Part shown: in pieces, positions 1-64,000 of the stretch
Numbering within the stretch: position 1 is the first letter of the stretch
How the letters are laid out: the number at the start of each line of letters is the position of its first letter
Assembly: GCA_902571135.1 (NCBI GenBank)
Contig: CACGAU010000001.1
Location: forward strand, 62,001 to 126,000
From: an uncultured Pelagibacteraceae bacterium
Lineage (GTDB): Bacteria > Pseudomonadota > Alphaproteobacteria > Pelagibacterales > Pelagibacteraceae
Reading direction: 5' to 3'
DNA: 64,000 nt
Notes under the pieces: generated by a model
Databases searched by the model: none
What the model was told of the DNA's origin: nothing
Seen by the model: the letters and a program-made list of their open reading frames with translations, nothing else
Translations under genes and position numbers: made by a program

Positions 1-383
1 ACGATTACTTCTGTATCTGTCTGTGATTTAAATTTGTGACCTTTGTTAATTAAATGTTTTTTTAATATTGTAGAATTTTCAATAATTCCATTGTGAACTA
101 CTGACACATTATGAGAGGAATGAGGATGGGCATTTAAACTATTTGGAATTCCATGAGTAGCCCATCTTACATGCCCAATACCAATATTTCCTCTTAAGTT
201 TTTTAAATCAAAATTATTTTCTAAATTATCAACTCTACCTTCTGATTTAACTTCGTTAATTTCTCCATCTGAAAGTGTAGCTACACCTGCTGAGTCATAT
301 CCTCTGTACTCTAATTTTTTTAATGAATTAATTATATTTGCAGAAACAGGTTTGTTGCTTGATATTCCAATAATTCCACACAT
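1..383 (-). CDS. glmS: Glutamine--fructose-6-phosphate aminotransferase (GlmS), N-terminal part, cut by window edge
   Basis: This is the first ~127 residues of GlmS, which transfers the amide nitrogen of glutamine to fructose-6-phosphate to start amino-sugar (peptidoglycan, LPS) synthesis in the cytoplasm. Translating the complement from 383 gives MCGIIGIS, so the class II glutamine amidotransferase nucleophile Cys2 is present, followed by the family motifs YRGYDSAGVA, GHVRWATHG and HNGIIEN. The sugar-isomerase domains lie beyond the left edge. It starts 3 bp after the stop of the GlmU acetyltransferase gene on the same strand, so the two are almost certainly co-transcribed, as glmU-glmS is in many bacteria. 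Confidence 0.95.
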   Translation of the reverse strand, partial: MCGIIGISSNKPVSANIINSLKKLEYRGYDSAGVATLSDGEINEVKSEGRVDNLENNFDLKNLRGNIGIGHVRWATHGIPNSLNAHPHSSHNVSVVHNGIIENSTILKKHLINKGHKFKSQTDTEVI

Positions 384-386
384 AAA

Positions 387-998
387 TTATTTTTTCTTTC
401 TTTTGTAATTTTTAACTTCTAATTGTGGCGATCTTGTTAGTGCTAAAGATTTTTTATTAACGTTCTTTGTAATTATTGATCCAGCTCCAACAATACTATC
501 TTCATTTATAGTAATTGGAGCAACTAAAGAAGAGTTTGAGCCTATAAATACTTTGTCTTTAATTTTTGTCTTATTTTTATTTACTCCATCATAATTACAA
601 GTAATTGTGCCTGCTCCAATGTTTACTGATTTTCCTATTTGAGCATCTCCAACATAAGATAAATGATTTACTTTAGATTTATTTCCTAAAGTACTTTTTT
701 TAATCTCTACAAAATTACCTACTTTAGATCCTTCTTTTAAAATTGTATTAGGTCTTATTCTGGCATAAGGACCAATCTCAACTTTATTTTCAATTTTACA
801 AGATTCTAAATGTGAAAAAGATTTTATAATTACGTTATTCCCAATTTTAACCTTAGATCCAATAACAACATAAGGTTCTATAGTAACATTCTTTCCAATC
901 TTAGTATCTTTTGAAAAAAAAATAGTTTCGGGACCTATCATCTTTACGCCTGACTTTATAAATTTTTCTCTAAGTTTTTTTTGATTTAAAACTTCCAT
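387..998 (-). CDS. glmU: Stand-alone GlmU acetyltransferase domain (uridyltransferase half missing)
   Basis: The 203 residues match only the left-handed beta-helix, C-terminal half of GlmU (full length about 450), which acetylates glucosamine-1-phosphate. Hexapeptide repeats run from about residue 30 to 185. The acetyltransferase active-site stretches are intact: ARIRP (79-83), EIKK (98-101), NHLSYVGD (111-118) and TCNYDG (133-138). The first ~25 residues correspond to the linker helix before the helix domain. The N-terminal Rossmann uridyltransferase is absent, and there is no room for it: 69 bp upstream the divergent gph gene begins. Either a separate pyrophosphorylase makes UDP-GlcNAc, or another nucleotidyltransferase has taken over. 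Very A/K-rich C-terminus. Function of the retained domain is well supported. Confidence 0.88.
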
Positions 999-1067
999 TT
1001 AGATTTGATTTACATTAAGTATATATATTGATTAATTCACAATTTATTTCTTTAAAATACTTTTAAA

Positions 1068-1748
1068 ATGAAACAAAAATTTACAGTTTTATTCGATTTA
1101 GATGGTACATTGGTAGATACAGCACCTGATCTAATGCTAGCTCATAACCATGTTATGAGAAAATTTGGATATCCTACAAAATCTCTTGATGAACTTAAAA
1201 ATGCTGTCGGTCAAGGAGCTGGAGCAATGATTGGTAGATCTATATGGAGCCAGGCTAAAAAAGAATTAACTTCGATTAATGAGAAAATTAAAAATGAAAT
1301 GACAGATGAGTTTATTTCTTATTATGGAAATAATATTTTAAATGAAAGTACTCTTATGCCTGGTGTAAAAGATTTTTTAAATTGGTGTAAAAATGAAAAT
1401 ATATCTATGGCTGTATGCACGAATAAAACTGAACATCTTGCAGTAGATCTTCTAAAAAAAATTGGGATATATAATTACTTTGAGTATGTTGCTGGATATA
1501 ATACTTTTGATTATTGCAAACCTGATCCAAGACACATAACAACAATCATAGAAATCTTAGATGGTGATAGAAATAAATCAATTATGATTGGTGACAGTGA
1601 GTCTGATGCTAATGCTGCTAAAGCGGCAGGAATTCCGATGATTTTACTTGAAGATGGTTATACAGAAAAAAATACCAATGAAATTTATCATAATCACCTA
1701 GTAAAAGACTTTGTGGGCATTGAAAAAATTGTATCTCAATATCTTTAA
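1068..1748 (+). CDS. gph: Phosphoglycolate phosphatase, HAD superfamily
   Basis: A 226-residue HAD phosphatase. Motif I FDLDGTLVDT (9-18) supplies the nucleophile and acid aspartates, motif II is CTNKT, the conserved lysine sits in CKPDP, and motif IV is MIGDSESDANAA. The helical cap between motifs I and II (about residues 20-95) is of the Gph type (C1). Gph removes phosphate from 2-phosphoglycolate arising from DNA repair or photorespiration-like side reactions. In several alphaproteobacteria gph sits beside glmU-glmS, so its position supports the name. It is divergent from glmU with a 69-bp shared promoter region. Substrate is inferred from family and context; HAD enzymes are often promiscuous. 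Confidence 0.8.
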   Translation: MKQKFTVLFDLDGTLVDTAPDLMLAHNHVMRKFGYPTKSLDELKNAVGQGAGAMIGRSIWSQAKKELTSINEKIKNEMTDEFISYYGNNILNESTLMPGVKDFLNWCKNENISMAVCTNKTEHLAVDLLKKIGIYNYFEYVAGYNTFDYCKPDPRHITTIIEILDGDRNKSIMIGDSESDANAAKAAGIPMILLEDGYTEKNTNEIYHNHLVKDFVGIEKIVSQYL

Positions 1749-1791
1749 TATTGATTAATTTATTTTAACTATTAAAACAAAATCACAAATT

Positions 1792-1796
1792 AGGAG
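1792..1796 (+). promoter_or_regulatory. Shine-Dalgarno AGGAG fixing a TTG start for prpD
   Basis: AGGAG lies 5 nt before TTG at 1802. No ATG in frame exists near it, so TTG is taken as the start of prpD. Confidence 0.7.
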
Positions 1797-1801
1797 TTAT
1801 T

Positions 1802-3304
1802 TTGTTATTACATACAGTTAAAGTATATCCATCAAAAATTAATCTTCCAAAGAAGAAGCAGCTAGCATGGAAGATAGCTGAGATAGCAAGTGATAATGCT
1901 AAATTAAATAAAGAAGCTATTGAAATGGTTATCAATAGAATAATTGATAACGCTTCAGTTGCTATTGCTTCCTTAAATAGAAAGCCAGTAATCTCATCTA
2001 GAGAGATGGCATTAAAGCATTCTAGAAAAAATGGTGCTACTATATTTGGTGTAAACTCAAAATTAAAATTTGATTGTGAATGGGCAGCTTGGTCTAATGG
2101 AACCGCAGTTAGAGAATTAGATTTTCATGACACTTTTTTAGCTGCAGATTATAGTCATCCTGGTGATAACATACCTCCGCTTATAAGTGTTGCACAACAA
2201 AATAAAAAAAGTGGATTGGATTTACTAAGAGGAATAATTACTGCATACGAAGTTCAAGTAAATTTAGTTAAAGGAATTTGTTTACATAAGCATAAAGTTG
2301 ATCACATTGCTCATTTAGGACCTAGCGTAGCTGCTGGATTAGGAACAATGTTAAAATTAAATACTGAAACTATTTATCAGGCTGTTCAACAGGCACTACA
2401 TACAACAATTTCTACAAGACAATCAAGAAAAGGAGAAATTTCAAGTTGGAAAGCTTACGCTCCAGCGCATGCAGGTAAACTTGCTATCGAGGCTGTAGAT
2501 AGAGCTATGCGAGGTGAAGGAGCACCTAGTCCAATTTATGAGGGTGAAGATAGTGTTATAGCAAGAATACTAGATGGTAAAAAAGCTAAATACAAAGTCC
2601 CATTACCAAAAAAAGGTGAAAGTAAAAAAGCTATTTTAGAAACATATACAAAAGAATATTCTGCAGAATATCAATCACAAGCTTTAATAGATCTAGCTAA
2701 AAAGATAAAAACAAAAATTTCAAATTTAAAACTTATTAAAAAAATTGATATTTTTACAAGTCATCACACTCATTATGTAATTGGCACAGGTGCTAATGAT
2801 CCTCAAAAAATGGATCCTAATGCCAGTAGAGAAACATTGGATCATTCTATTATGTATATTTTTGCTGTAGCCCTGGAAGACGGAGATTGGCACCATGTTA
2901 AATCTTATACAAAAGCTAGAGCAAATAGAAAAAGTACCATTAAGATTTGGAAATCAATAAAAACATATGAAGATAAAAAATGGACTAAGAAATACCACGA
3001 TCCAAATCCAAAAAATAAAGCATTTGGAGCTAAAGTAGTTGTGACACTTAATAATGGAAAAAAAATAATAGAAGAACTAGATAGAGCGGACGCACATCCA
3101 TATGGTGCTAGACCATTTAAGAGAGAAAATTATATTAATAAATTTTTAACTTTAACTGATGGTATTTTAGATAGAAAAGAAAGTGACCGTTTTTTAAAAA
3201 CAGTCCAAAATTTAAGAAATTTGAAATCAGGTCAACTTGATAAATTGAATATTGAACTTAGAAAGAACAAATTAAAACAAAATAATAAAAAGGGAATTTT
3301 TTAA
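1802..3304 (+). CDS. prpD: 2-methylcitrate dehydratase, MmgE/PrpD family
   Basis: A 500-residue MmgE/PrpD-family protein, close to the usual ~480-490. PrpD dehydrates 2-methylcitrate to 2-methyl-cis-aconitate in the cytoplasm, the second step of propionyl-CoA oxidation by the methylcitrate cycle. Family-typical stretches include the HPGDN segment near residue 120, [11 protein letters not shown] near 170 and APAHAGKLA near 220. The start is TTG with a good ribosome-binding site. Its TAA overlaps the ATG of prpB by one base, and prpB in turn overlaps prpC, so the three form one operon. No prpR regulator, prpE ligase, acnD or prpF is next to it, so activation of propionate and regulation must be encoded elsewhere or be absent. 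Confidence 0.88.
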
Positions 3305-4200
3305 TGCACTTTGTGGAAAAAGAACCAAGTCAAAAGAGATTAGATTTTGACCAGAAATTAAAATCAAATAAAATATTACGAGTTCCTGGTGCATATAATC
3401 CATTGACAGCAAAATTAATTGAAGAAATTGGTTATGATGCAGTTTATGTATCTGGTGGAGTAATGGCTAATGACCTTGGTTTTCCAGATATTGGATTAAC
3501 TACACTACAAGATGTTAGCACAAGATCTTATCTAATTTCGAGAGTAACTAATCTTCCAACAATAGTTGATATTGATACAGGATTTAAATCATGTAAAGAA
3601 ACCATAGAAACCTTTGAGGAATTTGGAATAACAGGAGTTCATTTAGAGGATCAAATTGAAAGAAAAAGATGTGGGCATCTTGATAATAAAGAGCTTATTT
3701 CAACTGATGCAATGGTTAAAAAAATTAAAGAGTGTGTTTCTGCAAAAAAAGATCAAAACTTTAAAATTATTGCTCGTTCAGACGCTAAGAGTGTTGAAGG
3801 TATCGATAAAATGATTGAAAGATGCAAAGCCTATATTGATGCTGGTGCTGAAATAATTTTTCCAGAAGCACTTGAAGATAAAAAAGATTTTGAAAAAGTT
3901 CGTGAAAATTTATCCAGTTATTTATTAGCTAATATGACTGAATTTGGTAAGTCAAAATTATTTAATTACAAAGAGTTAGAAAATTTTGGATATAATATTG
4001 TTATTTATCCTGTAACAACACAAAGATTAGCAATGAAAAATGTCGAAGATGGATTAAGAGACATTTATGCAAATGGACATCAAAATAATATTATAGATAA
4101 AATGCAAACTAGAAAAAGACTCTACGAATTAGTAGATTATGAAAAATATAATTCATTAGATGAAAAAATTTATAATTTTAGTACGGAAGGACATGAATAA
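3304..4200 (+). CDS. prpB: Methylisocitrate lyase
   Basis: A 298-residue member of the isocitrate lyase/PEP mutase family. Visible motifs are the metal-binding DIDTGF near residue 97 and the catalytic KRCGHLDNKEL near residue 120, whose KRCGH form is the methylisocitrate/isocitrate lyase signature. PrpB splits 2-methylisocitrate into pyruvate and succinate and closes the methylcitrate cycle. Start ATG uses the last A of the prpD stop (TAATG), and its own stop overlaps prpC the same way, implying translational coupling. The alternative, another PEP-mutase-superfamily lyase, is unlikely between prpD and prpC. Confidence 0.9.
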   Translation: MHFVEKEPSQKRLDFDQKLKSNKILRVPGAYNPLTAKLIEEIGYDAVYVSGGVMANDLGFPDIGLTTLQDVSTRSYLISRVTNLPTIVDIDTGFKSCKETIETFEEFGITGVHLEDQIERKRCGHLDNKELISTDAMVKKIKECVSAKKDQNFKIIARSDAKSVEGIDKMIERCKAYIDAGAEIIFPEALEDKKDFEKVRENLSSYLLANMTEFGKSKLFNYKELENFGYNIVIYPVTTQRLAMKNVEDGLRDIYANGHQNNIIDKMQTRKRLYELVDYEKYNSLDEKIYNFSTEGHE

Positions 4201-5324
4201 TGAGTGATGATATTAAAAAAGGCTTACTTGGTATTGTTGTAGATGAAACAGAAGTTTCAAAGGTAATGCCAGAAATAAATTCTCTTACTTATAGAGGATA
4301 TGCAGCTCAAGATTTATGTGAATACTGTAGATTTGAAGAAGTTGCATATCTGATTCTTAATAAGGATCTTCCGAATACTATCCAACTAAGACAATTTGAA
4401 AAGGAAGAGAAAAATAATAGAGAGTTAACAAAAAATTTATATGAAATAATCAAACACATGCCAAAAAAATCTCATCCAATGGATGTTGCAAGAACAGCTG
4501 TAAGTGTGATGGGGTTAGAAGACAAAGAAACTACAGACTCTTCACCAGAGGCAAATATGAGAAAAGCTTTAAGAATTTTTGCAAAAACCCCAACAGCATT
4601 AGCAGCTTTTTATAGAATAAGAAAAGGAAAAAAAATTATAAAACCAAAAAAAACATTAACTTTTGCTGAAAATTTTTTCTATATGTGTTTTGGAAAAGTT
4701 CCTCAAAAAGAAATAGTTAAAGCTTTTGATGTATCATTAATTTTATATGCTGAACACAGTTTTAATGTTTCAACTTTTACAGCAAGAACCATTACTAGTA
4801 GTTTGTCTGATATTCATGGTGCAATCACAGGAGCTATTGCAAGTTTAAAAGGTCCACTGCATGGTGGAGCTAATGAGGAAGTAATGCATATGATGAATAA
4901 AATTAAAAAACCAGAAAATGCTCTAAAATGGATAAATAATGCTTTAAAGAATAAAGAAGTTGTAATGGGATTTGGTCACAGAGTTTACAAGTCAGGTGAT
5001 TCAAGAGTCCCAACTATGAGACAGTATTTTGGCAAAGTTGCTAAAATTAAAAAAGATAAAAAATTTGAAAAAATTTATGACATTGTAGAAAAAGTAATGA
5101 TTAAAGAAAAAAATATTTATCCAAATGTAGACTATCCTACTGGACCTACTTACCACTTAATGGGCTTTGATACTGATTTCTTTACACCTATTTTTGTTAT
5201 TTCAAGAATTACTGGATGGTCTGCTCATATCATGGAGCAACATGCTGCAAATAAACTTATCAGGCCTTTAGCAAGTTATAAAGGTAACAAGCATAGAAAA
5301 GTAATGCAATTAAACCAACGATAA
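4200..5324 (+). CDS. prpC: 2-methylcitrate synthase
   Basis: A 374-residue citrate-synthase-fold enzyme; the short length and context fit 2-methylcitrate synthase, which joins propionyl-CoA and oxaloacetate. Catalytic elements are all present: HGGANEEVM (first His), GFGHRVYKSGDSR (second His and substrate arginines) and PNVDYPTG (catalytic Asp). It is the last gene of the prpDBC operon and begins in a TAATG overlap with prpB. It ends 1 bp before the stop of a convergent methyltransferase gene; no terminator hairpin is visible. Some enzymes of this group also accept acetyl-CoA, so residual citrate synthase activity is possible. Confidence 0.9.
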   Translation: MSDDIKKGLLGIVVDETEVSKVMPEINSLTYRGYAAQDLCEYCRFEEVAYLILNKDLPNTIQLRQFEKEEKNNRELTKNLYEIIKHMPKKSHPMDVARTAVSVMGLEDKETTDSSPEANMRKALRIFAKTPTALAAFYRIRKGKKIIKPKKTLTFAENFFYMCFGKVPQKEIVKAFDVSLILYAEHSFNVSTFTARTITSSLSDIHGAITGAIASLKGPLHGGANEEVMHMMNKIKKPENALKWINNALKNKEVVMGFGHRVYKSGDSRVPTMRQYFGKVAKIKKDKKFEKIYDIVEKVMIKEKNIYPNVDYPTGPTYHLMGFDTDFFTPIFVISRITGWSAHIMEQHAANKLIRPLASYKGNKHRKVMQLNQR

Positions 5325-5325
5325 A

Positions 5326-5955
5326 TTAATTTTTTTCTATTTTAGCAAATCTATTATTGCATATTATTGAGCACTTTAATCCATGCTTTAAAGAGAACTC
5401 GTCTATAGCTTTCTTTACACCAGGCGCATATGATAAATCATAATCATCACAAAGGACAGTTCCACCATTTTCAATAACATCTATACAATTATTTAAATCA
5501 TTTTTAACAGTAAAATAATCATGTCCACCATCAAGAAATACAAAATCTATTTTTGACATATCAATTTTCTTTAAAACTTTATTTGAATTACCTTTTATTA
5601 AATGAATATTTTCTTTAAACTTATTCAAAAGATTTTTTACTGCATCTAAACTATATGGGTCTTGTCTTTTTATATATTTAAAAAATATAGTTTTTAAAGG
5701 ATTTGAAAATTCTGTATTTGGTATTATTTCATTTTTATTTTCACTTGATTTTTCAAATAAATCTAAACCTATGTATCTAAAATCTGATCCATGAATTTTA
5801 AACAAAAGCTCACACACATTCCTAGCTGTTACTCCATGAAAAACACCTATCTCAAGGAAAATTTTAGGTTTTTTTTGTAATATTTCATTTAAAAAGAAAT
5901 TTCCAACACCTTTTTGTTTTAAGCTAGTTTTTCTAAAATATTTTTTATAATTCAA
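5326..5955 (-). CDS. Class I SAM-dependent methyltransferase-like protein
   Basis: A 209-residue protein with a class I methyltransferase (Methyltransf_24 / cephalosporin-hydroxylase-like) fold. The SAM-binding glycine-poor motif I is IFLEIGVFHGVTARN (about residues 33-47), motif II acidic turn is YIGLDLFE, and the post-II strand is KIDFVFLDGGHDYFTVKNDL, which includes a possible metal-binding Asp-His pair. Proteins of this type often modify sugars or are found near polysaccharide genes; the substrate here is unknown. It is the last gene of a leftward run after nrdAB and the lipoprotein, but a 62-bp gap separates it from them. Confidence 0.7.
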   Translation of the reverse strand: MNYKKYFRKTSLKQKGVGNFFLNEILQKKPKIFLEIGVFHGVTARNVCELLFKIHGSDFRYIGLDLFEKSSENKNEIIPNTEFSNPLKTIFFKYIKRQDPYSLDAVKNLLNKFKENIHLIKGNSNKVLKKIDMSKIDFVFLDGGHDYFTVKNDLNNCIDVIENGGTVLCDDYDLSYAPGVKKAIDEFSLKHGLKCSIICNNRFAKIEKN

Positions 5956-6017
5956 GATTTAATATAAATAAAATTGTTGGCGTTTATCTTTTCAAATTTG
6001 GCATAAGTTTAAATTTC

Positions 6018-6593
6018 CTAGTCTTGTTGCCAATCTTTTATATCTAGGTACTGGTCGTTAATATAGTCACTCACTTTATCCTCAAATTCCTCAGCATATG
6101 GGGATACAGATATTAATACCTCGCTGCTATTAAATCTTTTTTCACTAACACTTATTATAATTACTCTATTGTTTGCTCCCAAATAATTTAGAAGACTAGT
6201 TTCGCCTCTAATTGTTGTTTGTTCTTTCCAGCCAAAGTTTTCAATATTATTTACATAAAAATTAAATACTGCTGGTTTAGGCTCTGGAACTTCAAGAACA
6301 ATTTGACCACTCCAAGTTTTCCCTTCACCTAAAATTAAACTTTTTTCAACATCTATTTTTGAAAGTTTAACAAATGGAATATCTTTTATTCTTAATAATG
6401 TAGCATCCTCAACATTTTCCATATCACCAGATAAATTTAAATTTCCTTGGTTACATCCTGAGAATACAATAAAGATTACTCCTCCCATCAGGTATGCTAA
6501 AGATTTGCTCCTAAATTTATTAAAAATTTTGATAAAAAATAAATACGTATCTAAAAAAAACAACTTAATTAATAAATACTTATATACTCTCAT
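6018..6593 (-). CDS. Putative lipoprotein of unknown function
   Basis: I do not recognise the family. The frame holds 191 residues; residues 30-47 look like a lipoprotein signal (basic KFRSKS, hydrophobic stretch, lipobox VFSGC with the Cys at about residue 47). That places the usual start later than the first Met. A start at the internal ATG (Met36) gives a very short n-region, so the true start is uncertain. The mature part (about 145 residues) is mixed alpha/beta with no obvious catalytic motif. It follows nrdB by 8 bp on the same strand and so is probably transcribed with nrdAB, though a role in nucleotide metabolism is not implied. Confidence 0.55.
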   Translation of the reverse strand: MRVYKYLLIKLFFLDTYLFFIKIFNKFRSKSLAYLMGGVIFIVFSGCNQGNLNLSGDMENVEDATLLRIKDIPFVKLSKIDVEKSLILGEGKTWSGQIVLEVPEPKPAVFNFYVNNIENFGWKEQTTIRGETSLLNYLGANNRVIIISVSEKRFNSSEVLISVSPYAEEFEDKVSDYINDQYLDIKDWQQD

Positions 6594-6601
6594 ACTTTCT
6601 T

Positions 6602-7609
6602 TTAACTAAATGCTTCTGCCCAAGTACCTTGAGTTGATGCTTTAGAATATTCTGTTGCTCGACCTTCAAAGAAATTCATATGCTCAACCGCGTTAAGCAT
6701 TGTGTCAAGCCAAGTTAATGGATTTTTTTGAACGTCATAAATTGGTTCTAATCCTAATTGAATAAGTCGTCTATTCGCAATGAACCTAATATAATCTTTA
6801 ACTTCTTGAGCAGTTAAACCTTCCATTGGACCCATTTCAAAAGCTAAATCTATAAAAGCATCCTCATGCTCAACAATTATTCTACAAGCTTCATAAAGTT
6901 CTTTTTTAAGTTTAGGTGTCCAGATTTCAGGATTTTCTTTTATAAACTCCTTAAAAATTCTGATCATAGAATTACAATGAAGTGTTTCATCTCTTACAGA
7001 CCAAGTAACTATCTGCCCCATTCCTTTCATTTTATTGTGCCTTGGAAAATTTAATAAAATAGCAAAACTTGCAAACAACTGTAACCCTTCTGTAAATGCA
7101 CTAAACACTGCAACTGTTTTTGCAATATCCTCTTTAGAATTTACATTGAAACCCTGCATGTAATCATACTTGTCTTTCATCTCTTTATATTTCATGAAAG
7201 CTGAGTATTCTGATTCAGGCATACCAATTGTATCTAAAAGATGAGAATAAGCAGCTACATGGACTGTTTCCATAGCAGCAAATGCTGTCATCATCATTAA
7301 TACCTCTGTTGGTTTAAATACAGTTGTGTAATGTCTTAAATAACAATTATTAACTTCTACATCTGCTTGAGTAAAAAATCTAAAAATTTGAGTTAATAAA
7401 TTTTTTTCTGGTTGAGATAAATTCTTTTGCCAATCTCTAACATCGTCTCCTAAAGGAACTTCTTCTGGTAACCAATGGATTCTTTGTTGAGTTAACCATG
7501 CATCATAACACCATGGATATCTAAAAGGTTTGTACACCGGGTTTTCTACTAGTAGACCCATCTTTTTTGGTTGAATAATCTCTTTATTAATTTTTTCTGC
7601 TACTGACAT
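6602..7609 (-). CDS. nrdB: Ribonucleotide reductase class I, beta subunit
   Basis: The radical-generating subunit of aerobic ribonucleotide reductase. From ATG at 7609 it is 335 residues. The diiron ligands and tyrosyl radical site are conserved: Asp83, Glu114, His117, Tyr121 (ETVHVAAYSH), then Glu in AFTEGLQLF and Glu/His in RDETLHCNSM. The C-terminus (TQGTWAEAFS) is the tail that docks into NrdA. A GTG at 7618 is in frame, but a GAGGAG ribosome-binding site 8 nt before ATG 7609 favours the latter. It overlaps the end of nrdA by 10 nt, so the subunits are translationally coupled. Confidence 0.95.
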   Translation of the reverse strand: MSVAEKINKEIIQPKKMGLLVENPVYKPFRYPWCYDAWLTQQRIHWLPEEVPLGDDVRDWQKNLSQPEKNLLTQIFRFFTQADVEVNNCYLRHYTTVFKPTEVLMMMTAFAAMETVHVAAYSHLLDTIGMPESEYSAFMKYKEMKDKYDYMQGFNVNSKEDIAKTVAVFSAFTEGLQLFASFAILLNFPRHNKMKGMGQIVTWSVRDETLHCNSMIRIFKEFIKENPEIWTPKLKKELYEACRIIVEHEDAFIDLAFEMGPMEGLTAQEVKDYIRFIANRRLIQLGLEPIYDVQKNPLTWLDTMLNAVEHMNFFEGRATEYSKASTQGTWAEAFS

Positions 7610-9540
7610 GATAAACACTCCTCGTACTCTGGCTGCTCGTTAGATTGTTGATTTTTAGATTTGTAAACATTTGCTGTAATATCAGTTGATTTAGCATCAT
7701 TGATATTTTCAGCTCTCTGAATTGATTTTGATCTACAGTAATAAAGACTTTTTAAGCCTTTCTTCCATGCATCAAAATGAATTTTGTGTAATTCTTTTTT
7801 ATGAACATCTGCTGGTAAAAATAAATTTACTGATTGAGCTTGCGAAATATAAGGTGTTCTATCACCACTTAATTCGATTATCCAATTTTGGTTAAGCTCA
7901 AATGCTGTTTTAAATACATCTTTTTCTAAATCAGTTAAGAAATCTAGATGGTTAACAGATCCTTGATTAGTAGTAATTGTGGACCATGTTTCATCATCGT
8001 TTTTACCATGATTTTGTAATATTTCTTCCAAATATCTATTTCTAACATTGAAAGATCCTGACAAAGTTTTGTGGGTATAACTATTCGCTGCAATAGGTTC
8101 TACTCCTGGAGATGCTCCACCACAAATAATTGAAATAGAAGCTGTTGGAGCTATTGCTGTCTTGTTAGAAAATCTTTCTTTGTAACCATACTCAGCTGCA
8201 TCTGGACAAGCACCTCTCTCTTCAGCCAAATCTTTAGACGCTTGATTTACTTTTTCATCTATATTTTTAAATATTTTTTTATTCCATGATTTTGCCATCA
8301 CTGACTCAAGTGGAATTCTATTTTTTTGTAAGAATGAATGAAAGCCCATTACACCTAAACCAACGCTTCTTTCTCTTTCAGCTGAATATTTTGCATCTTT
8401 AAACTGATCAGGTGCTTTATTAATGAAATCTGACAAGACGTTATCCAAAAATCTCATCACATCATTAATCATATCTGGATCATCTTTCCACTCATCATAC
8501 TTTTCTAAATTTAAAGAAGATAAACAACATACAGCTGTTCTGTCTCTTCCATCTTTATCGATTCCAGTTGGCAAAGTTATTTCACTACACAGGTTGGAGG
8601 TTTTAACTGTAAGATTTGCTAACTTATGGTGCTGTGGAATTTGTCTATTAACAGTATCAATATAAATAATATACGGTTCGCCTGTTTCAATCCTTGCAGT
8701 TAATAATCTTATCCATAAATTTCTTGCTGAAATAGTTTGTTGTATAGTTCCGTCAGCAGGACTTTTTAATGCCCACTGCTCATCGGTTTCAACTGCTCTC
8801 ATAAATGCATCAGATACTAAAACACCATGATGTAAATTTAATGCTTTTCTATTTGGGTCTCCTCCCGTAGGTCTTCTCATCTCTATAAACTCTTCGATCT
8901 CTGGATGATCAATTGGAAGATAACAAGCTGCTGATCCTCTTCTCAATGAACCTTGGCTAATTGCCATCGTTAAAGAGTCCATAACTTTAATAAACGGAAT
9001 TATTCCCGAGGTCTTTCCAACTTTTCCAATTTTCTCTCCAATAGATCTTAAGTTGCCCCAATAACTTCCGATACCACCACCTTTAGCAGCAAGCCAAACA
9101 TTCTCACTCCAAAGATCTAAAATTCCACCCAAGCTGTCTGAAGCTTCATTTAAAAAACATGAAATTGGCAAACCTCTTTTTGTTCCACCATTTGATAAAA
9201 CTGGTGTTGCAGGCATAAACCAAAGGTTACTGATATAGTTATAAATTCTTTGTGCATGTAAATTATCATCTGAGTATGTGCTGGCCACTCTTGCAAATAA
9301 GTCTTGATAGGATTCATTTGGACCAAGATATCTATCTTTCAAAGTTGCTTTTCCAAAATCTGTTAAGTTTGAGTCTTTTGATCTATCAATTTTAATTATG
9401 ATACCTTTATCGTTTTGAAAAAGTTCTGTTTCATTATTTAATGAAAAAAGATCTGGTCTATTACCTTTTGAAACTTCCTTAACTGTTGGGCTATATTCAG
9501 AGACAGCTTTTTTGAGTGCTTGTGAGAGAATCTTGTTCAT
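7600..9540 (-). CDS. nrdA: Ribonucleotide reductase class I, alpha (catalytic) subunit, short form
   Basis: Catalytic subunit that reduces ribonucleotides to deoxyribonucleotides with NrdB. The active-site cysteines appear in PISCFLNE, NLCSEI (thiyl radical Cys) and AVCCLSSLN, and the C-terminal redox pair in ECLSCQ. At 646 residues it is shorter than E. coli NrdA (761), and I see no ATP-cone motif at the N-terminus (residues 1-80 are a lysine/serine-rich lead into the barrel), so the usual dATP overall-activity switch may be lacking here. The promoter region (9541-9719) is shared divergently with a phosphohexomutase and holds a candidate NrdR box. Confidence 0.93.
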   Translation of the reverse strand: MNKILSQALKKAVSEYSPTVKEVSKGNRPDLFSLNNETELFQNDKGIIIKIDRSKDSNLTDFGKATLKDRYLGPNESYQDLFARVASTYSDDNLHAQRIYNYISNLWFMPATPVLSNGGTKRGLPISCFLNEASDSLGGILDLWSENVWLAAKGGGIGSYWGNLRSIGEKIGKVGKTSGIIPFIKVMDSLTMAISQGSLRRGSAACYLPIDHPEIEEFIEMRRPTGGDPNRKALNLHHGVLVSDAFMRAVETDEQWALKSPADGTIQQTISARNLWIRLLTARIETGEPYIIYIDTVNRQIPQHHKLANLTVKTSNLCSEITLPTGIDKDGRDRTAVCCLSSLNLEKYDEWKDDPDMINDVMRFLDNVLSDFINKAPDQFKDAKYSAERERSVGLGVMGFHSFLQKNRIPLESVMAKSWNKKIFKNIDEKVNQASKDLAEERGACPDAAEYGYKERFSNKTAIAPTASISIICGGASPGVEPIAANSYTHKTLSGSFNVRNRYLEEILQNHGKNDDETWSTITTNQGSVNHLDFLTDLEKDVFKTAFELNQNWIIELSGDRTPYISQAQSVNLFLPADVHKKELHKIHFDAWKKGLKSLYYCRSKSIQRAENINDAKSTDITANVYKSKNQQSNEQPEYEECLSCQ

Positions 9541-9572
9541 AATTTTTAATATATTTTGTTATTTAGGCGAAA

Positions 9573-9587
9573 ACAACTATATGTTGT
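9573..9587. promoter_or_regulatory. Candidate NrdR box upstream of nrdA
   Basis: ACAACTATATGTTGT is an imperfect palindrome whose inner ten bases match the NrdR-box core CWATATATWG at nine positions. It lies 33-47 bp upstream of the nrdA start, a fitting place for repression. NrdR boxes normally come in pairs; the second palindrome nearby is a poorer match and is about 24 bp away centre to centre. Confidence 0.5.
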
Positions 9588-9597
9588 AGGCGCTTAT

Positions 9598-9613
9598 ATT
9601 TAGTATACTAAAT
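9598..9613. promoter_or_regulatory. Perfect 16-bp palindrome between nrdA and the mutase gene
   Basis: ATTTAGTATACTAAAT is its own reverse complement. It sits 10 bp beyond the NrdR-like box in the divergent nrdA promoter region. It could be a second, degenerate NrdR box or the operator of another dimeric regulator; the sequence alone does not decide. Confidence 0.4.
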
Positions 9614-9719
9614 AAACGTTTTAACAATGGAACATTTATAGAACGCGACAATATGAATATCAATAAAAAAATTAGAATAATTTCAAGAAATTAACATAAA
9701 AAGGTTGAGAAAGTAACAA

Positions 9720-11174
9720 ATGAACAAAAGTATTAAAATAGATCCCTATGGTTTTAGAGAATATGACGCTCGATGGTTGTATGAGAAAGACATAAACCAA
9801 TCAGGAATCGAGAATCTAGGAAAAGGCCTTGGAACACAGATAAAAATAAATGCCAAAAAAGATAATCCTAGAATCATAGTAGGTCATGATTATCGTTCTT
9901 ATAGTGAAGAAATAAAAACAGCTCTTAAAAAGGGATTAATATCTACAGGGTGCAATATAGAAGATGTTGGTCTTTCATTATCTCCCATGGTTTATTTTGC
10001 GCAATTTAATCTAGATGCAGATGCGGTTGCTATGGTTACAGCAAGTCATAATGAAAATGGTTGGACTGGTGTCAAAATGGGAATCAAAAAAGGACTGACT
10101 CATGGGCCTGAAGAAATGAAGGAATTAAAAGAAATTACCTTAAATGAAAAATTCACAAAAGGTGAAGGTAATGAAAAACAAATAAAAGATTTTGATAAAA
10201 TTTATAAAGACGACTTAATTAGTAAAAATAAAATTAATAAAAAAATAAAAGCTGTAGTTGCTTGTGGGAATGGAACAGCAGGTATTTTTGCACCAGAAAT
10301 TTTAAGTGGTATTGGGTGTGAAGTAATAGAGTTAGATTGTAACTTAGATTGGAATTTTCCTAAATATAATCCAAATCCAGAAGATCTAGAAATGCTTCAC
10401 GAGATAGCAAAAGTAGTTAAAGAAAACAATGCTGATATAGGTTTTGGATTTGATGGTGATGGAGATAGGGTTGGTGTTATTGATGATAAAGGTAATGAAA
10501 TATTTTCAGATAAAATTGGTCTTCTAATTGCTAGAAATTTATCAAGCAAACATAAAAATTCAAAGTTTGTAGTTGATGTAAAATCAACAGGTCTATATTC
10601 AAAAGATAAGATTTTATTAGAAAATAATTGCGAAACTATTTATTGGAAAACAGGTCATTCTCATATTAAACGAAAAGTAAACACTGAAAAAGCTTTAGCT
10701 GGATTTGAAAAAAGTGGACATTTTTTCTTTAATCAACCATTAGGTTTTGGGTATGATGATGGTATCAATTCAGCAATTCAAGTATGCCACTTATTAGATA
10801 ATCAAAATAAAAAAATAAGTGAAATTATTAGTGAATTACCTAACACATTTCAAACACCAACAATGGCACCTTTTTGCAAAGATGAAGAGAAGTATATTGT
10901 TGTTAAAGAGCTAGTTGAACAAATTGAAAATTTAAAAGAAAAAAAAACTGAAATAGATGGCCAAGTTATTAATGATATTTTAACTGTTAATGGAGTTAGG
11001 TTTTCATTCGAAGATGGTTCTTGGGGACTTATAAGAGCTTCTTCAAACAAACCATCTTTAGTTATTGTTACTGAAAGCCCAACATCAGATGAAAGAAAGA
11101 AAAAAATCTTTGATTTTATTGACGATTTGTTGCAAAAAACAGGTAAGGTTGGCGAATATGATCAGAAGATTTAA
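9720..11174 (+). CDS. Phosphomannomutase/phosphoglucomutase
   Basis: A 484-residue alpha-D-phosphohexomutase. The phosphoserine loop is TASHNENG (Ser109), the Mg-binding loop is GFDGDGDRVG near residue 245, the sugar-specificity loop is GFEKSGHFFF near residue 326, and the phosphate-binding loop RASSNKPSL is near residue 440. It converts mannose-6-P/glucose-6-P to the 1-phosphates for surface polysaccharide or nucleotide-sugar synthesis. The GEKSGH variant seen here as FEKSGH fits the AlgC/ManB subgroup. It ends in a TTAA shared with the convergent charged-helix gene. Whether glucose or mannose is preferred cannot be read from the sequence. Confidence 0.85.
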   Translation: MNKSIKIDPYGFREYDARWLYEKDINQSGIENLGKGLGTQIKINAKKDNPRIIVGHDYRSYSEEIKTALKKGLISTGCNIEDVGLSLSPMVYFAQFNLDADAVAMVTASHNENGWTGVKMGIKKGLTHGPEEMKELKEITLNEKFTKGEGNEKQIKDFDKIYKDDLISKNKINKKIKAVVACGNGTAGIFAPEILSGIGCEVIELDCNLDWNFPKYNPNPEDLEMLHEIAKVVKENNADIGFGFDGDGDRVGVIDDKGNEIFSDKIGLLIARNLSSKHKNSKFVVDVKSTGLYSKDKILLENNCETIYWKTGHSHIKRKVNTEKALAGFEKSGHFFFNQPLGFGYDDGINSAIQVCHLLDNQNKKISEIISELPNTFQTPTMAPFCKDEEKYIVVKELVEQIENLKEKKTEIDGQVINDILTVNGVRFSFEDGSWGLIRASSNKPSLVIVTESPTSDERKKKIFDFIDDLLQKTGKVGEYDQKI

Positions 11175-12247
11175 TTTTTTACATTATCTTCATCAGTTTT
11201 AGTTTCTAAGTTGTCACCGTTATTAATATTCTCTTGTTCAGAGACTTCATCACTGTAAAATTTTCTAACAAGCTCTTCTTCTTTTAATCGTTGCTCTTCA
11301 TCAAATTTTTTCTCCCATTCTTTCATTCGCCTATTTTCCTCTTCAATTCTTTCTTTTTGAGCAATTTCAGCTAATCGGATCCTTTCATTCTCTTCTTCAA
11401 TTCTTTTTTGTCTTTCCTCCTCTATTTTCAATTCTCTTTCTCTTTGACGCCTTTCATTTTCTTTATTTATTCTCTCACGTTCAGCTTCTTTAAGTTCTTT
11501 TTCTTTAATTCTTAATTCCTCTTCCTTGGCTCTTTGCTCAGCCTCTTCTTTTAAAATTTGTCTTTGAATTTCTTGCTGTCTTTCAGTTTCCAGATCCCTT
11601 AATCTTTCTTCCATTTCTTTAAGTTTTTCTTGTTCATATTTAAGCTTCCTAGCTGCCTCTCTTAATCTTTGTTCTTCCTCAAGTCTATTTTTCCTTTCAA
11701 TTTCTTTTAATCTTATTTTTTCTTGTCTTTCTTTTTCTTTTTCATCTCTTCTCTTTTGAGCTTCAATTTCTTTATTTTTTAATTCTTCTTCTTTAATTTT
11801 AAAATTCTCTTCTCTAATTCTTTGTCTTTCTAACATTTTAAGCCTTAAATCTTCTTGCTTAAGCTTTCTTGCTTCCTCTCTAAGTTTTTTTGTTTCTTCG
11901 TCTTTAATTTTTTTCTGTTCTATTTTAATTCTCTGAGCTTCTATTTTTTGTCTTTTCTCTTCATTCTTTTTTTCTTGCTTTTCATTTTCAATGATTAATT
12001 TTTTTTGAAAAAGAAGTTTCTTTCTTTCTTCTTTTAATTCATCTTGTTTAGCTTTTTTCGCTAATTTTTTTTCTAAAATTAATTCTCTTTTTTTTTCTTT
12101 TTCCAATTGTTTTTGTAGTGCCAGATCTTTTTTAACTTTATTTTTTTTTATATTACTTAACAAAGAGGAGAATTTATTTTTTGATTTATCTAATGGATCA
12201 AATAAATTTTTTTTAATTTTTTTATTTATATCTTTTATTGAAACCAT
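11171..12247 (-). CDS. Long charged-helix (single alpha-helix / coiled-coil) protein of unknown function
   Basis: I do not recognise a family. From ATG 12247 (an in-frame TTG at 12262 would add five residues) it is 358 residues. Residues about 50-325 consist almost wholly of Glu, Lys, Arg, Gln and Leu in alternating E/R-K blocks (for example RLREAARKLKYEQEKLKEM), a pattern of a continuous rod-like helix or coiled coil some 40 nm long. There is no signal peptide or membrane segment. The N-terminal 45 residues are basic and the last 25 acidic. It could be a cytoskeletal, nucleoid or envelope-spacing filament; none is shown by the sequence. It shares a 4-bp TTAA stop with the convergent mutase gene. 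Confidence 0.75.
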   Translation of the reverse strand: MVSIKDINKKIKKNLFDPLDKSKNKFSSLLSNIKKNKVKKDLALQKQLEKEKKRELILEKKLAKKAKQDELKEERKKLLFQKKLIIENEKQEKKNEEKRQKIEAQRIKIEQKKIKDEETKKLREEARKLKQEDLRLKMLERQRIREENFKIKEEELKNKEIEAQKRRDEKEKERQEKIRLKEIERKNRLEEEQRLREAARKLKYEQEKLKEMEERLRDLETERQQEIQRQILKEEAEQRAKEEELRIKEKELKEAERERINKENERRQRERELKIEEERQKRIEEENERIRLAEIAQKERIEEENRRMKEWEKKFDEEQRLKEEELVRKFYSDEVSEQENINNGDNLETKTDEDNVKN

Positions 12248-12359
12248 AATTAAAAGTATCAATTAGTATTAAAACTCTAAATATGATGTATGGCTAAATT
12301 GAGTTTTTCAAAAATCTAAATACAACTTATGATTGTTGCTGTTTAAATTGGTTAATAAA

Positions 12360-12413
12360 ATGAATTTACAACTATTAAGTGTTAATGAAATTTACGAGAA
12401 TCAACTAATTTGA
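12360..12413 (+). CDS. Possible 17-residue small ORF ahead of an orphan terminator
   Basis: ATG at 12360 opens a 17-codon frame (MNLQLLSVNEIYENQLI) ending 6 nt before a plus-strand terminator hairpin. No clear Shine-Dalgarno precedes it and the composition is unremarkable, so it may be chance. It matters only because both flanking genes are on the minus strand, while the terminator implies a plus-strand transcript. Confidence 0.2.
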   Translation: MNLQLLSVNEIYENQLI

Positions 12414-12418
12414 TTATT

Positions 12419-12457
12419 GAGGTGATGGAGGGAGACTGAAGTCACCTCTTTTTTTTT
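12419..12457 (+). terminator. Rho-independent terminator with no plus-strand gene before it
   Basis: GAGGTGA (12419-12425) pairs with TCACCTC (12442-12448), followed by nine T. The T-run lies only on the plus strand side, so it terminates rightward transcription, although the genes at 11171-12247 and 12463-13248 both run leftward. It could end an unannotated small RNA, or an antisense read-through from the mutase gene at 9720-11174. Confidence 0.7.
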
Positions 12458-12462
12458 GTTTG

Positions 12463-13248
12463 TTATAATTTTAAGTATTCGTAAAAAAATTTAATCGACA
12501 CCACTAAAAGAAAAATTCCAAAAAACTTACTAATTTTATTCTTATCAATACTATGAACTGTTTTAGCTCCTATTCGAGCCATGAAAGTTGTGATTGGTAT
12601 AAAAATTAGAAAGGCTGGTATGTTTATAAAACCAATACTTAGTGGAAGACTAGAATTTAAAAAACTTCCTGAAACAAGAAATCCTATTGCTCCAAATAGA
12701 GCAATTAGAAAACCTATAGCTGCTGCACTTCCTATTGCTTTATTTATTGAATAACCAAAAAACTTAAGGATAGGAACATTCATTACGGCTCCTCCTATAC
12801 CCATAGGAGCGGATATAAACCCAACAAGAAAACCAAGAATTACTTTTAAATGTAATTTCATTTTAACAATTATGTTTTGCTCCTTTTCTTTTATTAAAAT
12901 TAAGTAAATTCCTAAAAATAAGATCATTATAGAAAAAAATAAAACCAAAGATTTGGTTTTTAGAGAAGCTGCAAAAACAGTTCCAACAATCACTCCTAGT
13001 ACAACAAAAAGACCGTAATTCTTTACAATATCAAAATCAACTGCTTTAAATTTATGATGTGTTAAAACTGAAACTGTAGAGGTTGGTATTATGATTGCAA
13101 AAGAAGTTCCAACAGCAAGATGCATAACATATTGGGGATCAATTTCTAAAGAACCAAAAATAAAATATAAAAAGGGAACAGTTATTAACCCTCCTCCAAT
13201 ACCAAATAATCCAGCAACAAAACCAACTGGTATAGCCGTTAAGGCCAT
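12463..13248 (-). CDS. Sulfite exporter TauE/SafE family membrane protein
   Basis: A 261-residue membrane protein of the TauE/SafE (DUF81) family with seven to eight hydrophobic segments. The two family repeats are visible: GLFGIGGGLITVPF near the N-terminus and APMGIGGAVMNVPIL in the second half. Members export sulfite, sulfoacetate or other organic anions, often in sulfonate degraders; given the taurine and sulfonate genes 30-45 kb away, sulfite export is a reasonable but unproven role. It is upstream of nothing obvious on its strand and follows dusA after a 40-bp gap. Confidence 0.75.
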   Translation of the reverse strand: MALTAIPVGFVAGLFGIGGGLITVPFLYFIFGSLEIDPQYVMHLAVGTSFAIIIPTSTVSVLTHHKFKAVDFDIVKNYGLFVVLGVIVGTVFAASLKTKSLVLFFSIMILFLGIYLILIKEKEQNIIVKMKLHLKVILGFLVGFISAPMGIGGAVMNVPILKFFGYSINKAIGSAAAIGFLIALFGAIGFLVSGSFLNSSLPLSIGFINIPAFLIFIPITTFMARIGAKTVHSIDKNKISKFFGIFLLVVSIKFFYEYLKL

Positions 13249-13288
13249 TAATAGAATAATATAACTGTATTCGTTTGTTAATATTGAA

Positions 13289-14281
13289 TTAAGCAGACTG
13301 CCCTACTCTAGTATCTACATTATTGTATTTAATTTTATCCATGATGTGATCAATCTTTTTTACATCAGCATCTCTTACACACATGTTTTCGCTTAAATAC
13401 CTTTTCCAATAACTTGCACCTGTTTGACCATGAAATAAACCAAGAGTATGTCTCATAATTTGATTTAATCTTGTTCCTTTTTTTAATTCTTCTTTCACAT
13501 AAGGAATTAGTTGTTCAATCACATCTTGTCTACTTGGTACATCTTCATTATTAAATATTTCTCTTTCAATATCTGCTAATAAATAAGGGGTGTGATACGC
13601 AGCTCTTCCTATCATTACACCGTCTGTTTTTTCTAAATGAGGTTTTATTTCATCTACTGAAGTTATTCCTCCATTGATAATAATCTCTTCATTTGGAAAA
13701 TCTTTTTTTAATTTATAAACATATTCGTATTTTAAAGGAGGAATATTTAAATTTTGCTTAGGTGTAAATTTACCCAACATTGCTTTTCTTGCATGAATGA
13801 TAAAAGTTTTAACCCCGGTTGCTTTTAGGGTAGAAATAAAACTATGTAGATTTTCATAATCTTCTACATCATCGTAACCAATTCTTGTTTTTATAGTTAC
13901 TGGTAATTTCGTAACTGATTGCATTTTACTTAAACAATCTGCCACTAAATTTGGCTCTTTCATTAAACAAGCGCCAAATCTATTTTTTTCAACTTTTTTA
14001 CTAGGGCAACCTAAGTTTAGATTAATTTCATCATAACCAAAATCTTCACCTACTTTAGTGGCCTCAGCTAAAAGTTTTGGAGAAGATCCTCCTAATTGAA
14101 GTGCCACGGGTTTCTCATTAATATTAAACTCTAATAACTTTTTTTGATCTCCTCTATTTATGGCTTCATCGACTACCATCTCAGTGTAAAGAAGAGTATT
14201 TTTGGATATTAATCTAAGAAAAAATCGTTCATGACGATCTGTACAATCCATCATAGGAGCAACTGATACTTTCCTATTCAT
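13289..14281 (-). CDS. dusA: tRNA-dihydrouridine synthase A
   Basis: A 330-residue FMN-dependent tRNA-dihydrouridine synthase. The TIM barrel carries SVAPMMDCTDRH at the N-terminus, LQLGGSSP, the LNLGCPSKKVEKNRFGACL segment with the catalytic Cys in GACL, and the FMN-phosphate site INGGITS...GVMIGRAAY. The MDCTDRHER opening and the long helical C-terminus with TRLNQIMRHTLGLFHG are typical of DusA, which modifies U20/U20a of tRNA. It is followed by no related gene; rpoZ lies 22 bp upstream on the same strand. Confidence 0.9.
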   Translation of the reverse strand: MNRKVSVAPMMDCTDRHERFFLRLISKNTLLYTEMVVDEAINRGDQKKLLEFNINEKPVALQLGGSSPKLLAEATKVGEDFGYDEINLNLGCPSKKVEKNRFGACLMKEPNLVADCLSKMQSVTKLPVTIKTRIGYDDVEDYENLHSFISTLKATGVKTFIIHARKAMLGKFTPKQNLNIPPLKYEYVYKLKKDFPNEEIIINGGITSVDEIKPHLEKTDGVMIGRAAYHTPYLLADIEREIFNNEDVPSRQDVIEQLIPYVKEELKKGTRLNQIMRHTLGLFHGQTGASYWKRYLSENMCVRDADVKKIDHIMDKIKYNNVDTRVGQSA

Positions 14282-14303
14282 GATATAACTTTATATTATT
14301 TTT

Positions 14304-14840
14304 TTAAGAGTTTGAAGCTTCAGTGTCGTCTGCAGATACGTCTGCTTCTTGATTTTCTGATTCTGATACTTCATCTAAAGAAACCTCTCCTTGCTCATTC
14401 ATCGTTTCTTCGCCTACGGAATTATCAACTTCTGCTGTAGCTGTTTCAGATAGCTCAGCTAAATCTTCTTTTGTTACTTGAATTTTTTCTGGAGTTTTTC
14501 TAGCTCTTTTAGATGGTAAAATTGGGGTACCACTTTTTGAAATTTCACCTTTATATAGATTTTCAAAATCATCACCTATTTCTTCATCATCCTCAGCAGT
14601 TTCGTCAACTTGCTCAACATGTTTTCTAAGTTTGTAAACGGCGCTATCAGTTAAATCTGAAACTTTAATTTTTTCTTCGGCAATTTCTCTTAATGAAATA
14701 ACCGTATTTTTATCGTTATCTCTATCGATTGTTGGTTCTATTCCTGCATTAAGTTGAGTAGCTCTTTCTTTAGCAACAAGTACTAATTCGTAAGGACTCT
14801 CTACTTTATCTATACAGTCTTCTACGGTAACTCTAGCCAT
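14304..14840 (-). CDS. rpoZ: RNA polymerase omega subunit with long acidic tail
   Basis: Residues 1-75 are the conserved omega domain (MARVTVEDCIDKV, YELVLVAKERATQL, NTVISLREIAEEK), which helps fold and assemble the beta' subunit of RNA polymerase. At 178 residues it is about twice E. coli omega (91) and clearly longer than most alphaproteobacterial forms. Residues 80-178 are low-complexity, rich in Glu, Asp, Ser and Thr with one basic patch (PSKRARKTPEK near 127), and probably disordered. The role of the tail is unknown. Confidence 0.9.
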   Translation of the reverse strand: MARVTVEDCIDKVESPYELVLVAKERATQLNAGIEPTIDRDNDKNTVISLREIAEEKIKVSDLTDSAVYKLRKHVEQVDETAEDDEEIGDDFENLYKGEISKSGTPILPSKRARKTPEKIQVTKEDLAELSETATAEVDNSVGEETMNEQGEVSLDEVSESENQEADVSADDTEASNS

Positions 14841-14884
14841 GCGGAGTATCTACACAGTGAGTCTTTAAAAATCAAGGGCTATTT

Positions 14885-16090
14885 TTATAAATAATGAGGA
14901 TTTAACTTATTTTTAACCAAATAAAGAAGAATAATTGAGCCAAAGATATAAGTTCCTGAAACAACGGCTATGTCTTCAATTGAAAAACCAATATCAATCA
15001 GAAAGCCAAAAAGAGCCGTACCAAATGCTGTTGAAAATACCATCAATGCAGTTGTTAAGGCTTTTATGGACCCAATATATTTAACACCATAAATCTCAGC
15101 CCAAGTTGAGGAACCAAGCACGTTTGCCAAACCATTGGTTACCCCCACTAAACCAAAAAATACAAAAGAAGACAGCGGTGCATCAAAATAGTAGAGAACT
15201 ATAGTGCCAAAAAGAAGTGGGATATTCATGTAGATTAATAATTTTCTACTTGAAAATTTATCAATTAAAAAACCAGATATGAAAAGAGTAATCACTGATA
15301 AAATTGAGTAAGCCATAAATGATTGTGCAATCACATAGGGTCCCCACTCTTTAGAAGAAGATATAAAAGACTGATAAACAAAAGAACCTGTTGCAATCCA
15401 TGGCATTGCTAACATCGTCATACACATGATGTAAAATCTATAATCTTTTAAAACTTCTATTCTTTTCCATTGTTTAATTTCTTTATTATTCTCATCTATT
15501 TTAGATTCTTCTCTCGTATCAAGCTTAACATCTTTAACTAAAAGAAAAGTTGCAACAGGTAAAACAAGTATAACTAAAATAGATATTGAAACCCAAATAT
15601 CTCTCCATTCTATAAAAGTTAATAAAAAAACAATTAAAACTGGCATTATAAATTCAGCTAATGACAAACCTAACCAACCTGTACTTAAAGCTCTTCCTCT
15701 ATTTTTTTCAAAAAAACGAGATATGGTTGTTGTTGCTGTGTGACTTGATAATCCTTGTCCAGCTAGACGCATTAAAAAAATTCCTACAAATAAAAAAATA
15801 ACTGATGAAACTTTTGAAAATATAAAGCAAGAAGCAGATAGAAAAATAATTACATAAGAAGCAAACTTCAATATGTTTATATCATCAATTTTTTTTCCAA
15901 TCCAAACTAAAACAATACTACTTAGTAAAGTGGCTGATGCATAAATTGTGCCAAATTGTCCATGTGTAATTGATAAGGCGTCTCTAATACTAGAATTAAA
16001 TAGGCCAAGAAAAAAACTCTGTCCAAAACTTGAAAAAAATGTAAAAATAAAACCAAATACAATTACTTTTAAACTTAAACTTTTAAACAT
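14885..16090 (-). CDS. Major facilitator superfamily transporter
   Basis: A 401-residue MFS carrier with 12 hydrophobic segments and a charged central loop (about residues 190-215, rich in Asp/Glu/Lys). The loop 2-3 motif WIGKKIDD and loop 8-9 motif FLIDKFSSRK are the usual MFS signatures, and the general pattern resembles OxlT/monocarboxylate-type members. The substrate is unknown. Its start codon is only 11 bp from that of the divergent dehydrogenase gene, so its promoter must lie inside that gene's coding sequence or very close to its start. Confidence 0.75.
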   Translation of the reverse strand: MFKSLSLKVIVFGFIFTFFSSFGQSFFLGLFNSSIRDALSITHGQFGTIYASATLLSSIVLVWIGKKIDDINILKFASYVIIFLSASCFIFSKVSSVIFLFVGIFLMRLAGQGLSSHTATTTISRFFEKNRGRALSTGWLGLSLAEFIMPVLIVFLLTFIEWRDIWVSISILVILVLPVATFLLVKDVKLDTREESKIDENNKEIKQWKRIEVLKDYRFYIMCMTMLAMPWIATGSFVYQSFISSSKEWGPYVIAQSFMAYSILSVITLFISGFLIDKFSSRKLLIYMNIPLLFGTIVLYYFDAPLSSFVFFGLVGVTNGLANVLGSSTWAEIYGVKYIGSIKALTTALMVFSTAFGTALFGFLIDIGFSIEDIAVVSGTYIFGSIILLYLVKNKLNPHYL

Positions 16091-16101
16091 AGAAAAAAAT
16101 T

Positions 16102-16977
16102 ATGACTTGTAATGTTGCTTTCATAGGTCTTGGGGTTATGGGCTACCCAATGGCTGGATATATATCAAAAGCCGGACACAATGTAACTGTTTTTAATAGA
16201 ACTAAATCTAAAGCTGAAAAATGGATTGATGAATATAAAGGTAAAATGGCCAATACACCTGCGGAGGCTGCAGATGGTGCCGATTTTATTTTCACATGTG
16301 TTGGTAATGATGATGATTTAAGAGAAGTAGCAACTGGAGAAAATGGATTATTTAACACAGCAAAAGCTGGGTCTATTTTTATTGATAACTCAACTGTATC
16401 TGCAGAAGTATCAAGAGAATTAAATAAAAAAGCAAATGATAAAGGGTTTAGTTTTTTAGATGCCCCTATTTCAGGTGGACAAGCTGGTGCTGAGGGCGGA
16501 ATACTAACAGTAATGGTTGGTGGCGATGAAGAAGTGTTTAAAAAGGCTGAACCTGTGATTGATTGTTACAGTAAAAAAGTAAAATTAATTGGTCCTTGTG
16601 GAAGTGGTCAGTTAACAAAGATGATGAACCAAATGTGTATTGCTGGAACAGTCCAAGGTTTATCTGAAGCAATTAATTTTGGAATAAACGCAGGTTTAGA
16701 TATGGATAAAGTTATGGAAACAATATCTAAAGGTGCAGCACAATCTTGGCAAATGGAAAATAGATACCGAACTATGACTGATGATAAGTTTGATTATGGT
16801 TTTGCTATTGATTGGATGAGAAAAGATCTAAAAATTGCAATCGAGGAAGCAAAAAAAAATGGTTCACCTGTGCCTATAACAGAAATTATTGATGGTTATT
16901 ATGCTGAGGTTCAAGAAATGGGTGGAAATCGTTGGGATAGCTCAGGTTTGATTGCTAGATTAAAAAAGAAAAAATAA
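16102..16977 (+). CDS. 3-hydroxyisobutyrate dehydrogenase / tartronate semialdehyde reductase family protein
   Basis: A 291-residue beta-hydroxyacid dehydrogenase, NAD(P)-dependent. The Rossmann motif is IGLGVMGYPMAGY (about residues 8-20), the substrate-binding signature is DAPISGGQAGAEGG (about 122-135), and the catalytic Lys is in GSGQLTKMMNQ near residue 173. Members oxidise 3-hydroxyisobutyrate (valine breakdown) or reduce tartronate semialdehyde (glyoxylate pathway), among other substrates. The neighbour downstream is a flavin-type oxidase-like gene, which does not settle the substrate. Start ATG at 16102 leaves an 11-bp gap to the divergent MFS gene. Confidence 0.8.
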   Translation: MTCNVAFIGLGVMGYPMAGYISKAGHNVTVFNRTKSKAEKWIDEYKGKMANTPAEAADGADFIFTCVGNDDDLREVATGENGLFNTAKAGSIFIDNSTVSAEVSRELNKKANDKGFSFLDAPISGGQAGAEGGILTVMVGGDEEVFKKAEPVIDCYSKKVKLIGPCGSGQLTKMMNQMCIAGTVQGLSEAINFGINAGLDMDKVMETISKGAAQSWQMENRYRTMTDDKFDYGFAIDWMRKDLKIAIEEAKKNGSPVPITEIIDGYYAEVQEMGGNRWDSSGLIARLKKKK

Positions 16978-16982
16978 TATTT

Positions 16983-17588
16983 GTGACGGATACAGTTCCT
17001 TATTACGAGGACTTTGCAGAGATCAAAAAGAAAATTTGGTCAATGCTGGATAATGCTGTGAAAGACAGAGGTTCTCCTTTTAGAATACCGGTATTCATTT
17101 GTGGTGATCAATCAGACTTTGATGGAAGAATTGTTGTTCTAAGAAAATCTGATCAATCAAATAATTTAGTACAATATCATAGCGATATTAGGTCAGATAA
17201 AATTGAAAAATTAAAAGCAAATAAAAATGCAGCAATGTTATTTTACGATAAAGATGAAAAAATACAGGTTAGATTGAAAGTTGAATGTACAGTTAATCAC
17301 AATAATGATGTAACAAAAGAATCTTGGTCTAAAACCCAACATATTAGTAGAAAATGTTATTTAGTTGATAATGGTCCAGGAACTGAGTCAGATCTACCAA
17401 CGTCCGGTCTAAAACCAGAATTAGATAATTTTGATTATACCAAAGAACAAAGCGAAGAGGGCTATAAAAACTTTACTGTTATTCAGTGCAAAATTAAATC
17501 TATAGAATGGCTTTATTTAGCAGCTAAAGGCCATCGAAGAGCAAAGTTTAATTTAGAAAATAAAAAAGATACCTGGTTAGTTCCATAG
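16983..17588 (+). CDS. Pyridoxamine 5'-phosphate oxidase-like (split-barrel FMN) protein
   Basis: A 201-residue protein with the FMN-binding split-barrel fold of the PNPOx-like superfamily. The RIVVLRKSD...VQYHSDIRSDKIEKLK segment (about residues 48-80) corresponds to the FMN-phosphate-binding strand region, and the C-terminal GHRRAKF fits the family's end. True PdxH has a conserved RVLRP/substrate arginine set that is not clear here, so this is likely a general pyridoxamine-phosphate-oxidase-like flavoprotein (Alr4036-type) of unknown substrate. The start is GTG at 16983, 5 bp after the dehydrogenase stop, and the next gene starts at its stop codon. Confidence 0.65.
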   Translation: MTDTVPYYEDFAEIKKKIWSMLDNAVKDRGSPFRIPVFICGDQSDFDGRIVVLRKSDQSNNLVQYHSDIRSDKIEKLKANKNAAMLFYDKDEKIQVRLKVECTVNHNNDVTKESWSKTQHISRKCYLVDNGPGTESDLPTSGLKPELDNFDYTKEQSEEGYKNFTVIQCKIKSIEWLYLAAKGHRRAKFNLENKKDTWLVP

Positions 17589-17792
17589 ATGGTTACTGGA
17601 TATATATTTACAGCATTTCTTATAATTTTAGGATTAGCTGTAATGAGATTTGGGAGTATTCATTTTAAAAAATTTAAAGAAGGTAAAACCAAAATTAAAT
17701 CTAAGTTAAGTGGGCAATTATCTTTCTTAATTTTATTTATAGTAATAATTGGATTGATCATTTATTCGGTGAACGATCTATTATTTAACTAA
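17589..17792 (+). CDS. Small membrane protein, two transmembrane segments
   Basis: No family recognised. The 67-residue protein has a hydrophobic segment at about 3-20, a basic loop (KKFKEGKTKIKSK) and a second segment at about 46-63, giving a helical hairpin with the loop probably cytoplasmic by the positive-inside rule. It starts immediately after the stop of the FMN-protein gene with no gap, so it is the last gene of that operon. Coding is supported by this tight spacing and by the clean topology. Confidence 0.55.
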   Translation: MVTGYIFTAFLIILGLAVMRFGSIHFKKFKEGKTKIKSKLSGQLSFLILFIVIIGLIIYSVNDLLFN

Positions 17793-17805
17793 ACCAATTA
17801 TTCTA

Positions 17806-18096
17806 TCAAATACCTTTAATAATTATATTTGTACCTTCGGAATTATCTAATCTTATTTGTTTTATTGGTTTGTATTCTTCAGAATTGTACCATTCTAATG
17901 CTTTTTCATATGTAGGAAATTTAAGAATAATAATTCTAGGAAAATTTGTTTTACCATCAAAAATTTGAAATTCACCAGCTCTTACTAAAAACTCTCCACC
18001 AAATTTTTTTACGAGTGGCGTAACCTTTTCAACATATTCTTTATAATTTTCAAAATTAGTTACTTTTAATTGAGCTATCACGTAACCTGCTGGCAT
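17806..18096 (-). CDS. DUF1330 family protein
   Basis: A 96-residue dimeric alpha-beta barrel protein of the DUF1330 type. It begins MPAGYVIAQLKVTN and has the family's KFGGEFLVRAGEFQIFDG and RIIILKFPTYEKALEWYNSEEYK segments, the latter being the most conserved part (aromatic and acidic residues in a shallow cleft). The biochemical role of the family is not established. It lies 9 bp downstream of the gamma-carbonic-anhydrase gene on the same strand, with which it is probably co-transcribed. Confidence 0.8.
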   Translation of the reverse strand: MPAGYVIAQLKVTNFENYKEYVEKVTPLVKKFGGEFLVRAGEFQIFDGKTNFPRIIILKFPTYEKALEWYNSEEYKPIKQIRLDNSEGTNIIIKGI

Positions 18097-18105
18097 TTAT
18101 CTCCT

Positions 18106-18618
18106 TTAAAAAATTGATTTCGAATATTTTTTCCAGTTATCTTGATAATGTTTTGTGTTTTCAAATACTGCTTTTTTTTCTTCCTCTGAAACTTCTCTAA
18201 TAACTTTGCCTGGTGAGCCAACAACCAAAGAGTTATCTGGTATGATTTTATTTTCTGTTATCAAAGCTTTAGCTCCAATAATACAATTCTTTCCAATGTT
18301 AGCTTTATTTAAGATAACAGCTCCAATACCAATTAAACTATTATCTCCAATGGTACATCCATGAAGCATAACTAGATGGCCAACCGTAACATTTTTTCCT
18401 ACTTTTAAGGGACATCCAGGATCTGTGTGTAATACGCTTCCATCTTGTACATTAGATCCTTCACCAATATGAATATTTTCAATATCTCCTCTAAGCACTG
18501 CATTAAACCAAATACTTGTATTTTTTTCTAAAGTAACATCTCCAATTATTGTGGCATTAGGAGCTACCCAATTTTCGCCAGAGTTTTTTGGTTTTTTATC
18601 TTTTAAATCATAAAACAT
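18106..18618 (-). CDS. Gamma carbonic anhydrase family protein
   Basis: A 170-residue left-handed beta-helix protein (hexapeptide repeats from about 15 to 140). The three zinc histidines of the gamma-class are present in QDGSVLHTDPG, VTVGHLVMLHG (two). It resembles the YrdA/PaaY/CaiE group; whether it hydrates CO2 or is a thioesterase or has another role cannot be told, since many members are inactive as carbonic anhydrases. It is divergent from the thioredoxin-like gene with only 19 bp between starts, which leaves no space for two separate upstream promoters. Confidence 0.8.
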   Translation of the reverse strand: MFYDLKDKKPKNSGENWVAPNATIIGDVTLEKNTSIWFNAVLRGDIENIHIGEGSNVQDGSVLHTDPGCPLKVGKNVTVGHLVMLHGCTIGDNSLIGIGAVILNKANIGKNCIIGAKALITENKIIPDNSLVVGSPGKVIREVSEEEKKAVFENTKHYQDNWKKYSKSIF

Positions 18619-18637
18619 AATCTATATATTTTACATT

Positions 18638-19192
18638 ATGCCTATACAAACTCCAATATGTGATTTTGGTCTAAAAGCTATTCCATTTGAATTAAAATCT
18701 ACTGATAATAAAATTCTGTCTTTAAATGATATCAAAGGTGAAAATGGAACTTTAATAATGTTCATTTGCAATCATTGTCCATATGTAAAAGCTATTACAA
18801 AAGAATTAGTTGAAGATTGCAATGAATTGAAAAAAATTGGCATCAACTCAGTTGCTATCTGCTCAAATGACTTTGTTAATTATCCGGAAGACTCGTTTGA
18901 TAACATGATCAAGTTTTCAAATGAAAATCATTTCAATTTTCCTTACTTACATGATGAAACTCAAGAAATTGCTAAAGCATATGATGCTGTATGTACTCCA
19001 GATTTCTTTGGCTACAATAAAAATCTAGAACTTCAATACAGAGGACGATTAAGAGAACTTAAAAAGTTTATTTCAGTTAAAGACGGAGAAAGTGATCTGC
19101 TAACAGCTATGAGACAAATAGCTGAAACTGGAAAAGGTCCTGAAGATCAAATACCCAGCGCGGGCTGTGGTATTAAATGGAAGTATGATTAA
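18638..19192 (+). CDS. Thioredoxin-fold (AhpC/TSA-Redoxin) protein
   Basis: A 184-residue cytosolic thioredoxin-fold protein. The redox motif is CNHCPYVK (about residues 46-53), a CxxC variant typical of a widespread redoxin group that often carries the name thioredoxin family protein; GTLIMFICNHCPY gives strand and helix preceding it. The later cis-Pro region is CTPDFFGYN. The C-terminal extension GKGPEDQIPSAGCGIKWK contains another Cys. It probably acts as a thiol peroxidase or reductase; no partner is encoded nearby. Its stop overlaps the ATG of the glycosyltransferase (TAATG). Confidence 0.75.
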   Translation: MPIQTPICDFGLKAIPFELKSTDNKILSLNDIKGENGTLIMFICNHCPYVKAITKELVEDCNELKKIGINSVAICSNDFVNYPEDSFDNMIKFSNENHFNFPYLHDETQEIAKAYDAVCTPDFFGYNKNLELQYRGRLRELKKFISVKDGESDLLTAMRQIAETGKGPEDQIPSAGCGIKWKYD

Positions 19193-20274
19193 TGTATCTA
19201 ATTGTAACTAGATCATTCCCACCTGAACTTGGTGGTATGCAAAATCTAATGTGGGGCCTTTCAAGAGAACTGTCTAAAAACTTTATGATAAAAGTTTTTG
19301 CAGATCATATAGAAGGTCATAAAGAGTTTGATGAGCAAGCCTCTTTTTCGATCGAAAGAGTTGGGGGAATTAAACTACTTAGAAAATATAGAAAAGCACA
19401 ATTAATTAATGAATATATCAAAGAAAATAAAATAGATGGAATTATTGCTGATCATTGGAAAAGTTTAGAGCTTATTAAAACTTCTAAGAAAAAATACTGT
19501 TTAATTCATAGTAAAGAAATCAACCATCCCAAAGGTTCTAGTCAAAATAAAAGAGTAGTTAGTATTTTAAATAATGTTGAAAAAGTTATAGCAAATTCTC
19601 AGTTTACAAAAAATCTAGCAATAGAACTTGGTGTTAATGAAAATAAAGTAATTGTAATAAATCCAGGTGTGGATCCTGCTGAAGAATTAAATAAAAAAAC
19701 TTTAGATAAAGTTGAAAGTATACTTAAAGTTAAAAATCCAAGACTAATTACAGTTTCAAGATTTGATAAACGTAAAAATCATGAAAAAATAGTAATGGCT
19801 ATAAGGAATTTAAAACAAATTTATCCTGATATTGTTTACATTTGTGTTGGATATGGAGAAGAAGAGGAAAATATTAAGAAATTGGTAAAAGAACTAGATC
19901 TTGAAGCGCAAGTTATGTTTTTTAAAGATATTAGTAATGATTTAAAAAATGCTTTAGTTTCAAAATCAAATATCTTTGTGATGCCATCTATAATACATAA
20001 AAAATCAGTTGAAGGTTTTGGTATAGCTTACGTTGAAGCTGCACAATACGGTATTCCATCAATTGGTGGTAAAGATGGTGGTGCAGCAGATGCAATTATT
20101 CATGAAAAGACTGGTCTAATATGTGATGGAAATAGTCTTGATGATGTTTATTCTTCAATTAATTCAATGTTAGAAAATAAAAAATATTTAAACCATGGGA
20201 AAAATGCAAAAGAATTTGTTAATAAATTTCAATGGTCAAAAATAATTGAAGAATACAAAAAGATACTAAATTGA
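19192..20274 (+). CDS. Glycosyltransferase, GT4 family
   Basis: A 360-residue GT-B glycosyltransferase of family 4. It starts with TRSFPPELGGMQNLMWGLSREL, the N-terminal acceptor domain, and has the donor-domain features SRFDKRKNHEKIV, the EX7E-type motif EGFGIAYVEA near residue 280 and GGKDGGAADAI. The likely product is a lipid-linked or surface polysaccharide step. It is between a redoxin gene and a DMT transporter gene, overlapping both (1 and 4 bp), so the three are transcribed together though functionally unlike. Confidence 0.85.
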   Translation: MYLIVTRSFPPELGGMQNLMWGLSRELSKNFMIKVFADHIEGHKEFDEQASFSIERVGGIKLLRKYRKAQLINEYIKENKIDGIIADHWKSLELIKTSKKKYCLIHSKEINHPKGSSQNKRVVSILNNVEKVIANSQFTKNLAIELGVNENKVIVINPGVDPAEELNKKTLDKVESILKVKNPRLITVSRFDKRKNHEKIVMAIRNLKQIYPDIVYICVGYGEEEENIKKLVKELDLEAQVMFFKDISNDLKNALVSKSNIFVMPSIIHKKSVEGFGIAYVEAAQYGIPSIGGKDGGAADAIIHEKTGLICDGNSLDDVYSSINSMLENKKYLNHGKNAKEFVNKFQWSKIIEEYKKILN

Positions 20275-21161
20275 TTTCAAATAATAAATTAGCAATTTTT
20301 TTAATTATAATCTCAGTTTTTTGCGGAACATTGATGTTAACCTTTTTAAAATTAGCACAAGAAGAGGTTAATGTTTATGTTGCTGGATTTTTTAGATTTT
20401 TATTTGGTTTACTAATTATTTTTCCATATATGCTAAAATCTAAATTTACAGTTTTTAAAACAAATCATCATAAAAAACATTTACTTAGAGCAGTTTTAAA
20501 CTTGCCTTCAATGTTATTATATTTCTCAGCTTTAGTAATGATGCCAATTGAAAAAGCTACAGCAATATCTTTTGTGGTTCCTTTCATAGTAACAATATTG
20601 GCAGTTTTATTTTTAGGAGAAAAAATTTACATATACAGGAGTTTTGCACTGGTTTTAGGATTTATAGGAATGTTAATAATTTTAAGACCAGGAATAATTG
20701 AAATCTCTCTTGGAGTTTATATGGCACTGGCATCGTCTTTTATGTGGTCAATAGTAATTATAATTACAAAAACTATCGCAAAAGATGATAGTTCGATTAC
20801 GATTTTATCTTATGGATACATGTATATGACAATTTTTAGTTTTATTATTGCGTTGTTTTATTGGCAAACACCTAGTTTTCAAACTTTGATTTATTTATTT
20901 TTTGCAGGTTTATTCGGTACATTGTTACATCTTTGTATAAATCACGCATACAAATTAGTAGATGTTAGTATGACACAACCATACTCGTTTCTAAGTTTAG
21001 TATTTGCCTCTTTAATTGGCTATTATGTTTTTAGTGAAACACCTGATCTATTCACTTGGATTGGTGCTAGTGTTATATTTTTAGGTGTTTTAATCATGTC
21101 ATATCGTGAAATGAAGCTTGATAAAGAAATTATTAGAAAACGAATAGATATTAAATCTTAA
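20271..21161 (+). CDS. EamA/DMT-family transporter
   Basis: A 296-residue membrane protein with ten predicted segments in two EamA repeats, typical of drug/metabolite transporters such as RhaT-, YdcZ- and S-adenosylmethionine-type carriers. The first repeat has FFRFLFGLLIIFPY and FLGEKIYIYRSFALVLGFIGMLIILRP, and the second ends with ETPDLFTWIGASVIFLGVLI. TTG is the likely start, overlapping the glycosyltransferase stop in TTGA. The substrate is unknown. The gene ends in a TTAA shared with the convergent tctA. Confidence 0.8.
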   Translation: MISNNKLAIFLIIISVFCGTLMLTFLKLAQEEVNVYVAGFFRFLFGLLIIFPYMLKSKFTVFKTNHHKKHLLRAVLNLPSMLLYFSALVMMPIEKATAISFVVPFIVTILAVLFLGEKIYIYRSFALVLGFIGMLIILRPGIIEISLGVYMALASSFMWSIVIIITKTIAKDDSSITILSYGYMYMTIFSFIIALFYWQTPSFQTLIYLFFAGLFGTLLHLCINHAYKLVDVSMTQPYSFLSLVFASLIGYYVFSETPDLFTWIGASVIFLGVLIMSYREMKLDKEIIRKRIDIKS

Positions 21162-22657
21162 TTTTTCTTCTTAAAAGTTTTGTAGATATGCCAAACTACA
21201 ATTAAAATTGTAGTAGCTAAGATACATGCAGTTAAAGTTCTATCCCATAAAAATTCCCAAGAACCATTACTTAATAATAAAGATCGTCTCAAGTTTTCTT
21301 CCATCAATCCACCAAGTACAAAAGCTAATATCAAAGGTGGCATTGGAAAATCATATAATCTTAAAAATGTAGCTACTACAGCTATTCCAATCATTAAATA
21401 AATATCAAAATTATTAAACGACATTACGTAAATTCCAGTAACAGAGAAAAATAAAATTAAAGGAATTAAATAATTTTTAGGAACAGCAAGAATTCTAGCT
21501 ATATAAGGAATGAGTGGTAAGTTTAATATAAGAAGAATTACCATTCCAATATACATAGACATAATTATTGACCAAAAAATCTCTGGATTAGTCATGTAAA
21601 GTCTAGGACCAGGCTGAACACCAAATCCTAAAAGTGCACCTAGCATTACCGCGGTTGTTCCACTTCCAGGAATTCCCAAGGTAAGCATTGGCACAAAAGA
21701 ACCTGAGCAAGCTGCATTATTTGCAGTTTCTGGTGCAGATAAACCATTTACACTTCCTTTACCAAATTTTTCTTTTTCTTCGTCACTAACTACGTTTCTT
21801 TCCATTCCATAAGCTAAAAATGATGCAATTGTTGCACCAGCTCCAGGTAAAACACCAATTAAAAAACCAATTACAGATGATCTTGGAATTGTTTTGTACA
21901 TTTTGGTTCGTTCTTCTTTATTAATTTTAATTGAGCCTAATTCAGTTAAAGAAACTTGTTTAGCGGCACTGGTTGGATCATTTCTTTTTAAAATAATTGT
22001 TAAGGCTTCGCTCATTGCAAATGTTGCCATCACAACTAACACAAAGCTAATCCCGTCAGTTAAGTTCATATTGTTAAATGTAAATCTTGTAATATCAGAC
22101 AAACTATCTTGACCAACTGATGCTAACATCAAGCCAAGTACTACCATCATCATAGCTTTTAAAAATTGTCCTTTAGATGAAAAAGCAGCTATTGCTGTCA
22201 AACCTAAAATCATTAAGGCAAAATAATCTGGCGATCTAAAAGATAAACTTACTTTTGATAAACTTGGTGCCATAAATAATAAATAAATTGCAGATAATGT
22301 TCCACCTGCAAACGAACTCCACGCAGCAATCGCTAAAGCCTTACCCGCCTTACCTTGTTGTGCCATAGGATAACCATCAAATGAAGTGGCAACTGTTCCA
22401 GGAACACCTGGTGCATTTAACAATATAGAAGAAGTAGAACCACCAAATACTGCTCCATAATAAACGCCAGCCATCAAAATTAATCCTGTTGCAGGATCGA
22501 AACCATAGGTAATTGGTATCATTAATGCGATAGCTGTCATTGGCCCAAGACCAGGAAGCATTCCAATGATTGTTCCAAAAAAACAACCAACCATAACCAT
22601 TAATATGTTTTGAAAAGTAAGTGCTGTTGTTAATCCAATTAATATTCCTTCAATCAT
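21158..22657 (-). CDS. tctA: Tripartite tricarboxylate transporter, large membrane subunit
   Basis: A 499-residue membrane protein of the TctA family with 11-12 segments. Conserved stretches are GMLPGLGPMTAIALMIPITYG, GVPGTVATSFDGYPM, VLPGAGATIASFLAYGMER and GIPGSGTTAVMLGALL. TctA forms the permease with TctB, driven by an ion gradient, and receives substrate from TctC. Members carry citrate and other di-/tricarboxylates or aromatic acids. It overlaps tctB by 4 bp (ATGA). Gene order by transcription is tctC-tctB-tctA. Substrate not readable from sequence. Confidence 0.9.
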   Translation of the reverse strand: MIEGILIGLTTALTFQNILMVMVGCFFGTIIGMLPGLGPMTAIALMIPITYGFDPATGLILMAGVYYGAVFGGSTSSILLNAPGVPGTVATSFDGYPMAQQGKAGKALAIAAWSSFAGGTLSAIYLLFMAPSLSKVSLSFRSPDYFALMILGLTAIAAFSSKGQFLKAMMMVVLGLMLASVGQDSLSDITRFTFNNMNLTDGISFVLVVMATFAMSEALTIILKRNDPTSAAKQVSLTELGSIKINKEERTKMYKTIPRSSVIGFLIGVLPGAGATIASFLAYGMERNVVSDEEKEKFGKGSVNGLSAPETANNAACSGSFVPMLTLGIPGSGTTAVMLGALLGFGVQPGPRLYMTNPEIFWSIIMSMYIGMVILLILNLPLIPYIARILAVPKNYLIPLILFFSVTGIYVMSFNNFDIYLMIGIAVVATFLRLYDFPMPPLILAFVLGGLMEENLRRSLLLSNGSWEFLWDRTLTACILATTILIVVWHIYKTFKKKN

Positions 22658-23124
22658 CCCATAACTCCTATTGATTGTAAGAATGGATCTCTCAAATATA
22701 TATCAAGAATACCGTGTAGGAGATACATGAAGGCAGCAACAAATGGAAAGGATAATAAAAACATTAAAATCCATCTTCGTTCTCCTAAAAAATAATATGA
22801 CGCAAATAAAAATAAAGACGTAGTTAAAAAATATCCAACTTTTAAAATTGTAGCTCCATAAATAATTGCAATCAGTATAAGAATGCCTGTTTTTTTATAC
22901 TCTAAGCTTTTATGTTCCACTTTAATCGTATTTGGATCTGGTAGAATAAGTTTTAATCCAGAAAAAAATAATCCTGCATAACCTAAATAGATTGGAAATG
23001 TTCGTGCATTAAACGGTGCATTTTCATCAAATGCAAATACTTGAATCTGGTAAGCAGTATATAAATAAAATGCTGAAAAAATAAAAAAGAGCAGTGATAT
23101 AATTTTTGTAGTATTTATATTCAC
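22654..23124 (-). CDS. tctB: Tripartite tricarboxylate transporter, small membrane subunit
   Basis: A 156-residue TctB-type protein with four hydrophobic segments. It starts at GTG 23124; AAGAG 2-3 nt earlier is a weak ribosome-binding site. The second half LGERRWILMFLLSFPFVAAFMYLLHGI matches the ending usual in TctB. It is the poorly conserved partner of TctA and is recognised mainly by position between tctC and tctA. A hairpin overlapping the tctC stop codon precedes it. Confidence 0.85.
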   Translation of the reverse strand: MNINTTKIISLLFFIFSAFYLYTAYQIQVFAFDENAPFNARTFPIYLGYAGLFFSGLKLILPDPNTIKVEHKSLEYKKTGILILIAIIYGATILKVGYFLTTSLFLFASYYFLGERRWILMFLLSFPFVAAFMYLLHGILDIYLRDPFLQSIGVMG

Positions 23125-23138
23125 TGCTCTTATTTCAA

Positions 23139-23155
23139 ATAATCCTAAGGATTAT
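23139..23155 (-). promoter_or_regulatory. Hairpin over the tctC stop codon, between tctC and tctB
   Basis: ATAATCC and GGATTAT form a 7-bp stem with a 3-nt loop. The structure includes the tctC stop codon (23152-23154) and ends 14 nt before the tctB start. It has no T-run and so is more likely an mRNA 3'-end stabiliser or processing barrier than a terminator. Confidence 0.5.
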
Positions 23156-24132
23156 ATAACTCCTAGTTTTTTCATAAGAGCTGTCATTTCTTGAGTTTGT
23201 TTTTCTAAGAAAGAAACAAACTTGCCTTCTGGATTATAAATATTAACCCAAGCATTTCTTGCTCTGACAGTTTCCCATTCAGGAGTTTTTTGTACATCGC
23301 CAAGCATTTTTGCAATAGCTGATCTATCAGCATTGCTCATACCTGGAGGGCCAAAGAAACCTCTCCAGTTAACGAATTGTACATCATATCCTTGTTCTTT
23401 AAGAGTTGGTGCATCTGGTGCATCAGAAACTCTTGAAGGAGCAGTAATACCAATAATTCTCACTTGGTCTCTTGCACCCATCAATTCACCTAAACCAGTT
23501 GATATGATTTGAGTTTCTCCAGATAAAAGTCCAGCTAAAGCTTTTCCACCAGCATCATAAGGAATGTATTGAACAGCATTCGGATCTGCACCTGCAGCTT
23601 GGAAAGCTAAAGCACCAATTAAATGGTCCATACTTCCTCTTACTGATCCTCCAGCCATTTTAACTGAATTTGGATCTTTTTTATATGCATCAACTACATC
23701 TTTAAAATTTTTAAAAGATGAACTTTTTGCAACTGCGATAGCACCGTAGTCACCAATTACACCAGCTATTGGCACAACATCTTTATAAGATAAAGTTCCA
23801 CTTCCTTTTACATAACCTTTGTGTCTAGTAATTGATCTTAATACTAATGGTGTTGATTGAACTAAAACTGTATTAGCAGGTTTAGTATTGATCATGTAAG
23901 CTAACGCTTTACCACCACCACCACCTGACATATTTTCAAATGATGCACTACTTAACATACCAGCTTTTGTTAAAGCTTCTCCAGTACCTCTAGCGGTTCC
24001 ATCCCAACCACCACCAGCACCACCACCAATTACAAAGTGCAATTTGTCAATTGCTACTGAGCTTGTAGTTGTTGCTGAGAATAATAGGATTGCTGAGAAT
24101 AATACTGAAACTATTTTTTTTAAGTTTTTCAT
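23152..24132 (-). CDS. tctC: Tripartite tricarboxylate transporter, periplasmic binding protein
   Basis: A 326-residue TctC/Bug-family binding protein. Signal peptide about residues 1-27 (MKNLKKIVSVLFSAILLFSATTTSSVA). The mature start has the family's FVIGGGAGGGWDGTAR ligand-phosphate/carboxylate loop, followed by SFENMSGGGGGKALAYM, KDVVPIAGVIGDY and GSVRGSMDHLIGALAFQ. Such proteins capture carboxylates in the periplasm. First gene of the operon; 222 bp of non-coding DNA upstream, shared divergently with the AbrB-like gene. The glycine-rich loops are typical, not a sequencing artefact. Confidence 0.88.
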   Translation of the reverse strand: MKNLKKIVSVLFSAILLFSATTTSSVAIDKLHFVIGGGAGGGWDGTARGTGEALTKAGMLSSASFENMSGGGGGKALAYMINTKPANTVLVQSTPLVLRSITRHKGYVKGSGTLSYKDVVPIAGVIGDYGAIAVAKSSSFKNFKDVVDAYKKDPNSVKMAGGSVRGSMDHLIGALAFQAAGADPNAVQYIPYDAGGKALAGLLSGETQIISTGLGELMGARDQVRIIGITAPSRVSDAPDAPTLKEQGYDVQFVNWRGFFGPPGMSNADRSAIAKMLGDVQKTPEWETVRARNAWVNIYNPEGKFVSFLEKQTQEMTALMKKLGVI

Positions 24133-24354
24133 TATTTATCCCTCTCTAATTTAAAAACGTTAGTTAATTATAGTCTTAATGATTATTCAACCTGTAATTA
24201 AGTAACACAACTTTTAATTGAAAATACTTTAGCAAAAAAAATATCAATCTAATATGATGTTTTATTTTTTTTACAGATTAAAGTTTCACTTAATTCACTA
24301 GTTTTAATTTCTTTTTTCTTATCTTTTAAAAAGTTGATGATAGAAGCTTAATGA
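24133..24354. other. Divergent intergenic region, tctC / AbrB-like gene
   Basis: 222 bp, very AT-rich. A GAGAGG ribosome-binding site for tctC is visible at its left end. I see no palindrome, riboswitch-like fold or tRNA; promoters for both genes must be here. Confidence 0.5.
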
Positions 24355-25431
24355 ATGATTAAACCTCAAATCAAATCTTATCTTGAAAATGCTAAACAAG
24401 TATTTTCAATTAAATTTATTTCTGTTCTGATAATTTCTTTTCCTAGCGCAATTATTCCCGACTATTTTAATATTCCTCTAGCTTGGTTTTTAGGCCCTAT
24501 GATTATCACCTCAATTGCTGCTTTATCAGGTCTAAAAATCCTGATGCCTAAAATTATATTAAGTTTTATCTTGATAATTTTAGGTTTGCATATTGGAAAT
24601 TACATAGACCAAAATCTATTTAATCAAATGTTCGATTGGATTTGGACTTCATTAATTATGTTAATCTACATAATAATTTGTATTTTAGTTGTCGCTAAAT
24701 ACCTCCAAAAATTTTCAGGTTATGGAGAAAAAGCCTCAATATTTTCAGCAGCACCTGGTGCACTGGGCCCTTTGATGATTTTAGCAGAAAATGAAAAAAC
24801 AGATTTATCTCAAGTTGCAACTTCTCATTTAATTAGATTAATCATCATAATAACTATCATCCCATTTATTATAGTTAACAATACTGACAATAATATTTTG
24901 TTAAATGATGACTTCAATTATTTAGCTCAAAATCATTTAAATTTAATTTTACTTATTATTGTATCTTTGTTTTTTATTTTTGTTTTTGATAAAATTAAAA
25001 TTCCTGCAGCTTTACTATCTGGAACATTATTTGCGAGTGGTTTGTTGCAAATTACTGATATAGCTTCTTATAAATTACCAGATGAAACAGTAAATTTTTG
25101 TTTGCTAATTCTTGGTTCTTCGGTTGGTTGTAGATTTGCTGAAAAAACTGTTAAAGAGATAGCTAATAATTCTCTTCATAGTATTGTGGCTACTACTATT
25201 TTGGTAGTATTAGGTTTGGTTGCAGCCTATGTTGCAACATTCTTTGTTGAGACAAATATTTTAACTTTAATTTTATCTTTTAGTCCTGGTGGAATTTATG
25301 AGGTGGCAGTTATAGCAATTGCTTTTGATTTAGACCCAGATTTTGTTGCTTTTCACCATATAATAAGATTACTTTTCATACTTTTCACTGTTCCAGTATT
25401 TTTAAGAGTATTAGAAAAAATTAAGAAATAA
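24355..25431 (+). CDS. AbrB-family (ammonia monooxygenase-like) membrane protein
   Basis: A 358-residue membrane protein of the AbrB/PF05145 type, two similar halves each of four to five segments. Repeat features are PLAWFLGPMIITSIAALSG in the first half and KIPAALLSGTLFASGLLQ in the second, with the conserved FSAAPGALGPLMILAE and LSFSPGGIYEVAVIA segments that follow each. The family is sometimes named putative ammonia monooxygenase but has no such activity shown; transport or regulation is likely. Downstream it overlaps the convergent GT9 gene by 11 bp. Confidence 0.75.
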   Translation: MIKPQIKSYLENAKQVFSIKFISVLIISFPSAIIPDYFNIPLAWFLGPMIITSIAALSGLKILMPKIILSFILIILGLHIGNYIDQNLFNQMFDWIWTSLIMLIYIIICILVVAKYLQKFSGYGEKASIFSAAPGALGPLMILAENEKTDLSQVATSHLIRLIIIITIIPFIIVNNTDNNILLNDDFNYLAQNHLNLILLIIVSLFFIFVFDKIKIPAALLSGTLFASGLLQITDIASYKLPDETVNFCLLILGSSVGCRFAEKTVKEIANNSLHSIVATTILVVLGLVAAYVATFFVETNILTLILSFSPGGIYEVAVIAIAFDLDPDFVAFHHIIRLLFILFTVPVFLRVLEKIKK

Positions 25432-26362
25432 TTTCAGAAAATTTTTCAAAAACTTTTTCTGCTGAAAGTTTAGATAATTCAGGAGCTTGTATTGCTTTAA
25501 AATTTTCCCTTTCGATACTTACTTTTAAAGGAGTTGTGTGAGATCCAAATAAAGCAATTCCTTTTGATCCTAAGTGTGCTGTCATATGTGCTGGTCCAGT
25601 ATCATTTGCAACAACAAATGAACTATCTTTAATTAATGTTGCTAACTGTGAAATATCTAAAGCTTTGCCATTATCCAAAACACAAAGTGCATTAATATTT
25701 GATGCTTCTTTAATTTCATTCGGTCCAGGTGCAATTACTACTTTAAATTTGTTATCTGATTTTTCATTAATCATTGCAATTAACTCATTATAATAAGGCC
25801 ATTTCTTTGAAGTTAAATGAGGAGAGCAAAAAGGAAAAATAAGAATATATTTATCTAATTGATGGTGATTTTTTATTTGAGATATGTCTGTTGTGCTCCA
25901 TGAAAAATCAGGTTTCAAAGTATGATTTGTATTTATGCCTGAACTTTTTAATTGATAATCAAATCTAGACAAAACAGAGTCTTTATCAAAATCTTGTTTT
26001 GTAGTTCCTTCAGGTAATGTTGTATCAGTAGATGACCAAGTATCTTTTGTTGCTTTTGGAAATAAAATTTTTTTATAAAAAGCTGTTCTACTTGAGTTCT
26101 GAAGATCATAAACTTTAGAGAAATTATACTTTTTTATTTTTTTCATTAATGAATATAAATAAAACAGGTTAAGTCTTGATAATCGCTTATCTAAAATAAC
26201 ATCAGAAATATATGGATTTGTTTTAAATAAATCAAAGTATGGTTTAGTTGTTAGCAAATAAATTTCATCTCCTTTATGATTCTCAGAAATATCTTGAATT
26301 GCACCACAAGCTTGAGCTATATCACCCAAAGATCCATGTTTAATGATTAAAATATTAGACAT
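25421..26362 (-). CDS. Glycosyltransferase family 9 (heptosyltransferase-like)
   Basis: A 313-residue GT9 protein related to LPS heptosyltransferases. The N-terminus MSNILIIKHGSLGDIAQACGAI is the family's start, and the donor-binding stretch VVANDTGPAHMTAHLGSKGIALFGSHTTP lies near residue 250. ADP-heptose is the family's usual donor, but some members use other sugars. Predicted role: lipopolysaccharide core or another surface glycan. Divergent from the DUF6165 gene with a 32-bp gap that must hold both promoters. Confidence 0.85.
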   Translation of the reverse strand: MSNILIIKHGSLGDIAQACGAIQDISENHKGDEIYLLTTKPYFDLFKTNPYISDVILDKRLSRLNLFYLYSLMKKIKKYNFSKVYDLQNSSRTAFYKKILFPKATKDTWSSTDTTLPEGTTKQDFDKDSVLSRFDYQLKSSGINTNHTLKPDFSWSTTDISQIKNHHQLDKYILIFPFCSPHLTSKKWPYYNELIAMINEKSDNKFKVVIAPGPNEIKEASNINALCVLDNGKALDISQLATLIKDSSFVVANDTGPAHMTAHLGSKGIALFGSHTTPLKVSIERENFKAIQAPELSKLSAEKVFEKFSEIIS

Positions 26363-26394
26363 ATTTTTAACAATTTAACATAGTATAAAATTTA

Positions 26395-26784
26395 ATGAAT
26401 AAAATTATAGTAGAAGTATCGGTTGGTGAGCTTTTAGACAAAATTTCAATCTTAGAAATTAAAAAAGAAAAAATTAAAGACCCTGAAAAACTAAAATTCA
26501 TATCGAATGAACATTCGATTCTCAAAGATCAATTAGAAAAAAATGTTAAATCTGATGATAAACTAAATAAATTATTCCAAGATTTAAAAGAAATTAATGC
26601 CAAGTTGTGGGTTATAGAAGATGACAAAAGAGATTGTGAAAAAAATAAAGACTTTGGTGATAATTTTATAAAATTATCTAGAGATGTTCACTTTTTAAAT
26701 GATGATCGGGCAAAAATTAAATTAGAAATGAATAATCACACTGGATCAAGTATTAAAGAAATTAAAGAATATACTAACTACTAA
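26395..26784 (+). CDS. DUF6165-type small protein
   Basis: A 129-residue soluble protein beginning MNKIIVEVSVGELLDKISILEIKK, the pattern I associate with DUF6165. Residues 20-75 are charged and helical (likely coiled coil), with KLWVIEDDKRDCE near residue 80 and RDVHFLNDDRAKIK near 100. These proteins often neighbour glycosyltransferases or polysaccharide genes; here the neighbours are a GT9 enzyme and a PhyH oxygenase. No enzymatic motif is visible. It overlaps the convergent PhyH gene by 11 bp. Confidence 0.65.
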   Translation: MNKIIVEVSVGELLDKISILEIKKEKIKDPEKLKFISNEHSILKDQLEKNVKSDDKLNKLFQDLKEINAKLWVIEDDKRDCEKNKDFGDNFIKLSRDVHFLNDDRAKIKLEMNNHTGSSIKEIKEYTNY

Positions 26785-27562
26785 AAACTTTAGGAAACCA
26801 ATCATCTCTCATCAAATCTCCTGTTTTTAAATTAATTCCATCAAATGGAGGTGAAGTTGGCCCTCCTCTATCAATATATTTTACATCATCTCCTATAAAT
26901 CGCATCGAAAATGCTCTTCGTGATTTAGAAGAATTATTTCCTGTTGAACCATGTACAATTTTAAAATTAAATAAAACAGCATCACCCAAACTTAATTCTG
27001 GAATTAAAATATTTTCTTTAAATTCTATTAATGGTGGTAAATCCATGAAAGAACTATCATCATCATACCAAGATTGGTTATTTGACCATTTTGTTGGTCT
27101 AATTAACTTTGGCCATTTGTGAGATCCTAAAATTAATTTAAGATTATTTTTATGATCAACCTCATCTAATGGAATCCAAAAACTTCCAGTATCGTTACCA
27201 TCAACACAATAATAAGACATATCTTGATGCCATGGTGTTTCTTTATGAGTACCTGGATCCTTTATAAAAATATGTTCATGAAAAATTTGAGTAGATTTAG
27301 AATTAGTTGCTTCTGCAACTATTTGAGCTCCAGGTGAATTATATAAACATTCCTTAAATTCTTCTATCCTCTCCCAGTTACAATAATCCTCAAAAAATCT
27401 TCCATTATCATCAGTTACATTTTCTCTTCCGTGCTTACTTGGACTATCTAAAACTTTTTGAAATCCTTTTCTAAGTGGCTCAATCCAATCTTTAAATATA
27501 TCTTTAATAATTATTACACCATCGTTTTGATAATCATTGATTTGTTTCTCTGATAAAAACAT
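26774..27562 (-). CDS. Phytanoyl-CoA dioxygenase (PhyH) family oxygenase
   Basis: A 262-residue Fe(II)/2-oxoglutarate-dependent oxygenase. The facial triad is visible: HxD in TPWHQDMSYY (about residue 120) and the distal His in KIVHGSTGNNSSKSRRAFSMRF, whose Arg near the end binds 2-oxoglutarate. Members hydroxylate many small molecules, including lipids and amino-acid-like osmolytes. It lies 2 bp downstream of two polar amino-acid permease genes, so the transported compound may be its substrate, an inference from context only. Confidence 0.8.
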   Translation of the reverse strand: MFLSEKQINDYQNDGVIIIKDIFKDWIEPLRKGFQKVLDSPSKHGRENVTDDNGRFFEDYCNWERIEEFKECLYNSPGAQIVAEATNSKSTQIFHEHIFIKDPGTHKETPWHQDMSYYCVDGNDTGSFWIPLDEVDHKNNLKLILGSHKWPKLIRPTKWSNNQSWYDDDSSFMDLPPLIEFKENILIPELSLGDAVLFNFKIVHGSTGNNSSKSRRAFSMRFIGDDVKYIDRGGPTSPPFDGINLKTGDLMRDDWFPKVFSS

Positions 27563-27564
27563 TT

Positions 27565-28242
27565 TTATTGTTGAAAGCTATACTTTTTCTCTAAATATTT
27601 AATCGCATTATGAATAATAAAAGTCATGAACAAATAAATTCCACCAGCAACAATAAATACTTCGATTGGTTTAAAAGTTGTTGAAATTATATATTTAGCA
27701 ACACCTGTTAAATCCATCAAAGTCACTGTGCTTGCTAAAGAAGTTCCTTTCATCATCAATATAATTTCATTTCCGTATGCAGGGAGTGATTGTCGAATGG
27801 CGATTGGAATTTGAATTTTGTAAAAAATAATCTTATTTGATATACCTAAACTCTTTCCAGCTTCAATAATGCCTGGTTTTATTGTTTGAAATGCTGATCT
27901 TAAAATTTCTGAAGTATAAGCACCGGTATTTAAAGTAAATGCTATTATTGCACACCAGTAAGGTTCTTTTAAAATAACCCATAGAAATGTTGTTCTTAAA
28001 TATTCAATTTGTCCTAACCCAAAATAAATTATGAAAATCTGAACCAATAATGGTGTTCCTCTAAATATGTATGAATAGCCATAAGCAAATTTACTGATAA
28101 ATATATTTTTATTTAATCTTAAAATTGCAAAGAAAAGACCTAAGAATAATCCAAAAAATAATGATGCAGATAATAATTTTAAAGTAACTACTGTTGCTCC
28201 TAGAAGTTTAGGGAAACTAGTCATCATTAAATCAAAATCCAT
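27565..28242 (-). CDS. Polar amino-acid ABC transporter permease (HisM type)
   Basis: A 225-residue inner-membrane permease with about five segments. The cytoplasmic EAA loop IIEAGKSLGISNKIIFYKIQIP and the NTGAYTSEILRSAFQTI motif identify the His/Glu/Arg/octopine permease family. It partners with the next upstream permease, with which it overlaps by one base, and with the binding protein. Its ATPase is not in this window. Confidence 0.9.
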   Translation of the reverse strand: MDFDLMMTSFPKLLGATVVTLKLLSASLFFGLFLGLFFAILRLNKNIFISKFAYGYSYIFRGTPLLVQIFIIYFGLGQIEYLRTTFLWVILKEPYWCAIIAFTLNTGAYTSEILRSAFQTIKPGIIEAGKSLGISNKIIFYKIQIPIAIRQSLPAYGNEIILMMKGTSLASTVTLMDLTGVAKYIISTTFKPIEVFIVAGGIYLFMTFIIHNAIKYLEKKYSFQQ

Positions 28243-28934
28243 TAATACCCCCTGCTATACTTAACTTCTAATTTATTAATTAATTTCATACTCACGTAAG
28301 TAAGCAAAAGATATAAAACTGCTGCAAATGAATAGAAGAATAATGGATCTCTAGTAGATCCTGCTGCAATATAAGATTGTCTCATTATTTCAACTAAACC
28401 TGTGACTGAAATAAGAGAGGTATCTTTTAAAGTTATTTGCCAAACATTACTTAAATTTGGAATAGCTAATCTTAACATCTGGGGTAGTATTATTTTATAA
28501 AATTGCCCAAACTTATTTATTCCAAGAACCTTTGCAGCTTCAAATTGACCTTTGTCTATTGATTGAATTGCACCTCGAAATACTTCTGTTGAATAAGCTC
28601 CAGAAATAATACCAATAGCCATTGATCCTGTAACAAAAGCATTAATTTCTATGTATTCATAATAACCAAAAATAGAAGCTACATACATAATTGCACCGCT
28701 TCCCCCAAAGAAAAAAAGATAAATTACTAATAGTTCAGGTACTCCACGAATAACTGTGGTGTAAAAATTACCTACTAAATTTAAAGTTTTATATTTTGAA
28801 AGTTTTAAAGGTGTAAAGATTAATGCAAAAAAGAAACCAACCAACATTGCTGTAATCGATACAGCAATTGTCATCAGGGTTGCGTAAAATAACTCGTCAC
28901 CCCAACCTGTTTTACCAAATGCGAGAAGTTCCAT
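28242..28934 (-). CDS. Polar amino-acid ABC transporter permease (HisQ type)
   Basis: A 230-residue permease of the same family (EAAKVLGINKFGQFYKIILPQ as the EAA loop, SGAYSTEVFRGAIQSID motif). It starts 6 nt after a 10-bp hairpin and without an obvious Shine-Dalgarno, suggesting a controlled, lower translation rate than the binding protein upstream. It overlaps the next permease by one base. Substrate class inferred from homology: basic or polar amino acids or opines. Confidence 0.9.
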   Translation of the reverse strand: MELLAFGKTGWGDELFYATLMTIAVSITAMLVGFFFALIFTPLKLSKYKTLNLVGNFYTTVIRGVPELLVIYLFFFGGSGAIMYVASIFGYYEYIEINAFVTGSMAIGIISGAYSTEVFRGAIQSIDKGQFEAAKVLGINKFGQFYKIILPQMLRLAIPNLSNVWQITLKDTSLISVTGLVEIMRQSYIAAGSTRDPLFFYSFAAVLYLLLTYVSMKLINKLEVKYSRGY

Positions 28935-28940
28935 ATAGAT

Positions 28941-28965
28941 TGGCGACTATATATTATAGTCGCCA
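28941..28965 (-). promoter_or_regulatory. Hairpin between the amino-acid binding protein and permease genes
   Basis: TGGCGACTAT pairs with ATAGTCGCCA (10-bp perfect stem, 5-nt loop), much more GC-rich than the surroundings. No T-run follows on the transcribed strand, so it fits an mRNA-stabilising or processing structure that protects the binding-protein message rather than a terminator. Confidence 0.65.
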
Positions 28966-28978
28966 GATCTGAAATTAA

Positions 28979-29830
28979 TTACATAGAAGCGTCGAAACCA
29001 AAGTGCTTAATAGCAAGTTTGCTAATAATTCCTTGTTTTCTAGCTTTATCAATTGCTTTATTGAAATCTTTTAAGATTTTGGCATCTCTTTTTCCAATAG
29101 CACTATCACTAGCTTGTCTGATACCAACACCTACACCATTACCAAATGCACCACCTGAAAAAGTTGGTCCAACTAATACAACGGGTTTACCTGATTTGTC
29201 TGCATAATCTGTGAATGCTACTGCTGCAGCTAAAGCAACGTCACATCTTCCAGAAGTTAGATCTAGGTTAACTTCATCTTGAGTTTTATAAGTTCTAACA
29301 TTCACACTTCCTACATCACCTGACTCTAAAAAGTTTTGGTGAATTGTTCCTGTTTGAGTACAAACAGTTTTACCAGCAAGTGCTCCTGTTAATGTCTTAA
29401 GAGCTTTTTTAACATCAGATCCACCCAATGATAAATTAATACCTTCTGGTGTATCCATCCCCTCTAAGCTTGAACCTTTCATTACCGCAAGAGAAGCTAC
29501 TTCATCAGCATAACCTTGTGAAAAAGTAATTGTTTTTTGTCTTTCAGCAGTAATTGACATTCCAGCCATTATTGCATCAAACTTTCTCATAACTAGAGCT
29601 GGTATCATACCGTCCCAGTCTTGTTCAACAATTGTACACTCATACTTCATAATTGTGCAAAGTTCTTGAGCAAGTTCGACTTCAAAACCTATTAGATTAC
29701 CTGATGCATCTTTTGAATTCCATGGAGGGTAAGCGCCTTCAGTTCCAATTTTTATTTTTTCAGCAGAAACATTTCCGATGATAAATAAAGAAGCAAGAAC
29801 TGTTAAAATAGTTTTTTTGAATATATTCAT
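28979..29830 (-). CDS. Polar amino-acid ABC transporter substrate-binding protein (HisJ/OccT type)
   Basis: A 283-residue binding protein with an N-terminal signal peptide (about 1-23, ending NVSA) and the SBP family 3 hallmark KIKIGTEGAYPPWNSKD...GFEVELAQELC. Two Cys near residues 48 and 55 and two more later probably form disulfides in the periplasm. Homologues bind octopine, histidine, lysine or arginine. It leads an operon with two permeases, but no HisP-like ATPase is present between 26.8 and 33 kb, so the ATPase must be encoded elsewhere or shared. Confidence 0.88.
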   Translation of the reverse strand: MNIFKKTILTVLASLFIIGNVSAEKIKIGTEGAYPPWNSKDASGNLIGFEVELAQELCTIMKYECTIVEQDWDGMIPALVMRKFDAIMAGMSITAERQKTITFSQGYADEVASLAVMKGSSLEGMDTPEGINLSLGGSDVKKALKTLTGALAGKTVCTQTGTIHQNFLESGDVGSVNVRTYKTQDEVNLDLTSGRCDVALAAAVAFTDYADKSGKPVVLVGPTFSGGAFGNGVGVGIRQASDSAIGKRDAKILKDFNKAIDKARKQGIISKLAIKHFGFDASM

Positions 29831-29890
29831 TATTTTCTCCTTTAATTTAAGAAGAATTATTTCACAATTTTTAATAAGAAAAAAGTAAAA

Positions 29891-30931
29891 TTAATGATTA
29901 ATTGATGAAGAAAAATTCCAAGAGCAATCAAAGCTTGGTATGTAAACTCTTGCTAATTTCGCGTTTCCAAAATTTTGGTTAAAAACATTCAGCCAATTTT
30001 CAACCTGTTGTGGTTTTTTATCCTGACTCCCTACTTGAGTTGTAATAACTCCCTTCGGTTTTAATATTCTGACTAATGAATCCATATTTTTTGCAGCTAA
30101 ATCTATACAAAACTGATCATCATTTAGATCAACAAAAATATGATCATAAGTATCATCACTTACTGATTTAATACTTTCGAAAGCATCACCCCATACACAT
30201 TTCACTGAATTTTTTTCTGTTGCTTTTTTTCCAATATCTCCAAGATGTTTATTGCAAACATCTACAACTTCAGGATCAAGCTCATACCAGTCTATAAAGT
30301 TAAAATCTTTTGAGATACATTCTCTTGCAACTCCTCCATCTCCACCACCAATAATTGCAGCTCTTTCGTTATCTTTGTTTAAATTTAAACCAGAACCAAC
30401 GAAAGTAGAGCTATATAAATGTTCGTCAGTAGCGGCAACTTGTATCTCGCCATCTATAAATAAAGACTTGCCAAATTGTTCTAAATCTAAAATCTCAATA
30501 TGTTGACCTACTTTAGATTTAAAATCTTCTAAAACATCATTTACTACATATGATTTTTGTAAGCCCGGCGAACTGTAAATATCATGATAAAGAGATTTTG
30601 TGTCTCTATTAAATTCTTTTTTAACTATTCTTTTATGTTCAAATTCTTTTTTTATTATATCAATTGCAACTGATGGGCTTACTTTGCCACAAGTAAAAAA
30701 ATCAAAGCTAATAATTCCTTTTTCTGGAAATGTATGAAAGCTAATGTGACTTTCAGCTAATAATGCTAAAATTGTAAAACCTTGGGGTTCAAATTTATAT
30801 TTTGAAATATTTAAAATTGTTACTTTTGCAGCTTTTGCAATATCATGAATTACTTTTTCAAATACAGATGGATCATACTCTTTAGTTGTTCCAATGATGT
30901 CTAGAGTAATATGCTCACCAACTTTAGTCAT
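29891..30931 (-). CDS. Fused S-adenosylmethionine decarboxylase - spermidine synthase
   Basis: A 346-residue two-domain protein. Residues 1-115 are a SpeD-type pyruvoyl AdoMet decarboxylase: the self-processing site is LAESHISFHTFPE with the pyruvoyl serine at 61, His66 and FTCGK Cys81, in the same spacing as the known enzyme (S63/H68/C83). Residues 120-346 are a spermidine synthase with GGGDGGVARE (decarboxylated-AdoMet site), YELDPEVVDVC and FVDLNDDQ. If both work, the chain makes decarboxylated AdoMet and uses it for spermidine, releasing MTA. It is the last gene of the mtnP-mtnA-aldolase operon, 4 bp after the aldolase. The fusion appears genuine: one uninterrupted frame without a start codon between domains. 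Confidence 0.88.
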   Translation of the reverse strand: MTKVGEHITLDIIGTTKEYDPSVFEKVIHDIAKAAKVTILNISKYKFEPQGFTILALLAESHISFHTFPEKGIISFDFFTCGKVSPSVAIDIIKKEFEHKRIVKKEFNRDTKSLYHDIYSSPGLQKSYVVNDVLEDFKSKVGQHIEILDLEQFGKSLFIDGEIQVAATDEHLYSSTFVGSGLNLNKDNERAAIIGGGDGGVARECISKDFNFIDWYELDPEVVDVCNKHLGDIGKKATEKNSVKCVWGDAFESIKSVSDDTYDHIFVDLNDDQFCIDLAAKNMDSLVRILKPKGVITTQVGSQDKKPQQVENWLNVFNQNFGNAKLARVYIPSFDCSWNFSSSINH

Positions 30932-30935
30932 ATAA

Positions 30936-31601
30936 CTAACTACTTTTATAATTTTTAACTTTTTCTAAGATTTTTTTCATTTCAGCTAATGAAAGATTCT
31001 TAGGTTCACCCATCTTTAAAGCAATAATATATTGATGGCAAATATTTTCTACCTCTTGAGCAAGCTCGAAAGCTTTAGATAAATTTTCTCCAAATGCAAC
31101 CTGTCCATGGTTCGCCATAAGACATGCTTTTCTATCTTTTAAAGCTTTAATCATATTCACTGAAAGTTCATGGGTACCAAAAGTTGCATATTCAGAGCAT
31201 CTAATATTTTCACCACCTGCAAGGGCAATCATGTAATGAAATGGTGGGATAGTTTTCCCGTGAGTAGATACTGCTGTAGCATGAGGTGAATGAGCGTGGA
31301 CTATTGCTTTTGCTTCCCACATATTTTTATAAATATCTTGGTGAAAACGCCATTCTGATGATGGATTTTTCCCAGAATTAAACCATGACAAGAAGTCTTT
31401 TTCCTCGGTTAAAGATAAAAAAACAATATCTTCTGGTTTTAAAGTTTCATACTTCTTTCCAGATGGAGTTATAAAAAAACCCTCAATACCATCTTCAATT
31501 CCTCTAACAGAAATATTTCCTGATCTTAAAGGAGATAAATTAGTTGTATTCAGCTTAATTGAATACTCAATTACCTCTTCTCTTTCTTTTAAATTTTTCA
31601 T
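30936..31601 (-). CDS. Class II aldolase (fuculose-phosphate aldolase type), probable methylthioribulose-1-phosphate aldolase
   Basis: A 221-residue zinc-dependent class II aldolase/adducin-family protein. It follows E. coli FucA closely: the PSSEWRFHQDIY segment with the catalytic Glu, zinc histidines in VHAHSPHA and ANHGQVAFG, and HYMIALAGG...YATFGTHELS. MtnB dehydratases, the other candidate, are less like this. Position between mtnA and speDE points to cleavage of 5-methylthioribulose-1-phosphate to DHAP and methylthioacetaldehyde (the DHAP shunt described in other bacteria). This role is inferred from similarity and context. It overlaps mtnA by 4 bp. Confidence 0.8.
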   Translation of the reverse strand: MKNLKEREEVIEYSIKLNTTNLSPLRSGNISVRGIEDGIEGFFITPSGKKYETLKPEDIVFLSLTEEKDFLSWFNSGKNPSSEWRFHQDIYKNMWEAKAIVHAHSPHATAVSTHGKTIPPFHYMIALAGGENIRCSEYATFGTHELSVNMIKALKDRKACLMANHGQVAFGENLSKAFELAQEVENICHQYIIALKMGEPKNLSLAEMKKILEKVKNYKSS

Positions 31602-32668
31602 TTAAATAATTTGCTTAATCCATCGAAAGAAGCTTCTGAAATCCCTCTTTCAGTTATTAATCCAGTTACATATTTTGCAGGCGTTATATCAAAAGCTAAA
31701 TTCATAGCTTTACTTTTAGTTGGGTATATCAAAACTTTCTTAATTTCATTATTCTCATCTATACCTTCAACGTGAGATAATTCCTCTGAATTTCTTTCTT
31801 CAATAGGAATATCTTTTGCATCTTTGATGTCCCAATCAATTGTTGAGCTTGGAAGAGCCACATAAAAAGGAACATTGTTATCATGAGCAGCTAATGCTTT
31901 AAGGTAAGTCCCAATTTTATTACAAACGTCTCCATTAGATAAAGTTCTATCAGTACCTACAATACACATATCAACTTCACCCCTCTGCATTAAAATACCT
32001 CCTGTATTATCAGCGATAATAGTATTGGGGATTTCCTCTTCGTTTAATTCGTATGAAGTTAAGTTTGCACCTTGATTTCTTGGCCTTGTTTCATCTACCC
32101 ATACATGAACTGGTATTCCTTTTTTATGTGCATGGTAAATTGGTGATGTTGCTGTACCCCAATTAATAGTTGCTAACCAACCTGCATTACAATGAGTTAA
32201 TATATTTACTGTATCTTTCTTTTTATTATAAATTTCTTCAATGATTTTTAATCCATTAATACCAATATTTTCACAAAACTTTTCATCTTCATCACATATT
32301 TCTTTTGCTTGATTTAAAGCAATACTTAATATTTGATCACTGTTAATTCCTGTTAACTTTTTTATCATTCGGTCTACAGCCCACTTTAGATTAATAGCAG
32401 TAGGTCTTGATTGAATTAATTCTTTTGCACTTTTTTTTATAAATTCTGGATCATTATTTTCTTGAATAGCCAGAGCTAGACCATAAGCAGCTGTTCCTCC
32501 AATTAGAGGTGCACCTCTTACCTCCATTACTTTAATTGCATTTATTGCATCATTTACTGTCTTTAGTTCTTTGATTTTAAATTGGTGAGGAAGTTTTGTT
32601 TGATCAATAATCTTAATAACATTGTTTTCAAACCAAATAGTTCGATGCTCTTTTCCCTCTATTCTCAT
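31598..32668 (-). CDS. mtnA: Methylthioribose-1-phosphate isomerase
   Basis: A 356-residue MtnA, which converts 5-methylthioribose-1-phosphate to 5-methylthioribulose-1-phosphate in MTA salvage. The catalytic Cys lies in LTHCNAGWLATINWGTA and the Asp in IVGTDRTLSNGDVCNKIGTY, both family-specific. The RGAPLIGGTAAYGLA segment near residue 55 binds the phosphate. It overlaps mtnP upstream and the aldolase gene downstream by 4 bp each (ATGA), so the three are tightly coupled. It is distinguished from eIF2B-like ribose-1,5-bisphosphate isomerases by the catalytic Cys/Asp pair and by its mtnP neighbour. Confidence 0.92.
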   Translation of the reverse strand: MRIEGKEHRTIWFENNVIKIIDQTKLPHQFKIKELKTVNDAINAIKVMEVRGAPLIGGTAAYGLALAIQENNDPEFIKKSAKELIQSRPTAINLKWAVDRMIKKLTGINSDQILSIALNQAKEICDEDEKFCENIGINGLKIIEEIYNKKKDTVNILTHCNAGWLATINWGTATSPIYHAHKKGIPVHVWVDETRPRNQGANLTSYELNEEEIPNTIIADNTGGILMQRGEVDMCIVGTDRTLSNGDVCNKIGTYLKALAAHDNNVPFYVALPSSTIDWDIKDAKDIPIEERNSEELSHVEGIDENNEIKKVLIYPTKSKAMNLAFDITPAKYVTGLITERGISEASFDGLSKLFK

Positions 32669-33537
32669 TTATTCAAAACTCTACCCGCTACAGTTTTTAA
32701 TTTATCTATAGTCTTTTTTGTTCTTTTTTCTGGAGAAGTAATAATTGCTACATCTAAACAATTGTTTGTTGGGTCATTCGGGTCAATATGATCTTCAAAA
32801 TTATCAATTAAATTTTTAATCATAACTTTTGCTTTTTCAGCATTACCTAATAAAACTTTTATTACCTGCTGAACATCAACATTTTCGTGTTCCGGATGCC
32901 AACAATCAAAATCAGTTACCATTGAAACAGATGCATATCTAATTTCAGCCTCCCTTGCTAATTTTGCCTCAGGCATATTTGTCATTCCAATTACATCTGC
33001 TTTCCAAGATCTATATAAATTAGACTCTGCTAATGTAGAAAATTGAGGCCCTTCCATAACCACATATGTTCCATTTCTTTGATAATCTATGTTTGATTTT
33101 TTAATTGCTTCTTCGCATGCATTCATTAATCCGTTAGAGGTTGGGTGAGCCATTGATACATGAGCAACAATCTCGTCATTAAAAAAAGTTTTATTTCTTG
33201 CAAAAGTCCTATCTATAAATTGGTCTACAATTACAAATTTTCCAGGAGGTAAATTTTCTTTAAGAGAGCCAACAGCTGATACGGAAACAATATCTGTTAC
33301 ACCTAATTGTTTAAGTGCACCTATATTTGCTCTAAAATTTATATTTGAAGGAGAAACAAAATGTCCTCTTCCGTGTCTTGGTAAAAAATAAACTTCCTTA
33401 CTATTATATTTAGTTTTTAAAATCTGATCAGAAGGTTTTCCCCAGGGTGTTTGTAAATCAAGTAATTCTCTTTCTTTGAATTCCTCAACATCATAAAGAC
33501 CACTACCACCAATTATTGCTAATTTATTTGTTGTCAT
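32665..33537 (-). CDS. mtnP: 5'-methylthioadenosine phosphorylase
   Basis: A 290-residue trimeric-type purine nucleoside phosphorylase. It has IGGSGLYDVEEF at the phosphate site, VYFLPRHGRGHFVSPS, VVMEGPQFSTLAES for purine/ribose binding, IGMTNMPEAKLAREAE and SMVTDFDCWH, all typical of MtnP. The enzyme splits MTA, the by-product of spermidine synthesis, into adenine and 5-methylthioribose-1-phosphate. It is the first gene of the operon that ends with the spermidine-making fusion, and apt, which reclaims adenine, is divergent 41 bp away. S-methyl-5'-thioinosine phosphorylase is the less likely alternative. Confidence 0.92.
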   Translation of the reverse strand: MTTNKLAIIGGSGLYDVEEFKERELLDLQTPWGKPSDQILKTKYNSKEVYFLPRHGRGHFVSPSNINFRANIGALKQLGVTDIVSVSAVGSLKENLPPGKFVIVDQFIDRTFARNKTFFNDEIVAHVSMAHPTSNGLMNACEEAIKKSNIDYQRNGTYVVMEGPQFSTLAESNLYRSWKADVIGMTNMPEAKLAREAEIRYASVSMVTDFDCWHPEHENVDVQQVIKVLLGNAEKAKVMIKNLIDNFEDHIDPNDPTNNCLDVAIITSPEKRTKKTIDKLKTVAGRVLNK

Positions 33538-33578
33538 ACTTCAAAAATTATTTATTTATACTTTTATATTTAACTATT

Positions 33579-34106
33579 ATGAATTTAAAAGATTATATTA
33601 GATCTATTCCTGATTATCCAAAAAAAGGCATTTTATTTAGAGATATAACTACCTTAATCAAAGATGAAAATGCATTCGCAGAAACAATTAATCAAATTAT
33701 TGAAAGATCAAAAAAATATAATTTTACAAAAATAGCAGCAATTGAGTCTAGAGGTTTTGTATTTGCTTCTGCTGTATCCTATATTCTTAAAAAACCGTTT
33801 ATTATGCTTAGAAAAAAAAATAAGTTACCAGCAGATGTTCACTCTGTAGATTTTGAACTTGAATATGGAACAGCAACAATAGAAGTGCACAAAGATTCTA
33901 TAAATGAAGAAGATAAAGTTTTAATAATAGATGATCTTATTGCAACCGGAGGTACGGCTGAAGCAGCCGCAAAATTAGTTGAAATTTCAAAAGGTAAGGT
34001 TGCAGCATTTGTATTTGTAATTAACCTATTTGATCTAGGTGGATCAGATAATTTGGTTAAAAATAATTATAAAGTTGAGAATTTAATTGAATTTCCAGGG
34101 CATTAG
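33579..34106 (+). CDS. apt: Adenine phosphoribosyltransferase
   Basis: A 175-residue type I phosphoribosyltransferase. The start MNLKDYIRSIPDYPKKGILFRDIT is the usual Apt N-terminus, so ATG 33579 is chosen rather than an upstream frame extension to 33516 that would overlap mtnP. The PRPP motif is VLIIDDLIATGGTAEAA, and the adenine-site segment is IESRGFVFASAVSYIL. Apt converts the adenine released by MtnP to AMP, so the divergent pair links polyamine by-products to purine salvage. The 41-bp divergent region must hold promoters for both operons. Confidence 0.93.
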   Translation: MNLKDYIRSIPDYPKKGILFRDITTLIKDENAFAETINQIIERSKKYNFTKIAAIESRGFVFASAVSYILKKPFIMLRKKNKLPADVHSVDFELEYGTATIEVHKDSINEEDKVLIIDDLIATGGTAEAAAKLVEISKGKVAAFVFVINLFDLGGSDNLVKNNYKVENLIEFPGH

Positions 34107-34119
34107 AAAACAAAAAAAC

Positions 34120-34128
34120 TTATCCACA
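34120..34128. promoter_or_regulatory. Single DnaA-box match (TTATCCACA)
   Basis: A perfect 9-mer in the 71-bp gap upstream of guaC. There is only one, and no cluster or AT-rich unwinding element typical of an origin, so it is at best a titration or regulatory site and may be chance. Confidence 0.25.
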
Positions 34129-34177
34129 GGCCATATAATGTTTGAAATAAATTTTTATGATTATAACTTAATTAACG

Positions 34178-35212
34178 ATGAGAATTGAAGAAGAGCTAAA
34201 GTTAGATTATTCAGATGTGCTATTTAGACCCAAAAGAAGTACATTAAAAAGCCGTAAAGACGTAAATCTTCTAAGAACATATAGATTCAAGTACAGTAAA
34301 AATGAATGGTCGGGCATTCCAATAATGGCAGCAAATATGGACGGGGTTGGAGAGCTAAGTATTGCTGAAAAATTAAACGAGTATGGAATGATTACTTCTT
34401 TAACAAAACAACATGATGTTAAAAAAATTAAACAAAATAAAAATATTAAAAAAATCTATCCTAATATCGCACTCAGTGTTGGTATAAAAAAAGAAGATTT
34501 TCAAAATTTGGATAAAGTATTAAAAGAATTTAGTTTCTTTAAATTTATTTGTATTGATGTTGCTAACGGATATACAGAACATTTTACTAATTTCATAAAA
34601 TCAGTAAGAGATAAATATCCTACCAAAACAATTATTGCTGGAAATGTAGTAACTGCAGATATGACTCAAGAATTAGTTTTAAGTGGAGCTGATATTGTTA
34701 AAGTTGGTATTGGACCTGGAAGTGTTTGTACAACAAGAATTCAAACTGGAGTTGGCTACCCTCAATTAAGTGCAGTAATCGAATGTGCTGATGCTGCTCA
34801 TGGACTTGGTGCACATGTAATTGCAGATGGTGGATGCACTTGTCCTGGTGATGTTGCTAAAGGTTTTGGAGGTGGAGCAGATTTTGTAATGCTTGGCGGT
34901 ATGCTTGCAGGACATGATGAGGGAAATGGTAAAATTGTTAAAGTTAATGGAGAAAAATATATAGAGTTTTATGGATCTAGTTCTGAAGTTGCAAATAAAA
35001 AACACTATGGTGGTCTATCAGATTATCGAAGTAGCGAAGGAAGAAAAGTAAGAGTAAAATATAGAGGTAAAATAAACGATACTATTTTAAATATTCTTGG
35101 TGGTGTAAGAAGTAGCTGTACTTATGTTGGTGCTCCTTCACTTAAACAATTAAGCAAATGCACAACTTTCGTTAGAGTATCAAATCAGTTTAACGATAGT
35201 TTAATTAAATAA
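34178..35212 (+). CDS. guaC: GMP reductase
   Basis: A 344-residue GuaC of the IMPDH/GMPR family without a CBS insert. It opens with MRIEEELKLDYSDVLFRPKRST, and has the nucleotide-binding AGNVVTADM, the catalytic Cys loop GPGSVCTTRIQTGVGYPQ and the FVMLGGMLAGHDE segment. It reductively deaminates GMP to IMP with NADPH. It follows apt on the same strand and runs towards the Gpt-like gene, so the area is a purine-salvage group. Its stop is 1 bp from the convergent Gpt-like stop. Confidence 0.93.
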   Translation: MRIEEELKLDYSDVLFRPKRSTLKSRKDVNLLRTYRFKYSKNEWSGIPIMAANMDGVGELSIAEKLNEYGMITSLTKQHDVKKIKQNKNIKKIYPNIALSVGIKKEDFQNLDKVLKEFSFFKFICIDVANGYTEHFTNFIKSVRDKYPTKTIIAGNVVTADMTQELVLSGADIVKVGIGPGSVCTTRIQTGVGYPQLSAVIECADAAHGLGAHVIADGGCTCPGDVAKGFGGGADFVMLGGMLAGHDEGNGKIVKVNGEKYIEFYGSSSEVANKKHYGGLSDYRSSEGRKVRVKYRGKINDTILNILGGVRSSCTYVGAPSLKQLSKCTTFVRVSNQFNDSLIK

Positions 35213-35213
35213 T

Positions 35214-35732
35214 TTATTTTTCAAACTTAAAATCTTTAATATTTGTAGTTTCATATTTCTCAAAAGGCATATGTATCCAAGGAGAATCTTTTAAGTAATC
35301 TACAGAATAATCAGGTTTAAATTTAGAAGTTGATTTATGCCATAAAACTGCAGTTTTAATTTTTTCATCAAAATAAAAACCATAAAAATGTTCTAACCAT
35401 TTAATACTTTTTATTAAAGTTTTTCCAGAATCAGCTAAATCATCAACTAATAAAACATGCGATCCCAAATTTGGAGTAGTTTTTGCTAAATCTCTTGAAA
35501 AAGTAAACTGTCCTTGTTGATTTTTTATATCATCACTATCACCATGGTAAGATTCAACAGATAAGATAGCTAGAGGGACATTAAAAAGTCTACTAAAAAT
35601 ATCTCCAACTCTTAATCCACCTTTTGCAATACAAATTATTTGATTAAACTTTAAATTATCATCATGAATTTTTTTAGCTAATTGCTCTATCTTTTTATGA
35701 TAATCTTCCCAAGTTATATAAATATCTTTCAT
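35214..35732 (-). CDS. Purine phosphoribosyltransferase (Gpt/xanthine-guanine type)
   Basis: A 172-residue phosphoribosyltransferase. The PRPP motif VLLVDDLADSGKT is near residue 97, with IICIAKGGLRVGD as the pyrophosphate-binding loop and PWIHMPFE near the end as in Gpt. It probably salvages xanthine, guanine or hypoxanthine. The frame extends another 25 codons upstream, but that part reads through a copied tRNA-Met 3' half and is not a real N-terminus. ATG 35732 is only 6 nt from the copied CCA and has no Shine-Dalgarno. If the ancestral tRNA-Met once abutted this gene, tRNA processing would leave a nearly leaderless message. Confidence 0.78.
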   Translation of the reverse strand: MKDIYITWEDYHKKIEQLAKKIHDDNLKFNQIICIAKGGLRVGDIFSRLFNVPLAILSVESYHGDSDDIKNQQGQFTFSRDLAKTTPNLGSHVLLVDDLADSGKTLIKSIKWLEHFYGFYFDEKIKTAVLWHKSTSKFKPDYSVDYLKDSPWIHMPFEKYETTNIKDFKFEK

Positions 35733-35738
35733 AATTTT

Positions 35739-35785
35739 TGGTAGCGGGAAGTGGGATCGAACCACTGACCTCGGGCTTATGAGTC
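35739..35785. repeat. 47-bp copy of the tRNA-Met 3' half (candidate attachment site, gpt side)
   Basis: Exactly identical to 37748-37794, the tRNA-Met gene from the CCA end through the anticodon. Similarity stops sharply at both edges. The 5' half of a tRNA is absent, so it cannot make a tRNA. This is what tyrosine recombinases targeting tRNA genes leave at the distal end of an element. Confidence 0.88.
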
Positions 35786-35994
35786 TATCGCCATGAACCC
35801 TGCTCACTCACTCTAAAGCAATTACTCCTGTAAATGCTCTCTTTCCTTTCTTAGCATATTGAATCAAATTTAAGAATCTTAGTCAAGAACCAATGTCATT
35901 GGAGCACTATTGGAGCAATAAAAATTCGAGTACTTTTGAAGTTTATATCGTTTAAATCAATAAAGTTTAAAATTTATTTTAATAGGAGATAGAA
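35786..35994. other. Left end of the islet, non-coding
   Basis: 209 bp without an ORF of note. Position 35786-35895 resembles neither the tRNA nor the opposite end; 35896-35918 is the inner repeat. An AGGAG ribosome-binding site for the EF-hand gene is at about 35983-35987. Confidence 0.5.
35896..35918. repeat. 23-bp inner direct repeat, copy 1
   Basis: Identical to 37704-37726. It contains TTGGAGCA twice, separated by CTA, an 11-bp period (one helical turn), the form expected of a tandem recombinase or regulator site. It is 110 bp inside the outer repeat. Confidence 0.8.
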
Positions 35995-36291
35995 ATGATT
36001 GATTTAAAAAAAAAAATTATAAAAGTTCTAATTACTTTGATTATATCAACTACTTCATTTAGTGCATTAGCTCATGACGAGATTAATTTAAAAGGTAAAT
36101 TTCAGAATATCGATACTAATAATGATGAAACAATATCTTTAGAGGAGTTTAAAAATTTCGTACTAGAGAATAGAAGAATGAATAGATTAGAGAGAATATT
36201 TAATCGAATTGATAATAACTCTAATGGAGAAATAACAATCGAGGAACTAGAATTATTTCAAAAAAAATTTAGAGAAAAGCAAAAATCTTAA
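35995..36291 (+). CDS. Exported EF-hand calcium-binding protein
   Basis: A 98-residue protein with a signal peptide (1-26, ending SALA|HDE) and two canonical EF-hand loops, at residues 40-51 (D40, N42, D44, S48, E51) and 73-84 (D73, N75, N77, G78, T81, E84). It should be periplasmic and bind calcium or a similar ion. First gene of the islet, with its own AGGAGA ribosome-binding site. 76 bp separate it from the ECF sigma gene, so it may be co-transcribed or a target of that sigma factor; this is inference. Confidence 0.78.
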   Translation: MIDLKKKIIKVLITLIISTTSFSALAHDEINLKGKFQNIDTNNDETISLEEFKNFVLENRRMNRLERIFNRIDNNSNGEITIEELELFQKKFREKQKS

Positions 36292-36367
36292 ATTTAATTA
36301 ACAGATTTTGTTTAGATGTATTTATTAAATCTATTTAAATTATGGATAATAATTTAAAAATATTATC

Positions 36368-36916
36368 ATGTCCTATGATTCAGAATCTGATTATATTTTG
36401 CTTAAAGAAATACAAAAAGGAAATCATTCTGCGTTTAGCAAACTTGTAAATATTTATACAACAAGATTTTATAGTATGGCTTATCGATATTTAAATAATC
36501 AACAGGATGCTGAAGACATAGTTCAAAAAGCATTTTTAAAATTGTGGAAAAACCCTTATTCTTGGACACCAGGTAAAGCAAAATTTACTACATGGTTTTC
36601 ACGTGTAATAATCAATTTATGCCTAGATCAGCTAAAAAAAAGAAAACTAGTTAGCATATCTGAGAATTTTGAATTTATGGATCAATCAACACTTCAAATA
36701 GAAAAAATAATAAAGGAAGAAAGGAACATTTTAGTTCAAAAAGCTATTCAACAACTTCCCACAAGACAAAAAACTGCTCTAATTCTTTGTTTCCTCGAAG
36801 GCTATTCAAACAAAGAAGTAGCAACTATTCTAGAAACAACTGAAAAAGCTGTACAATCATTATTGTTAAGGGCAAAAGATTTTTTAAAGAGACAAATAGA
36901 TATTACAAAATTATGA
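36368..36916 (+). CDS. ECF-type RNA polymerase sigma factor
   Basis: A 182-residue group IV (ECF) sigma factor. Region 2 spans about residues 10-80 with DAEDIVQKAFLKLW and the following TWFSRVIINLCLDQLKKRK, and region 4 about 125-175 with LPTRQKTALILCFLEGYSNKEVA and the recognition helix TEKAVQSLLLRAKDFLK. It has no extra C-terminal domain. The gene order sigma - small single-TM protein - periplasmic sensor-like protein matches CnrYXH-type systems. No Shine-Dalgarno is visible before ATG 36368. Confidence 0.9.
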   Translation: MSYDSESDYILLKEIQKGNHSAFSKLVNIYTTRFYSMAYRYLNNQQDAEDIVQKAFLKLWKNPYSWTPGKAKFTTWFSRVIINLCLDQLKKRKLVSISENFEFMDQSTLQIEKIIKEERNILVQKAIQQLPTRQKTALILCFLEGYSNKEVATILETTEKAVQSLLLRAKDFLKRQIDITKL

Positions 36917-36932
36917 TAGAAAATTAAATTTG

Positions 36933-37262
36933 ATGCAAAACAAAAATAATAAAAACATAGATGCAATACTTAACAAACTTCAAGTAAAGCCTCATAGTAA
37001 AGATCTGGAAAAAAACATTATATATAAAGCTAAACAAATGAAACAGGGCAAATCATTTGTTTTTAATATTAATTATTTAATTGAAAGTTTTTCAGACAAT
37101 TTACTTTTGCCATCAGCACGTCTTAATGCAGCAATTATTCTTATAGTTGGTTTTTTTGGAGGCATTATTGTTTCTAATTTATCAATACAAAATGAACTGC
37201 AATTAATTTTCAATGATAATTTTATAACAGAATTATTTTTTGATGAGGATATATCTATATGA
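36933..37262 (+). CDS. Putative membrane anti-sigma factor (CnrY-like position)
   Basis: A 109-residue protein from ATG 36933 (TTG 36930 also in frame) with no recognised family. Residues 1-60 are cytoplasmic, charged and helical; a single membrane segment (LNAAIILIVGFFGGIIVSNLS) lies near 64-84; the short tail would be periplasmic. This topology, the position right after an ECF sigma gene, and the ATGA overlap with the next gene fit an anti-sigma factor. Zinc-binding anti-sigma motifs (HX3CX2C) are absent. Function is inferred from context. Confidence 0.6.
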   Translation: MQNKNNKNIDAILNKLQVKPHSKDLEKNIIYKAKQMKQGKSFVFNINYLIESFSDNLLLPSARLNAAIILIVGFFGGIIVSNLSIQNELQLIFNDNFITELFFDEDISI

Positions 37263-37690
37263 ATTACACTAAATATTTCCTAACATTTTCTATAATTTTA
37301 AATTTAGTCTTAATTGGTTTTATTATTGGTAATAAATTTAATACTAATTTCTTAAAAAAAGATAAATTTACAAATAATAAAATTGTTAAATTAATTTCAA
37401 AAACAGAATTGACTGAAGATAAAAAAGAAGAATTTATAGAACGAATTAAGAATTTAAAAATTTCAAAAAATCAAAAAAGAGAAGTTAGAAAATTGTGGCG
37501 AAATAAAATAAAGAAAATTATTGAGGCAGATGAATTCGATGAGGACGCACTCAAGGTATTATTAGAGAAACGAGCTAGTATTTTTGCAGATAACCGAGGA
37601 GAAGCAATTGATACAATAATTGACTTGCTAAATACGCTTTCTAAAAAAGATCGTATAAGAATATCTAAATTAATTCTTAAAACAGATTGA
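37259..37690 (+). CDS. Membrane-anchored periplasmic sensor-like protein (CnrX/Spy/Metal_resist type)
   Basis: A 143-residue protein with an N-terminal membrane anchor (about 6-24) and a helical periplasmic domain. The C-terminal helix DTIIDLLNTLSKKDRIRISKLIL and the preceding helices resemble the CnrX/ZraP/Spy group, which bind metals or act as chaperones. Oddly it has no His or Cys at all, so CnrX-like metal sensing through such ligands is excluded; acidic residues or protein contacts remain. It overlaps the anti-sigma candidate by 4 bp. It probably controls it; not proven. Confidence 0.55.
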   Translation: MNYTKYFLTFSIILNLVLIGFIIGNKFNTNFLKKDKFTNNKIVKLISKTELTEDKKEEFIERIKNLKISKNQKREVRKLWRNKIKKIIEADEFDEDALKVLLEKRASIFADNRGEAIDTIIDLLNTLSKKDRIRISKLILKTD

Positions 37691-37703
37691 ACTTAACCAA
37701 TTC

Positions 37704-37726
37704 TCATTGGAGCACTATTGGAGCAA
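37704..37726. repeat. 23-bp inner direct repeat, copy 2
   Basis: Identical to 35896-35918 and in the same orientation, 21 bp inside the tRNA end. Same internal tandem of TTGGAGCA with an 11-bp period. Confidence 0.8.
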
Positions 37727-37747
37727 AATAATATCGATCGTCTAGAA

Positions 37748-37824
37748 TGGTAGCGGGAAGTGGGATCGAACCACTGACCTCGGGCTTATGAGTCCCGCGC
37801 TCTAACCAACTGAGCTACCCCGCC
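37748..37824 (-). tRNA. tRNA-Met (anticodon CAU), elongator type
   Basis: A complete 77-nt tRNA on the minus strand, 5' end at 37824 and encoded CCA at 37748-37750. The acceptor, D, anticodon (loop CUCAUAA) and T arms (AGUGG/CCACU stem, UUCGAUC loop) all form. Two end pairs of the acceptor are G-U, and the last anticodon-stem pair is A-G, a mismatch that may be lineage-specific. Initiator features are missing, so elongator Met is likely; a tRNA-Ile with CAU modified to lysidine is the alternative. Its 3' half is copied at 35739-35785. Confidence 0.9.
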
Positions 37825-37893
37825 TTAATCGATAAATGGTTTATAATATAAATCTTTATTGTTTCAATAAACTTTTTTAAATCAAATTCTAAA

Positions 37894-38103
37894 CTAAATA
37901 ATAAAATAAATAGCTAATGAGCTAACTAAACCAGCTAAAATAATTGAAAAAACAATTCTTTTTTTTAGAGTTCTTTTTTGGTCTAATCGAACTCTGTTTA
38001 GTAAAATATTTACATTAGTAGTTTTAATCTTATCTATTTCAAAATCTTTATTTCTAGCAATATCAGTATTAAATAATGATGTGTCTTGATCGTTTTTTTT
38101 CAC
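37894..38103 (-). CDS. Small tail-anchored membrane protein
   Basis: A 69-residue protein: a polar N-terminal part, a TNVNILLNRVRLDQKR segment, a basic patch and a single hydrophobic segment at the very end (IVFSIILAGLVSSLAIYF). The same layout, with the NV[DN][VI]L..R core, occurs in the 65-residue protein at 48052-48249, so the two look like paralogues. Topology implies a cytoplasmic domain anchored to the inner membrane. No function known to me. Recurrence in two places supports it being a real gene. Confidence 0.55.
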   Translation of the reverse strand: MKKNDQDTSLFNTDIARNKDFEIDKIKTTNVNILLNRVRLDQKRTLKKRIVFSIILAGLVSSLAIYFII

Positions 38104-38152
38104 AGTTTATTTAACCAGCTAATTAACTTAAATACAATAAAATTAAAATTAA

Positions 38153-40597
38153 CTAAATTTTTCTAAAATCTTTTGTATTTAGTGGTTTTGAAAGAATATC
38201 GATTGGATATTTGATCTTCTCAACCTCTATGAACAAATTTTTATCTCTAAGTGTTTCTACTGTATTTCCTGAATTAACATAGCCAAATGATAAATTTTTA
38301 TCAAAACAGAATGAATAATTTCCTGAAGTTGTTCTTCCAATAATTTTATCATCTAAATAAATAGGCTCTTCATGTAGCAACAAAGGTTGACCTGGTTTAC
38401 TATCTTTTAATGCAAACATCATCATTGTCTTTACTAAAGGTTTGTCTTTAATTTTTAACAAGGCATCTTTACCTATAAAATTAACATTTTTTTTATAACT
38501 AATTGCAAATTGTAAACCTGCTTGATACTGATTTTCTTCTGGTGAAATATCATGGCCCCAATGTAAAAAACCACTTTCCATTCTCATTATATCCATTGCA
38601 TGCATACCGCAATGAGATAAGCCAAAGTTTTTGCCTTCATTAGTTAAAATTTTATATAAATCCAAAGCATCGTTTTTATTTACATATAATTCAAAGCCAA
38701 GTTCACCCACATAAGATATTCTTTGTGCCCAAACTTTTATACTCTTAATCAATACATTTTTCCCTGATCCAAATTGAAAATTTTCTGGTGAATAATCTTC
38801 ATCACTAATCTTTTGGATCATGTCTCTACTTTTAGGACCAAATAAACCAAGACAGCAAATCTCTTCTGTAACATCAATAAATTTAACATCTTTAGATAAA
38901 TATTTTAAAATATGAAATTTATCTCTTTCTCTAGTTGCTGCTGAACTAACTATTCTAAAATAATTTTTATCAATACAGACAACTGTTACATCTGTTTCAA
39001 TACCACCGTCCTCATTTAGCATGTGTGTATAGGTAGATTTGCCAATTTCATTTTTAATGTTAGCTGTACAAATTTTTTGTAAATCGCTATGAACTTTCTC
39101 ACCTTTTAAATCAAATTTAGAAAAAGTTGAAAAATCAAAAAGTCCGACATTTTTTCTAGCATTTATGGTTTCATGTTTTGCTGATGGATACCAATTTTGA
39201 TAGTTAAAACTATATTGATATTCTGGTTTTTCTCCATTTAAGGAATACCACATAGGTCTTTCAAACCCTCCTGCTACACCAAAACATGCACCAGCTTTTT
39301 TTAATTCTCCGTGATAAGGTAATAATTTTTCATTTCTTGAAGTTGCATGTTGTTTATATGGCCAATGCATACCATATAAATCTCCTAAGGTTTCAGTAAC
39401 CCTATCCATGATAAATTTTTTGGATGAATGAAGCTTTTGAAATCTTTTTATATCTAGAGAAAATAAATCTTCATTTATATGACCATTAATCATCCATTCA
39501 GCTGTTACTCTTCCTGCTCCTCCAGAACTTGCGATCCCAATACTATTGAAACCACAACACGTATAAAGGTTTTTTACTTCTGGTGTTTCTCCAAGTAAAT
39601 ACTGTGTATCAGGTGTGAATGATTCAGGTCCTGAAAAAAATTTTCTTATACCTGCGTTTTCTAACATTGGGAGTCTGTGAAAAGATTTTTCAAGGTAAGG
39701 CTCAAAATGATCAAAATCATCAGGAAATTCTCCAAATGAAAAATCATTTGGAACTCTTCCACTATCTTTAAAAGCAGGTTTTGCGTTAGGCTCAAAAATT
39801 CCAACTAACATTTTTCCAGCATCTTCTTTTAAATAAAGACAAGCATTGTAATCCCTTAAAACAGGTAAATCTTTTGGAAGATCTTTCATTGGCTCCGTAA
39901 TCACATAGAAGTGCTCATTAGGATATAGCGGAACACTAACACCAATATCTTCTCCAATTTGACGAGACCACATTCCTGTAGCTAAAACTACGTATTCACA
40001 ATCAATTTTTCCTTGAGAAGTTTCAACACCACATATTCTTTTATTTTTTACTAAAATTTTTTTTACTGGTGATTTCTCAAATATTTGAACACTCAACATT
40101 TTAGCTGCTTTAGCCAATACGTTGGTTACTCCAACAGGATCCGCCTGACCATCTTTTGGCATATAAACACCACCTACTAGATCCTCATTTTTTACTACTG
40201 GATATAATTCTTTTATTCTATCTTTATTTAAAACCTCTAAATCAACATTAGATAGTTGTGCAGTTGTAGCTTGTCTTAATAATTCCTGCATTCTTTCTTT
40301 GGAAGATGCTACTGTTATTGCTCCATTCTGTTTAAGACCAGTTGATAAACCTGTTGTTTTTTCTAGCTCTTTGTAAAGATCTAAAGAATATTTTCTTAAT
40401 TTAGTTATAGTAGAAGTAGCTCCTAATTGACCTATTAATCCTGCAGCATGCCATGTTGTTCCAGAAGTAAGTTGGTCTCTTTCTAATAAAACTATATCTT
40501 TCCAGCCAAATTTAGCTAAATGATAAGCACAAGAAGTGCCAGCAACACCACCCCCTATTACAACTACCTTTGCGCTTGAAGGATAGTTTTTTTCCAT
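38153..40597 (-). CDS. Dimethylglycine/sarcosine dehydrogenase-like protein (FAD oxidoreductase fused to GcvT domain)
   Basis: An 814-residue two-part enzyme. Residues 1-400 are a DAO-type FAD domain (VVVIGGGVAGTSCAYHLA; TSGTTWHAAGL, whose His50 sits where the flavin is covalently attached in DMGDH). Residues 430-814 are a GcvT-like folate-binding aminomethyltransferase with GcvT_C (IGKDALL...). Such enzymes oxidatively demethylate dimethylglycine or sarcosine and load the methyl group on tetrahydrofolate, as in glycine-betaine breakdown, a known SAR11 carbon source. Exact substrate unproven. It follows ald by 2 bp, so it shares the operon of the aminotransferase. Confidence 0.85.
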   Translation of the reverse strand: MEKNYPSSAKVVVIGGGVAGTSCAYHLAKFGWKDIVLLERDQLTSGTTWHAAGLIGQLGATSTITKLRKYSLDLYKELEKTTGLSTGLKQNGAITVASSKERMQELLRQATTAQLSNVDLEVLNKDRIKELYPVVKNEDLVGGVYMPKDGQADPVGVTNVLAKAAKMLSVQIFEKSPVKKILVKNKRICGVETSQGKIDCEYVVLATGMWSRQIGEDIGVSVPLYPNEHFYVITEPMKDLPKDLPVLRDYNACLYLKEDAGKMLVGIFEPNAKPAFKDSGRVPNDFSFGEFPDDFDHFEPYLEKSFHRLPMLENAGIRKFFSGPESFTPDTQYLLGETPEVKNLYTCCGFNSIGIASSGGAGRVTAEWMINGHINEDLFSLDIKRFQKLHSSKKFIMDRVTETLGDLYGMHWPYKQHATSRNEKLLPYHGELKKAGACFGVAGGFERPMWYSLNGEKPEYQYSFNYQNWYPSAKHETINARKNVGLFDFSTFSKFDLKGEKVHSDLQKICTANIKNEIGKSTYTHMLNEDGGIETDVTVVCIDKNYFRIVSSAATRERDKFHILKYLSKDVKFIDVTEEICCLGLFGPKSRDMIQKISDEDYSPENFQFGSGKNVLIKSIKVWAQRISYVGELGFELYVNKNDALDLYKILTNEGKNFGLSHCGMHAMDIMRMESGFLHWGHDISPEENQYQAGLQFAISYKKNVNFIGKDALLKIKDKPLVKTMMMFALKDSKPGQPLLLHEEPIYLDDKIIGRTTSGNYSFCFDKNLSFGYVNSGNTVETLRDKNLFIEVEKIKYPIDILSKPLNTKDFRKI

Positions 40598-40599
40598 TT

Positions 40600-41718
40600 C
40601 TAATGTTTGATAGCTTCTCCAGGTTCAACAAAATTATGTCCAAAAACATCAGCAACTGCTTTGTAAGTTACTTGACCTTTATGAACATTTAACCCTGCTA
40701 AAAAGTTTTTATCTTCACCAAGTGCTTTTTGATAACCTTTATTTGCAAGCTTAACTAAGAAAGGTAAAGTCGCATTATTTAATGCTAATGTTGATGTTCT
40801 AGGTACACCACCTGGCATATTTGCTACACAATAATGAACTACGTCATCAACTATGTAAGTTGGGTCACCGTGTGTTGTAGGTTTGCTAGTTTCCACGCAT
40901 CCTCCTTGATCTATAGCAACATCAACAATTACAGAACCCCTTTTCATAGTCTTGATCATTTCTTTAGTAATTAATTTTGGTGCTTCTGCACCTGGAATTA
41001 ATACTCCACCAACTAAAAGATCTGCCTCAGCAACTAATTTATCTAAATCGGTTTTATCACTTTGTTCTGGGATAATTTTATCTCCAAACATTTCAACAAG
41101 TTGTTTTAATCTAGCCTCTGATTTATCTACAATATGAACTTTAGCTTGCATACCAGTTGCAATCACAGCAGCATTTTCTCCAACAACTCCTCCACCCAAT
41201 ATAACTACTGTTCCACCTGTTACACCTGGTGCACCACCTAATAACAAACCTCTACCACTTTGATTTTTCTCTAAACAATGAGCACCTGCTTGTACGGACA
41301 TTCTTCCTGCAACTGCACTCATAGGTGCAAGTAAAGGCAGTCTTCCATTATCATCAGTAACTGTTTCGTAAGCTATATTAATACTTTTAGATTTTATTAA
41401 CCCCTCGGTTAATTCTTTTGCAGCAGCTAAATGTAGATAGGTATATACAATTTGATTTTCTCTAATCATATCAACTTCTACTTTTTGAGGTTCTTTGACT
41501 TTAACAATTATTTCTGCATCATTAAAAATATCAGCTGCAGTATCAGCAATTTTAGCTCCAGCTTTTAAATATTGATCATTTTCAAAACCAGCTTCAAATC
41601 CACCATTATTTTCAACCAATACTTCATGACCTTCGGAAACTAAAGTTTTCACGCTTTCAGGAGTTAAACCAATTCTATTTTCTTGAGGTTTAATTTCCTT
41701 AGGTACGCCTATTTTCAT
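40600..41718 (-). CDS. ald: Alanine dehydrogenase
   Basis: A 372-residue Ald, closely matching the usual 371. It begins MKIGVPKEIKPQENRIGLTP, with the substrate His in YTYLHLAAAKELTE, the NAD-binding VVILGGGVVGENAAVIATGM, and DVAIDQGGCVETSKPTTH. It oxidises alanine to pyruvate and ammonium. Next to a pyruvate-dependent omega-aminotransferase it would regenerate the pyruvate acceptor and release the amino nitrogen as ammonium, the taurine-type arrangement described for several bacteria. Start 41718 is 32 bp after the aminotransferase stop. Confidence 0.92.
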   Translation of the reverse strand: MKIGVPKEIKPQENRIGLTPESVKTLVSEGHEVLVENNGGFEAGFENDQYLKAGAKIADTAADIFNDAEIIVKVKEPQKVEVDMIRENQIVYTYLHLAAAKELTEGLIKSKSINIAYETVTDDNGRLPLLAPMSAVAGRMSVQAGAHCLEKNQSGRGLLLGGAPGVTGGTVVILGGGVVGENAAVIATGMQAKVHIVDKSEARLKQLVEMFGDKIIPEQSDKTDLDKLVAEADLLVGGVLIPGAEAPKLITKEMIKTMKRGSVIVDVAIDQGGCVETSKPTTHGDPTYIVDDVVHYCVANMPGGVPRTSTLALNNATLPFLVKLANKGYQKALGEDKNFLAGLNVHKGQVTYKAVADVFGHNFVEPGEAIKH

Positions 41719-41750
41719 AAACTCTCTCTATATTTTTAACTTAATAAAAA

Positions 41751-43097
41751 TTAATTTTTTTGATTTTTTTGATAGTTAGTAATACCTGTTCTTAGTTTAT
41801 CAATAATCTCATCTATATGTTTTTCTTCACATATAAATTGTGGAGCTATGATTAAACAATCACCTGTTGCTTTAAAGTTAACACCTGCTTCATAGCAAGC
41901 TTTAAAACACTCGTAACCAGCTTTTCCAGGTTTGGTATTCATTTTCATATCAATTCCACCCATCATTCCGTAACCTCTAATATTTTCTACTGACTCTAAA
42001 TCTTGAAGTGAGAACAAACCTTTTTGGAAATAAGGTGATAAATTTTTTGCTCTATTAAAAATATCTTCTTTCTCAAAAATATCTTGAACTGCTAATCCAG
42101 CTGCAACAGCTACTGGAATTCCAGAATAAGTATAGCCATGAAATAATTCAACTGAACCCATTGGTGAAGCATCCATAACTGCATCATATATTTCGTCTTT
42201 GCATGCAACAACACCCATAGGAACCACTCCATTTGTAGTAGCTTTTGCCATGGTCATTAAATCTGGTGTTACACCAAACTCATGACTAGCAAATGCCGAA
42301 CCTGTTCTTCCCCATCCTGTAATTACTTCATCAAAAATTAAAAGTATTCCGTGCTTATCACAAATTTCTCTTAGTCTTTGTAAATATCCTTTTGGTGGAA
42401 CTAATGTTCCAGTAGAACCTGCAATTGGCTCAACAATACATGCTGCAATATTTTCAGGACCAAAATTACTAGCTATTCTTTCTAAATCATCAGCAAGATC
42501 TCCACCTGTTTCAGGTTGACCACTTATAAATTTATGTTCAGGTAAATGAGTATGTCTCATGTGTTGAACCCCTGGCATTAATATACTTGCAAATGTTTTT
42601 ACGTTATTAATCATTCCACCAACTGAAACACAGCCAATATTCATTCCATGATAACCTCTTTCTCTTCCAACAAATCTAAATCTATGTGCATTACCTTTTG
42701 CTCTATGATAAGCAACTGCAATTTTAATTGCTGTTTCAACTGCAGTAGATCCACAAATTGTAAAAAACATTTTATTTAAATCGCCTGGAGTATGTTTTGA
42801 AATCTTGGTAGCTAATTCAAATGATCCACCAAAACCTTGTTGAAAAGGTTGAGCATAATCTAAAGTTTCTAACTGTTTTGTAACAGCCTCTGTTATTTCT
42901 TTTCTACCATGACCTAATGGATTACAAAATAATCCTGAGCTTGCATCAATTTGAGTTTTTCCATGATGAGTTTTTAAATAAACTCCTTTTGCTTCAGTTA
43001 TTAGTCTTGGATTTGCTTTAAAATCTTTATTAGATGTAAACGGCATCCAATGTTCATTTAATGAATTTGGAACTGAAGTTCTGTTCTCTGAGCTCAT
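41751..43097 (-). CDS. Omega-amino acid:pyruvate aminotransferase, probably taurine-pyruvate aminotransferase
   Basis: A 448-residue class III PLP aminotransferase, very like beta-alanine/omega-amino acid:pyruvate enzymes (LNEHWMPFTSNKDFKANPRL opening, GRERGYHGMNIG, LLIFDEVITGWGRTG, and the PLP Lys in AKATTNG). The neighbours, alanine dehydrogenase downstream and a TauABC transporter divergent from it, make taurine (giving sulfoacetaldehyde and alanine) the best guess. Beta-alanine or GABA-like substrates are real alternatives. Sulfoacetaldehyde acetyltransferase (xsc), the next taurine step, is not in this window. Confidence 0.82.
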   Translation of the reverse strand: MSSENRTSVPNSLNEHWMPFTSNKDFKANPRLITEAKGVYLKTHHGKTQIDASSGLFCNPLGHGRKEITEAVTKQLETLDYAQPFQQGFGGSFELATKISKHTPGDLNKMFFTICGSTAVETAIKIAVAYHRAKGNAHRFRFVGRERGYHGMNIGCVSVGGMINNVKTFASILMPGVQHMRHTHLPEHKFISGQPETGGDLADDLERIASNFGPENIAACIVEPIAGSTGTLVPPKGYLQRLREICDKHGILLIFDEVITGWGRTGSAFASHEFGVTPDLMTMAKATTNGVVPMGVVACKDEIYDAVMDASPMGSVELFHGYTYSGIPVAVAAGLAVQDIFEKEDIFNRAKNLSPYFQKGLFSLQDLESVENIRGYGMMGGIDMKMNTKPGKAGYECFKACYEAGVNFKATGDCLIIAPQFICEEKHIDEIIDKLRTGITNYQKNQKN

Positions 43098-43291
43098 AAA
43101 TTTCTTTCTATAATTATATTTTAATTGTTTTTATAACTTTAACTCTAAGGCCTCTTTAGACTAAAATAAACAGATTAACTATCACATTATTGACACAACT
43201 AATGATTGTATAACTTTCTTTTTTTGTTTTACTTCAGGGTCAATTTGAATTTAAATATCTATAATTTAATTAATTAAACATAGGGGAATAA
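43098..43291. other. Divergent promoter region, aminotransferase / tauA
   Basis: 194 bp. TTGACA at 43190-43195 is 13 bp before a TATAAC, too close for a standard promoter. ACAA-N7-TTGT (43196-43210) is a small inverted repeat that could be an operator. The tauA ribosome-binding site AGGGG is at its right end. No riboswitch-like structure seen. Confidence 0.35.
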
Positions 43292-44233
43292 ATGAAAAAA
43301 ATACTAAGTTTTATTCTAGGATCTATTTTTGCACTTAACCTATCAATTTCGGTTGCTAATTCAGCTGCTAATGAAGTTAGAGTTGCATACTTTCTAGAAT
43401 GGCCAAGCCCAAATTTAGAAGACATGCAGAAAAAGAATTTTGCTAAAGCTCTTGGTGTTCCGGTTAAATGGACAAATTTCACTAATGGTGGAGCAATGAC
43501 TGATGCAATGTTAGCAGGAGATATTGATATTTCTTACTCACAAGGATTAGTACCTTTTATCAATGCTGTAAAATCAAATGCACCTATCAAATTAGTTGAT
43601 ATTGCTATGGAATACGGAATGGGTGGAACTACATGTGTTACATCTAACGCTTCTGGAATTACAAAAGCAAACGCTACTGAATTAGAAGGTAAAAAAGTTG
43701 CTGTTCCATTAGGAACAATGGCTGAATACGTTTTTGATGAAAGTATGAAAGTTGTTGGTGCTGATAGAGGTAAAATGGACATCATTCAAATGGACCCTGA
43801 AGAAGGTGCTGCTGCATTAGTAAGTGGCGATGTTGTAATGGCATGTTTATTTGGTGGTAACTCTATTAAAGCAGCAACTGCAGTTGGATCAAGACTTTTA
43901 ACTGTAGATGAAGCTAGAGCAGCTGGTATCTTAGGTATAGATATCACATCTGTTACAGATAAATTCATGAAAGAAAACCCAGGTATGTTGAGAACTTTCA
44001 TCGAAGTAACTCATGAAGCTAATGCTAGATACAAAGCTGGTAAAGCTGACATGAATTCAATGGCGAAAGCTTCTGAAATGACAGTTGCGGATATGAAAGA
44101 CACTTTAAGTGGTTTCAAATTCTTAACTCCAGAAGAAACAAAAGCATCTATGGAAAGTGGTAATCTTGATGGTTTCCTAAAAGGAATGGGAACTCCAGGA
44201 GGAGCTGTAGATACAAGTTTCTTACCTTTATAA
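43292..44233 (+). CDS. tauA: Taurine-type ABC transporter substrate-binding protein
   Basis: A 313-residue periplasmic binding protein with signal peptide (about 1-26, ending NSAA). It follows the TauA/SsuA pattern: VRVAYFLEWPSPNLEDM, WTNFTNGGAMTDAMLAGDIDISYSQGL, VPLGTMAEYVFDE. It is first in a TauABC operon that is divergent from the aminotransferase, supporting taurine as ligand; other sulfonates or aliphatic amines are possible. Its coding sequence is richer in preferred codons than its neighbours, consistent with high expression. A strong terminator-like hairpin separates it from tauB. Confidence 0.85.
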   Translation: MKKILSFILGSIFALNLSISVANSAANEVRVAYFLEWPSPNLEDMQKKNFAKALGVPVKWTNFTNGGAMTDAMLAGDIDISYSQGLVPFINAVKSNAPIKLVDIAMEYGMGGTTCVTSNASGITKANATELEGKKVAVPLGTMAEYVFDESMKVVGADRGKMDIIQMDPEEGAAALVSGDVVMACLFGGNSIKAATAVGSRLLTVDEARAAGILGIDITSVTDKFMKENPGMLRTFIEVTHEANARYKAGKADMNSMAKASEMTVADMKDTLSGFKFLTPEETKASMESGNLDGFLKGMGTPGGAVDTSFLPL

Positions 44234-44256
44234 TTTTAAGGGTTTAAAACTTTTTA

Positions 44257-44294
44257 AATAGGCACTGATTTTATAATTGGTGCCTATTTTTTTT
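44257..44294 (+). terminator. Terminator/attenuator between tauA and tauB
   Basis: AATAGGCAC pairs with GTGCCTATT (9-bp stem, 14-nt loop) followed by eight T, a textbook intrinsic terminator inside the operon. Partial read-through would yield more binding protein than ATPase and permease. A second AGGCAC just before the tauB start (44312-44317) could compete for the 3' arm. Confidence 0.8.
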
Positions 44295-44319
44295 ATAAAA
44301 TTTCTAATATAAGGCACTT

Positions 44320-45117
44320 ATGAGTGATCTCGTTTCTCAAAATCTAAACATGATTTTTAAAACTCCTAAAGGAGAAACAGTTCACGCTTTAAAAGATGTA
44401 AGCTTTACTTTAAAAAAAGGAGAATTGCTTACAGTTCTTGGTCCCTCTGGCTGTGGAAAAACAACTTTATTAAATATTACTGCTGGATTTTTAAGACCTA
44501 CCTCAGGAAAAATAACACTAAACAATAATGAAATAGACGGACCCGGTGTTGAAAGAGGAATGGTTTTTCAACAAGGTGCTTTATTTGAATGGTTAACGGT
44601 AGCTGAGAATGTAAATTTTGGACTTAGGATGAAAAAAGAAGATCCTGACGTTACAGCAAAAAAAGTTGATGAGTGGTTAGATATAGTTGGACTTAAAGGT
44701 TTTGGTAACACACCTACTTATCAATTATCTGGAGGTATGCAGCAAAGAGTTGCGCTTGCAAGATGTTTAATCAATGATCCAGATTTAATTTTAATGGATG
44801 AGCCATTAGGGGCGTTAGATGCATTAACAAGAGAAAAGATGCAGTCTTTAGTTTTAAAGATTTGGAAAGAAACAGGAAAAACAATTATCTTAATTACGCA
44901 CTCTGTTGAAGAAGCATTGTTACTTGGAGAAAGATTGTATGTGATGGCACCAAGACCAGGACGTATACATAAAGAGTATAATCTTCCATTTGCAGAAATG
45001 GGTCTTACACAAGACTTAAGAGAAATAAAAAAAAATAAAGAATTTGCATCTACTAGAGAAGAAATTTTATCCATGATTTGGAATATGGAAGAAGAAATAA
45101 TGGGGAAAGATAATTAA
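44320..45117 (+). CDS. tauB: Taurine-type ABC transporter ATP-binding protein
   Basis: A 265-residue ABC ATPase: Walker A GPSGCGKTT, Q-loop VFQQGALFEW, signature LSGGMQQR, Walker B LILMDEPLGALDA and H-loop ITHSVEEAL, all intact. The LGALDALTREKMQ motif is typical of the nitrate/sulfonate/taurine (NitT/TauT) subfamily. It energises the TauC permease. It overlaps tauC by one base (TAATG). Its ribosome-binding site (AAGG) is part of the AGGCAC that could pair with the upstream terminator arm. Confidence 0.92.
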   Translation: MSDLVSQNLNMIFKTPKGETVHALKDVSFTLKKGELLTVLGPSGCGKTTLLNITAGFLRPTSGKITLNNNEIDGPGVERGMVFQQGALFEWLTVAENVNFGLRMKKEDPDVTAKKVDEWLDIVGLKGFGNTPTYQLSGGMQQRVALARCLINDPDLILMDEPLGALDALTREKMQSLVLKIWKETGKTIILITHSVEEALLLGERLYVMAPRPGRIHKEYNLPFAEMGLTQDLREIKKNKEFASTREEILSMIWNMEEEIMGKDN

Positions 45118-47042
45118 TGTTAACTCAATTTGTAACAATATTAATTATCGTTTCTGTTATTGGCTGTATTCTTTATGGAAGAAGATTAATTAGAACTGAA
45201 AAAGTTGATGCTGTATTTGGTAATCCAGAGAGAGCAAAAGGCGGAACCCACTGGGTAATAGTTGGAACTAGTGCAATTCTCATGTTATGGCTTTATTATT
45301 CATGGGATATCGCAAAAGGCTTCTACCCAAAATCAGCAAATGAATTATGTCAAGTTGCTAAAATTAATGAGTCATTATTAGGTTTAAAGTACCAATTCCC
45401 TATTGAGGAAAGAGAATTCAAAAGTACATCTATTATTAAAATTGAAAATAAAAATCTTGTAAAAATTGCAAATGAAATAAAAGCATCTCCAGATCTAAAT
45501 GATCAACAAAAAACAATCCTTGTTAGCTACATTGATAGAACTTCTAAATTAATTCCATTTTTAACAAGTGAAGAATTAATGGAAATGGATACCAAAATTA
45601 AACTTAAGGAAATGACAGAAGAAATAAAACTTCTAAGTTCTAATTTCCAAAAGAAAGATTATCCTTTCGAAACAGATACTCAGAAAAATGAAAGACAAAA
45701 ACTTATTGATGAACAAGGTGGCTGGGGAATAACAACAATAGATTCTGGAAGTGGTTCTATAGAAAATACAATAGAAATACCAACTGCACCGCAAACAAAT
45801 AGGGGTTTAAAATTTGCTGCAGCTGCGGCAGAATTAAAACTTATAGATGATAAATTTTTTAAACTAAGAAATCACAATCCACAGTTTAAAAATGCAATTA
45901 AACAACTTAAAGATGATATCAAAGCTTACAGAAAAGGTTTAGATGATAATCAGGAGATTGCATCTGATTATGCAAAGAACATTGTTAAAATTGCTAGAAG
46001 AATAGAGTTTGCAAGTATCTATCCCCCTAATGCATTAAATGAAATGCAAGCTGCAATCATTGAATTTGATGAATTGCAAAATAAAGAACAAGGTGGATTA
46101 AGATTAATTGATATTCTTCTATTCCCTGCTGGAACAATTGTTGCAAGTGGACCTACATGTTCGGAACAGGGTTCTGGAAGATGGTTACCAAAACCATCTG
46201 ATACATTTAATAAATTCATTTTGATGTCAAAACCAAGTGTTGGCTACAAAAATATTCCTCTTTTATGGATTGAGATGGTTGATGTAAGTAAAATGATAGG
46301 ATTTATTTTACCAGATTGGATTGCAGATATATTACCTGGTGAATATCCAGTACATACTAAAGATGGAATTGTAAAAGAAAACTTTAAAAGTAATGTCTTA
46401 AAAGTTGTTACCGGTGATTTTAAACTATTTAAAGTACCTGTTCCATACGGACACATTTGGGATTCTTTTTTAAGAGTATTTTTAGGATTAATCTTTGGTA
46501 TCATCATTGGTGTACCTTTAGGATTATTTATGGGTCTAAATAGATTTGCCAAAGGTTTCTTTGATCCGTTAATCGAACTTTATAGACCTGTTCCTCCTCT
46601 TGCATGGGCACCATTAATTATTTCTGTGCTTGGAATTGATAACTCAGGAAAAGTATTTTTGTTATTTATGGTCTCTTTATCGATTATGATTATTTCTGCA
46701 AGAGCTGGTGCATCAGGAACACAACTTTCAAAAATCCATGCAGCCCACTCATTAGGAGCTACTAAAAAACAAATTTTAAGACATGTAATTTTCCCAAATT
46801 CACTTCCTGAAATTCTTACAGGAATTAGAGTTGCTGTTGGTATGTGTTGGGGAACGCTTGTTGCTGCAGAGTTTTTAGCGGGTACAACAGGTATCGGTTT
46901 TGTTGAAAACGTTGCTAAAAAGTACTTCCAATACGAAGTTATTTGGATAACAATATTTATTATGGGTCTACTTGGTCTTTTATTTGATATTACATTAAGA
47001 AAAATAATCGATAAAACTATTCCTTGGCGTGGAAAAGGATAA
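45117..47042 (+). CDS. tauC: Taurine-type ABC transporter permease with large extra periplasmic domain
   Basis: A 641-residue permease, more than twice the usual TauC (~270). Residues 1-21 and 45-64 are membrane segments, residues about 65-440 a mostly helical, probably periplasmic domain, and about 445-641 the normal TauC core with EAA-type loop SLGATKKQILRHVIFPNSLPEIL. The domain has just two Cys, near residues 78 and 348, which might form a disulfide. The function of the added part is unknown. It might dock TauA or sense ligand. The frame has no internal stop or weak join, so the fusion appears real. Confidence 0.85.
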   Translation: MLTQFVTILIIVSVIGCILYGRRLIRTEKVDAVFGNPERAKGGTHWVIVGTSAILMLWLYYSWDIAKGFYPKSANELCQVAKINESLLGLKYQFPIEEREFKSTSIIKIENKNLVKIANEIKASPDLNDQQKTILVSYIDRTSKLIPFLTSEELMEMDTKIKLKEMTEEIKLLSSNFQKKDYPFETDTQKNERQKLIDEQGGWGITTIDSGSGSIENTIEIPTAPQTNRGLKFAAAAAELKLIDDKFFKLRNHNPQFKNAIKQLKDDIKAYRKGLDDNQEIASDYAKNIVKIARRIEFASIYPPNALNEMQAAIIEFDELQNKEQGGLRLIDILLFPAGTIVASGPTCSEQGSGRWLPKPSDTFNKFILMSKPSVGYKNIPLLWIEMVDVSKMIGFILPDWIADILPGEYPVHTKDGIVKENFKSNVLKVVTGDFKLFKVPVPYGHIWDSFLRVFLGLIFGIIIGVPLGLFMGLNRFAKGFFDPLIELYRPVPPLAWAPLIISVLGIDNSGKVFLLFMVSLSIMIISARAGASGTQLSKIHAAHSLGATKKQILRHVIFPNSLPEILTGIRVAVGMCWGTLVAAEFLAGTTGIGFVENVAKKYFQYEVIWITIFIMGLLGLLFDITLRKIIDKTIPWRGKG

Positions 47043-47058
47043 ATGTTAAGGGGATGAA

Positions 47059-48063
47059 ATGAAGACCCCAGTTTTAAAAAAACAAGTCATTAAAATTTTC
47101 CAAAAATTTGGTCTAAGTAAAGATCATGCTTTAATTTCTACTAATGCATTAATTAATGCAGAATTAGTTGGTGCATATGGACATGGTTTATCTAGACTTA
47201 AAATGTATTGTGATAGAATTTCAAAAAAAGTAATTAATCCAAAACCAAAAATTAAAATTAAAAAAATTTCTCCATCTATTTCTCACATTGATGCAAATAA
47301 TAGTATTGGTTTTGTTGCAGCTGATTTAGGAATTAAAACTGCAATTAAACATGCACAAAAAACAGGAATAGGAATGGTAGCAGTTAAAAATAGTGGTCAC
47401 TATGGTTTATCTGGTTATTACGCAGAACAAGCAGTAAATAAAAATTTAATCACAATGATATATACAAATGCTCCTCCAGCAGTTGCTCCACATGGTGCAT
47501 TAAAAACTTTATTTGGAACAAATCCAATTTGTTTTGGATCCCCTACTGGTTCTAAAATTCCATTTATTTTAGATACATCAATCTCAATGATTAATAGGGG
47601 AAAAATAAGAGTTGCAGCAAGAAACAATCAATCAATTCCTGCGGGAGTTGCTTTAGATAAATTTGGCAAACCAACTACTGATGCAAAAAAAGCATTAGCA
47701 GGAGTTCAATTACCAATTGCAGGTTTTAGAGGTTCGGGACTTGCTTGGATGGTAGATATTTTAAGTGGAGTTTTAACTGGAGGAAATCACGCTGGAAGAG
47801 TTAAAGATCCTTTTGATGATTTTTCAGGTCCACAAAATATTGGGCATTTATTTATAACTTTTAAAGCAAATTTATTTCAAAAAAATTATAACCAACGAAT
47901 TAAAGATAATATTAAAACAATAAAAAAACTTCCTAAGATAAAAGGTGTTAAGGAAATAATGTATCCAGGACAAAATAAATATGCCCGGTATAAAAATAAC
48001 TCAAAAAAAGAAATTTCTATACCGGATATAATAAAGAAAGATTTGGAAACCTTAATAAGTTAA
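47059..48063 (+). CDS. LDH2/malate-sulfolactate dehydrogenase family protein
   Basis: A 334-residue NAD(P)-dependent dehydrogenase of the Ldh_2 family (malate, ureidoglycolate, (R)-sulfolactate ComC, and related 2-hydroxyacids). Conserved parts are GAYGHGLSRLKMY, VKNSGHYGLSGYYAEQA with the catalytic His, GTNPICFGSPTG and GFRGSGLAWMVDILSGVLTGG. Placed directly after TauC and in a region with a probable HpsN, sulfolactate is an attractive substrate; this is inference. It starts 16 bp after tauC and overlaps the convergent small-membrane-protein gene by 12 bp. Confidence 0.75.
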   Translation: MKTPVLKKQVIKIFQKFGLSKDHALISTNALINAELVGAYGHGLSRLKMYCDRISKKVINPKPKIKIKKISPSISHIDANNSIGFVAADLGIKTAIKHAQKTGIGMVAVKNSGHYGLSGYYAEQAVNKNLITMIYTNAPPAVAPHGALKTLFGTNPICFGSPTGSKIPFILDTSISMINRGKIRVAARNNQSIPAGVALDKFGKPTTDAKKALAGVQLPIAGFRGSGLAWMVDILSGVLTGGNHAGRVKDPFDDFSGPQNIGHLFITFKANLFQKNYNQRIKDNIKTIKKLPKIKGVKEIMYPGQNKYARYKNNSKKEISIPDIIKKDLETLIS

Positions 48064-48249
48064 CATCGTTAGAGCACCCAAAGAAACGATAACAGATGAT
48101 AAGATTATTGTTCGTTTAACTTTTTCCTTCTTCTTTTCTTCTAGAAGTCTTTGCTTTAGAACATCCACATTAACCCTTTTTGGATTTTCAACATATTGAG
48201 AGGGGGTCTCTACAATCTCGGATGTTCTATGTAAGCTTTCTGTACTCAT
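48052..48249 (-). CDS. Small tail-anchored membrane protein, paralogue of 37894-38103
   Basis: A 65-residue protein with an N-terminal polar stretch, the RVNVDVLKQRLLEEKKKEK segment and a C-terminal membrane segment (TIILSSVIVSLGALTML). It aligns with the 69-residue protein at 37894-38103 over the NV[DN][VI]L..R core and the anchor. Function unknown. It overlaps the convergent dehydrogenase gene by 12 bp. Confidence 0.55.
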   Translation of the reverse strand: MSTESLHRTSEIVETPSQYVENPKRVNVDVLKQRLLEEKKKEKVKRTIILSSVIVSLGALTMLTY

Positions 48250-48306
48250 ATTTTGTTTATAAATTATATTTTAATCATTATTAATGCATGTTTTACATAC
48301 TAGGGT

Positions 48307-48321
48307 TGTCCATAATGGGTT
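48307..48321 (+). repeat. 15-bp direct repeat, copy 1, upstream of tandem winged-helix regulator
   Basis: TGTCCATAATGGGTT; 13 of 15 bases match the copy at 48339-48353. Starts are 32 bp apart, three helical turns, so both would face the same side of the DNA. A likely operator for the regulator at 48366. Confidence 0.5.
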
Positions 48322-48338
48322 GACTCTAATTTAACTTT

Positions 48339-48353
48339 TGTTCATATTGGGTT
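48339..48353 (+). repeat. 15-bp direct repeat, copy 2
   Basis: TGTTCATATTGGGTT, partner of 48307-48321. It ends 12 bp before the regulator's ATG, so binding could block its own expression. Confidence 0.5.
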
Positions 48354-48365
48354 TTTTTTAAAAAC

Positions 48366-49325
48366 ATGAATACTTTACCTAGTATATCTGCACATATTGA
48401 TGAGAAGATAATCAATAAAGTAATTCAAGATAATTTTGCCTTATTAGCACCCTCTTTTTTTACCTTAACAAGCAACTGGTTTGTAAGAGCCTACGATCAT
48501 TACAAAGACATAGATAAGTTTGTAATCATTATATATTTGATACATCAAGATCTTATATATTTCAGGCAAAATGGGGTAAAAATTGATTACGACACATTTT
48601 ATAAGGATAAGTCAATCGAGATTAAAAAAATTAATATTTTAGACATTTCAAAAGATCTAGGAGTACCAAAAGAGAGTATCAGAAGAAAAGTTGTAGAATT
48701 AGAAAATGATGGAACAATTAAAAGAGTTGGTAAGAAAATATTTATTGTCAGAGATACACTCTACTCAGCTAGAGCAACTAACACTTTGACAGAGATTGCA
48801 ACAATATTGCATGAATTTAATAAAATTTTAAAAAAAGAAAAATTAATAACTGAGGTTTATTCAGTTGATGAAATAATTTCTGCGATGAAACAAAATTTCT
48901 CTTACTGTTGGTATCAGTTTAATAAATTCTGGTTTATTTATATGAATAGATGGAGAGCTGAGCTTAAAGATTTAGAATATGTAGCTATTGGAATGGTAGT
49001 CATAATAAATGCAGTTAAGAATAAAGATTTTTCTCCAAAAAAAAACATACGTTCATACCATAAGTCACTTATGGGCTCTGATACAAGAGGTGTAAATGCC
49101 ATGTCAGTTTCTGAGATAACTGGTATTCCACGGCCAACTGTTGTTAGAAAACTAAAATATTTAATTGATAAAAAATATCTTCATATAAATGAAAAAAAAT
49201 TAATTACATTCGATGCTAAAGATAGTGCATTTCAAAAAACAAGTAAAATGATAAACCAGAATATACTTAGTTTAAGTAATTTTATCTATAAAGTCTTTAA
49301 TCAAATCAGAATAATAAATCCTTAA
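48366..49325 (+). CDS. Transcriptional regulator with two winged-helix domains in tandem
   Basis: I do not recognise a named family. A 319-residue protein with two MarR/winged-helix-like units: about residues 95-135 (ILDISKDLGVPKESIRRKV..LENDGTIKRVGKKIFIV) and about 240-285 (VSEITGIPRPTVVRKLKYLIDKKYLHINEKKLITF). Between them lies an aromatic-rich helical part (FSYCWYQFNKFWFIYMNRW). A monomer could contact two DNA sites by itself; two direct repeats lie upstream. The target is unknown; the tau genes and the BASS transporter are neighbours. It shares a TTAA stop with the convergent BASS gene. Confidence 0.65.
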   Translation: MNTLPSISAHIDEKIINKVIQDNFALLAPSFFTLTSNWFVRAYDHYKDIDKFVIIIYLIHQDLIYFRQNGVKIDYDTFYKDKSIEIKKINILDISKDLGVPKESIRRKVVELENDGTIKRVGKKIFIVRDTLYSARATNTLTEIATILHEFNKILKKEKLITEVYSVDEIISAMKQNFSYCWYQFNKFWFIYMNRWRAELKDLEYVAIGMVVIINAVKNKDFSPKKNIRSYHKSLMGSDTRGVNAMSVSEITGIPRPTVVRKLKYLIDKKYLHINEKKLITFDAKDSAFQKTSKMINQNILSLSNFIYKVFNQIRIINP

Positions 49326-50173
49326 TTGGATTTTCTTAAAATATAAATAAAAATAAACCCTGTTATATACATGATTATTGCATAAGCACCTGTTGGTAAT
49401 GCGTATAATATATCAGTACCAAATATTTGCGTAGAGACAAACAACGCTAACGTACCATTTTGCAATCCACATTCTAAAGCAATACATCTCATTTGTTTAA
49501 CACCTGAAGCAAAAGCTTTTGCAATGTAATATGCGATGACCATCATTGAAATATTTAAAATTAGGGCAATTAAACCAGCTTGTTTTATAAAGCTTAGAAT
49601 ATTTTCTCTTTCTGAATAAAAAGCTGCTACGAAAAAAACAGCAAATAAAATTATGTTAAGTTTATTAAATATTTCAACTTTAGAAGATATGAAATTTTCA
49701 CCAAATTTTCTGATAATCATTCCTAAAATCACAGGTACAGTCACCACTAAAAACATTTTTAAAGCTATTCCTGTCATTGAAATATTTCGAGAAACTTCCG
49801 TTATCCCTAACATGTCTGCAGAAGTAAAGATAATTAAAGGAACTGTAATTATACTTAGTAAACTAATTACAGCAGTTAAAGATATTGATAATGCAACATC
49901 ACCGTCAGCAAATTTTGTCATTACATTAGAGGTTACACCTCCTGGTGCTGCAGCTATGATCATAACCCCTATTGCTATTTCAGGTGGTGTTTTTAAAATT
50001 AAAATTAATATGTATGCTACAATTGGAAGAATTATTAATTGAGAAATAAAACCAACAATAAAATCTTTTGGTGCTTTAAATACTCTTCCAAAATCTTCTA
50101 GTTTTAATCCCAGGCCTAAGCCTAACATGATCAGAGCCAATATGATTGGCGCTATCTTAGTTACAATCTCCAA
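49322..50173 (-). CDS. Bile acid:sodium symporter (BASS) family transporter
   Basis: A 283-residue membrane protein with nine to ten segments. The family motifs are LGLGLKLEDFGRVFKAPK, IIAAAPGGVTSNVMTKFADGD and CIALECGLQNGTLALFV, including the crossed-helix EXXXQN sodium site (here ALECGLQNGT). Members carry organic acids with sodium: pantoate, pyruvate, bile acids. Given the neighbours (sulfonate and osmolyte genes) an organic sulfonate or carboxylate is possible. It is separated from the divergent FbpA-type operon by 153 bp. Confidence 0.8.
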   Translation of the reverse strand: MEIVTKIAPIILALIMLGLGLGLKLEDFGRVFKAPKDFIVGFISQLIILPIVAYILILILKTPPEIAIGVMIIAAAPGGVTSNVMTKFADGDVALSISLTAVISLLSIITVPLIIFTSADMLGITEVSRNISMTGIALKMFLVVTVPVILGMIIRKFGENFISSKVEIFNKLNIILFAVFFVAAFYSERENILSFIKQAGLIALILNISMMVIAYYIAKAFASGVKQMRCIALECGLQNGTLALFVSTQIFGTDILYALPTGAYAIIMYITGFIFIYILRKSN

Positions 50174-50326
50174 TGACTTCCCCCTCTAAAAAAAATTATA
50201 CAATATTTTTAATTTAATAACTAAAATAAATTTTAAACCTAGAAGTGAATTTTGTAATAAAATAGTAACAATTTTTAATAAAACATATTAACTTTCTGAA
50301 CAATATAACTTTAGAGAGAGGAAATA

Positions 50327-51364
50327 ATGAAAAAACTAATCAAGATAGCATCTATTGTCCTTCTTTTTTCAATAACATTGTTTGGTCTTACAAACAAAGC
50401 TTCTGCAGCAAAATTAACTTTATATTGCAGTGTAGAGATTGATGTTTGTGAAATGCTTGAACAAGCTTATGAAAAAGAAACAGGCACAAAAGTTGCAATG
50501 ACAAGAGCAAGTAGTGGTGAAACTTTTGCTAAAATTAAAGCAGAAGCGTCTAATCCAAAAGGAGATGTTTGGTTTGGTGGAACAGGTGATCCACACTTAA
50601 CAGCTGCTCAGGAAAATTTAACTGAAAAATATAAATCAAAACACTTTGATGATTTATTACCAGCAGCACAAAACCAAGCAAAAAATGCTGACTATAAATC
50701 TGTAGGGATTTATGTTGGTGCACTAGGTTTTGGATATAATAAAGATCTTTTGGCTAAAAAAGGTCTTCCAGCTCCAAAATCATGGATGGACTTAACAAAA
50801 CCTATTTATAAGGGTGAAATCCAAGTTGCAAATCCTAATTCATCTGGAACTGCTTACACAACTTTAGCTACTATTCTTCAAATTTTTGGAGAAGATAAAG
50901 GTTGGGATTACATGAAAAAACTTCATGCAAATATCAATACTTACACAAAATCTGGTTCTGCTCCAATTAAAGCAACTGGAAGAGGTGAAAACTTAATTGG
51001 TATTTGTTTCCAACACGATGGTGTTAAACAAACTAAAAAAGGTTTGCCTGTTGTAACGGTATCTCCTGCTGAAGGAACTGGTTATGAAGTTGGATCAATG
51101 AGTATTATTGCTGGTGCAAGAAATATGAAGGAAGCTAAAAAGTTTTATGACTGGGCATTAAGTCCTGCAATACAAACTATGGTTTTCACTTCAGGAAAAT
51201 CTTTGCAAGTACCATCAAATACTAAAGCAAAAGCTGATCCTGATGCTCCAGATTTATCTACAATTAACTTGATTGATTACAATTTTAAAGTTTATGGAGA
51301 TAAAGCTACTAGAGCGAGCCTGTTATCCAAGTGGGATAACGATGTATCTGTAATTCCTAGATAA
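50327..51364 (+). CDS. FbpA-type ABC transporter substrate-binding protein, ligand uncertain
   Basis: A 345-residue binding protein with a signal peptide (about 1-27, ending KASA) and family 1/6 SBP features (KLTLYCSVEIDVCEMLEQAYEKETG, KGDVWFGGTGDPHLTAAQ). It looks like iron FbpA/FutA proteins, but the paired tyrosines that bind iron are not seen; the matching area reads GICFQHDGV. So the iron label often given to such proteins is doubtful here. Neighbouring phosphate-acyltransferase and HpsN genes hint at an organic sulfonate or other C3 compound. A GAGAGAGG ribosome-binding site implies good expression. Confidence 0.75.
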   Translation: MKKLIKIASIVLLFSITLFGLTNKASAAKLTLYCSVEIDVCEMLEQAYEKETGTKVAMTRASSGETFAKIKAEASNPKGDVWFGGTGDPHLTAAQENLTEKYKSKHFDDLLPAAQNQAKNADYKSVGIYVGALGFGYNKDLLAKKGLPAPKSWMDLTKPIYKGEIQVANPNSSGTAYTTLATILQIFGEDKGWDYMKKLHANINTYTKSGSAPIKATGRGENLIGICFQHDGVKQTKKGLPVVTVSPAEGTGYEVGSMSIIAGARNMKEAKKFYDWALSPAIQTMVFTSGKSLQVPSNTKAKADPDAPDLSTINLIDYNFKVYGDKATRASLLSKWDNDVSVIPR

Positions 51365-51375
51365 TTTTAGGAATT
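51352..51375 (+). promoter_or_regulatory. Hairpin over the SBP stop and the permease ribosome-binding site
   Basis: AATTCCTA pairs with TAGGAATT (8 bp, 8-nt loop). The SBP stop codon lies in the loop region, and the downstream AGGA ribosome-binding site is inside the stem, 2 nt before the permease ATG. When folded it would hide that site; ribosomes finishing the SBP could open it. Confidence 0.6.
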
Positions 51376-51376
51376 A

Positions 51377-53575
51377 ATGAGAGGACTCGTTATCTGTTGG
51401 ATGCTCATAGGAGGATTGGGCTTCCTAATCTTTCCATGGTATGTAACGGGTGACGGGTTTTTCTCAATAAACTGGATATTAGAATATTCTTTAGAAGATT
51501 ACGGTTCGGTATTACCTCAGGTATTTATAAATAAAAAATATTGGCTTTTACCAATATTACTTCCTTTAATTTTTCCTTTAGCAACATTAAAATTAAATCA
51601 AAATAATCCTCTGTATTCTAAAATTTTCTTATACTCAGGAATAATTGGATTTATTTATTTTTTTCTACAAGGATTTTCTATTGGTATTCGAGGATGGAAT
51701 TTTGAAATTTTACAATCAATTTTTGGTGAAGTAGAAAATCAGTATGGTGTAGGATCAGGTGCAGTTTTAACTTGTTGTACATTTGTATTTTATATCACTC
51801 ATGGTTTATCAGCGCGTGGATGGTTGAATGGAGATAATTTTATTGTTGGAAGTATAGGTAGTATTATAATTTTAGTTTCAACTTTTGTATTTTTTCCAAT
51901 TTTTAGAATGTTTACCGTTGCTTTTAAAGGAACCGAGGGTGGTTATGAAATAAGTAATTTTTCAGACAAAATATTTAACAAAGGAATTTGGGGACTTGAT
52001 TGTCTTTATAGCGATTATGCATGTGGTGTTTTTTGGAATACCATTACTATGGGAACCCTTACTGCCTTTTCATCTACTATTTTAGGTTTAGGGTTTGCTC
52101 TTTTAATAGCAAGGACTAGCTTTAAATTTAAAAGAACAATTAGAATATTATCAGTATTACCAATAATTACTCCACCATTTGTAATTGGATTAGCGATAAT
52201 AATTTTATTTGGAAGAACTGGTGTTGTGAGTTCGTTTCTTGAATGGGGATTTGATATTGAACCTTCTAGATGGATTTATGGTTTACCTGGAATATGGTTT
52301 GCCCAAACACTTGCTTTTACCCCTATTGCATTTTTAGTTTTAATTGGTGTTGTTGAAAGTGTCAGTCCATCTATGGAAGAAGCATCTCAAACCTTGAGGG
52401 CTTCTAAATGGCAAGTTTTTAAAACAGTTACTTTACCATTAATGAGACCGGGAATAGCAAATGCGTTTCTACTTGGTTTTATAGAAAGTTTAGCAGACTT
52501 TGGTAACCCTTTAGTACTAGGAGCAGAATACGATGTATTATCTACTGAAATATTTTTTGCAATTGTTGGTGCACAGTACGATGAAACTAAAGCAGCAATA
52601 TTAGCAATGATTTTATTATCTGTTGTTCTAGTAGTATTTTATTTACAAAACCAGTGGTTAGGCAAAAAATCCTATATTTCAATTTCAGGTAAAGGAGATA
52701 GTGGTGTTCATCCTGAACTTCCAAATAAAACAAAATGGGTAATTTATTCAACTGTGCTTCCGTGGGCTTTATTGACATTTATAATTTATGTAATGATCAT
52801 GTTCGGTGGATTTGTAGAAATGTGGGGTGTTGATCATAGCTTTACATTAAGACATTATATTGAAGCTTTTAGTGTAGATTGGGTAAAAGAAAGAGGTTTC
52901 TTATGGACGGGAACTGCTTGGAACTCTTTTAATACTACATTTACTATAGCTCTAATTTCCTCTTTACCAACTGCTGCAATTGGAATTTTAACTGCCTACC
53001 TACTAACAAGACATAAATTTAAAGGAAAAAATGCTTTTGAATTTGGAACAATGTTAAGTTTTGCAATACCAGGTAGTGTAATTGGTGTAAGTTATGTTTT
53101 TGCTTTTAATGTTCCTCCTCTTGAACTAACCGGAACTGGAATAATTTTAGTAATTGCATTTGTGTTTAGAAACATGCCAGTTGGAGTTAGAGCAGGAATA
53201 GCTGCTATGAACCAACTTGATCCACATTTAGATGAAGCTTCATCAACTTTAAACGCTTCTAGCGCCCAAACATTTAGGAATATAATTCTTCCTTTACTTA
53301 AGCCTGCAATTACAGCATCTTTAGTTTTTAGTTTTGTAAGAGCTATGACTGCAATTAGTGCTGTTATCTTCTTGGTGAGTGCAAATTATGACTTAGCTGT
53401 TTCATATATACTTGGTAGATTAGAAAATAATGACTATGGCCTTGCAATAGTGTATTCATCTGCATTAATTCTGGTAATGCTAATTACAATTACTTTAATG
53501 CAATTAATAATAGGAAAACGTAAATTAGGAAGAAGAGATCAAGCCGCCGGAATTTTACAAGGAAATTTAGGATAA
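51377..53575 (+). CDS. FbpB-type ABC transporter permease, two fused halves with N-terminal extension
   Basis: A 732-residue permease with two EAA loops (EEASQTLRASKWQVFKTVTLP near 325 and DEASSTLNASSAQTFRNIILP near 615), so both transmembrane halves are on one chain as in FbpB/SfuB. The first ~190 residues add five more membrane segments not typical of FbpB, making it longer than usual. A cytoplasmic linker with KGDSGVHPELPNKTK separates the halves. It starts at ATG 51377, 2 nt after the hairpin, and overlaps the ATPase gene by one base. Confidence 0.83.
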   Translation: MRGLVICWMLIGGLGFLIFPWYVTGDGFFSINWILEYSLEDYGSVLPQVFINKKYWLLPILLPLIFPLATLKLNQNNPLYSKIFLYSGIIGFIYFFLQGFSIGIRGWNFEILQSIFGEVENQYGVGSGAVLTCCTFVFYITHGLSARGWLNGDNFIVGSIGSIIILVSTFVFFPIFRMFTVAFKGTEGGYEISNFSDKIFNKGIWGLDCLYSDYACGVFWNTITMGTLTAFSSTILGLGFALLIARTSFKFKRTIRILSVLPIITPPFVIGLAIIILFGRTGVVSSFLEWGFDIEPSRWIYGLPGIWFAQTLAFTPIAFLVLIGVVESVSPSMEEASQTLRASKWQVFKTVTLPLMRPGIANAFLLGFIESLADFGNPLVLGAEYDVLSTEIFFAIVGAQYDETKAAILAMILLSVVLVVFYLQNQWLGKKSYISISGKGDSGVHPELPNKTKWVIYSTVLPWALLTFIIYVMIMFGGFVEMWGVDHSFTLRHYIEAFSVDWVKERGFLWTGTAWNSFNTTFTIALISSLPTAAIGILTAYLLTRHKFKGKNAFEFGTMLSFAIPGSVIGVSYVFAFNVPPLELTGTGIILVIAFVFRNMPVGVRAGIAAMNQLDPHLDEASSTLNASSAQTFRNIILPLLKPAITASLVFSFVRAMTAISAVIFLVSANYDLAVSYILGRLENNDYGLAIVYSSALILVMLITITLMQLIIGKRKLGRRDQAAGILQGNLG

Positions 53576-54630
53576 TGAAAAAAGCAGAAGTAAAGTTTGA
53601 AAATATAACAAAAAAATTTAATGAAACCACAGCAGTAGATAATGTTAGCTGTAAATTTGAAGCTGGAACCTTAACTACTTTACTTGGTCCATCAGGGTGT
53701 GGAAAAACTACTTCACTAAGAATTATTGCAGGTCTTGAAAGAGCCACCAGTGGTAAAATATTAGTAGATGATGAAGATGTAACATTATTACCTGCAACTG
53801 ACAGAGATGTATCAATGGTATTTCAATCTTATGCTTTATTTCCGCATATGAGTGTTCTAGAAAATGTTTCTTATGGATTGAAAATGATCAATGTGAATAA
53901 GGAAGAATATATTCAAAAATCTTTAGAAACTCTAAAATTGGTAAATTTAGAGGGGTATGAAAATAGGATGCCATCAGAACTATCTGGTGGACAACAGCAA
54001 AGGGTTGCGGTTGCTAGAGCAATTGTGTTGAAACCAAAAGTGCTACTTTTTGATGAACCTCTTTCAAACCTAGATGCAAAATTAAGAAGACAAGTAAGAG
54101 AAGATATTAGAGAAATTCAACAAAAATTAGGAGTTACAACTATTTATGTAACTCATGACCAAGAAGAGGCTTTAGCAATATCTGATAAAGTTATTGTGAT
54201 GAATAATGCGGTCATCGCCCAAGAAGGTAGTCCAAAAGATCTTTATAATTTTCCAAAAAATAAATTTGTTGCAAACTTTATTGGTGACGCAAATGTCGTA
54301 AAGGCTGAAATCTTAAATAAACAATCAAACTCTTATGATTTAAAAATAGCTGAAATGAAAATTAAAGTTCAAAGTGATAAGGATTTTGAAAAAACTGTTT
54401 CTGTAGCACTTAGACCTGAAAAAATTTTAATTAACAAAGATAAAAAAGAGAACTCAATCCATGCAACTGTTAACAATGCATCATTTGTAGGAAGTAATTA
54501 TCAATACATACTAAATTCAGATGCAGGAAAACTATTTGTTATTTCAGGAGAAACGAACAACATATTTAAAGTTGGAGAAGAAGTCTTTTTAAGTATAAAT
54601 GAAGAAGAAGTAAAAATTCTAAATGATTAA
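53575..54630 (+). CDS. FbpC/PotA-type ABC transporter ATP-binding protein
   Basis: A 351-residue ATPase: Walker A GPSGCGKTT, Q-loop VFQSYALFPH, signature LSGGQQQR, Walker B LLFDEPLSNLDA, H-loop VTHDQEEAL, then a C-terminal TOBE domain (about residues 240-350). It belongs to the iron/spermidine/sugar ATPase group. It serves the preceding permease and binding protein; ATGA-type overlap with the permease gives tight coupling. The phosphate-acyltransferase gene follows after 5 bp. Confidence 0.92.
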   Translation: MKKAEVKFENITKKFNETTAVDNVSCKFEAGTLTTLLGPSGCGKTTSLRIIAGLERATSGKILVDDEDVTLLPATDRDVSMVFQSYALFPHMSVLENVSYGLKMINVNKEEYIQKSLETLKLVNLEGYENRMPSELSGGQQQRVAVARAIVLKPKVLLFDEPLSNLDAKLRRQVREDIREIQQKLGVTTIYVTHDQEEALAISDKVIVMNNAVIAQEGSPKDLYNFPKNKFVANFIGDANVVKAEILNKQSNSYDLKIAEMKIKVQSDKDFEKTVSVALRPEKILINKDKKENSIHATVNNASFVGSNYQYILNSDAGKLFVISGETNNIFKVGEEVFLSINEEEVKILND

Positions 54631-54635
54631 ATTAT

Positions 54636-55547
54636 ATGCTATCAAGTAAAGAAATTGTATGTCCAAATAATCTTCTGGATTTAGCTCACAAAAAAAAAGG
54701 TGTTAAAGTTGCTGTTGTAAATGCAGGAAAACCTTTGCCAATGTTATCCATTCAAGATGCAGTAAATGAAAATCTAATTGAACCAATTTTTATTGGTCAT
54801 GAATTAGAAATACAAAAATGTGCTGAAGATATTAAATGGGATATTTCTAAATATGAGCTTATTCATGAACCTGTAGAAAATGATACCGCAAAAATTGCTG
54901 CTAAACTTGCAAGTGAAGATAAGGTTAAAATAATTGTCAAAGGACACATTCATACAGATGTTCTAATGAAAGAGGTTTTAAAACGTGAATACAATTTGTT
55001 AGGCAAAACAAGACTAAGTCATATTTGGCATATGAGTATTGGTAAAGACGACAAGCCTTTAATAATCACTGATGGAGCATTAAATGTATTGCCCAATGTA
55101 AAAACTAAAATGCATATCTTGAAAAATGTAATAAATTTTTCACATAGAATAGGAATTGAAAGACCAAAAATATCTGTTTTATCAGCAACAGAAGAAGTTT
55201 TAGAAAGTGTGCCAAGTTCCATTGAAGCAGCAGAAATTACAAAGTTAGCTAAAGAAGAAAATTTAAATGCTGATGTTTTTGGTCCTTTAGCATTTGACAA
55301 TAGCATTTCAAAAAAATCAGCAGCAATAAAAGGAATTAAAAATTTAGTTGCTGGTGAGGCAGATGTATTGTTGGTGCCAAGTGTAGAAACTGGAAATGCG
55401 TTGGTAAAAATGCTGATATATTTTAGTGGAGCATGTGCCGCAGGAGTTGTTGTCGGTGGAAAAGTGCCAGTTGTGATCACAAGTAGATCTGATGAAGCTC
55501 AAGCACGATTAGCTTCTATTGCAGCTGCAGTTGTTGCATTGGACTAA
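54636..55547 (+). CDS. Phosphate acetyl/butyryltransferase family protein
   Basis: A 303-residue protein of the PTA_PTB family. It has the VVNAGKPLPMLS N-terminal region, GKTRLSHIWHM, and a C-terminal VDVLLVPSVETGNALVKMLIYFSGACAAGVVVGGKVPVVITSRSDEAQARL, whose NALVK/RSDEAQARL motif is diagnostic. It exchanges acetyl-phosphate with CoA (or a related acyl). Sulfonate pathways using Xsc make acetyl-phosphate, for which such an enzyme would be needed, but Xsc is not in this window. Following an ABC ATPase by 5 bp, it belongs to that operon. Confidence 0.8.
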   Translation: MLSSKEIVCPNNLLDLAHKKKGVKVAVVNAGKPLPMLSIQDAVNENLIEPIFIGHELEIQKCAEDIKWDISKYELIHEPVENDTAKIAAKLASEDKVKIIVKGHIHTDVLMKEVLKREYNLLGKTRLSHIWHMSIGKDDKPLIITDGALNVLPNVKTKMHILKNVINFSHRIGIERPKISVLSATEEVLESVPSSIEAAEITKLAKEENLNADVFGPLAFDNSISKKSAAIKGIKNLVAGEADVLLVPSVETGNALVKMLIYFSGACAAGVVVGGKVPVVITSRSDEAQARLASIAAAVVALD

Positions 55548-55556
55548 ATGATTCAT

Positions 55557-55576
55557 TGAATTTCAAAAGAAATTCA
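55557..55576 (+). promoter_or_regulatory. AT-rich hairpin between acyltransferase and HisD-like genes
   Basis: TGAATTTC and GAAATTCA form an 8-bp stem with an AAAA loop, 30 nt before the HisD-like start. It lacks a T-run and GC pairs, so it is only a possible processing or stability element. Confidence 0.35.
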
Positions 55577-55606
55577 TTTAAATAAACTGAAATTTAAAGG
55601 AGAGAA

Positions 55607-56893
55607 ATGGCAATTACATACTTAAAAAAATCACCAAAAACATCATCAACTGATGACACAAAAACAAGAGAAATAGTTGAAAATATTCTAAAAGATATTG
55701 AGACTAGTAAAGAAGAAGGTTGTAAGGAGCTCTCAAAAAAATTTGATAAATACGAAGGTGATGTAATTGTTTCAAAAGAAAAAATTGAAGAAATAAAAAA
55801 AAATTTAGATCAAAAAACTAAAGATGATATTCAGTTCTCTCATGAAAGAGTAAGAAAGTTTGCTGAGGCACAATTAAAAAATTATGGCCAAGACTTTGAA
55901 GTTGAATTATCTGATGGTTTATTTGCAGGACAAAAACTTATTCCAGTAAATACAGCAGGTTGCTACGTGCCAGCGGGGAGATATGCTCATATAGCTTCAG
56001 CTGTAATGAGTGTAACAACAGCAAAAGTTGCTGGGGTTAAAAATATTTTAGTTTGCAGTTCACCAAAACCTGGAGTTGGAGTACATCCATCAATTGTTTA
56101 TACAGCTGACTTATGCGGAGCTGATGTAATAATGAATTTGGGTGGCGTGCAAGCTATTGCAGCTATGACTAATGGTTTGTTTGGAAATGCACCTGCAGAT
56201 ATATTGGTTGGTCCTGGTAACCAATTTGTTGCAGAAGCAAAAAGGATTTTATTTGGAAAAGTTGGTATTGATTTATTTGCTGGTCCGACAGAAATTGCAG
56301 TTATTGCAGACGAGACAGCAGATCCTGAAATGGTAGCATATGATTTAGTTGGACAAGCAGAACACGGTTATAATTCTCCAGCTTGGCTGTTTACTAAAAG
56401 TAAAAAAGTTGCAGACTATGTAATGGAAAGAGTTCCAGAATTAATTGCAGATTTGCCAGATCTTCCAAGGGAAAATTCAGGTGCTGCATGGAGAGATTAT
56501 GGTGAAGTAATCCTTTGCGATACTGATGAAGAGATTGCTAAAGTTAGTGATGAATACGCTCCAGAACATTTAGAAGTCCAGACTAAAAATTTACAATGGT
56601 ATCACGACAGATTAAAAAATTATGGATCTTTATTCATTGGTGAAGAAACAACCGTTGCTTATGGAGATAAATGCTCAGGTACAAATCATATTTTGCCAAC
56701 AAAAGGTGCGGGTAGATACACAGGGGGTTTATTTGTTGGTAAATTTATTAAGACATTAAGTTTCCAAAGAATGAGTAAGGCCGCAACAAAAGAAGTTGGT
56801 GCTGCTTGTGCAAGAATTTCTAGATACGAAGGAATGGAAGCACATGCTAGAACAGGTGATGTGAGATTAAGAAAATACGGTTTTCAAAACTAA
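55607..56893 (+). CDS. hpsN: HisD-family dehydrogenase, probably sulfopropanediol dehydrogenase (HpsN)
   Basis: A 428-residue homologue of histidinol dehydrogenase. Zinc and catalytic residues of the family are visible: Gln and His in GQAEHGYNS, the Glu-His pair in EYAPEHLEV, the Asp in YGDKCSGTNH and the His in GMEAHARTG. The MAITYLKK start and the surroundings (no other histidine genes; taurine transporter, acyltransferase and LDH2 enzymes nearby) favour HpsN, which oxidises 2,3-dihydroxypropane-1-sulfonate to (R)-sulfolactate. That assignment is by similarity recalled and context; true HisD is the alternative. AAAGGAGAG ribosome-binding site at 55596-55604. Confidence 0.75.
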   Translation: MAITYLKKSPKTSSTDDTKTREIVENILKDIETSKEEGCKELSKKFDKYEGDVIVSKEKIEEIKKNLDQKTKDDIQFSHERVRKFAEAQLKNYGQDFEVELSDGLFAGQKLIPVNTAGCYVPAGRYAHIASAVMSVTTAKVAGVKNILVCSSPKPGVGVHPSIVYTADLCGADVIMNLGGVQAIAAMTNGLFGNAPADILVGPGNQFVAEAKRILFGKVGIDLFAGPTEIAVIADETADPEMVAYDLVGQAEHGYNSPAWLFTKSKKVADYVMERVPELIADLPDLPRENSGAAWRDYGEVILCDTDEEIAKVSDEYAPEHLEVQTKNLQWYHDRLKNYGSLFIGEETTVAYGDKCSGTNHILPTKGAGRYTGGLFVGKFIKTLSFQRMSKAATKEVGAACARISRYEGMEAHARTGDVRLRKYGFQN

Positions 56894-56910
56894 TAATTTA
56901 GGGATTTAAA

Positions 56911-57276
56911 ATGAAAAAATTTGATGAACTTATGAGTGTAGGAAGTGAAATTAAAAACATTACCGCTGAAGATGCAAAGAAAAAATTAAATGATCCTAAT
57001 GTTCAATTTATTGATGTAAGAGATAAAGATAGTTTTTCTAAGGGTACAATAGGAAATGCCGTACACATGGACAGAGGATTGCTTGAATTTTATTTAGCAG
57101 AGGGAAGTCCTTTGGAAAATGATATTTTTAAAAATAATCCAGATAAAGAGTTTGTAGTTTTTTGTGGTTTAGGAGGTCAAGGCACCCTTGCCACAAAAAC
57201 AATGAAAGACATGGGTGTCAAAAATGTTAAAAACATTACAGGTGGAATGTCTGAGTGGGATAAAATAAAAGATTAA
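56911..57276 (+). CDS. Rhodanese-domain protein
   Basis: A 121-residue single rhodanese domain. Family motifs are FIDVRDKDSFSKGTIGNAVHMDRG (CH2A) and the active-site loop FCGLGGQGTLAT, whose Cys would carry the persulfide; the GGMSEW end is typical. It could move sulfur in reduced form or serve a regulatory role. It is 17 bp downstream of the HisD-like gene and shares a TTAA stop with the convergent GH63-like gene. Confidence 0.85.
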   Translation: MKKFDELMSVGSEIKNITAEDAKKKLNDPNVQFIDVRDKDSFSKGTIGNAVHMDRGLLEFYLAEGSPLENDIFKNNPDKEFVVFCGLGGQGTLATKTMKDMGVKNVKNITGGMSEWDKIKD

Positions 57277-58538
57277 TCTTTATTTAATTTTAAATCCAAA
57301 TAGAGAGCTGCTGACCAAGAAAAATTATTTGCACCCATTGGTTTACCATTTTTGCAACTGTAATATTCGTGAAATCCTTTTTTTTCTACCAATCTAATAG
57401 TGCTTTGTTTAATTTTTTTTGAATATTTTTCGTCCTTATTAACTAGACCCTTGTACATAAACCAATTACAATTAACCCACACAGGACCTCTCCAATAACG
57501 TTTTTCCTCAAAGCTTTTGTGATTAGGTTTTATTGAAGAAAAGAAATATTTTTCTTTTACGTTATGTTTTTTTAAGTTTTTGATTAAAACATCATTTATC
57601 TTATGATTATTAATATCAGCAAACAGTACTAAGTAATTTGTTATAGATGGGACTGATATTTTTTTTTTATTTCTTAAATCAAATGAAAAGAAAGTACCTT
57701 TTTTTTTGTCAAAAAATCTTAAAATATTTCTCTCAGTGAGTTTTACATAATTAATTATTTTAGAGCTATCTAGATTAAATTCTTTTAAAAGTATGATTAG
57801 ATCTTTATTTGCTTTAAGAAATATAGAATTAAATCCAATATCAACGACATTGAACATTGCAGTATTGAATATTTTTTTTGGATTATACTTCTTTTTTCTT
57901 AGATCGTTTTTAATCGTTACATACCTATCATAGTCAATATTTAAAGGTCTATGTTCTGGATTAACAACCTTATTATCAGCTCTTTTATATTTTATATTTT
58001 TTTCAATTTTAACTTTACTCATTGGTCCATCCCAAAGTGAAGAATTATCATAGCCACTTTCCCATGGATGAAGTATTGATACTAAACCAGTTTTTTTTGG
58101 ATCTCTATATTTAAGGAACCACTCATGAGATTTTTTGATTTTAATTATAAATTTTTTAATTTTTGTTTTTTGTTTTTTAGTAATTTTATTTTTATCTGTT
58201 ATTTGTTTTAAAATACTTGCAAGCACCGGAGGTTGAGTTATTCCAGATGAGTGAATTTTATTTCCACAACTCCAAGCAGTATGATTAGGATAGTAATTGG
58301 TATTTGTATCATGAAATAGAATGTGTGGAATCATTCCATCTTTCCATTGTCCATCTAATAGAGTTTTAATTTCTTTTAATGCAAAATTAAGATTAAAGTA
58401 AGAGTATCCCAATGCAATGAATGCTGAGTCCCAGTTCCATTGTGCAGGATATAATTTATTATTTGTTGGTAAAGTGTATCCCTTTTTTCTATTTCCGATT
58501 AAAGTTTTTTGTGCGATTTTAACAAATTTATTCATCAT
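57273..58538 (-). CDS. GH63-like glycoside hydrolase (mannosyl/glucosylglycerate hydrolase type)
   Basis: A 421-residue alpha-toroid glycosidase of the GH63/MGH-like family. The family signature is visible throughout: QWNWDSAFIALGY, GQWKDGMIPHILFHD, SSGITQPPV, HPWESGYDNSSLWDGPMS (Asp as candidate general acid), RGPVWVNCNWF and EYYSCKNGKPMGANNFSWSAALYL (Glu as candidate base). There is no signal peptide, so it acts in the cytoplasm on imported substrate. Known relatives cleave mannosylglycerate, glucosylglycerate or trehalose-like glycosides. It is the last gene of a CUT1 transporter operon and overlaps the permease by 4 bp. Confidence 0.82.
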   Translation of the reverse strand: MMNKFVKIAQKTLIGNRKKGYTLPTNNKLYPAQWNWDSAFIALGYSYFNLNFALKEIKTLLDGQWKDGMIPHILFHDTNTNYYPNHTAWSCGNKIHSSGITQPPVLASILKQITDKNKITKKQKTKIKKFIIKIKKSHEWFLKYRDPKKTGLVSILHPWESGYDNSSLWDGPMSKVKIEKNIKYKRADNKVVNPEHRPLNIDYDRYVTIKNDLRKKKYNPKKIFNTAMFNVVDIGFNSIFLKANKDLIILLKEFNLDSSKIINYVKLTERNILRFFDKKKGTFFSFDLRNKKKISVPSITNYLVLFADINNHKINDVLIKNLKKHNVKEKYFFSSIKPNHKSFEEKRYWRGPVWVNCNWFMYKGLVNKDEKYSKKIKQSTIRLVEKKGFHEYYSCKNGKPMGANNFSWSAALYLDLKLNKD

Positions 58539-59728
58539 CCTTTTACACTTCCTGCTGTTAAACCACTTACTAGATATTTTTCAAAATAAACAAAAATGAA
58601 TAGCACTGGTAAAGTAACAATAACTGAACCAGCCATCAAATATTGTCTAGGCGTTTCTGCATCACCACTTAAATATTGAATAGCTCTGGATAATGTAAAT
58701 GAATTTGGATTATCTAAAAACATTAATGAAAATAAAAACTCATTCCAAGCAATCATAAACACATATAATGCTACCGATGAAATAGCTGGAATACTTAGTG
58801 GAATTATAATTTTTGTGATAATCCCAAACCAACTTAGTCTATCTAATATTGCGGCTTCCTCTAGCTCCTTAGGTATACTTTTAAAATATCCTTGTAGCAT
58901 ATAGATTGCGACTGGAAGTGTGGTGGCGGTATATACTATCAACAAACCTTCTATAGAATTTCTCAATCCTAATTGACTAAAAATTGTATAAAGTGGAATA
59001 ACAAGTACTATTGCTGGAAACATGTAGATTATAAGTATTGATGTAGATAAAAATGTTTTTCCAAAAAAATTTAATCTTGCTACCGCATAAGCAGCTGGGA
59101 TTGCAAAAAGAAGAGTGATAATAACTGTGCCAACTGAAACGATAGTGCTAGTAATAATATATTTTCCAAAATTATAAGATTTAAAAATTACAAAATATGA
59201 GTTGAACAATTCTTTTAAACCTTGAGCAAAATTTATACTAAAATCTAAAGGGTTTACTAACAAAGCAATCTGAGTTTTAAAACTCGTTACTAACATCATA
59301 TAAAACGGGAATAGTATTACAAAAGAAAAAAATAAAATTCCAAACAAAGTTAAAAAATCAAAAAGGATAACTTGCGTGGAGTGTTCTTCTTTTAGGTTGG
59401 TGAAATTATACTTATTAATTTTACTGACAAAAAAATATATTATTAAGAAAGTACCTACATTATACCATACAGGAAGTTTTTGTATTAAGTAGCCATCAAA
59501 AATTACAAATAAAGATGAAAAAATAATAGATTTATAAATAGGTTTAATTTTATCATTAAAAATTAAATGAAATAAAGATATTAAAAATCCGATAATAAAA
59601 ATTATTTCAATATTAAATGTTTTGATAGTTAATCCTTGCAATGTTGCTAATACTTTCCAAATTGAAACTAAAAATATTAAGAAAAATGTAGCTATCAATG
59701 AAAATAGAATTGTATTTTTAATTTTCAT
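58535..59728 (-). CDS. CUT1 sugar ABC transporter permease (MalG type) with N-terminal extension
   Basis: A 397-residue permease whose last ~280 residues match the MalG type, with the EAA loop ELEEAAILDRLSWFGIITKIIIPLS near residue 290. Residues 1-115 add four membrane segments unlike normal MalG. The transported compound is most likely a glycoside, as the next gene is GH63-like. It overlaps MalF by 11 bp and the hydrolase by 4 bp. The extension is in one uninterrupted frame. Confidence 0.88.
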   Translation of the reverse strand: MKIKNTILFSLIATFFLIFLVSIWKVLATLQGLTIKTFNIEIIFIIGFLISLFHLIFNDKIKPIYKSIIFSSLFVIFDGYLIQKLPVWYNVGTFLIIYFFVSKINKYNFTNLKEEHSTQVILFDFLTLFGILFFSFVILFPFYMMLVTSFKTQIALLVNPLDFSINFAQGLKELFNSYFVIFKSYNFGKYIITSTIVSVGTVIITLLFAIPAAYAVARLNFFGKTFLSTSILIIYMFPAIVLVIPLYTIFSQLGLRNSIEGLLIVYTATTLPVAIYMLQGYFKSIPKELEEAAILDRLSWFGIITKIIIPLSIPAISSVALYVFMIAWNEFLFSLMFLDNPNSFTLSRAIQYLSGDAETPRQYLMAGSVIVTLPVLFIFVYFEKYLVSGLTAGSVKG

Positions 59729-60977
59729 CTACCCTTTTTCCTAAAAGTTTAAAATAAAAAAACATAAACATTAAAAGTAAGACAACAATGACTATAGAAA
59801 CAGCTGAGCCCATACCAATATCTGAAATTGCAAATCCTTGTTGATAAACATTTATAGGCAAAGTTCTTGTTCCAGATGCACCTCCTGTTAATAAAAAAAC
59901 ATCCTCAAATTTATTAAAGTTCCAAATAAACCTAATCATAAACAATATTGATATAACTGCTGTTATTTGTGGAAGAGTAATTTTAAAAAACTTTTGAAAT
60001 GGGCTAGCTCCATCAACATCAGCAGCTTCATAAAGCTCTTTAGGGATGGCTTGCAGTCTTGCGAGAATAAAAAGAAATGCCAAAGGGAAATATCGCCATA
60101 TCTCAAACATTATAACTGTTGTCAAAGCTAATCTTAATTTAAAATCAAATCCTAAAACGCTAATCTCTATATATTTTTGTCCAAGTAAATTAATTGGTGT
60201 TTCTATTATTTGATAATTTATCAATAAACTATTTAGTGTTCCGCTATTTGGATCTAATAATAGTTCCCAGGTATATGCTAAAGCAACAACGGGAGCCACA
60301 TATGGAAAAAGTAAAACACTTCTCATAAAAGTTCTTCCGTAAAACTTTTGATTAACCATCTGTGCTGTCAAAATACCAAAAATAATTGAGCCAACTGTCC
60401 CAAAAAATGTGTAATAAAATGTTGTAAGAAGTAAGTCTATAAACTCATTATCAAATAAAACTTTTTTGAAGTTTTTTAAAGTAAAGTTGGTATTAAGTAA
60501 TATATTATCAGATTTACCATCTAGTTTTGGCTTGATTGATTTAAGCTTTTTTTTATCAATTTTTGATCCATCATTTGTTTCAAAAATAACTTGAAAATTC
60601 TCCCTATATTTAGCTGGCCAATTACCAAATTCACATTTTAAATTATAATTTTTGTAGTCACATCTTGGATCTAAATTTACAATTTCAAAATTTTTAGGAA
60701 AATTATCTTGAAAAGAAACATCTCTTATTTCTTGAATTAATGAGCTATTTCTTAACTTGTATAATATTTTTATTTTTGAAGTCTCTTCAGAAATAGATTT
60801 TACGATTTTTTTTGCCCTTGGCTCTGGTATTCTGATATCTTTTAATTCAACTTCTTTAAAACTAATCCAAACGTTTGCAAAAATTGGAAATAAAATTATT
60901 GCAAAAACTAAAAGGACTGCAGGTAAAGTTAATATGTATGCGGTTTTTTTTTCTGTATTTGCTAAAGTGTCATTCAT
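59718..60977 (-). CDS. CUT1 sugar ABC transporter permease (MalF type) with large first periplasmic loop
   Basis: A 419-residue permease with the CUT1 EAA loop ELYEAADVDGASPFQKFFKITLP near residue 315. Residues about 40-165, between membrane segments 1 and 2, form a soluble, presumably periplasmic insert with two Cys near residues 103 and 110. The insert is unusual in bacterial CUT1 MalF except that enterobacterial MalF has a large loop elsewhere. The ATG 60977 touches the U-run of the preceding hairpin, with no Shine-Dalgarno. Confidence 0.87.
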   Translation of the reverse strand: MNDTLANTEKKTAYILTLPAVLLVFAIILFPIFANVWISFKEVELKDIRIPEPRAKKIVKSISEETSKIKILYKLRNSSLIQEIRDVSFQDNFPKNFEIVNLDPRCDYKNYNLKCEFGNWPAKYRENFQVIFETNDGSKIDKKKLKSIKPKLDGKSDNILLNTNFTLKNFKKVLFDNEFIDLLLTTFYYTFFGTVGSIIFGILTAQMVNQKFYGRTFMRSVLLFPYVAPVVALAYTWELLLDPNSGTLNSLLINYQIIETPINLLGQKYIEISVLGFDFKLRLALTTVIMFEIWRYFPLAFLFILARLQAIPKELYEAADVDGASPFQKFFKITLPQITAVISILFMIRFIWNFNKFEDVFLLTGGASGTRTLPINVYQQGFAISDIGMGSAVSIVIVVLLLMFMFFYFKLLGKRVDEN

Positions 60978-61012
60978 AAAAAAAGCGGATAATTTATATT
61001 ATCCGCTTTTTT
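60978..61012 (-). terminator. Intrinsic terminator between the sugar binding-protein gene and malF
   Basis: On the transcribed (minus) strand GCGGATAAT and ATTATCCGC form a 9-bp stem with a 4-nt loop, extended by A-T pairing, then a run of seven U directly before the MalF ATG (60977). It should end most transcripts after the binding-protein gene; read-through supplies the permeases. Confidence 0.85.
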
Positions 61013-61024
61013 AAAATATTTAAA

Positions 61025-62356
61025 TTAATTGAATTTAGCTAATGATTTATTAATCATATCAACAGCTTCATCTACATCAATTTGATCATCAATATAAAGT
61101 CTAGTGATTCTGTTTATAAATTGAGAATTAATGACTTTTGATGCTCTAGATAGTTCACCTTCTTTTACTCCCCATCTGTTTGCAGTATCTAAACCTGCCA
61201 CGATATTGTTAATAACATCTGTGTCATAAAGATCTGATAAAGGAGCTTTTCTATCAACTCCTACAGGCAGTTTGCTCCATGCTTTTGTAAAAGCTTCAGG
61301 GTCACTTGAATTTCCTCTTCTTACAGGAAATTTGCCTTCTGGTGCAATAGATAACGTACTTGTGTAACCTTCGTCCATTGAGTACATGATAAATTGTTTA
61401 GCTTCATCAGTATCAGCATCAGCGGTTATACCAAAGTATCTAATATCTGCCCATGCAGCACCTTTTTTGTTACTTGGTCCACTAAAATTAGTTATGAATC
61501 CAGTTTTTGATGCTAGCTCTGGAGAAGTTGGATCACTATTAATTGTTGGAGGAGCAGAATCTCTTAATCCTGCAAGTTCATCCATAATAAATGGAGACCA
61601 AATAATCATTGGAGTTTTACCAGCAAAGTATAGTTCTCTAGATTGTTTCCAGTAAAGTTCACCTGGAGGACTTGCTTTTGAGATAACTTTATAAAACTCT
61701 AATGCCTCTTTCAGTTTCTTACCTTGTTTTTTAATACCACCCTTTTTAACGATATTAACTCCATTTGCTAAAAGAACATGCTCTAAAACCTGACTCATAA
61801 AATTTTCATCAGTTTTAGTTGCTGCTACGAAACCAAACATACCATTTTGTTTTGATAATTTCTCAACAGCAGCTACAATATTTGCATAGCTTGTTGGTGG
61901 TGCTAAATCTGCATTTTCAAATAGATCTTTTCTATAAACAACCATTTGAGTCCAACCATCAACTGGAACTGCAGCAATTTTTGAACCTGATTTTGCCATG
62001 TTAAGTGCACCTGGTGCAAATGTATCTTTACCTAAATCTTTAACAACATCGTTGTTGGCATCTACATCTAAAATTCCAGCTTCTGCCCATGGTAATACGT
62101 ATTGTAAAGTATGATAAATAACATCTGGTAAATCACCTGCGGCCGCAGCAGCAGTTGCTCTCGTACCTAATTCCTTTTCTTCAATTGGAATTACATCTAC
62201 TTTAATTCCAGTTTTAGCTTCAAAAGCTTTTGCCATTTCCTCTTGCTTAGCCATTCGGGCAGGCTGAACTTCTGTAGTCCAAAACTTTATGTCTGCGTAA
62301 ACAACATTCGAAATAAAAAACGAAATTACGCAAAACATTTTTATTATATTTTTCAT
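61025..62356 (-). CDS. CUT1 sugar ABC transporter substrate-binding protein
   Basis: A 443-residue binding protein with a signal peptide (about 1-21, ending VVYA). MalE-like features are IKFWTTEVQPARMAKQEEMAKAFEAKTGIKVDVI, TAAAAAGDLPDVIYHT, GWTQMVVYRKDLFENADL and GFITNFSGPSNKKGAAW. Together with the GH63-like hydrolase and CUT1 permeases it should bind a glycoside such as glucosylglycerate, trehalose or a related solute. Its AGGAGG ribosome-binding site is strong, and the terminator after it keeps its level high. Confidence 0.87.
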   Translation of the reverse strand: MKNIIKMFCVISFFISNVVYADIKFWTTEVQPARMAKQEEMAKAFEAKTGIKVDVIPIEEKELGTRATAAAAAGDLPDVIYHTLQYVLPWAEAGILDVDANNDVVKDLGKDTFAPGALNMAKSGSKIAAVPVDGWTQMVVYRKDLFENADLAPPTSYANIVAAVEKLSKQNGMFGFVAATKTDENFMSQVLEHVLLANGVNIVKKGGIKKQGKKLKEALEFYKVISKASPPGELYWKQSRELYFAGKTPMIIWSPFIMDELAGLRDSAPPTINSDPTSPELASKTGFITNFSGPSNKKGAAWADIRYFGITADADTDEAKQFIMYSMDEGYTSTLSIAPEGKFPVRRGNSSDPEAFTKAWSKLPVGVDRKAPLSDLYDTDVINNIVAGLDTANRWGVKEGELSRASKVINSQFINRITRLYIDDQIDVDEAVDMINKSLAKFN

Positions 62357-62418
62357 TTCTCCTCCTATTAATACTCAAACTATATTAAAATGATTCTATT
62401 TAGCAAAGACACGAGCGT

Positions 62419-62435
62419 CACATATCAGATATGTG
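62419..62435. promoter_or_regulatory. Perfect 17-bp palindrome upstream of the sugar binding-protein gene
   Basis: CACATATC-A-GATATGTG, 63-79 bp before the SBP start. On the SBP strand a TTGCTA-16-TATAGT promoter candidate lies between it and the gene, so it is well placed for a dimeric repressor or activator. No regulator gene is adjacent within the window. Confidence 0.5.
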
Positions 62436-62498
62436 TTTGATTCATGCAGATTATTCAAAAAATGGGAAAATATTGAATTTTGTCAATTATAGGTTGTG

Positions 62499-63554
62499 TT
62501 ATGATTTTAATCTTTTTCTATTTTCATCAAAAATAAAAATGTCATTTGGATCAAAACCTATGGAACTTCCTATTTCAACATTGCTTGGAATTTTTGCACT
62601 TAATTGGTGTTCATCTTTCTTCATATACACAATTTTTTCATTACCAAGGTTTTCAATTAATTCTATTTCAGGATTAAATGTGAATTTTGTATTTTGATTA
62701 GCTTTTAAATGTTCAGGCCTAATACCCACAAAATGTTTTGATTTTTTTAATTTTAAATTGTCAAAATGGATATCATTACCTAACAAATTAATTGTATTTT
62801 CTGAAACAATATTTTCCTCATTTACTTCTAGAATATTCATTTTGGGTGTGCCTATAAATTGTGCAACAAAAATATTTGCTGGATCATTATAAATTTCCTC
62901 AGGAGTACCAACCTGTTCAATATTTCCCTGATTTAAAATAACTATTCGGTCAGCCAGGGTCATGGCTTCAACTTGGTCATGAGTAACATAAATCATATTT
63001 GTTTTAATCTGGTTGTGTAATTTAGATATTTCAACCCTCATTTCAGCTCTTAATGCTGCATCTAAGTTAGACAAAGGTTCATCAAATAAAAATATCTTTG
63101 GATTTCTTGTAATAGCTCTTCCTATTGCCACTCTTTGTCTTTGACCTCCAGATAATTGTTTTGGTTTTCGCTCTAATAGCTCTTCAATTTTTAATATTTT
63201 TGCAGCTTGCATTACTTTTAAGTTAATTTCTTCCTTTGGTCTTTTTTCAATTTTTAAACCAAAAGACATATTTTCATAAACATTCATGTGAGGATAAAGA
63301 GCGTAAGATTGAAAAACCATTGCAGTTTGACGTTTCGAAGGATGAAGTTCATTAATTTTTTGATCATTGATAAAGATTTCACCTTCATCTATTTTTTCCA
63401 ATCCAGCAATCATTCTAAGAAGAGTTGATTTTCCACATCCTGATGGTCCAACTAATACAAGAAACTCATCTTCTTTACCTAAAAGATTAAAATCTGTAAT
63501 TATTTTATTAGATCCAAATGATTTATGTACTCCAGTAAATTTAATGTTAGCCAT
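62499..63554 (-). CDS. CUT1 sugar ABC transporter ATP-binding protein (UgpC/MsmK type)
   Basis: A 351-residue ATPase. Walker A GPSGCGKST, Q-loop VFQSYALYPH, signature LSGGQRQR, Walker B IFLFDEPLSNLDA and H-loop VTHDQVEAM are all present, followed by a TOBE/regulatory C-terminal domain (about 235-351) with FVGIRPEHL. It precedes the sugar binding-protein gene on the same strand after 142 bp holding that gene's own promoter. It belongs to the MalK/UgpC/MsmX group, which may serve more than one transporter. Confidence 0.93.
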   Translation of the reverse strand: MANIKFTGVHKSFGSNKIITDFNLLGKEDEFLVLVGPSGCGKSTLLRMIAGLEKIDEGEIFINDQKINELHPSKRQTAMVFQSYALYPHMNVYENMSFGLKIEKRPKEEINLKVMQAAKILKIEELLERKPKQLSGGQRQRVAIGRAITRNPKIFLFDEPLSNLDAALRAEMRVEISKLHNQIKTNMIYVTHDQVEAMTLADRIVILNQGNIEQVGTPEEIYNDPANIFVAQFIGTPKMNILEVNEENIVSENTINLLGNDIHFDNLKLKKSKHFVGIRPEHLKANQNTKFTFNPEIELIENLGNEKIVYMKKDEHQLSAKIPSNVEIGSSIGFDPNDIFIFDENRKRLKS

Positions 63555-63555
63555 T

Positions 63556-64000
63556 TTATTTTTTTATACTTTCTAAAATATCAACTCCAATTTGTTTTAA
63601 TATGTGAATTATATCAATTGGAACCCAATTTTCACGAATTTTTCCCTCATCATGATGATAAAAATCCATAACTCTCATGGTTACTTTTTGGTTTTCAGAT
63701 TTATATCCTAACCAATCCTCAGTTCCATATATTGCCTGAATACTATTCCATCCTGCTGTTAAAGAAAATTTTCCATCCCCTAACTCACAATAATGGCCAA
63801 GTTTCCAATAATTTCTTTCCTTAAAAGTTTTTCTAAAAGGTAACTGATGATTATCTACAAATCCTTCTAAAGTTCTGGCAGTTCCAATACCACTTGGTCC
63901 ATACCAAATCATTTTTTCATGCCAATAATCTTTTTGTGGATGGTTTATTAATCTCTCCTTAAGATCTTTATTAGAAGAAACCTCTAATTCAGGTTTTATA
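63556..64000 (-). CDS. SnoaL-like polyketide-cyclase-fold protein, cut by right edge
   Basis: The frame is open to the window's end (147 residues seen; the Met at 63912 is internal). GFVDNHQLPFRKTF, FSLTAGWNSIQAIYGTEDWLG and VTMRVMDFYHHDEGKIRENWVPIDIIHILKQIGVDIL match the SnoaL-like (ester cyclase/NTF2-fold) family, of the kind often found beside sugar-acid catabolic genes. Function unknown. It ends 1 bp before the transporter ATPase start, so it heads or is within the same operon. Confidence 0.7.
   Translation of the reverse strand, partial: IKPELEVSSNKDLKERLINHPQKDYWHEKMIWYGPSGIGTARTLEGFVDNHQLPFRKTFKERNYWKLGHYCELGDGKFSLTAGWNSIQAIYGTEDWLGYKSENQKVTMRVMDFYHHDEGKIRENWVPIDIIHILKQIGVDILESIKK

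Follow-up and report, generated by a model that had tools for sequence, protein, structure and literature searches.

What is the DNA that lies between a tRNA-Met gene and a displaced copy of its own 3′ half, and by what could it be moved? This question is raised by positions 35739–37794 of the window, the whole 64-kb stretch of SAR11 DNA analyzed here, which a first-pass annotation had read as a possible non-autonomous mobile cassette with the attL/attR-with-arms architecture. Sequence comparison supports this reading through empty sites, alternative cargo, and arm pairs beside integrase genes. Very probably, the element is an integrated, non-autonomous, site-specific cassette, bounded by attL and attR of a tyrosine integrase and mobilized in trans by the integrase of a phage, satellite, or island.

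Anatomy of the Element

The features of the locus are collected in Table 1. Both repeats that had been claimed are exact: the 47-bp duplicate of the tRNA-Met 3′ half, and the 23-bp repeat TCATTGGAGCACTATTGGAGCAA just inside each end. The arm pair sits 110 bp inward of the left core copy and 21 bp inward of the right one. Two occurrences each of the paired motif (up to one mismatch) and the 46-bp core (up to three mismatches) are present in the 64 kb, and none in 100 dinucleotide shuffles; across the full assembly of 1.16 Mb (87% complete), the exact paired motif is confined to these two places. The left end of the window element, consisting of core, spacer, and arm, is 92–93% identical over 183–195 bp to the left ends in two relatives (G145 and G164). 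The 143-aa cargo protein gives weak matches only, the best other one among 200 relatives having E 4.7e-4.

Table 1. Features of the tRNA-Met locus, in positions of the window.
Feature	Position	Strand	Basis
Left flank: Gpt-like phosphoribosyltransferase	35214..35735	-	Pfam PF00156; adjoins tRNA in four empty-site relatives
Left core, displaced tRNA-Met 3′-half duplicate (putative attL core)	35739..35785	+	47-bp exact match to 37748–37794; single copy between both flanks in four relatives
Type-1 left-end spacer	35786..35895	+	Conserved among cassettes with unrelated cargo
Left arm-type site, two TTGGAGCA units, 11-bp period	35896..35918	+	Exact repeat; like pair adjoins integrase genes
Cargo: EF-hand protein, 98 aa	35995..36291	+	Pfam PF13499, E 8.7e-16
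Cargo: ECF-type sigma factor, 182 aa	36368..36916	+	Pfam PF04542, PF08281, PF07638
Cargo: 110-aa protein, family unassigned	36930..37262	+	ORF; no Pfam match
Cargo: 143-aa protein, hydrophobic N-terminus	37259..37690	+	ORF; no Pfam match above cut-off
Right arm-type site, two TTGGAGCA units, 11-bp period	37704..37726	+	Exact repeat; period-11 signal in 24/26 right ends
TCTAGAAT immediately outside right core	37741..37748	+	Identical immediately before the right core in 22/26 cassettes, all end types
Intact tRNA-Met(CAT), attachment gene; 3′ half 37748–37794 is the right core (putative attR)	37748..37824	-	ARAGORN, Rfam

Empty Sites and a Family of Cassettes

Empty sites, for which the first-pass annotation had proposed a search, are present in four relatives (G050, G022, G038, and G070): a single core lies between the two flanks, and tRNA-Met adjoins the conserved Gpt-like gene. 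In BLASTN comparisons with these genomes, the match of the left flank and that of the right flank overlap by 47–48 bp, corresponding to the core. Because of this overlap, the window differs from the empty sites by one inserted core and everything between the two cores.

The core, searched as 46 bp with up to three mismatches, is present in 297 of 399 sampled genomes of the genus. Twenty of the 399, the window's own genome among them, have two or three cores in the same orientation on a single contig, within a span of about 4 kb, and 39 of the 43 cores in these genomes match the window's core perfectly. Together with two named single-cell genomes, AG-897-P04 and AG-365-F20, they make up the cassette set, in which 26 cassettes with both cores, 552–4805 bp from core to core, are found in 22 genomes. 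Arrays of two cassettes occur in G149, G157, G254, and AG-365-F20. A 27-mer from the left-end spacer of the window's end type (T1, see below) is found with up to three mismatches in 13 of the 399 genomes, 10 of which belong to this set; the other three (G012, G211, and G465) hold further T1 cassettes whose left core is decayed. The window's own cassette is also present in AG-439-N14. In total, the family comprises at least 30 cassettes (0.55–4.8 kb) in 26 SAR11 genomes, with at least one in 23 of the 399 sampled genomes; these counts are lower bounds because of contig breaks and other core variants. More than 20 genomes have other cargo at this tRNA-Met, as anticipated for a mobile cassette; the cargo is not fixed at this site, and the repeats are not a common motif of unrelated loci.

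End Types and 11-bp Arm Pairs

Four families of left ends, named T1–T4 in this analysis, are clear by eye. T1, the type of the window, has a left end starting with TATCGCCATGAACCC and the arm TTGGAGCA-CTA-TTGGAGCA or variants, for example TTGACGCGTATATGGAGCA. T2 ends carry TTGGAGCATATGTGGAGCA on the left and TTGGAGCACCAGTGGAGCA on the right, T3 ends have GTGTGTCA-like pairs, and T4 ends have TGACGCATGAGAGACGCA.

The 11-bp spacing is a common property of the right ends. In a fixed interval before the right core, a period-11 self-match of at least 6 of 8 is found in 24 of the 26 cassettes, against 9.0% of random intervals from the same cassettes; periods of 8–10 and 12–15 give such a match in 0–4 of 26 only. 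Left ends were tested at 60–150 bp after the core, where 14 of 26 reach at least 7 of 8 at period 11, compared with 6.2% of control intervals, and other periods reach 7 of 8 in 0–2 of 26. At 6 of 8 the period-11 count rises to 21 of 26, but so does the control, to 33%; the other five left ends are below 6 of 8 in the tested interval. Within a cassette, the arm on the left sometimes differs in sequence from that on the right, so that a single helper would need to tolerate both.

Arm Pairs Beside Integrase Genes

A search for the repeat beside integrases had also been proposed, and the TTGGAGCA pair adjoins tyrosine-integrase genes in unrelated phages and bacteria. Scans for TTGGAGCA-N3-TTGGAGCA in viral contigs and for TTGGAGCA-NNA-TTGGAGCA in GTDB genomes gave 50 and 87 loci, respectively, with matches in the uncultured Pelagibacteraceae single cells AG-901-M14 and AG-439-N14 among them; the host is accordingly treated as SAR11. 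By an HMM grown from the integrases among the pattern matches, an integrase-family ORF was detected at 29 of the 137 loci, and at 22 of these 29 the ORF is within 400 bp of the motif (22 of 137 overall, against about 5% of random positions). The remaining 108 loci, which include SAR11 cassettes, hold no integrase-family ORF; many of the 137 are probably chance matches, found in non-marine taxa with no integrase near.

In a PS1-clade locus (L158), the tRNA-Arg 3′ end, a TGCTCCAA pair, and the integrase ATG follow one another, a layout that is the mirror image of the window's right end. Two viral contigs (L079 and L089) have TTGGAGCA pairs around a tRNA-3′-end-like sequence next to an integrase, resembling an attP. 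At SAR11 integrase loci, an 11-bp-period pair (at least 7 of 8) lies within 45 bp of the start codon in 9 of 16 cases; the other seven lack such a pair, some having another spacing and one an unsettled start. Phage PAJU2 has a tRNA-like core with a 7-of-8 pair. No clear arm pair was found in Burkholderia phage Paku, and the integrase region of pelagiphage HTVC028P has neither a tRNA-Met core match nor a perfect paired 8-mer. Scans of viral contigs for T4-like arms (one locus) and T5-like arms (eight loci) gave no integrase-family ORF. T3-like arms gave 44 loci, 18 of them with an integrase-family ORF within 600 bp; since these matches fall on either side of the gene and were scanned with no random control, they serve as a lead only.

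Integrase-Bearing Elements at tRNA-Met

The target itself is occupied by elements that do encode integrases. The exact core is found in three viral contigs: L226, L228, and L227, the last being a 755-base stretch of a larger contig. In L226 and L228, the exact 46-bp core is part of a tRNA-Met gene flanked by two CGTACC pairs (257/268 and 484/495 in L226), and a 424-aa integrase adjoins this gene (PF00589 in L226). In G130, an integrase with a TGTCACAA pair adjoins the core, and the same stretch encodes a C5 DNA methylase and an HNH/HIT protein. Integrases 62–65% identical to that of G130 are situated on the tRNA 5′ side in G294, G468, G382, G424, and G363, at loci that also show TGTCACA pairs. 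In four of these genomes (G468, G382, G424, and G363), the opposite border carries a displaced tRNA 5′ half, and the G468 borders enclose a type I restriction-modification set (HsdM, HsdS, and HsdR-like). Furthermore, tRNA-Met holds an integrase-bearing element of about 4.5 kb in G301 and one of about 5.5 kb in G266, the latter being satellite-like, with an AAA protein and a match to a small terminase subunit. The large non-integrase gene of G301 had been guessed to be a primase and a 503-aa gene of G130 a polymerase; both guesses were dropped, as neither has a Pfam family.

Integrase-bearing elements of several kinds at tRNA-Met indicate that this target is used by several integrases. T1 arms are found on none of them (viral L226/L228, G130, the G468 type, G301, and G266). 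Neither a search for integrases in the 399 genus genomes, nor scans of genome and viral contigs for the arm, nor scans for the core and the left end gave an integrase combined with T1 (TTGGAGCA) arms and the tRNA-Met core; the T1 left-end 27-mer has no match in viral contigs, and the window cassette has no blastn match in phage or plasmid records. Neither a circle nor an attP junction of any cassette was encountered.

Cargo and Absence of an Integrase

The absence of a recombinase from the element, noted at the outset, holds for the whole set: neither the 67 ORFs nor the 539 six-frame pieces of the 26 cassettes give an integrase-family match. The search of the window's assembly (incomplete, 87%) likewise gave no PF00589 recombinase. 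Among 30 chosen genomes searched for PF00589, 22 have a match and eight do not (G000, G145, G164, G052, G239, G315, G474, and G070), but this absence is weak evidence because the match-less assemblies are only 55–87% complete. A resident integrase was considered as a helper and rejected, since the PF00589 proteins are Xer-like (phmmer comparison to the G012 protein), save a second one in G130.

Pfam was applied to 23 of the 67 cassette ORFs, namely the four of the window and 19 others, and the cargo is diverse. Trypsin-like proteases are found in G052 and G283, a dienelactone hydrolase in G254, and a tautomerase in G412. The G145 cassette carries an arylsulfotransferase, a pirin, a flavodoxin-like reductase, and an HxlR regulator, and the G200 cassette an ArsP permease and an ArsR-like regulator (G315 has this cassette, too). 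A LysE translocator in G224 recurs in AG-897-P04 and AG-365-F20 by DNA match; AG-897-P04 also has a cupin, a cytochrome b561, and a choice-of-anchor protein, and AG-365-F20 a HupE, a glyoxalase, and a sub-threshold HNH match. No Pfam family was assigned to two of the 19, a 66-aa ORF of G164 and a 261-aa ORF of G367. Transfer, replication, and packaging genes are absent among the 23 ORFs scanned.

Movement Between Genomes

Cassettes are often more similar than the DNA around them. Between G000 and AG-439-N14, the cassette is 99.0% identical over 1963 bp, compared with 95.3% for the left and 87.9% for the right flank. The cassettes of G200 and G315 are 97.1% identical, while their left flanks are 77.9% identical and the right flank has no match beyond 36 bp; for G164 and G474, the values are 94.5% for the cassette and 78.8% for the left flank. 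The G224 cassette matches that of AG-897-P04 with 97.8% identity over 927 bp (left flank 80.2%) and that of AG-365-F20 with 98.8% over 855 bp, between left flanks that are not homologous. Identities of 94–99% in shared cassettes, against 78–95% or no relationship in the flanks, show recent movement between species. Modules are also shuffled between the cassettes of AG-365-F20, AG-897-P04, and G224, and 73% identity over 652 bp links part of the T3 cassette of G283 to the T2 cassette of G326. In the G254 array, the mutated core belongs to the outer cassette; this single case agrees with the entry of new cassettes at the intact tRNA.

Proposed Mobilization in Trans and Alternative Explanations

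The sequences themselves show the site, its empty form, the structure of the ends, the varied cargo, the recent movement, and the integrase-bearing elements at tRNA-Met; that an integrase in trans excises the cassette, which helper provides it, and what carries the cassette between cells are the parts that we infer. Each end combines the 47-bp core with one arm-type site, which lies about 110 bp inward of the core on the left and about 21 bp inward on the right. The integrase, encoded by a phage, phage satellite, or integrative island with tRNA-Met as its target, would act in trans and excise the cassette as a circle, whose attP would consist of both arms around a single core, and the circle, or a further cassette, would then be inserted at an intact tRNA-Met. 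Since the cassette supplies its own tRNA 3′ half, the tRNA would remain whole after insertion, and repeated insertion on the tRNA side would produce arrays.

The cassettes could instead be dead relics of full integrative elements that lost their integrase and became immobile, their sharing between species being old. Decaying copies do exist, such as the three with degenerate left cores and that of G367, whose left core carries two mismatches, and a 52-aa integrase N-terminal match adjoins the G326 cassette. Still, near-identical cassettes between diverged or even unrelated flanks, the perfect conservation of most cores, and the lack of any integrase remnant inside the 26 cassettes make this explanation improbable. 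A purely fortuitous or structural motif with no role in recombination is hardly conceivable: the repeats never arose in the shuffled sequences, the exact pair occurs six times in three of 200 relatives, always within a tRNA-Met cassette, and elsewhere the pair adjoins integrases, so that it is restricted to these cassettes and to integrase neighborhoods.

In another explanation, the conserved ends (about 150 bp on the left, and 50 bp plus core on the right) would recombine by homology and so swap cargo with no integrase at all. The conservation of T1 ends around unrelated cargo, the fused or shuffled modules in AG-365-F20, AG-897-P04, and G145, and hybrid arm sequences are in line with it. As the whole explanation it is very unlikely, however, because the first insertion into an empty tRNA with duplication of the 47-bp core and the presence of integrase-type arm pairs are left unexplained. 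It may well act in addition to site-specific insertion by an integrase in trans, which is the preferred explanation for the family.

Relation to Known Systems

The closest parallels are CIMEs, which are described as decayed ICEs or IMEs that keep attL and attR, lack integration and transfer genes, and form tandems by accretion at a target gene (excerpts of PMC5704250). Similarly, the SAR11 cassettes have a core and an arm-like pair, putative att sites, at both ends, and have no integrase (26 cassettes) and no transfer genes (23 of 67 ORFs scanned). They are also seen as arrays of two. They differ in their size of 0.5–5 kb, their four end types, and their many cargos; as to an ICE or IME origin, no remnant is seen inside the cassettes, and the 52-aa integrase match adjoins that of G326. 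Additive flexible genomic islands of marine and freshwater bacteria, known in Actinomarinales and Alteromonas, consist of tRNA-inserted cassettes with a direct repeat of the tRNA end; those of Actinomarinales are small, with exchange between genera reported (excerpts of PMC7771536, PMC4119200, PMC10872708). The SAR11 cassettes share the tRNA site, the direct repeat, and the absence from some strains, whereas arm sites, end types, and an assigned integrase are not mentioned in the excerpted descriptions of these islands, the word integrase being absent from PMC7771536.

Tycheposons are tRNA-bounded cargo elements of marine bacteria, 4–200 kb long with a tyrosine recombinase (excerpt of PMC10872708). 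The SAR11 cassettes likewise have a tRNA, tRNA-Met, at the border, but by this excerpted description they are not members, as they lack a tyrosine recombinase of their own and measure 0.55–4.8 kb, with one of 26 above 4 kb. Integron cassettes and CALINs form arrays of varied cargo with the integrase in trans, and SAR11 hypervariable regions are reported to lack attC (PMC11389934 and PMC2217521, in excerpt). Varied cargo, arrays, and a proposed integrase in trans are common to both, while the shared boundary of the SAR11 cassettes is the tRNA core with the arm pair. SAR11 phages that integrate at tRNA-Leu(TAG) bring their own tRNA and, as far as the excerpt goes, carry an integrase and phage genes, unlike the cassettes (PMC6811365); tRNA-Met-using relatives of such phages could possibly be helpers rather than cassettes. 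Classification as phage satellites was rejected, with no integrase in the cassettes and no replication or packaging genes in the cargo scanned.

Significance

CIMEs and the tRNA-inserted cassettes of additive islands are already known, as far as the excerpts describe them, and no description of a tRNA-Met cassette family was seen among the titles and abstract beginnings of the SAR11 and Pelagibacter papers listed. Within this scope, what is new is a family of SAR11 cassettes whose end types are defined by their arms and whose target serves several integrases. It offers a concrete, testable route of exchange: the ends are defined and the target is exact, the cargo is varied, and there are candidates for the helper. 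Its signature, a pair of 8-mers at 11-bp spacing by a tRNA 3′ end, can be used for finding integrase-less cassettes in other genomes and could match such cassettes to their integrases.

More tentatively, and somewhat short of probable, the tRNA-Met of SAR11 could be a shared, integron-like docking site. Visiting integrases of different kinds, from phages, satellites, and restriction-modification islands, would bring in and take out cassettes that lack an integrase, and each of the cassette lineages, at least four in number, would have an arm-pair code of its own. If so, the streamlined SAR11 bacteria would obtain a cheap exchange of accessory genes without keeping a recombinase.

Integrase-bearing elements at tRNA-Met

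The tRNA-Met of SAR11 genomes receives integrase-bearing elements in addition to the integrase-less cassettes. At loci L258, L259, L260, and L261 (genomes G468, G382, G424, and G363), integrase-bearing islands occupy the 5′ half of this tRNA gene, and each has displaced a 30-bp 5′ half; the G468 island includes a type I restriction-modification set. Integrase-bearing elements are also found at tRNA-Met in L285 (G301; ~4.5 kb) and L286 (G266; ~5.5 kb). The G266 element resembles a phage satellite and contains a match to the small terminase subunit.

Probable fused and uncounted T1-like cassettes

One cassette of genome G145 has in its interior two T1-like arm ends that lack a core (the stretch shared with the tRNA-Met 3′ half); they are likely a scar from the fusion of two cassettes. 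In SCGC AAA797-I19, two arm-bearing ends, 93% identical and ~1.4 kb apart, lie at the edge of a contig, and no core accompanies them. This is probably one more T1 cassette, left out of the cassette count.

Coordinates of T1-like arm ends without a core
Locus	Genome	Positions	Feature
L038	G145	8320-8522	internal arm ends
L122	SCGC AAA797-I19	5022-5062 / 6463-6503	arm-bearing ends

Signal peptides of T2/T3 cargo

Several ORFs of cassettes with T2/T3 ends open with a nearly identical signal peptide (MKKLLGIVVLGLL...), at L211 (G157), L223 (G326), L210, L218, and L220; in both G157 and G326, such a peptide occurs three times within a single cassette. A loose signal-peptide pattern was matched by 11 ORFs, two of them of a different, MRKL type. 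These sequences give the impression of one signal-peptide module serving repeatedly for different exported proteins.

TTGGAGCA pairs in other genomes

In three marine alphaproteobacterial genomes (L151, L152, and L154), a TTGGAGCA pair lies ~150 bp from tRNA-Ser(GCT), which may be another cassette target; no integrase-family ORF was found near these pairs. In the gammaproteobacterial MAG ARS1012 (L160), the TTGGAGCA pair occurs at three sites, at one of them with a mismatch. Two of the sites are 1.5 kb apart in surroundings 87% identical, possibly representing a cassette array in another class.
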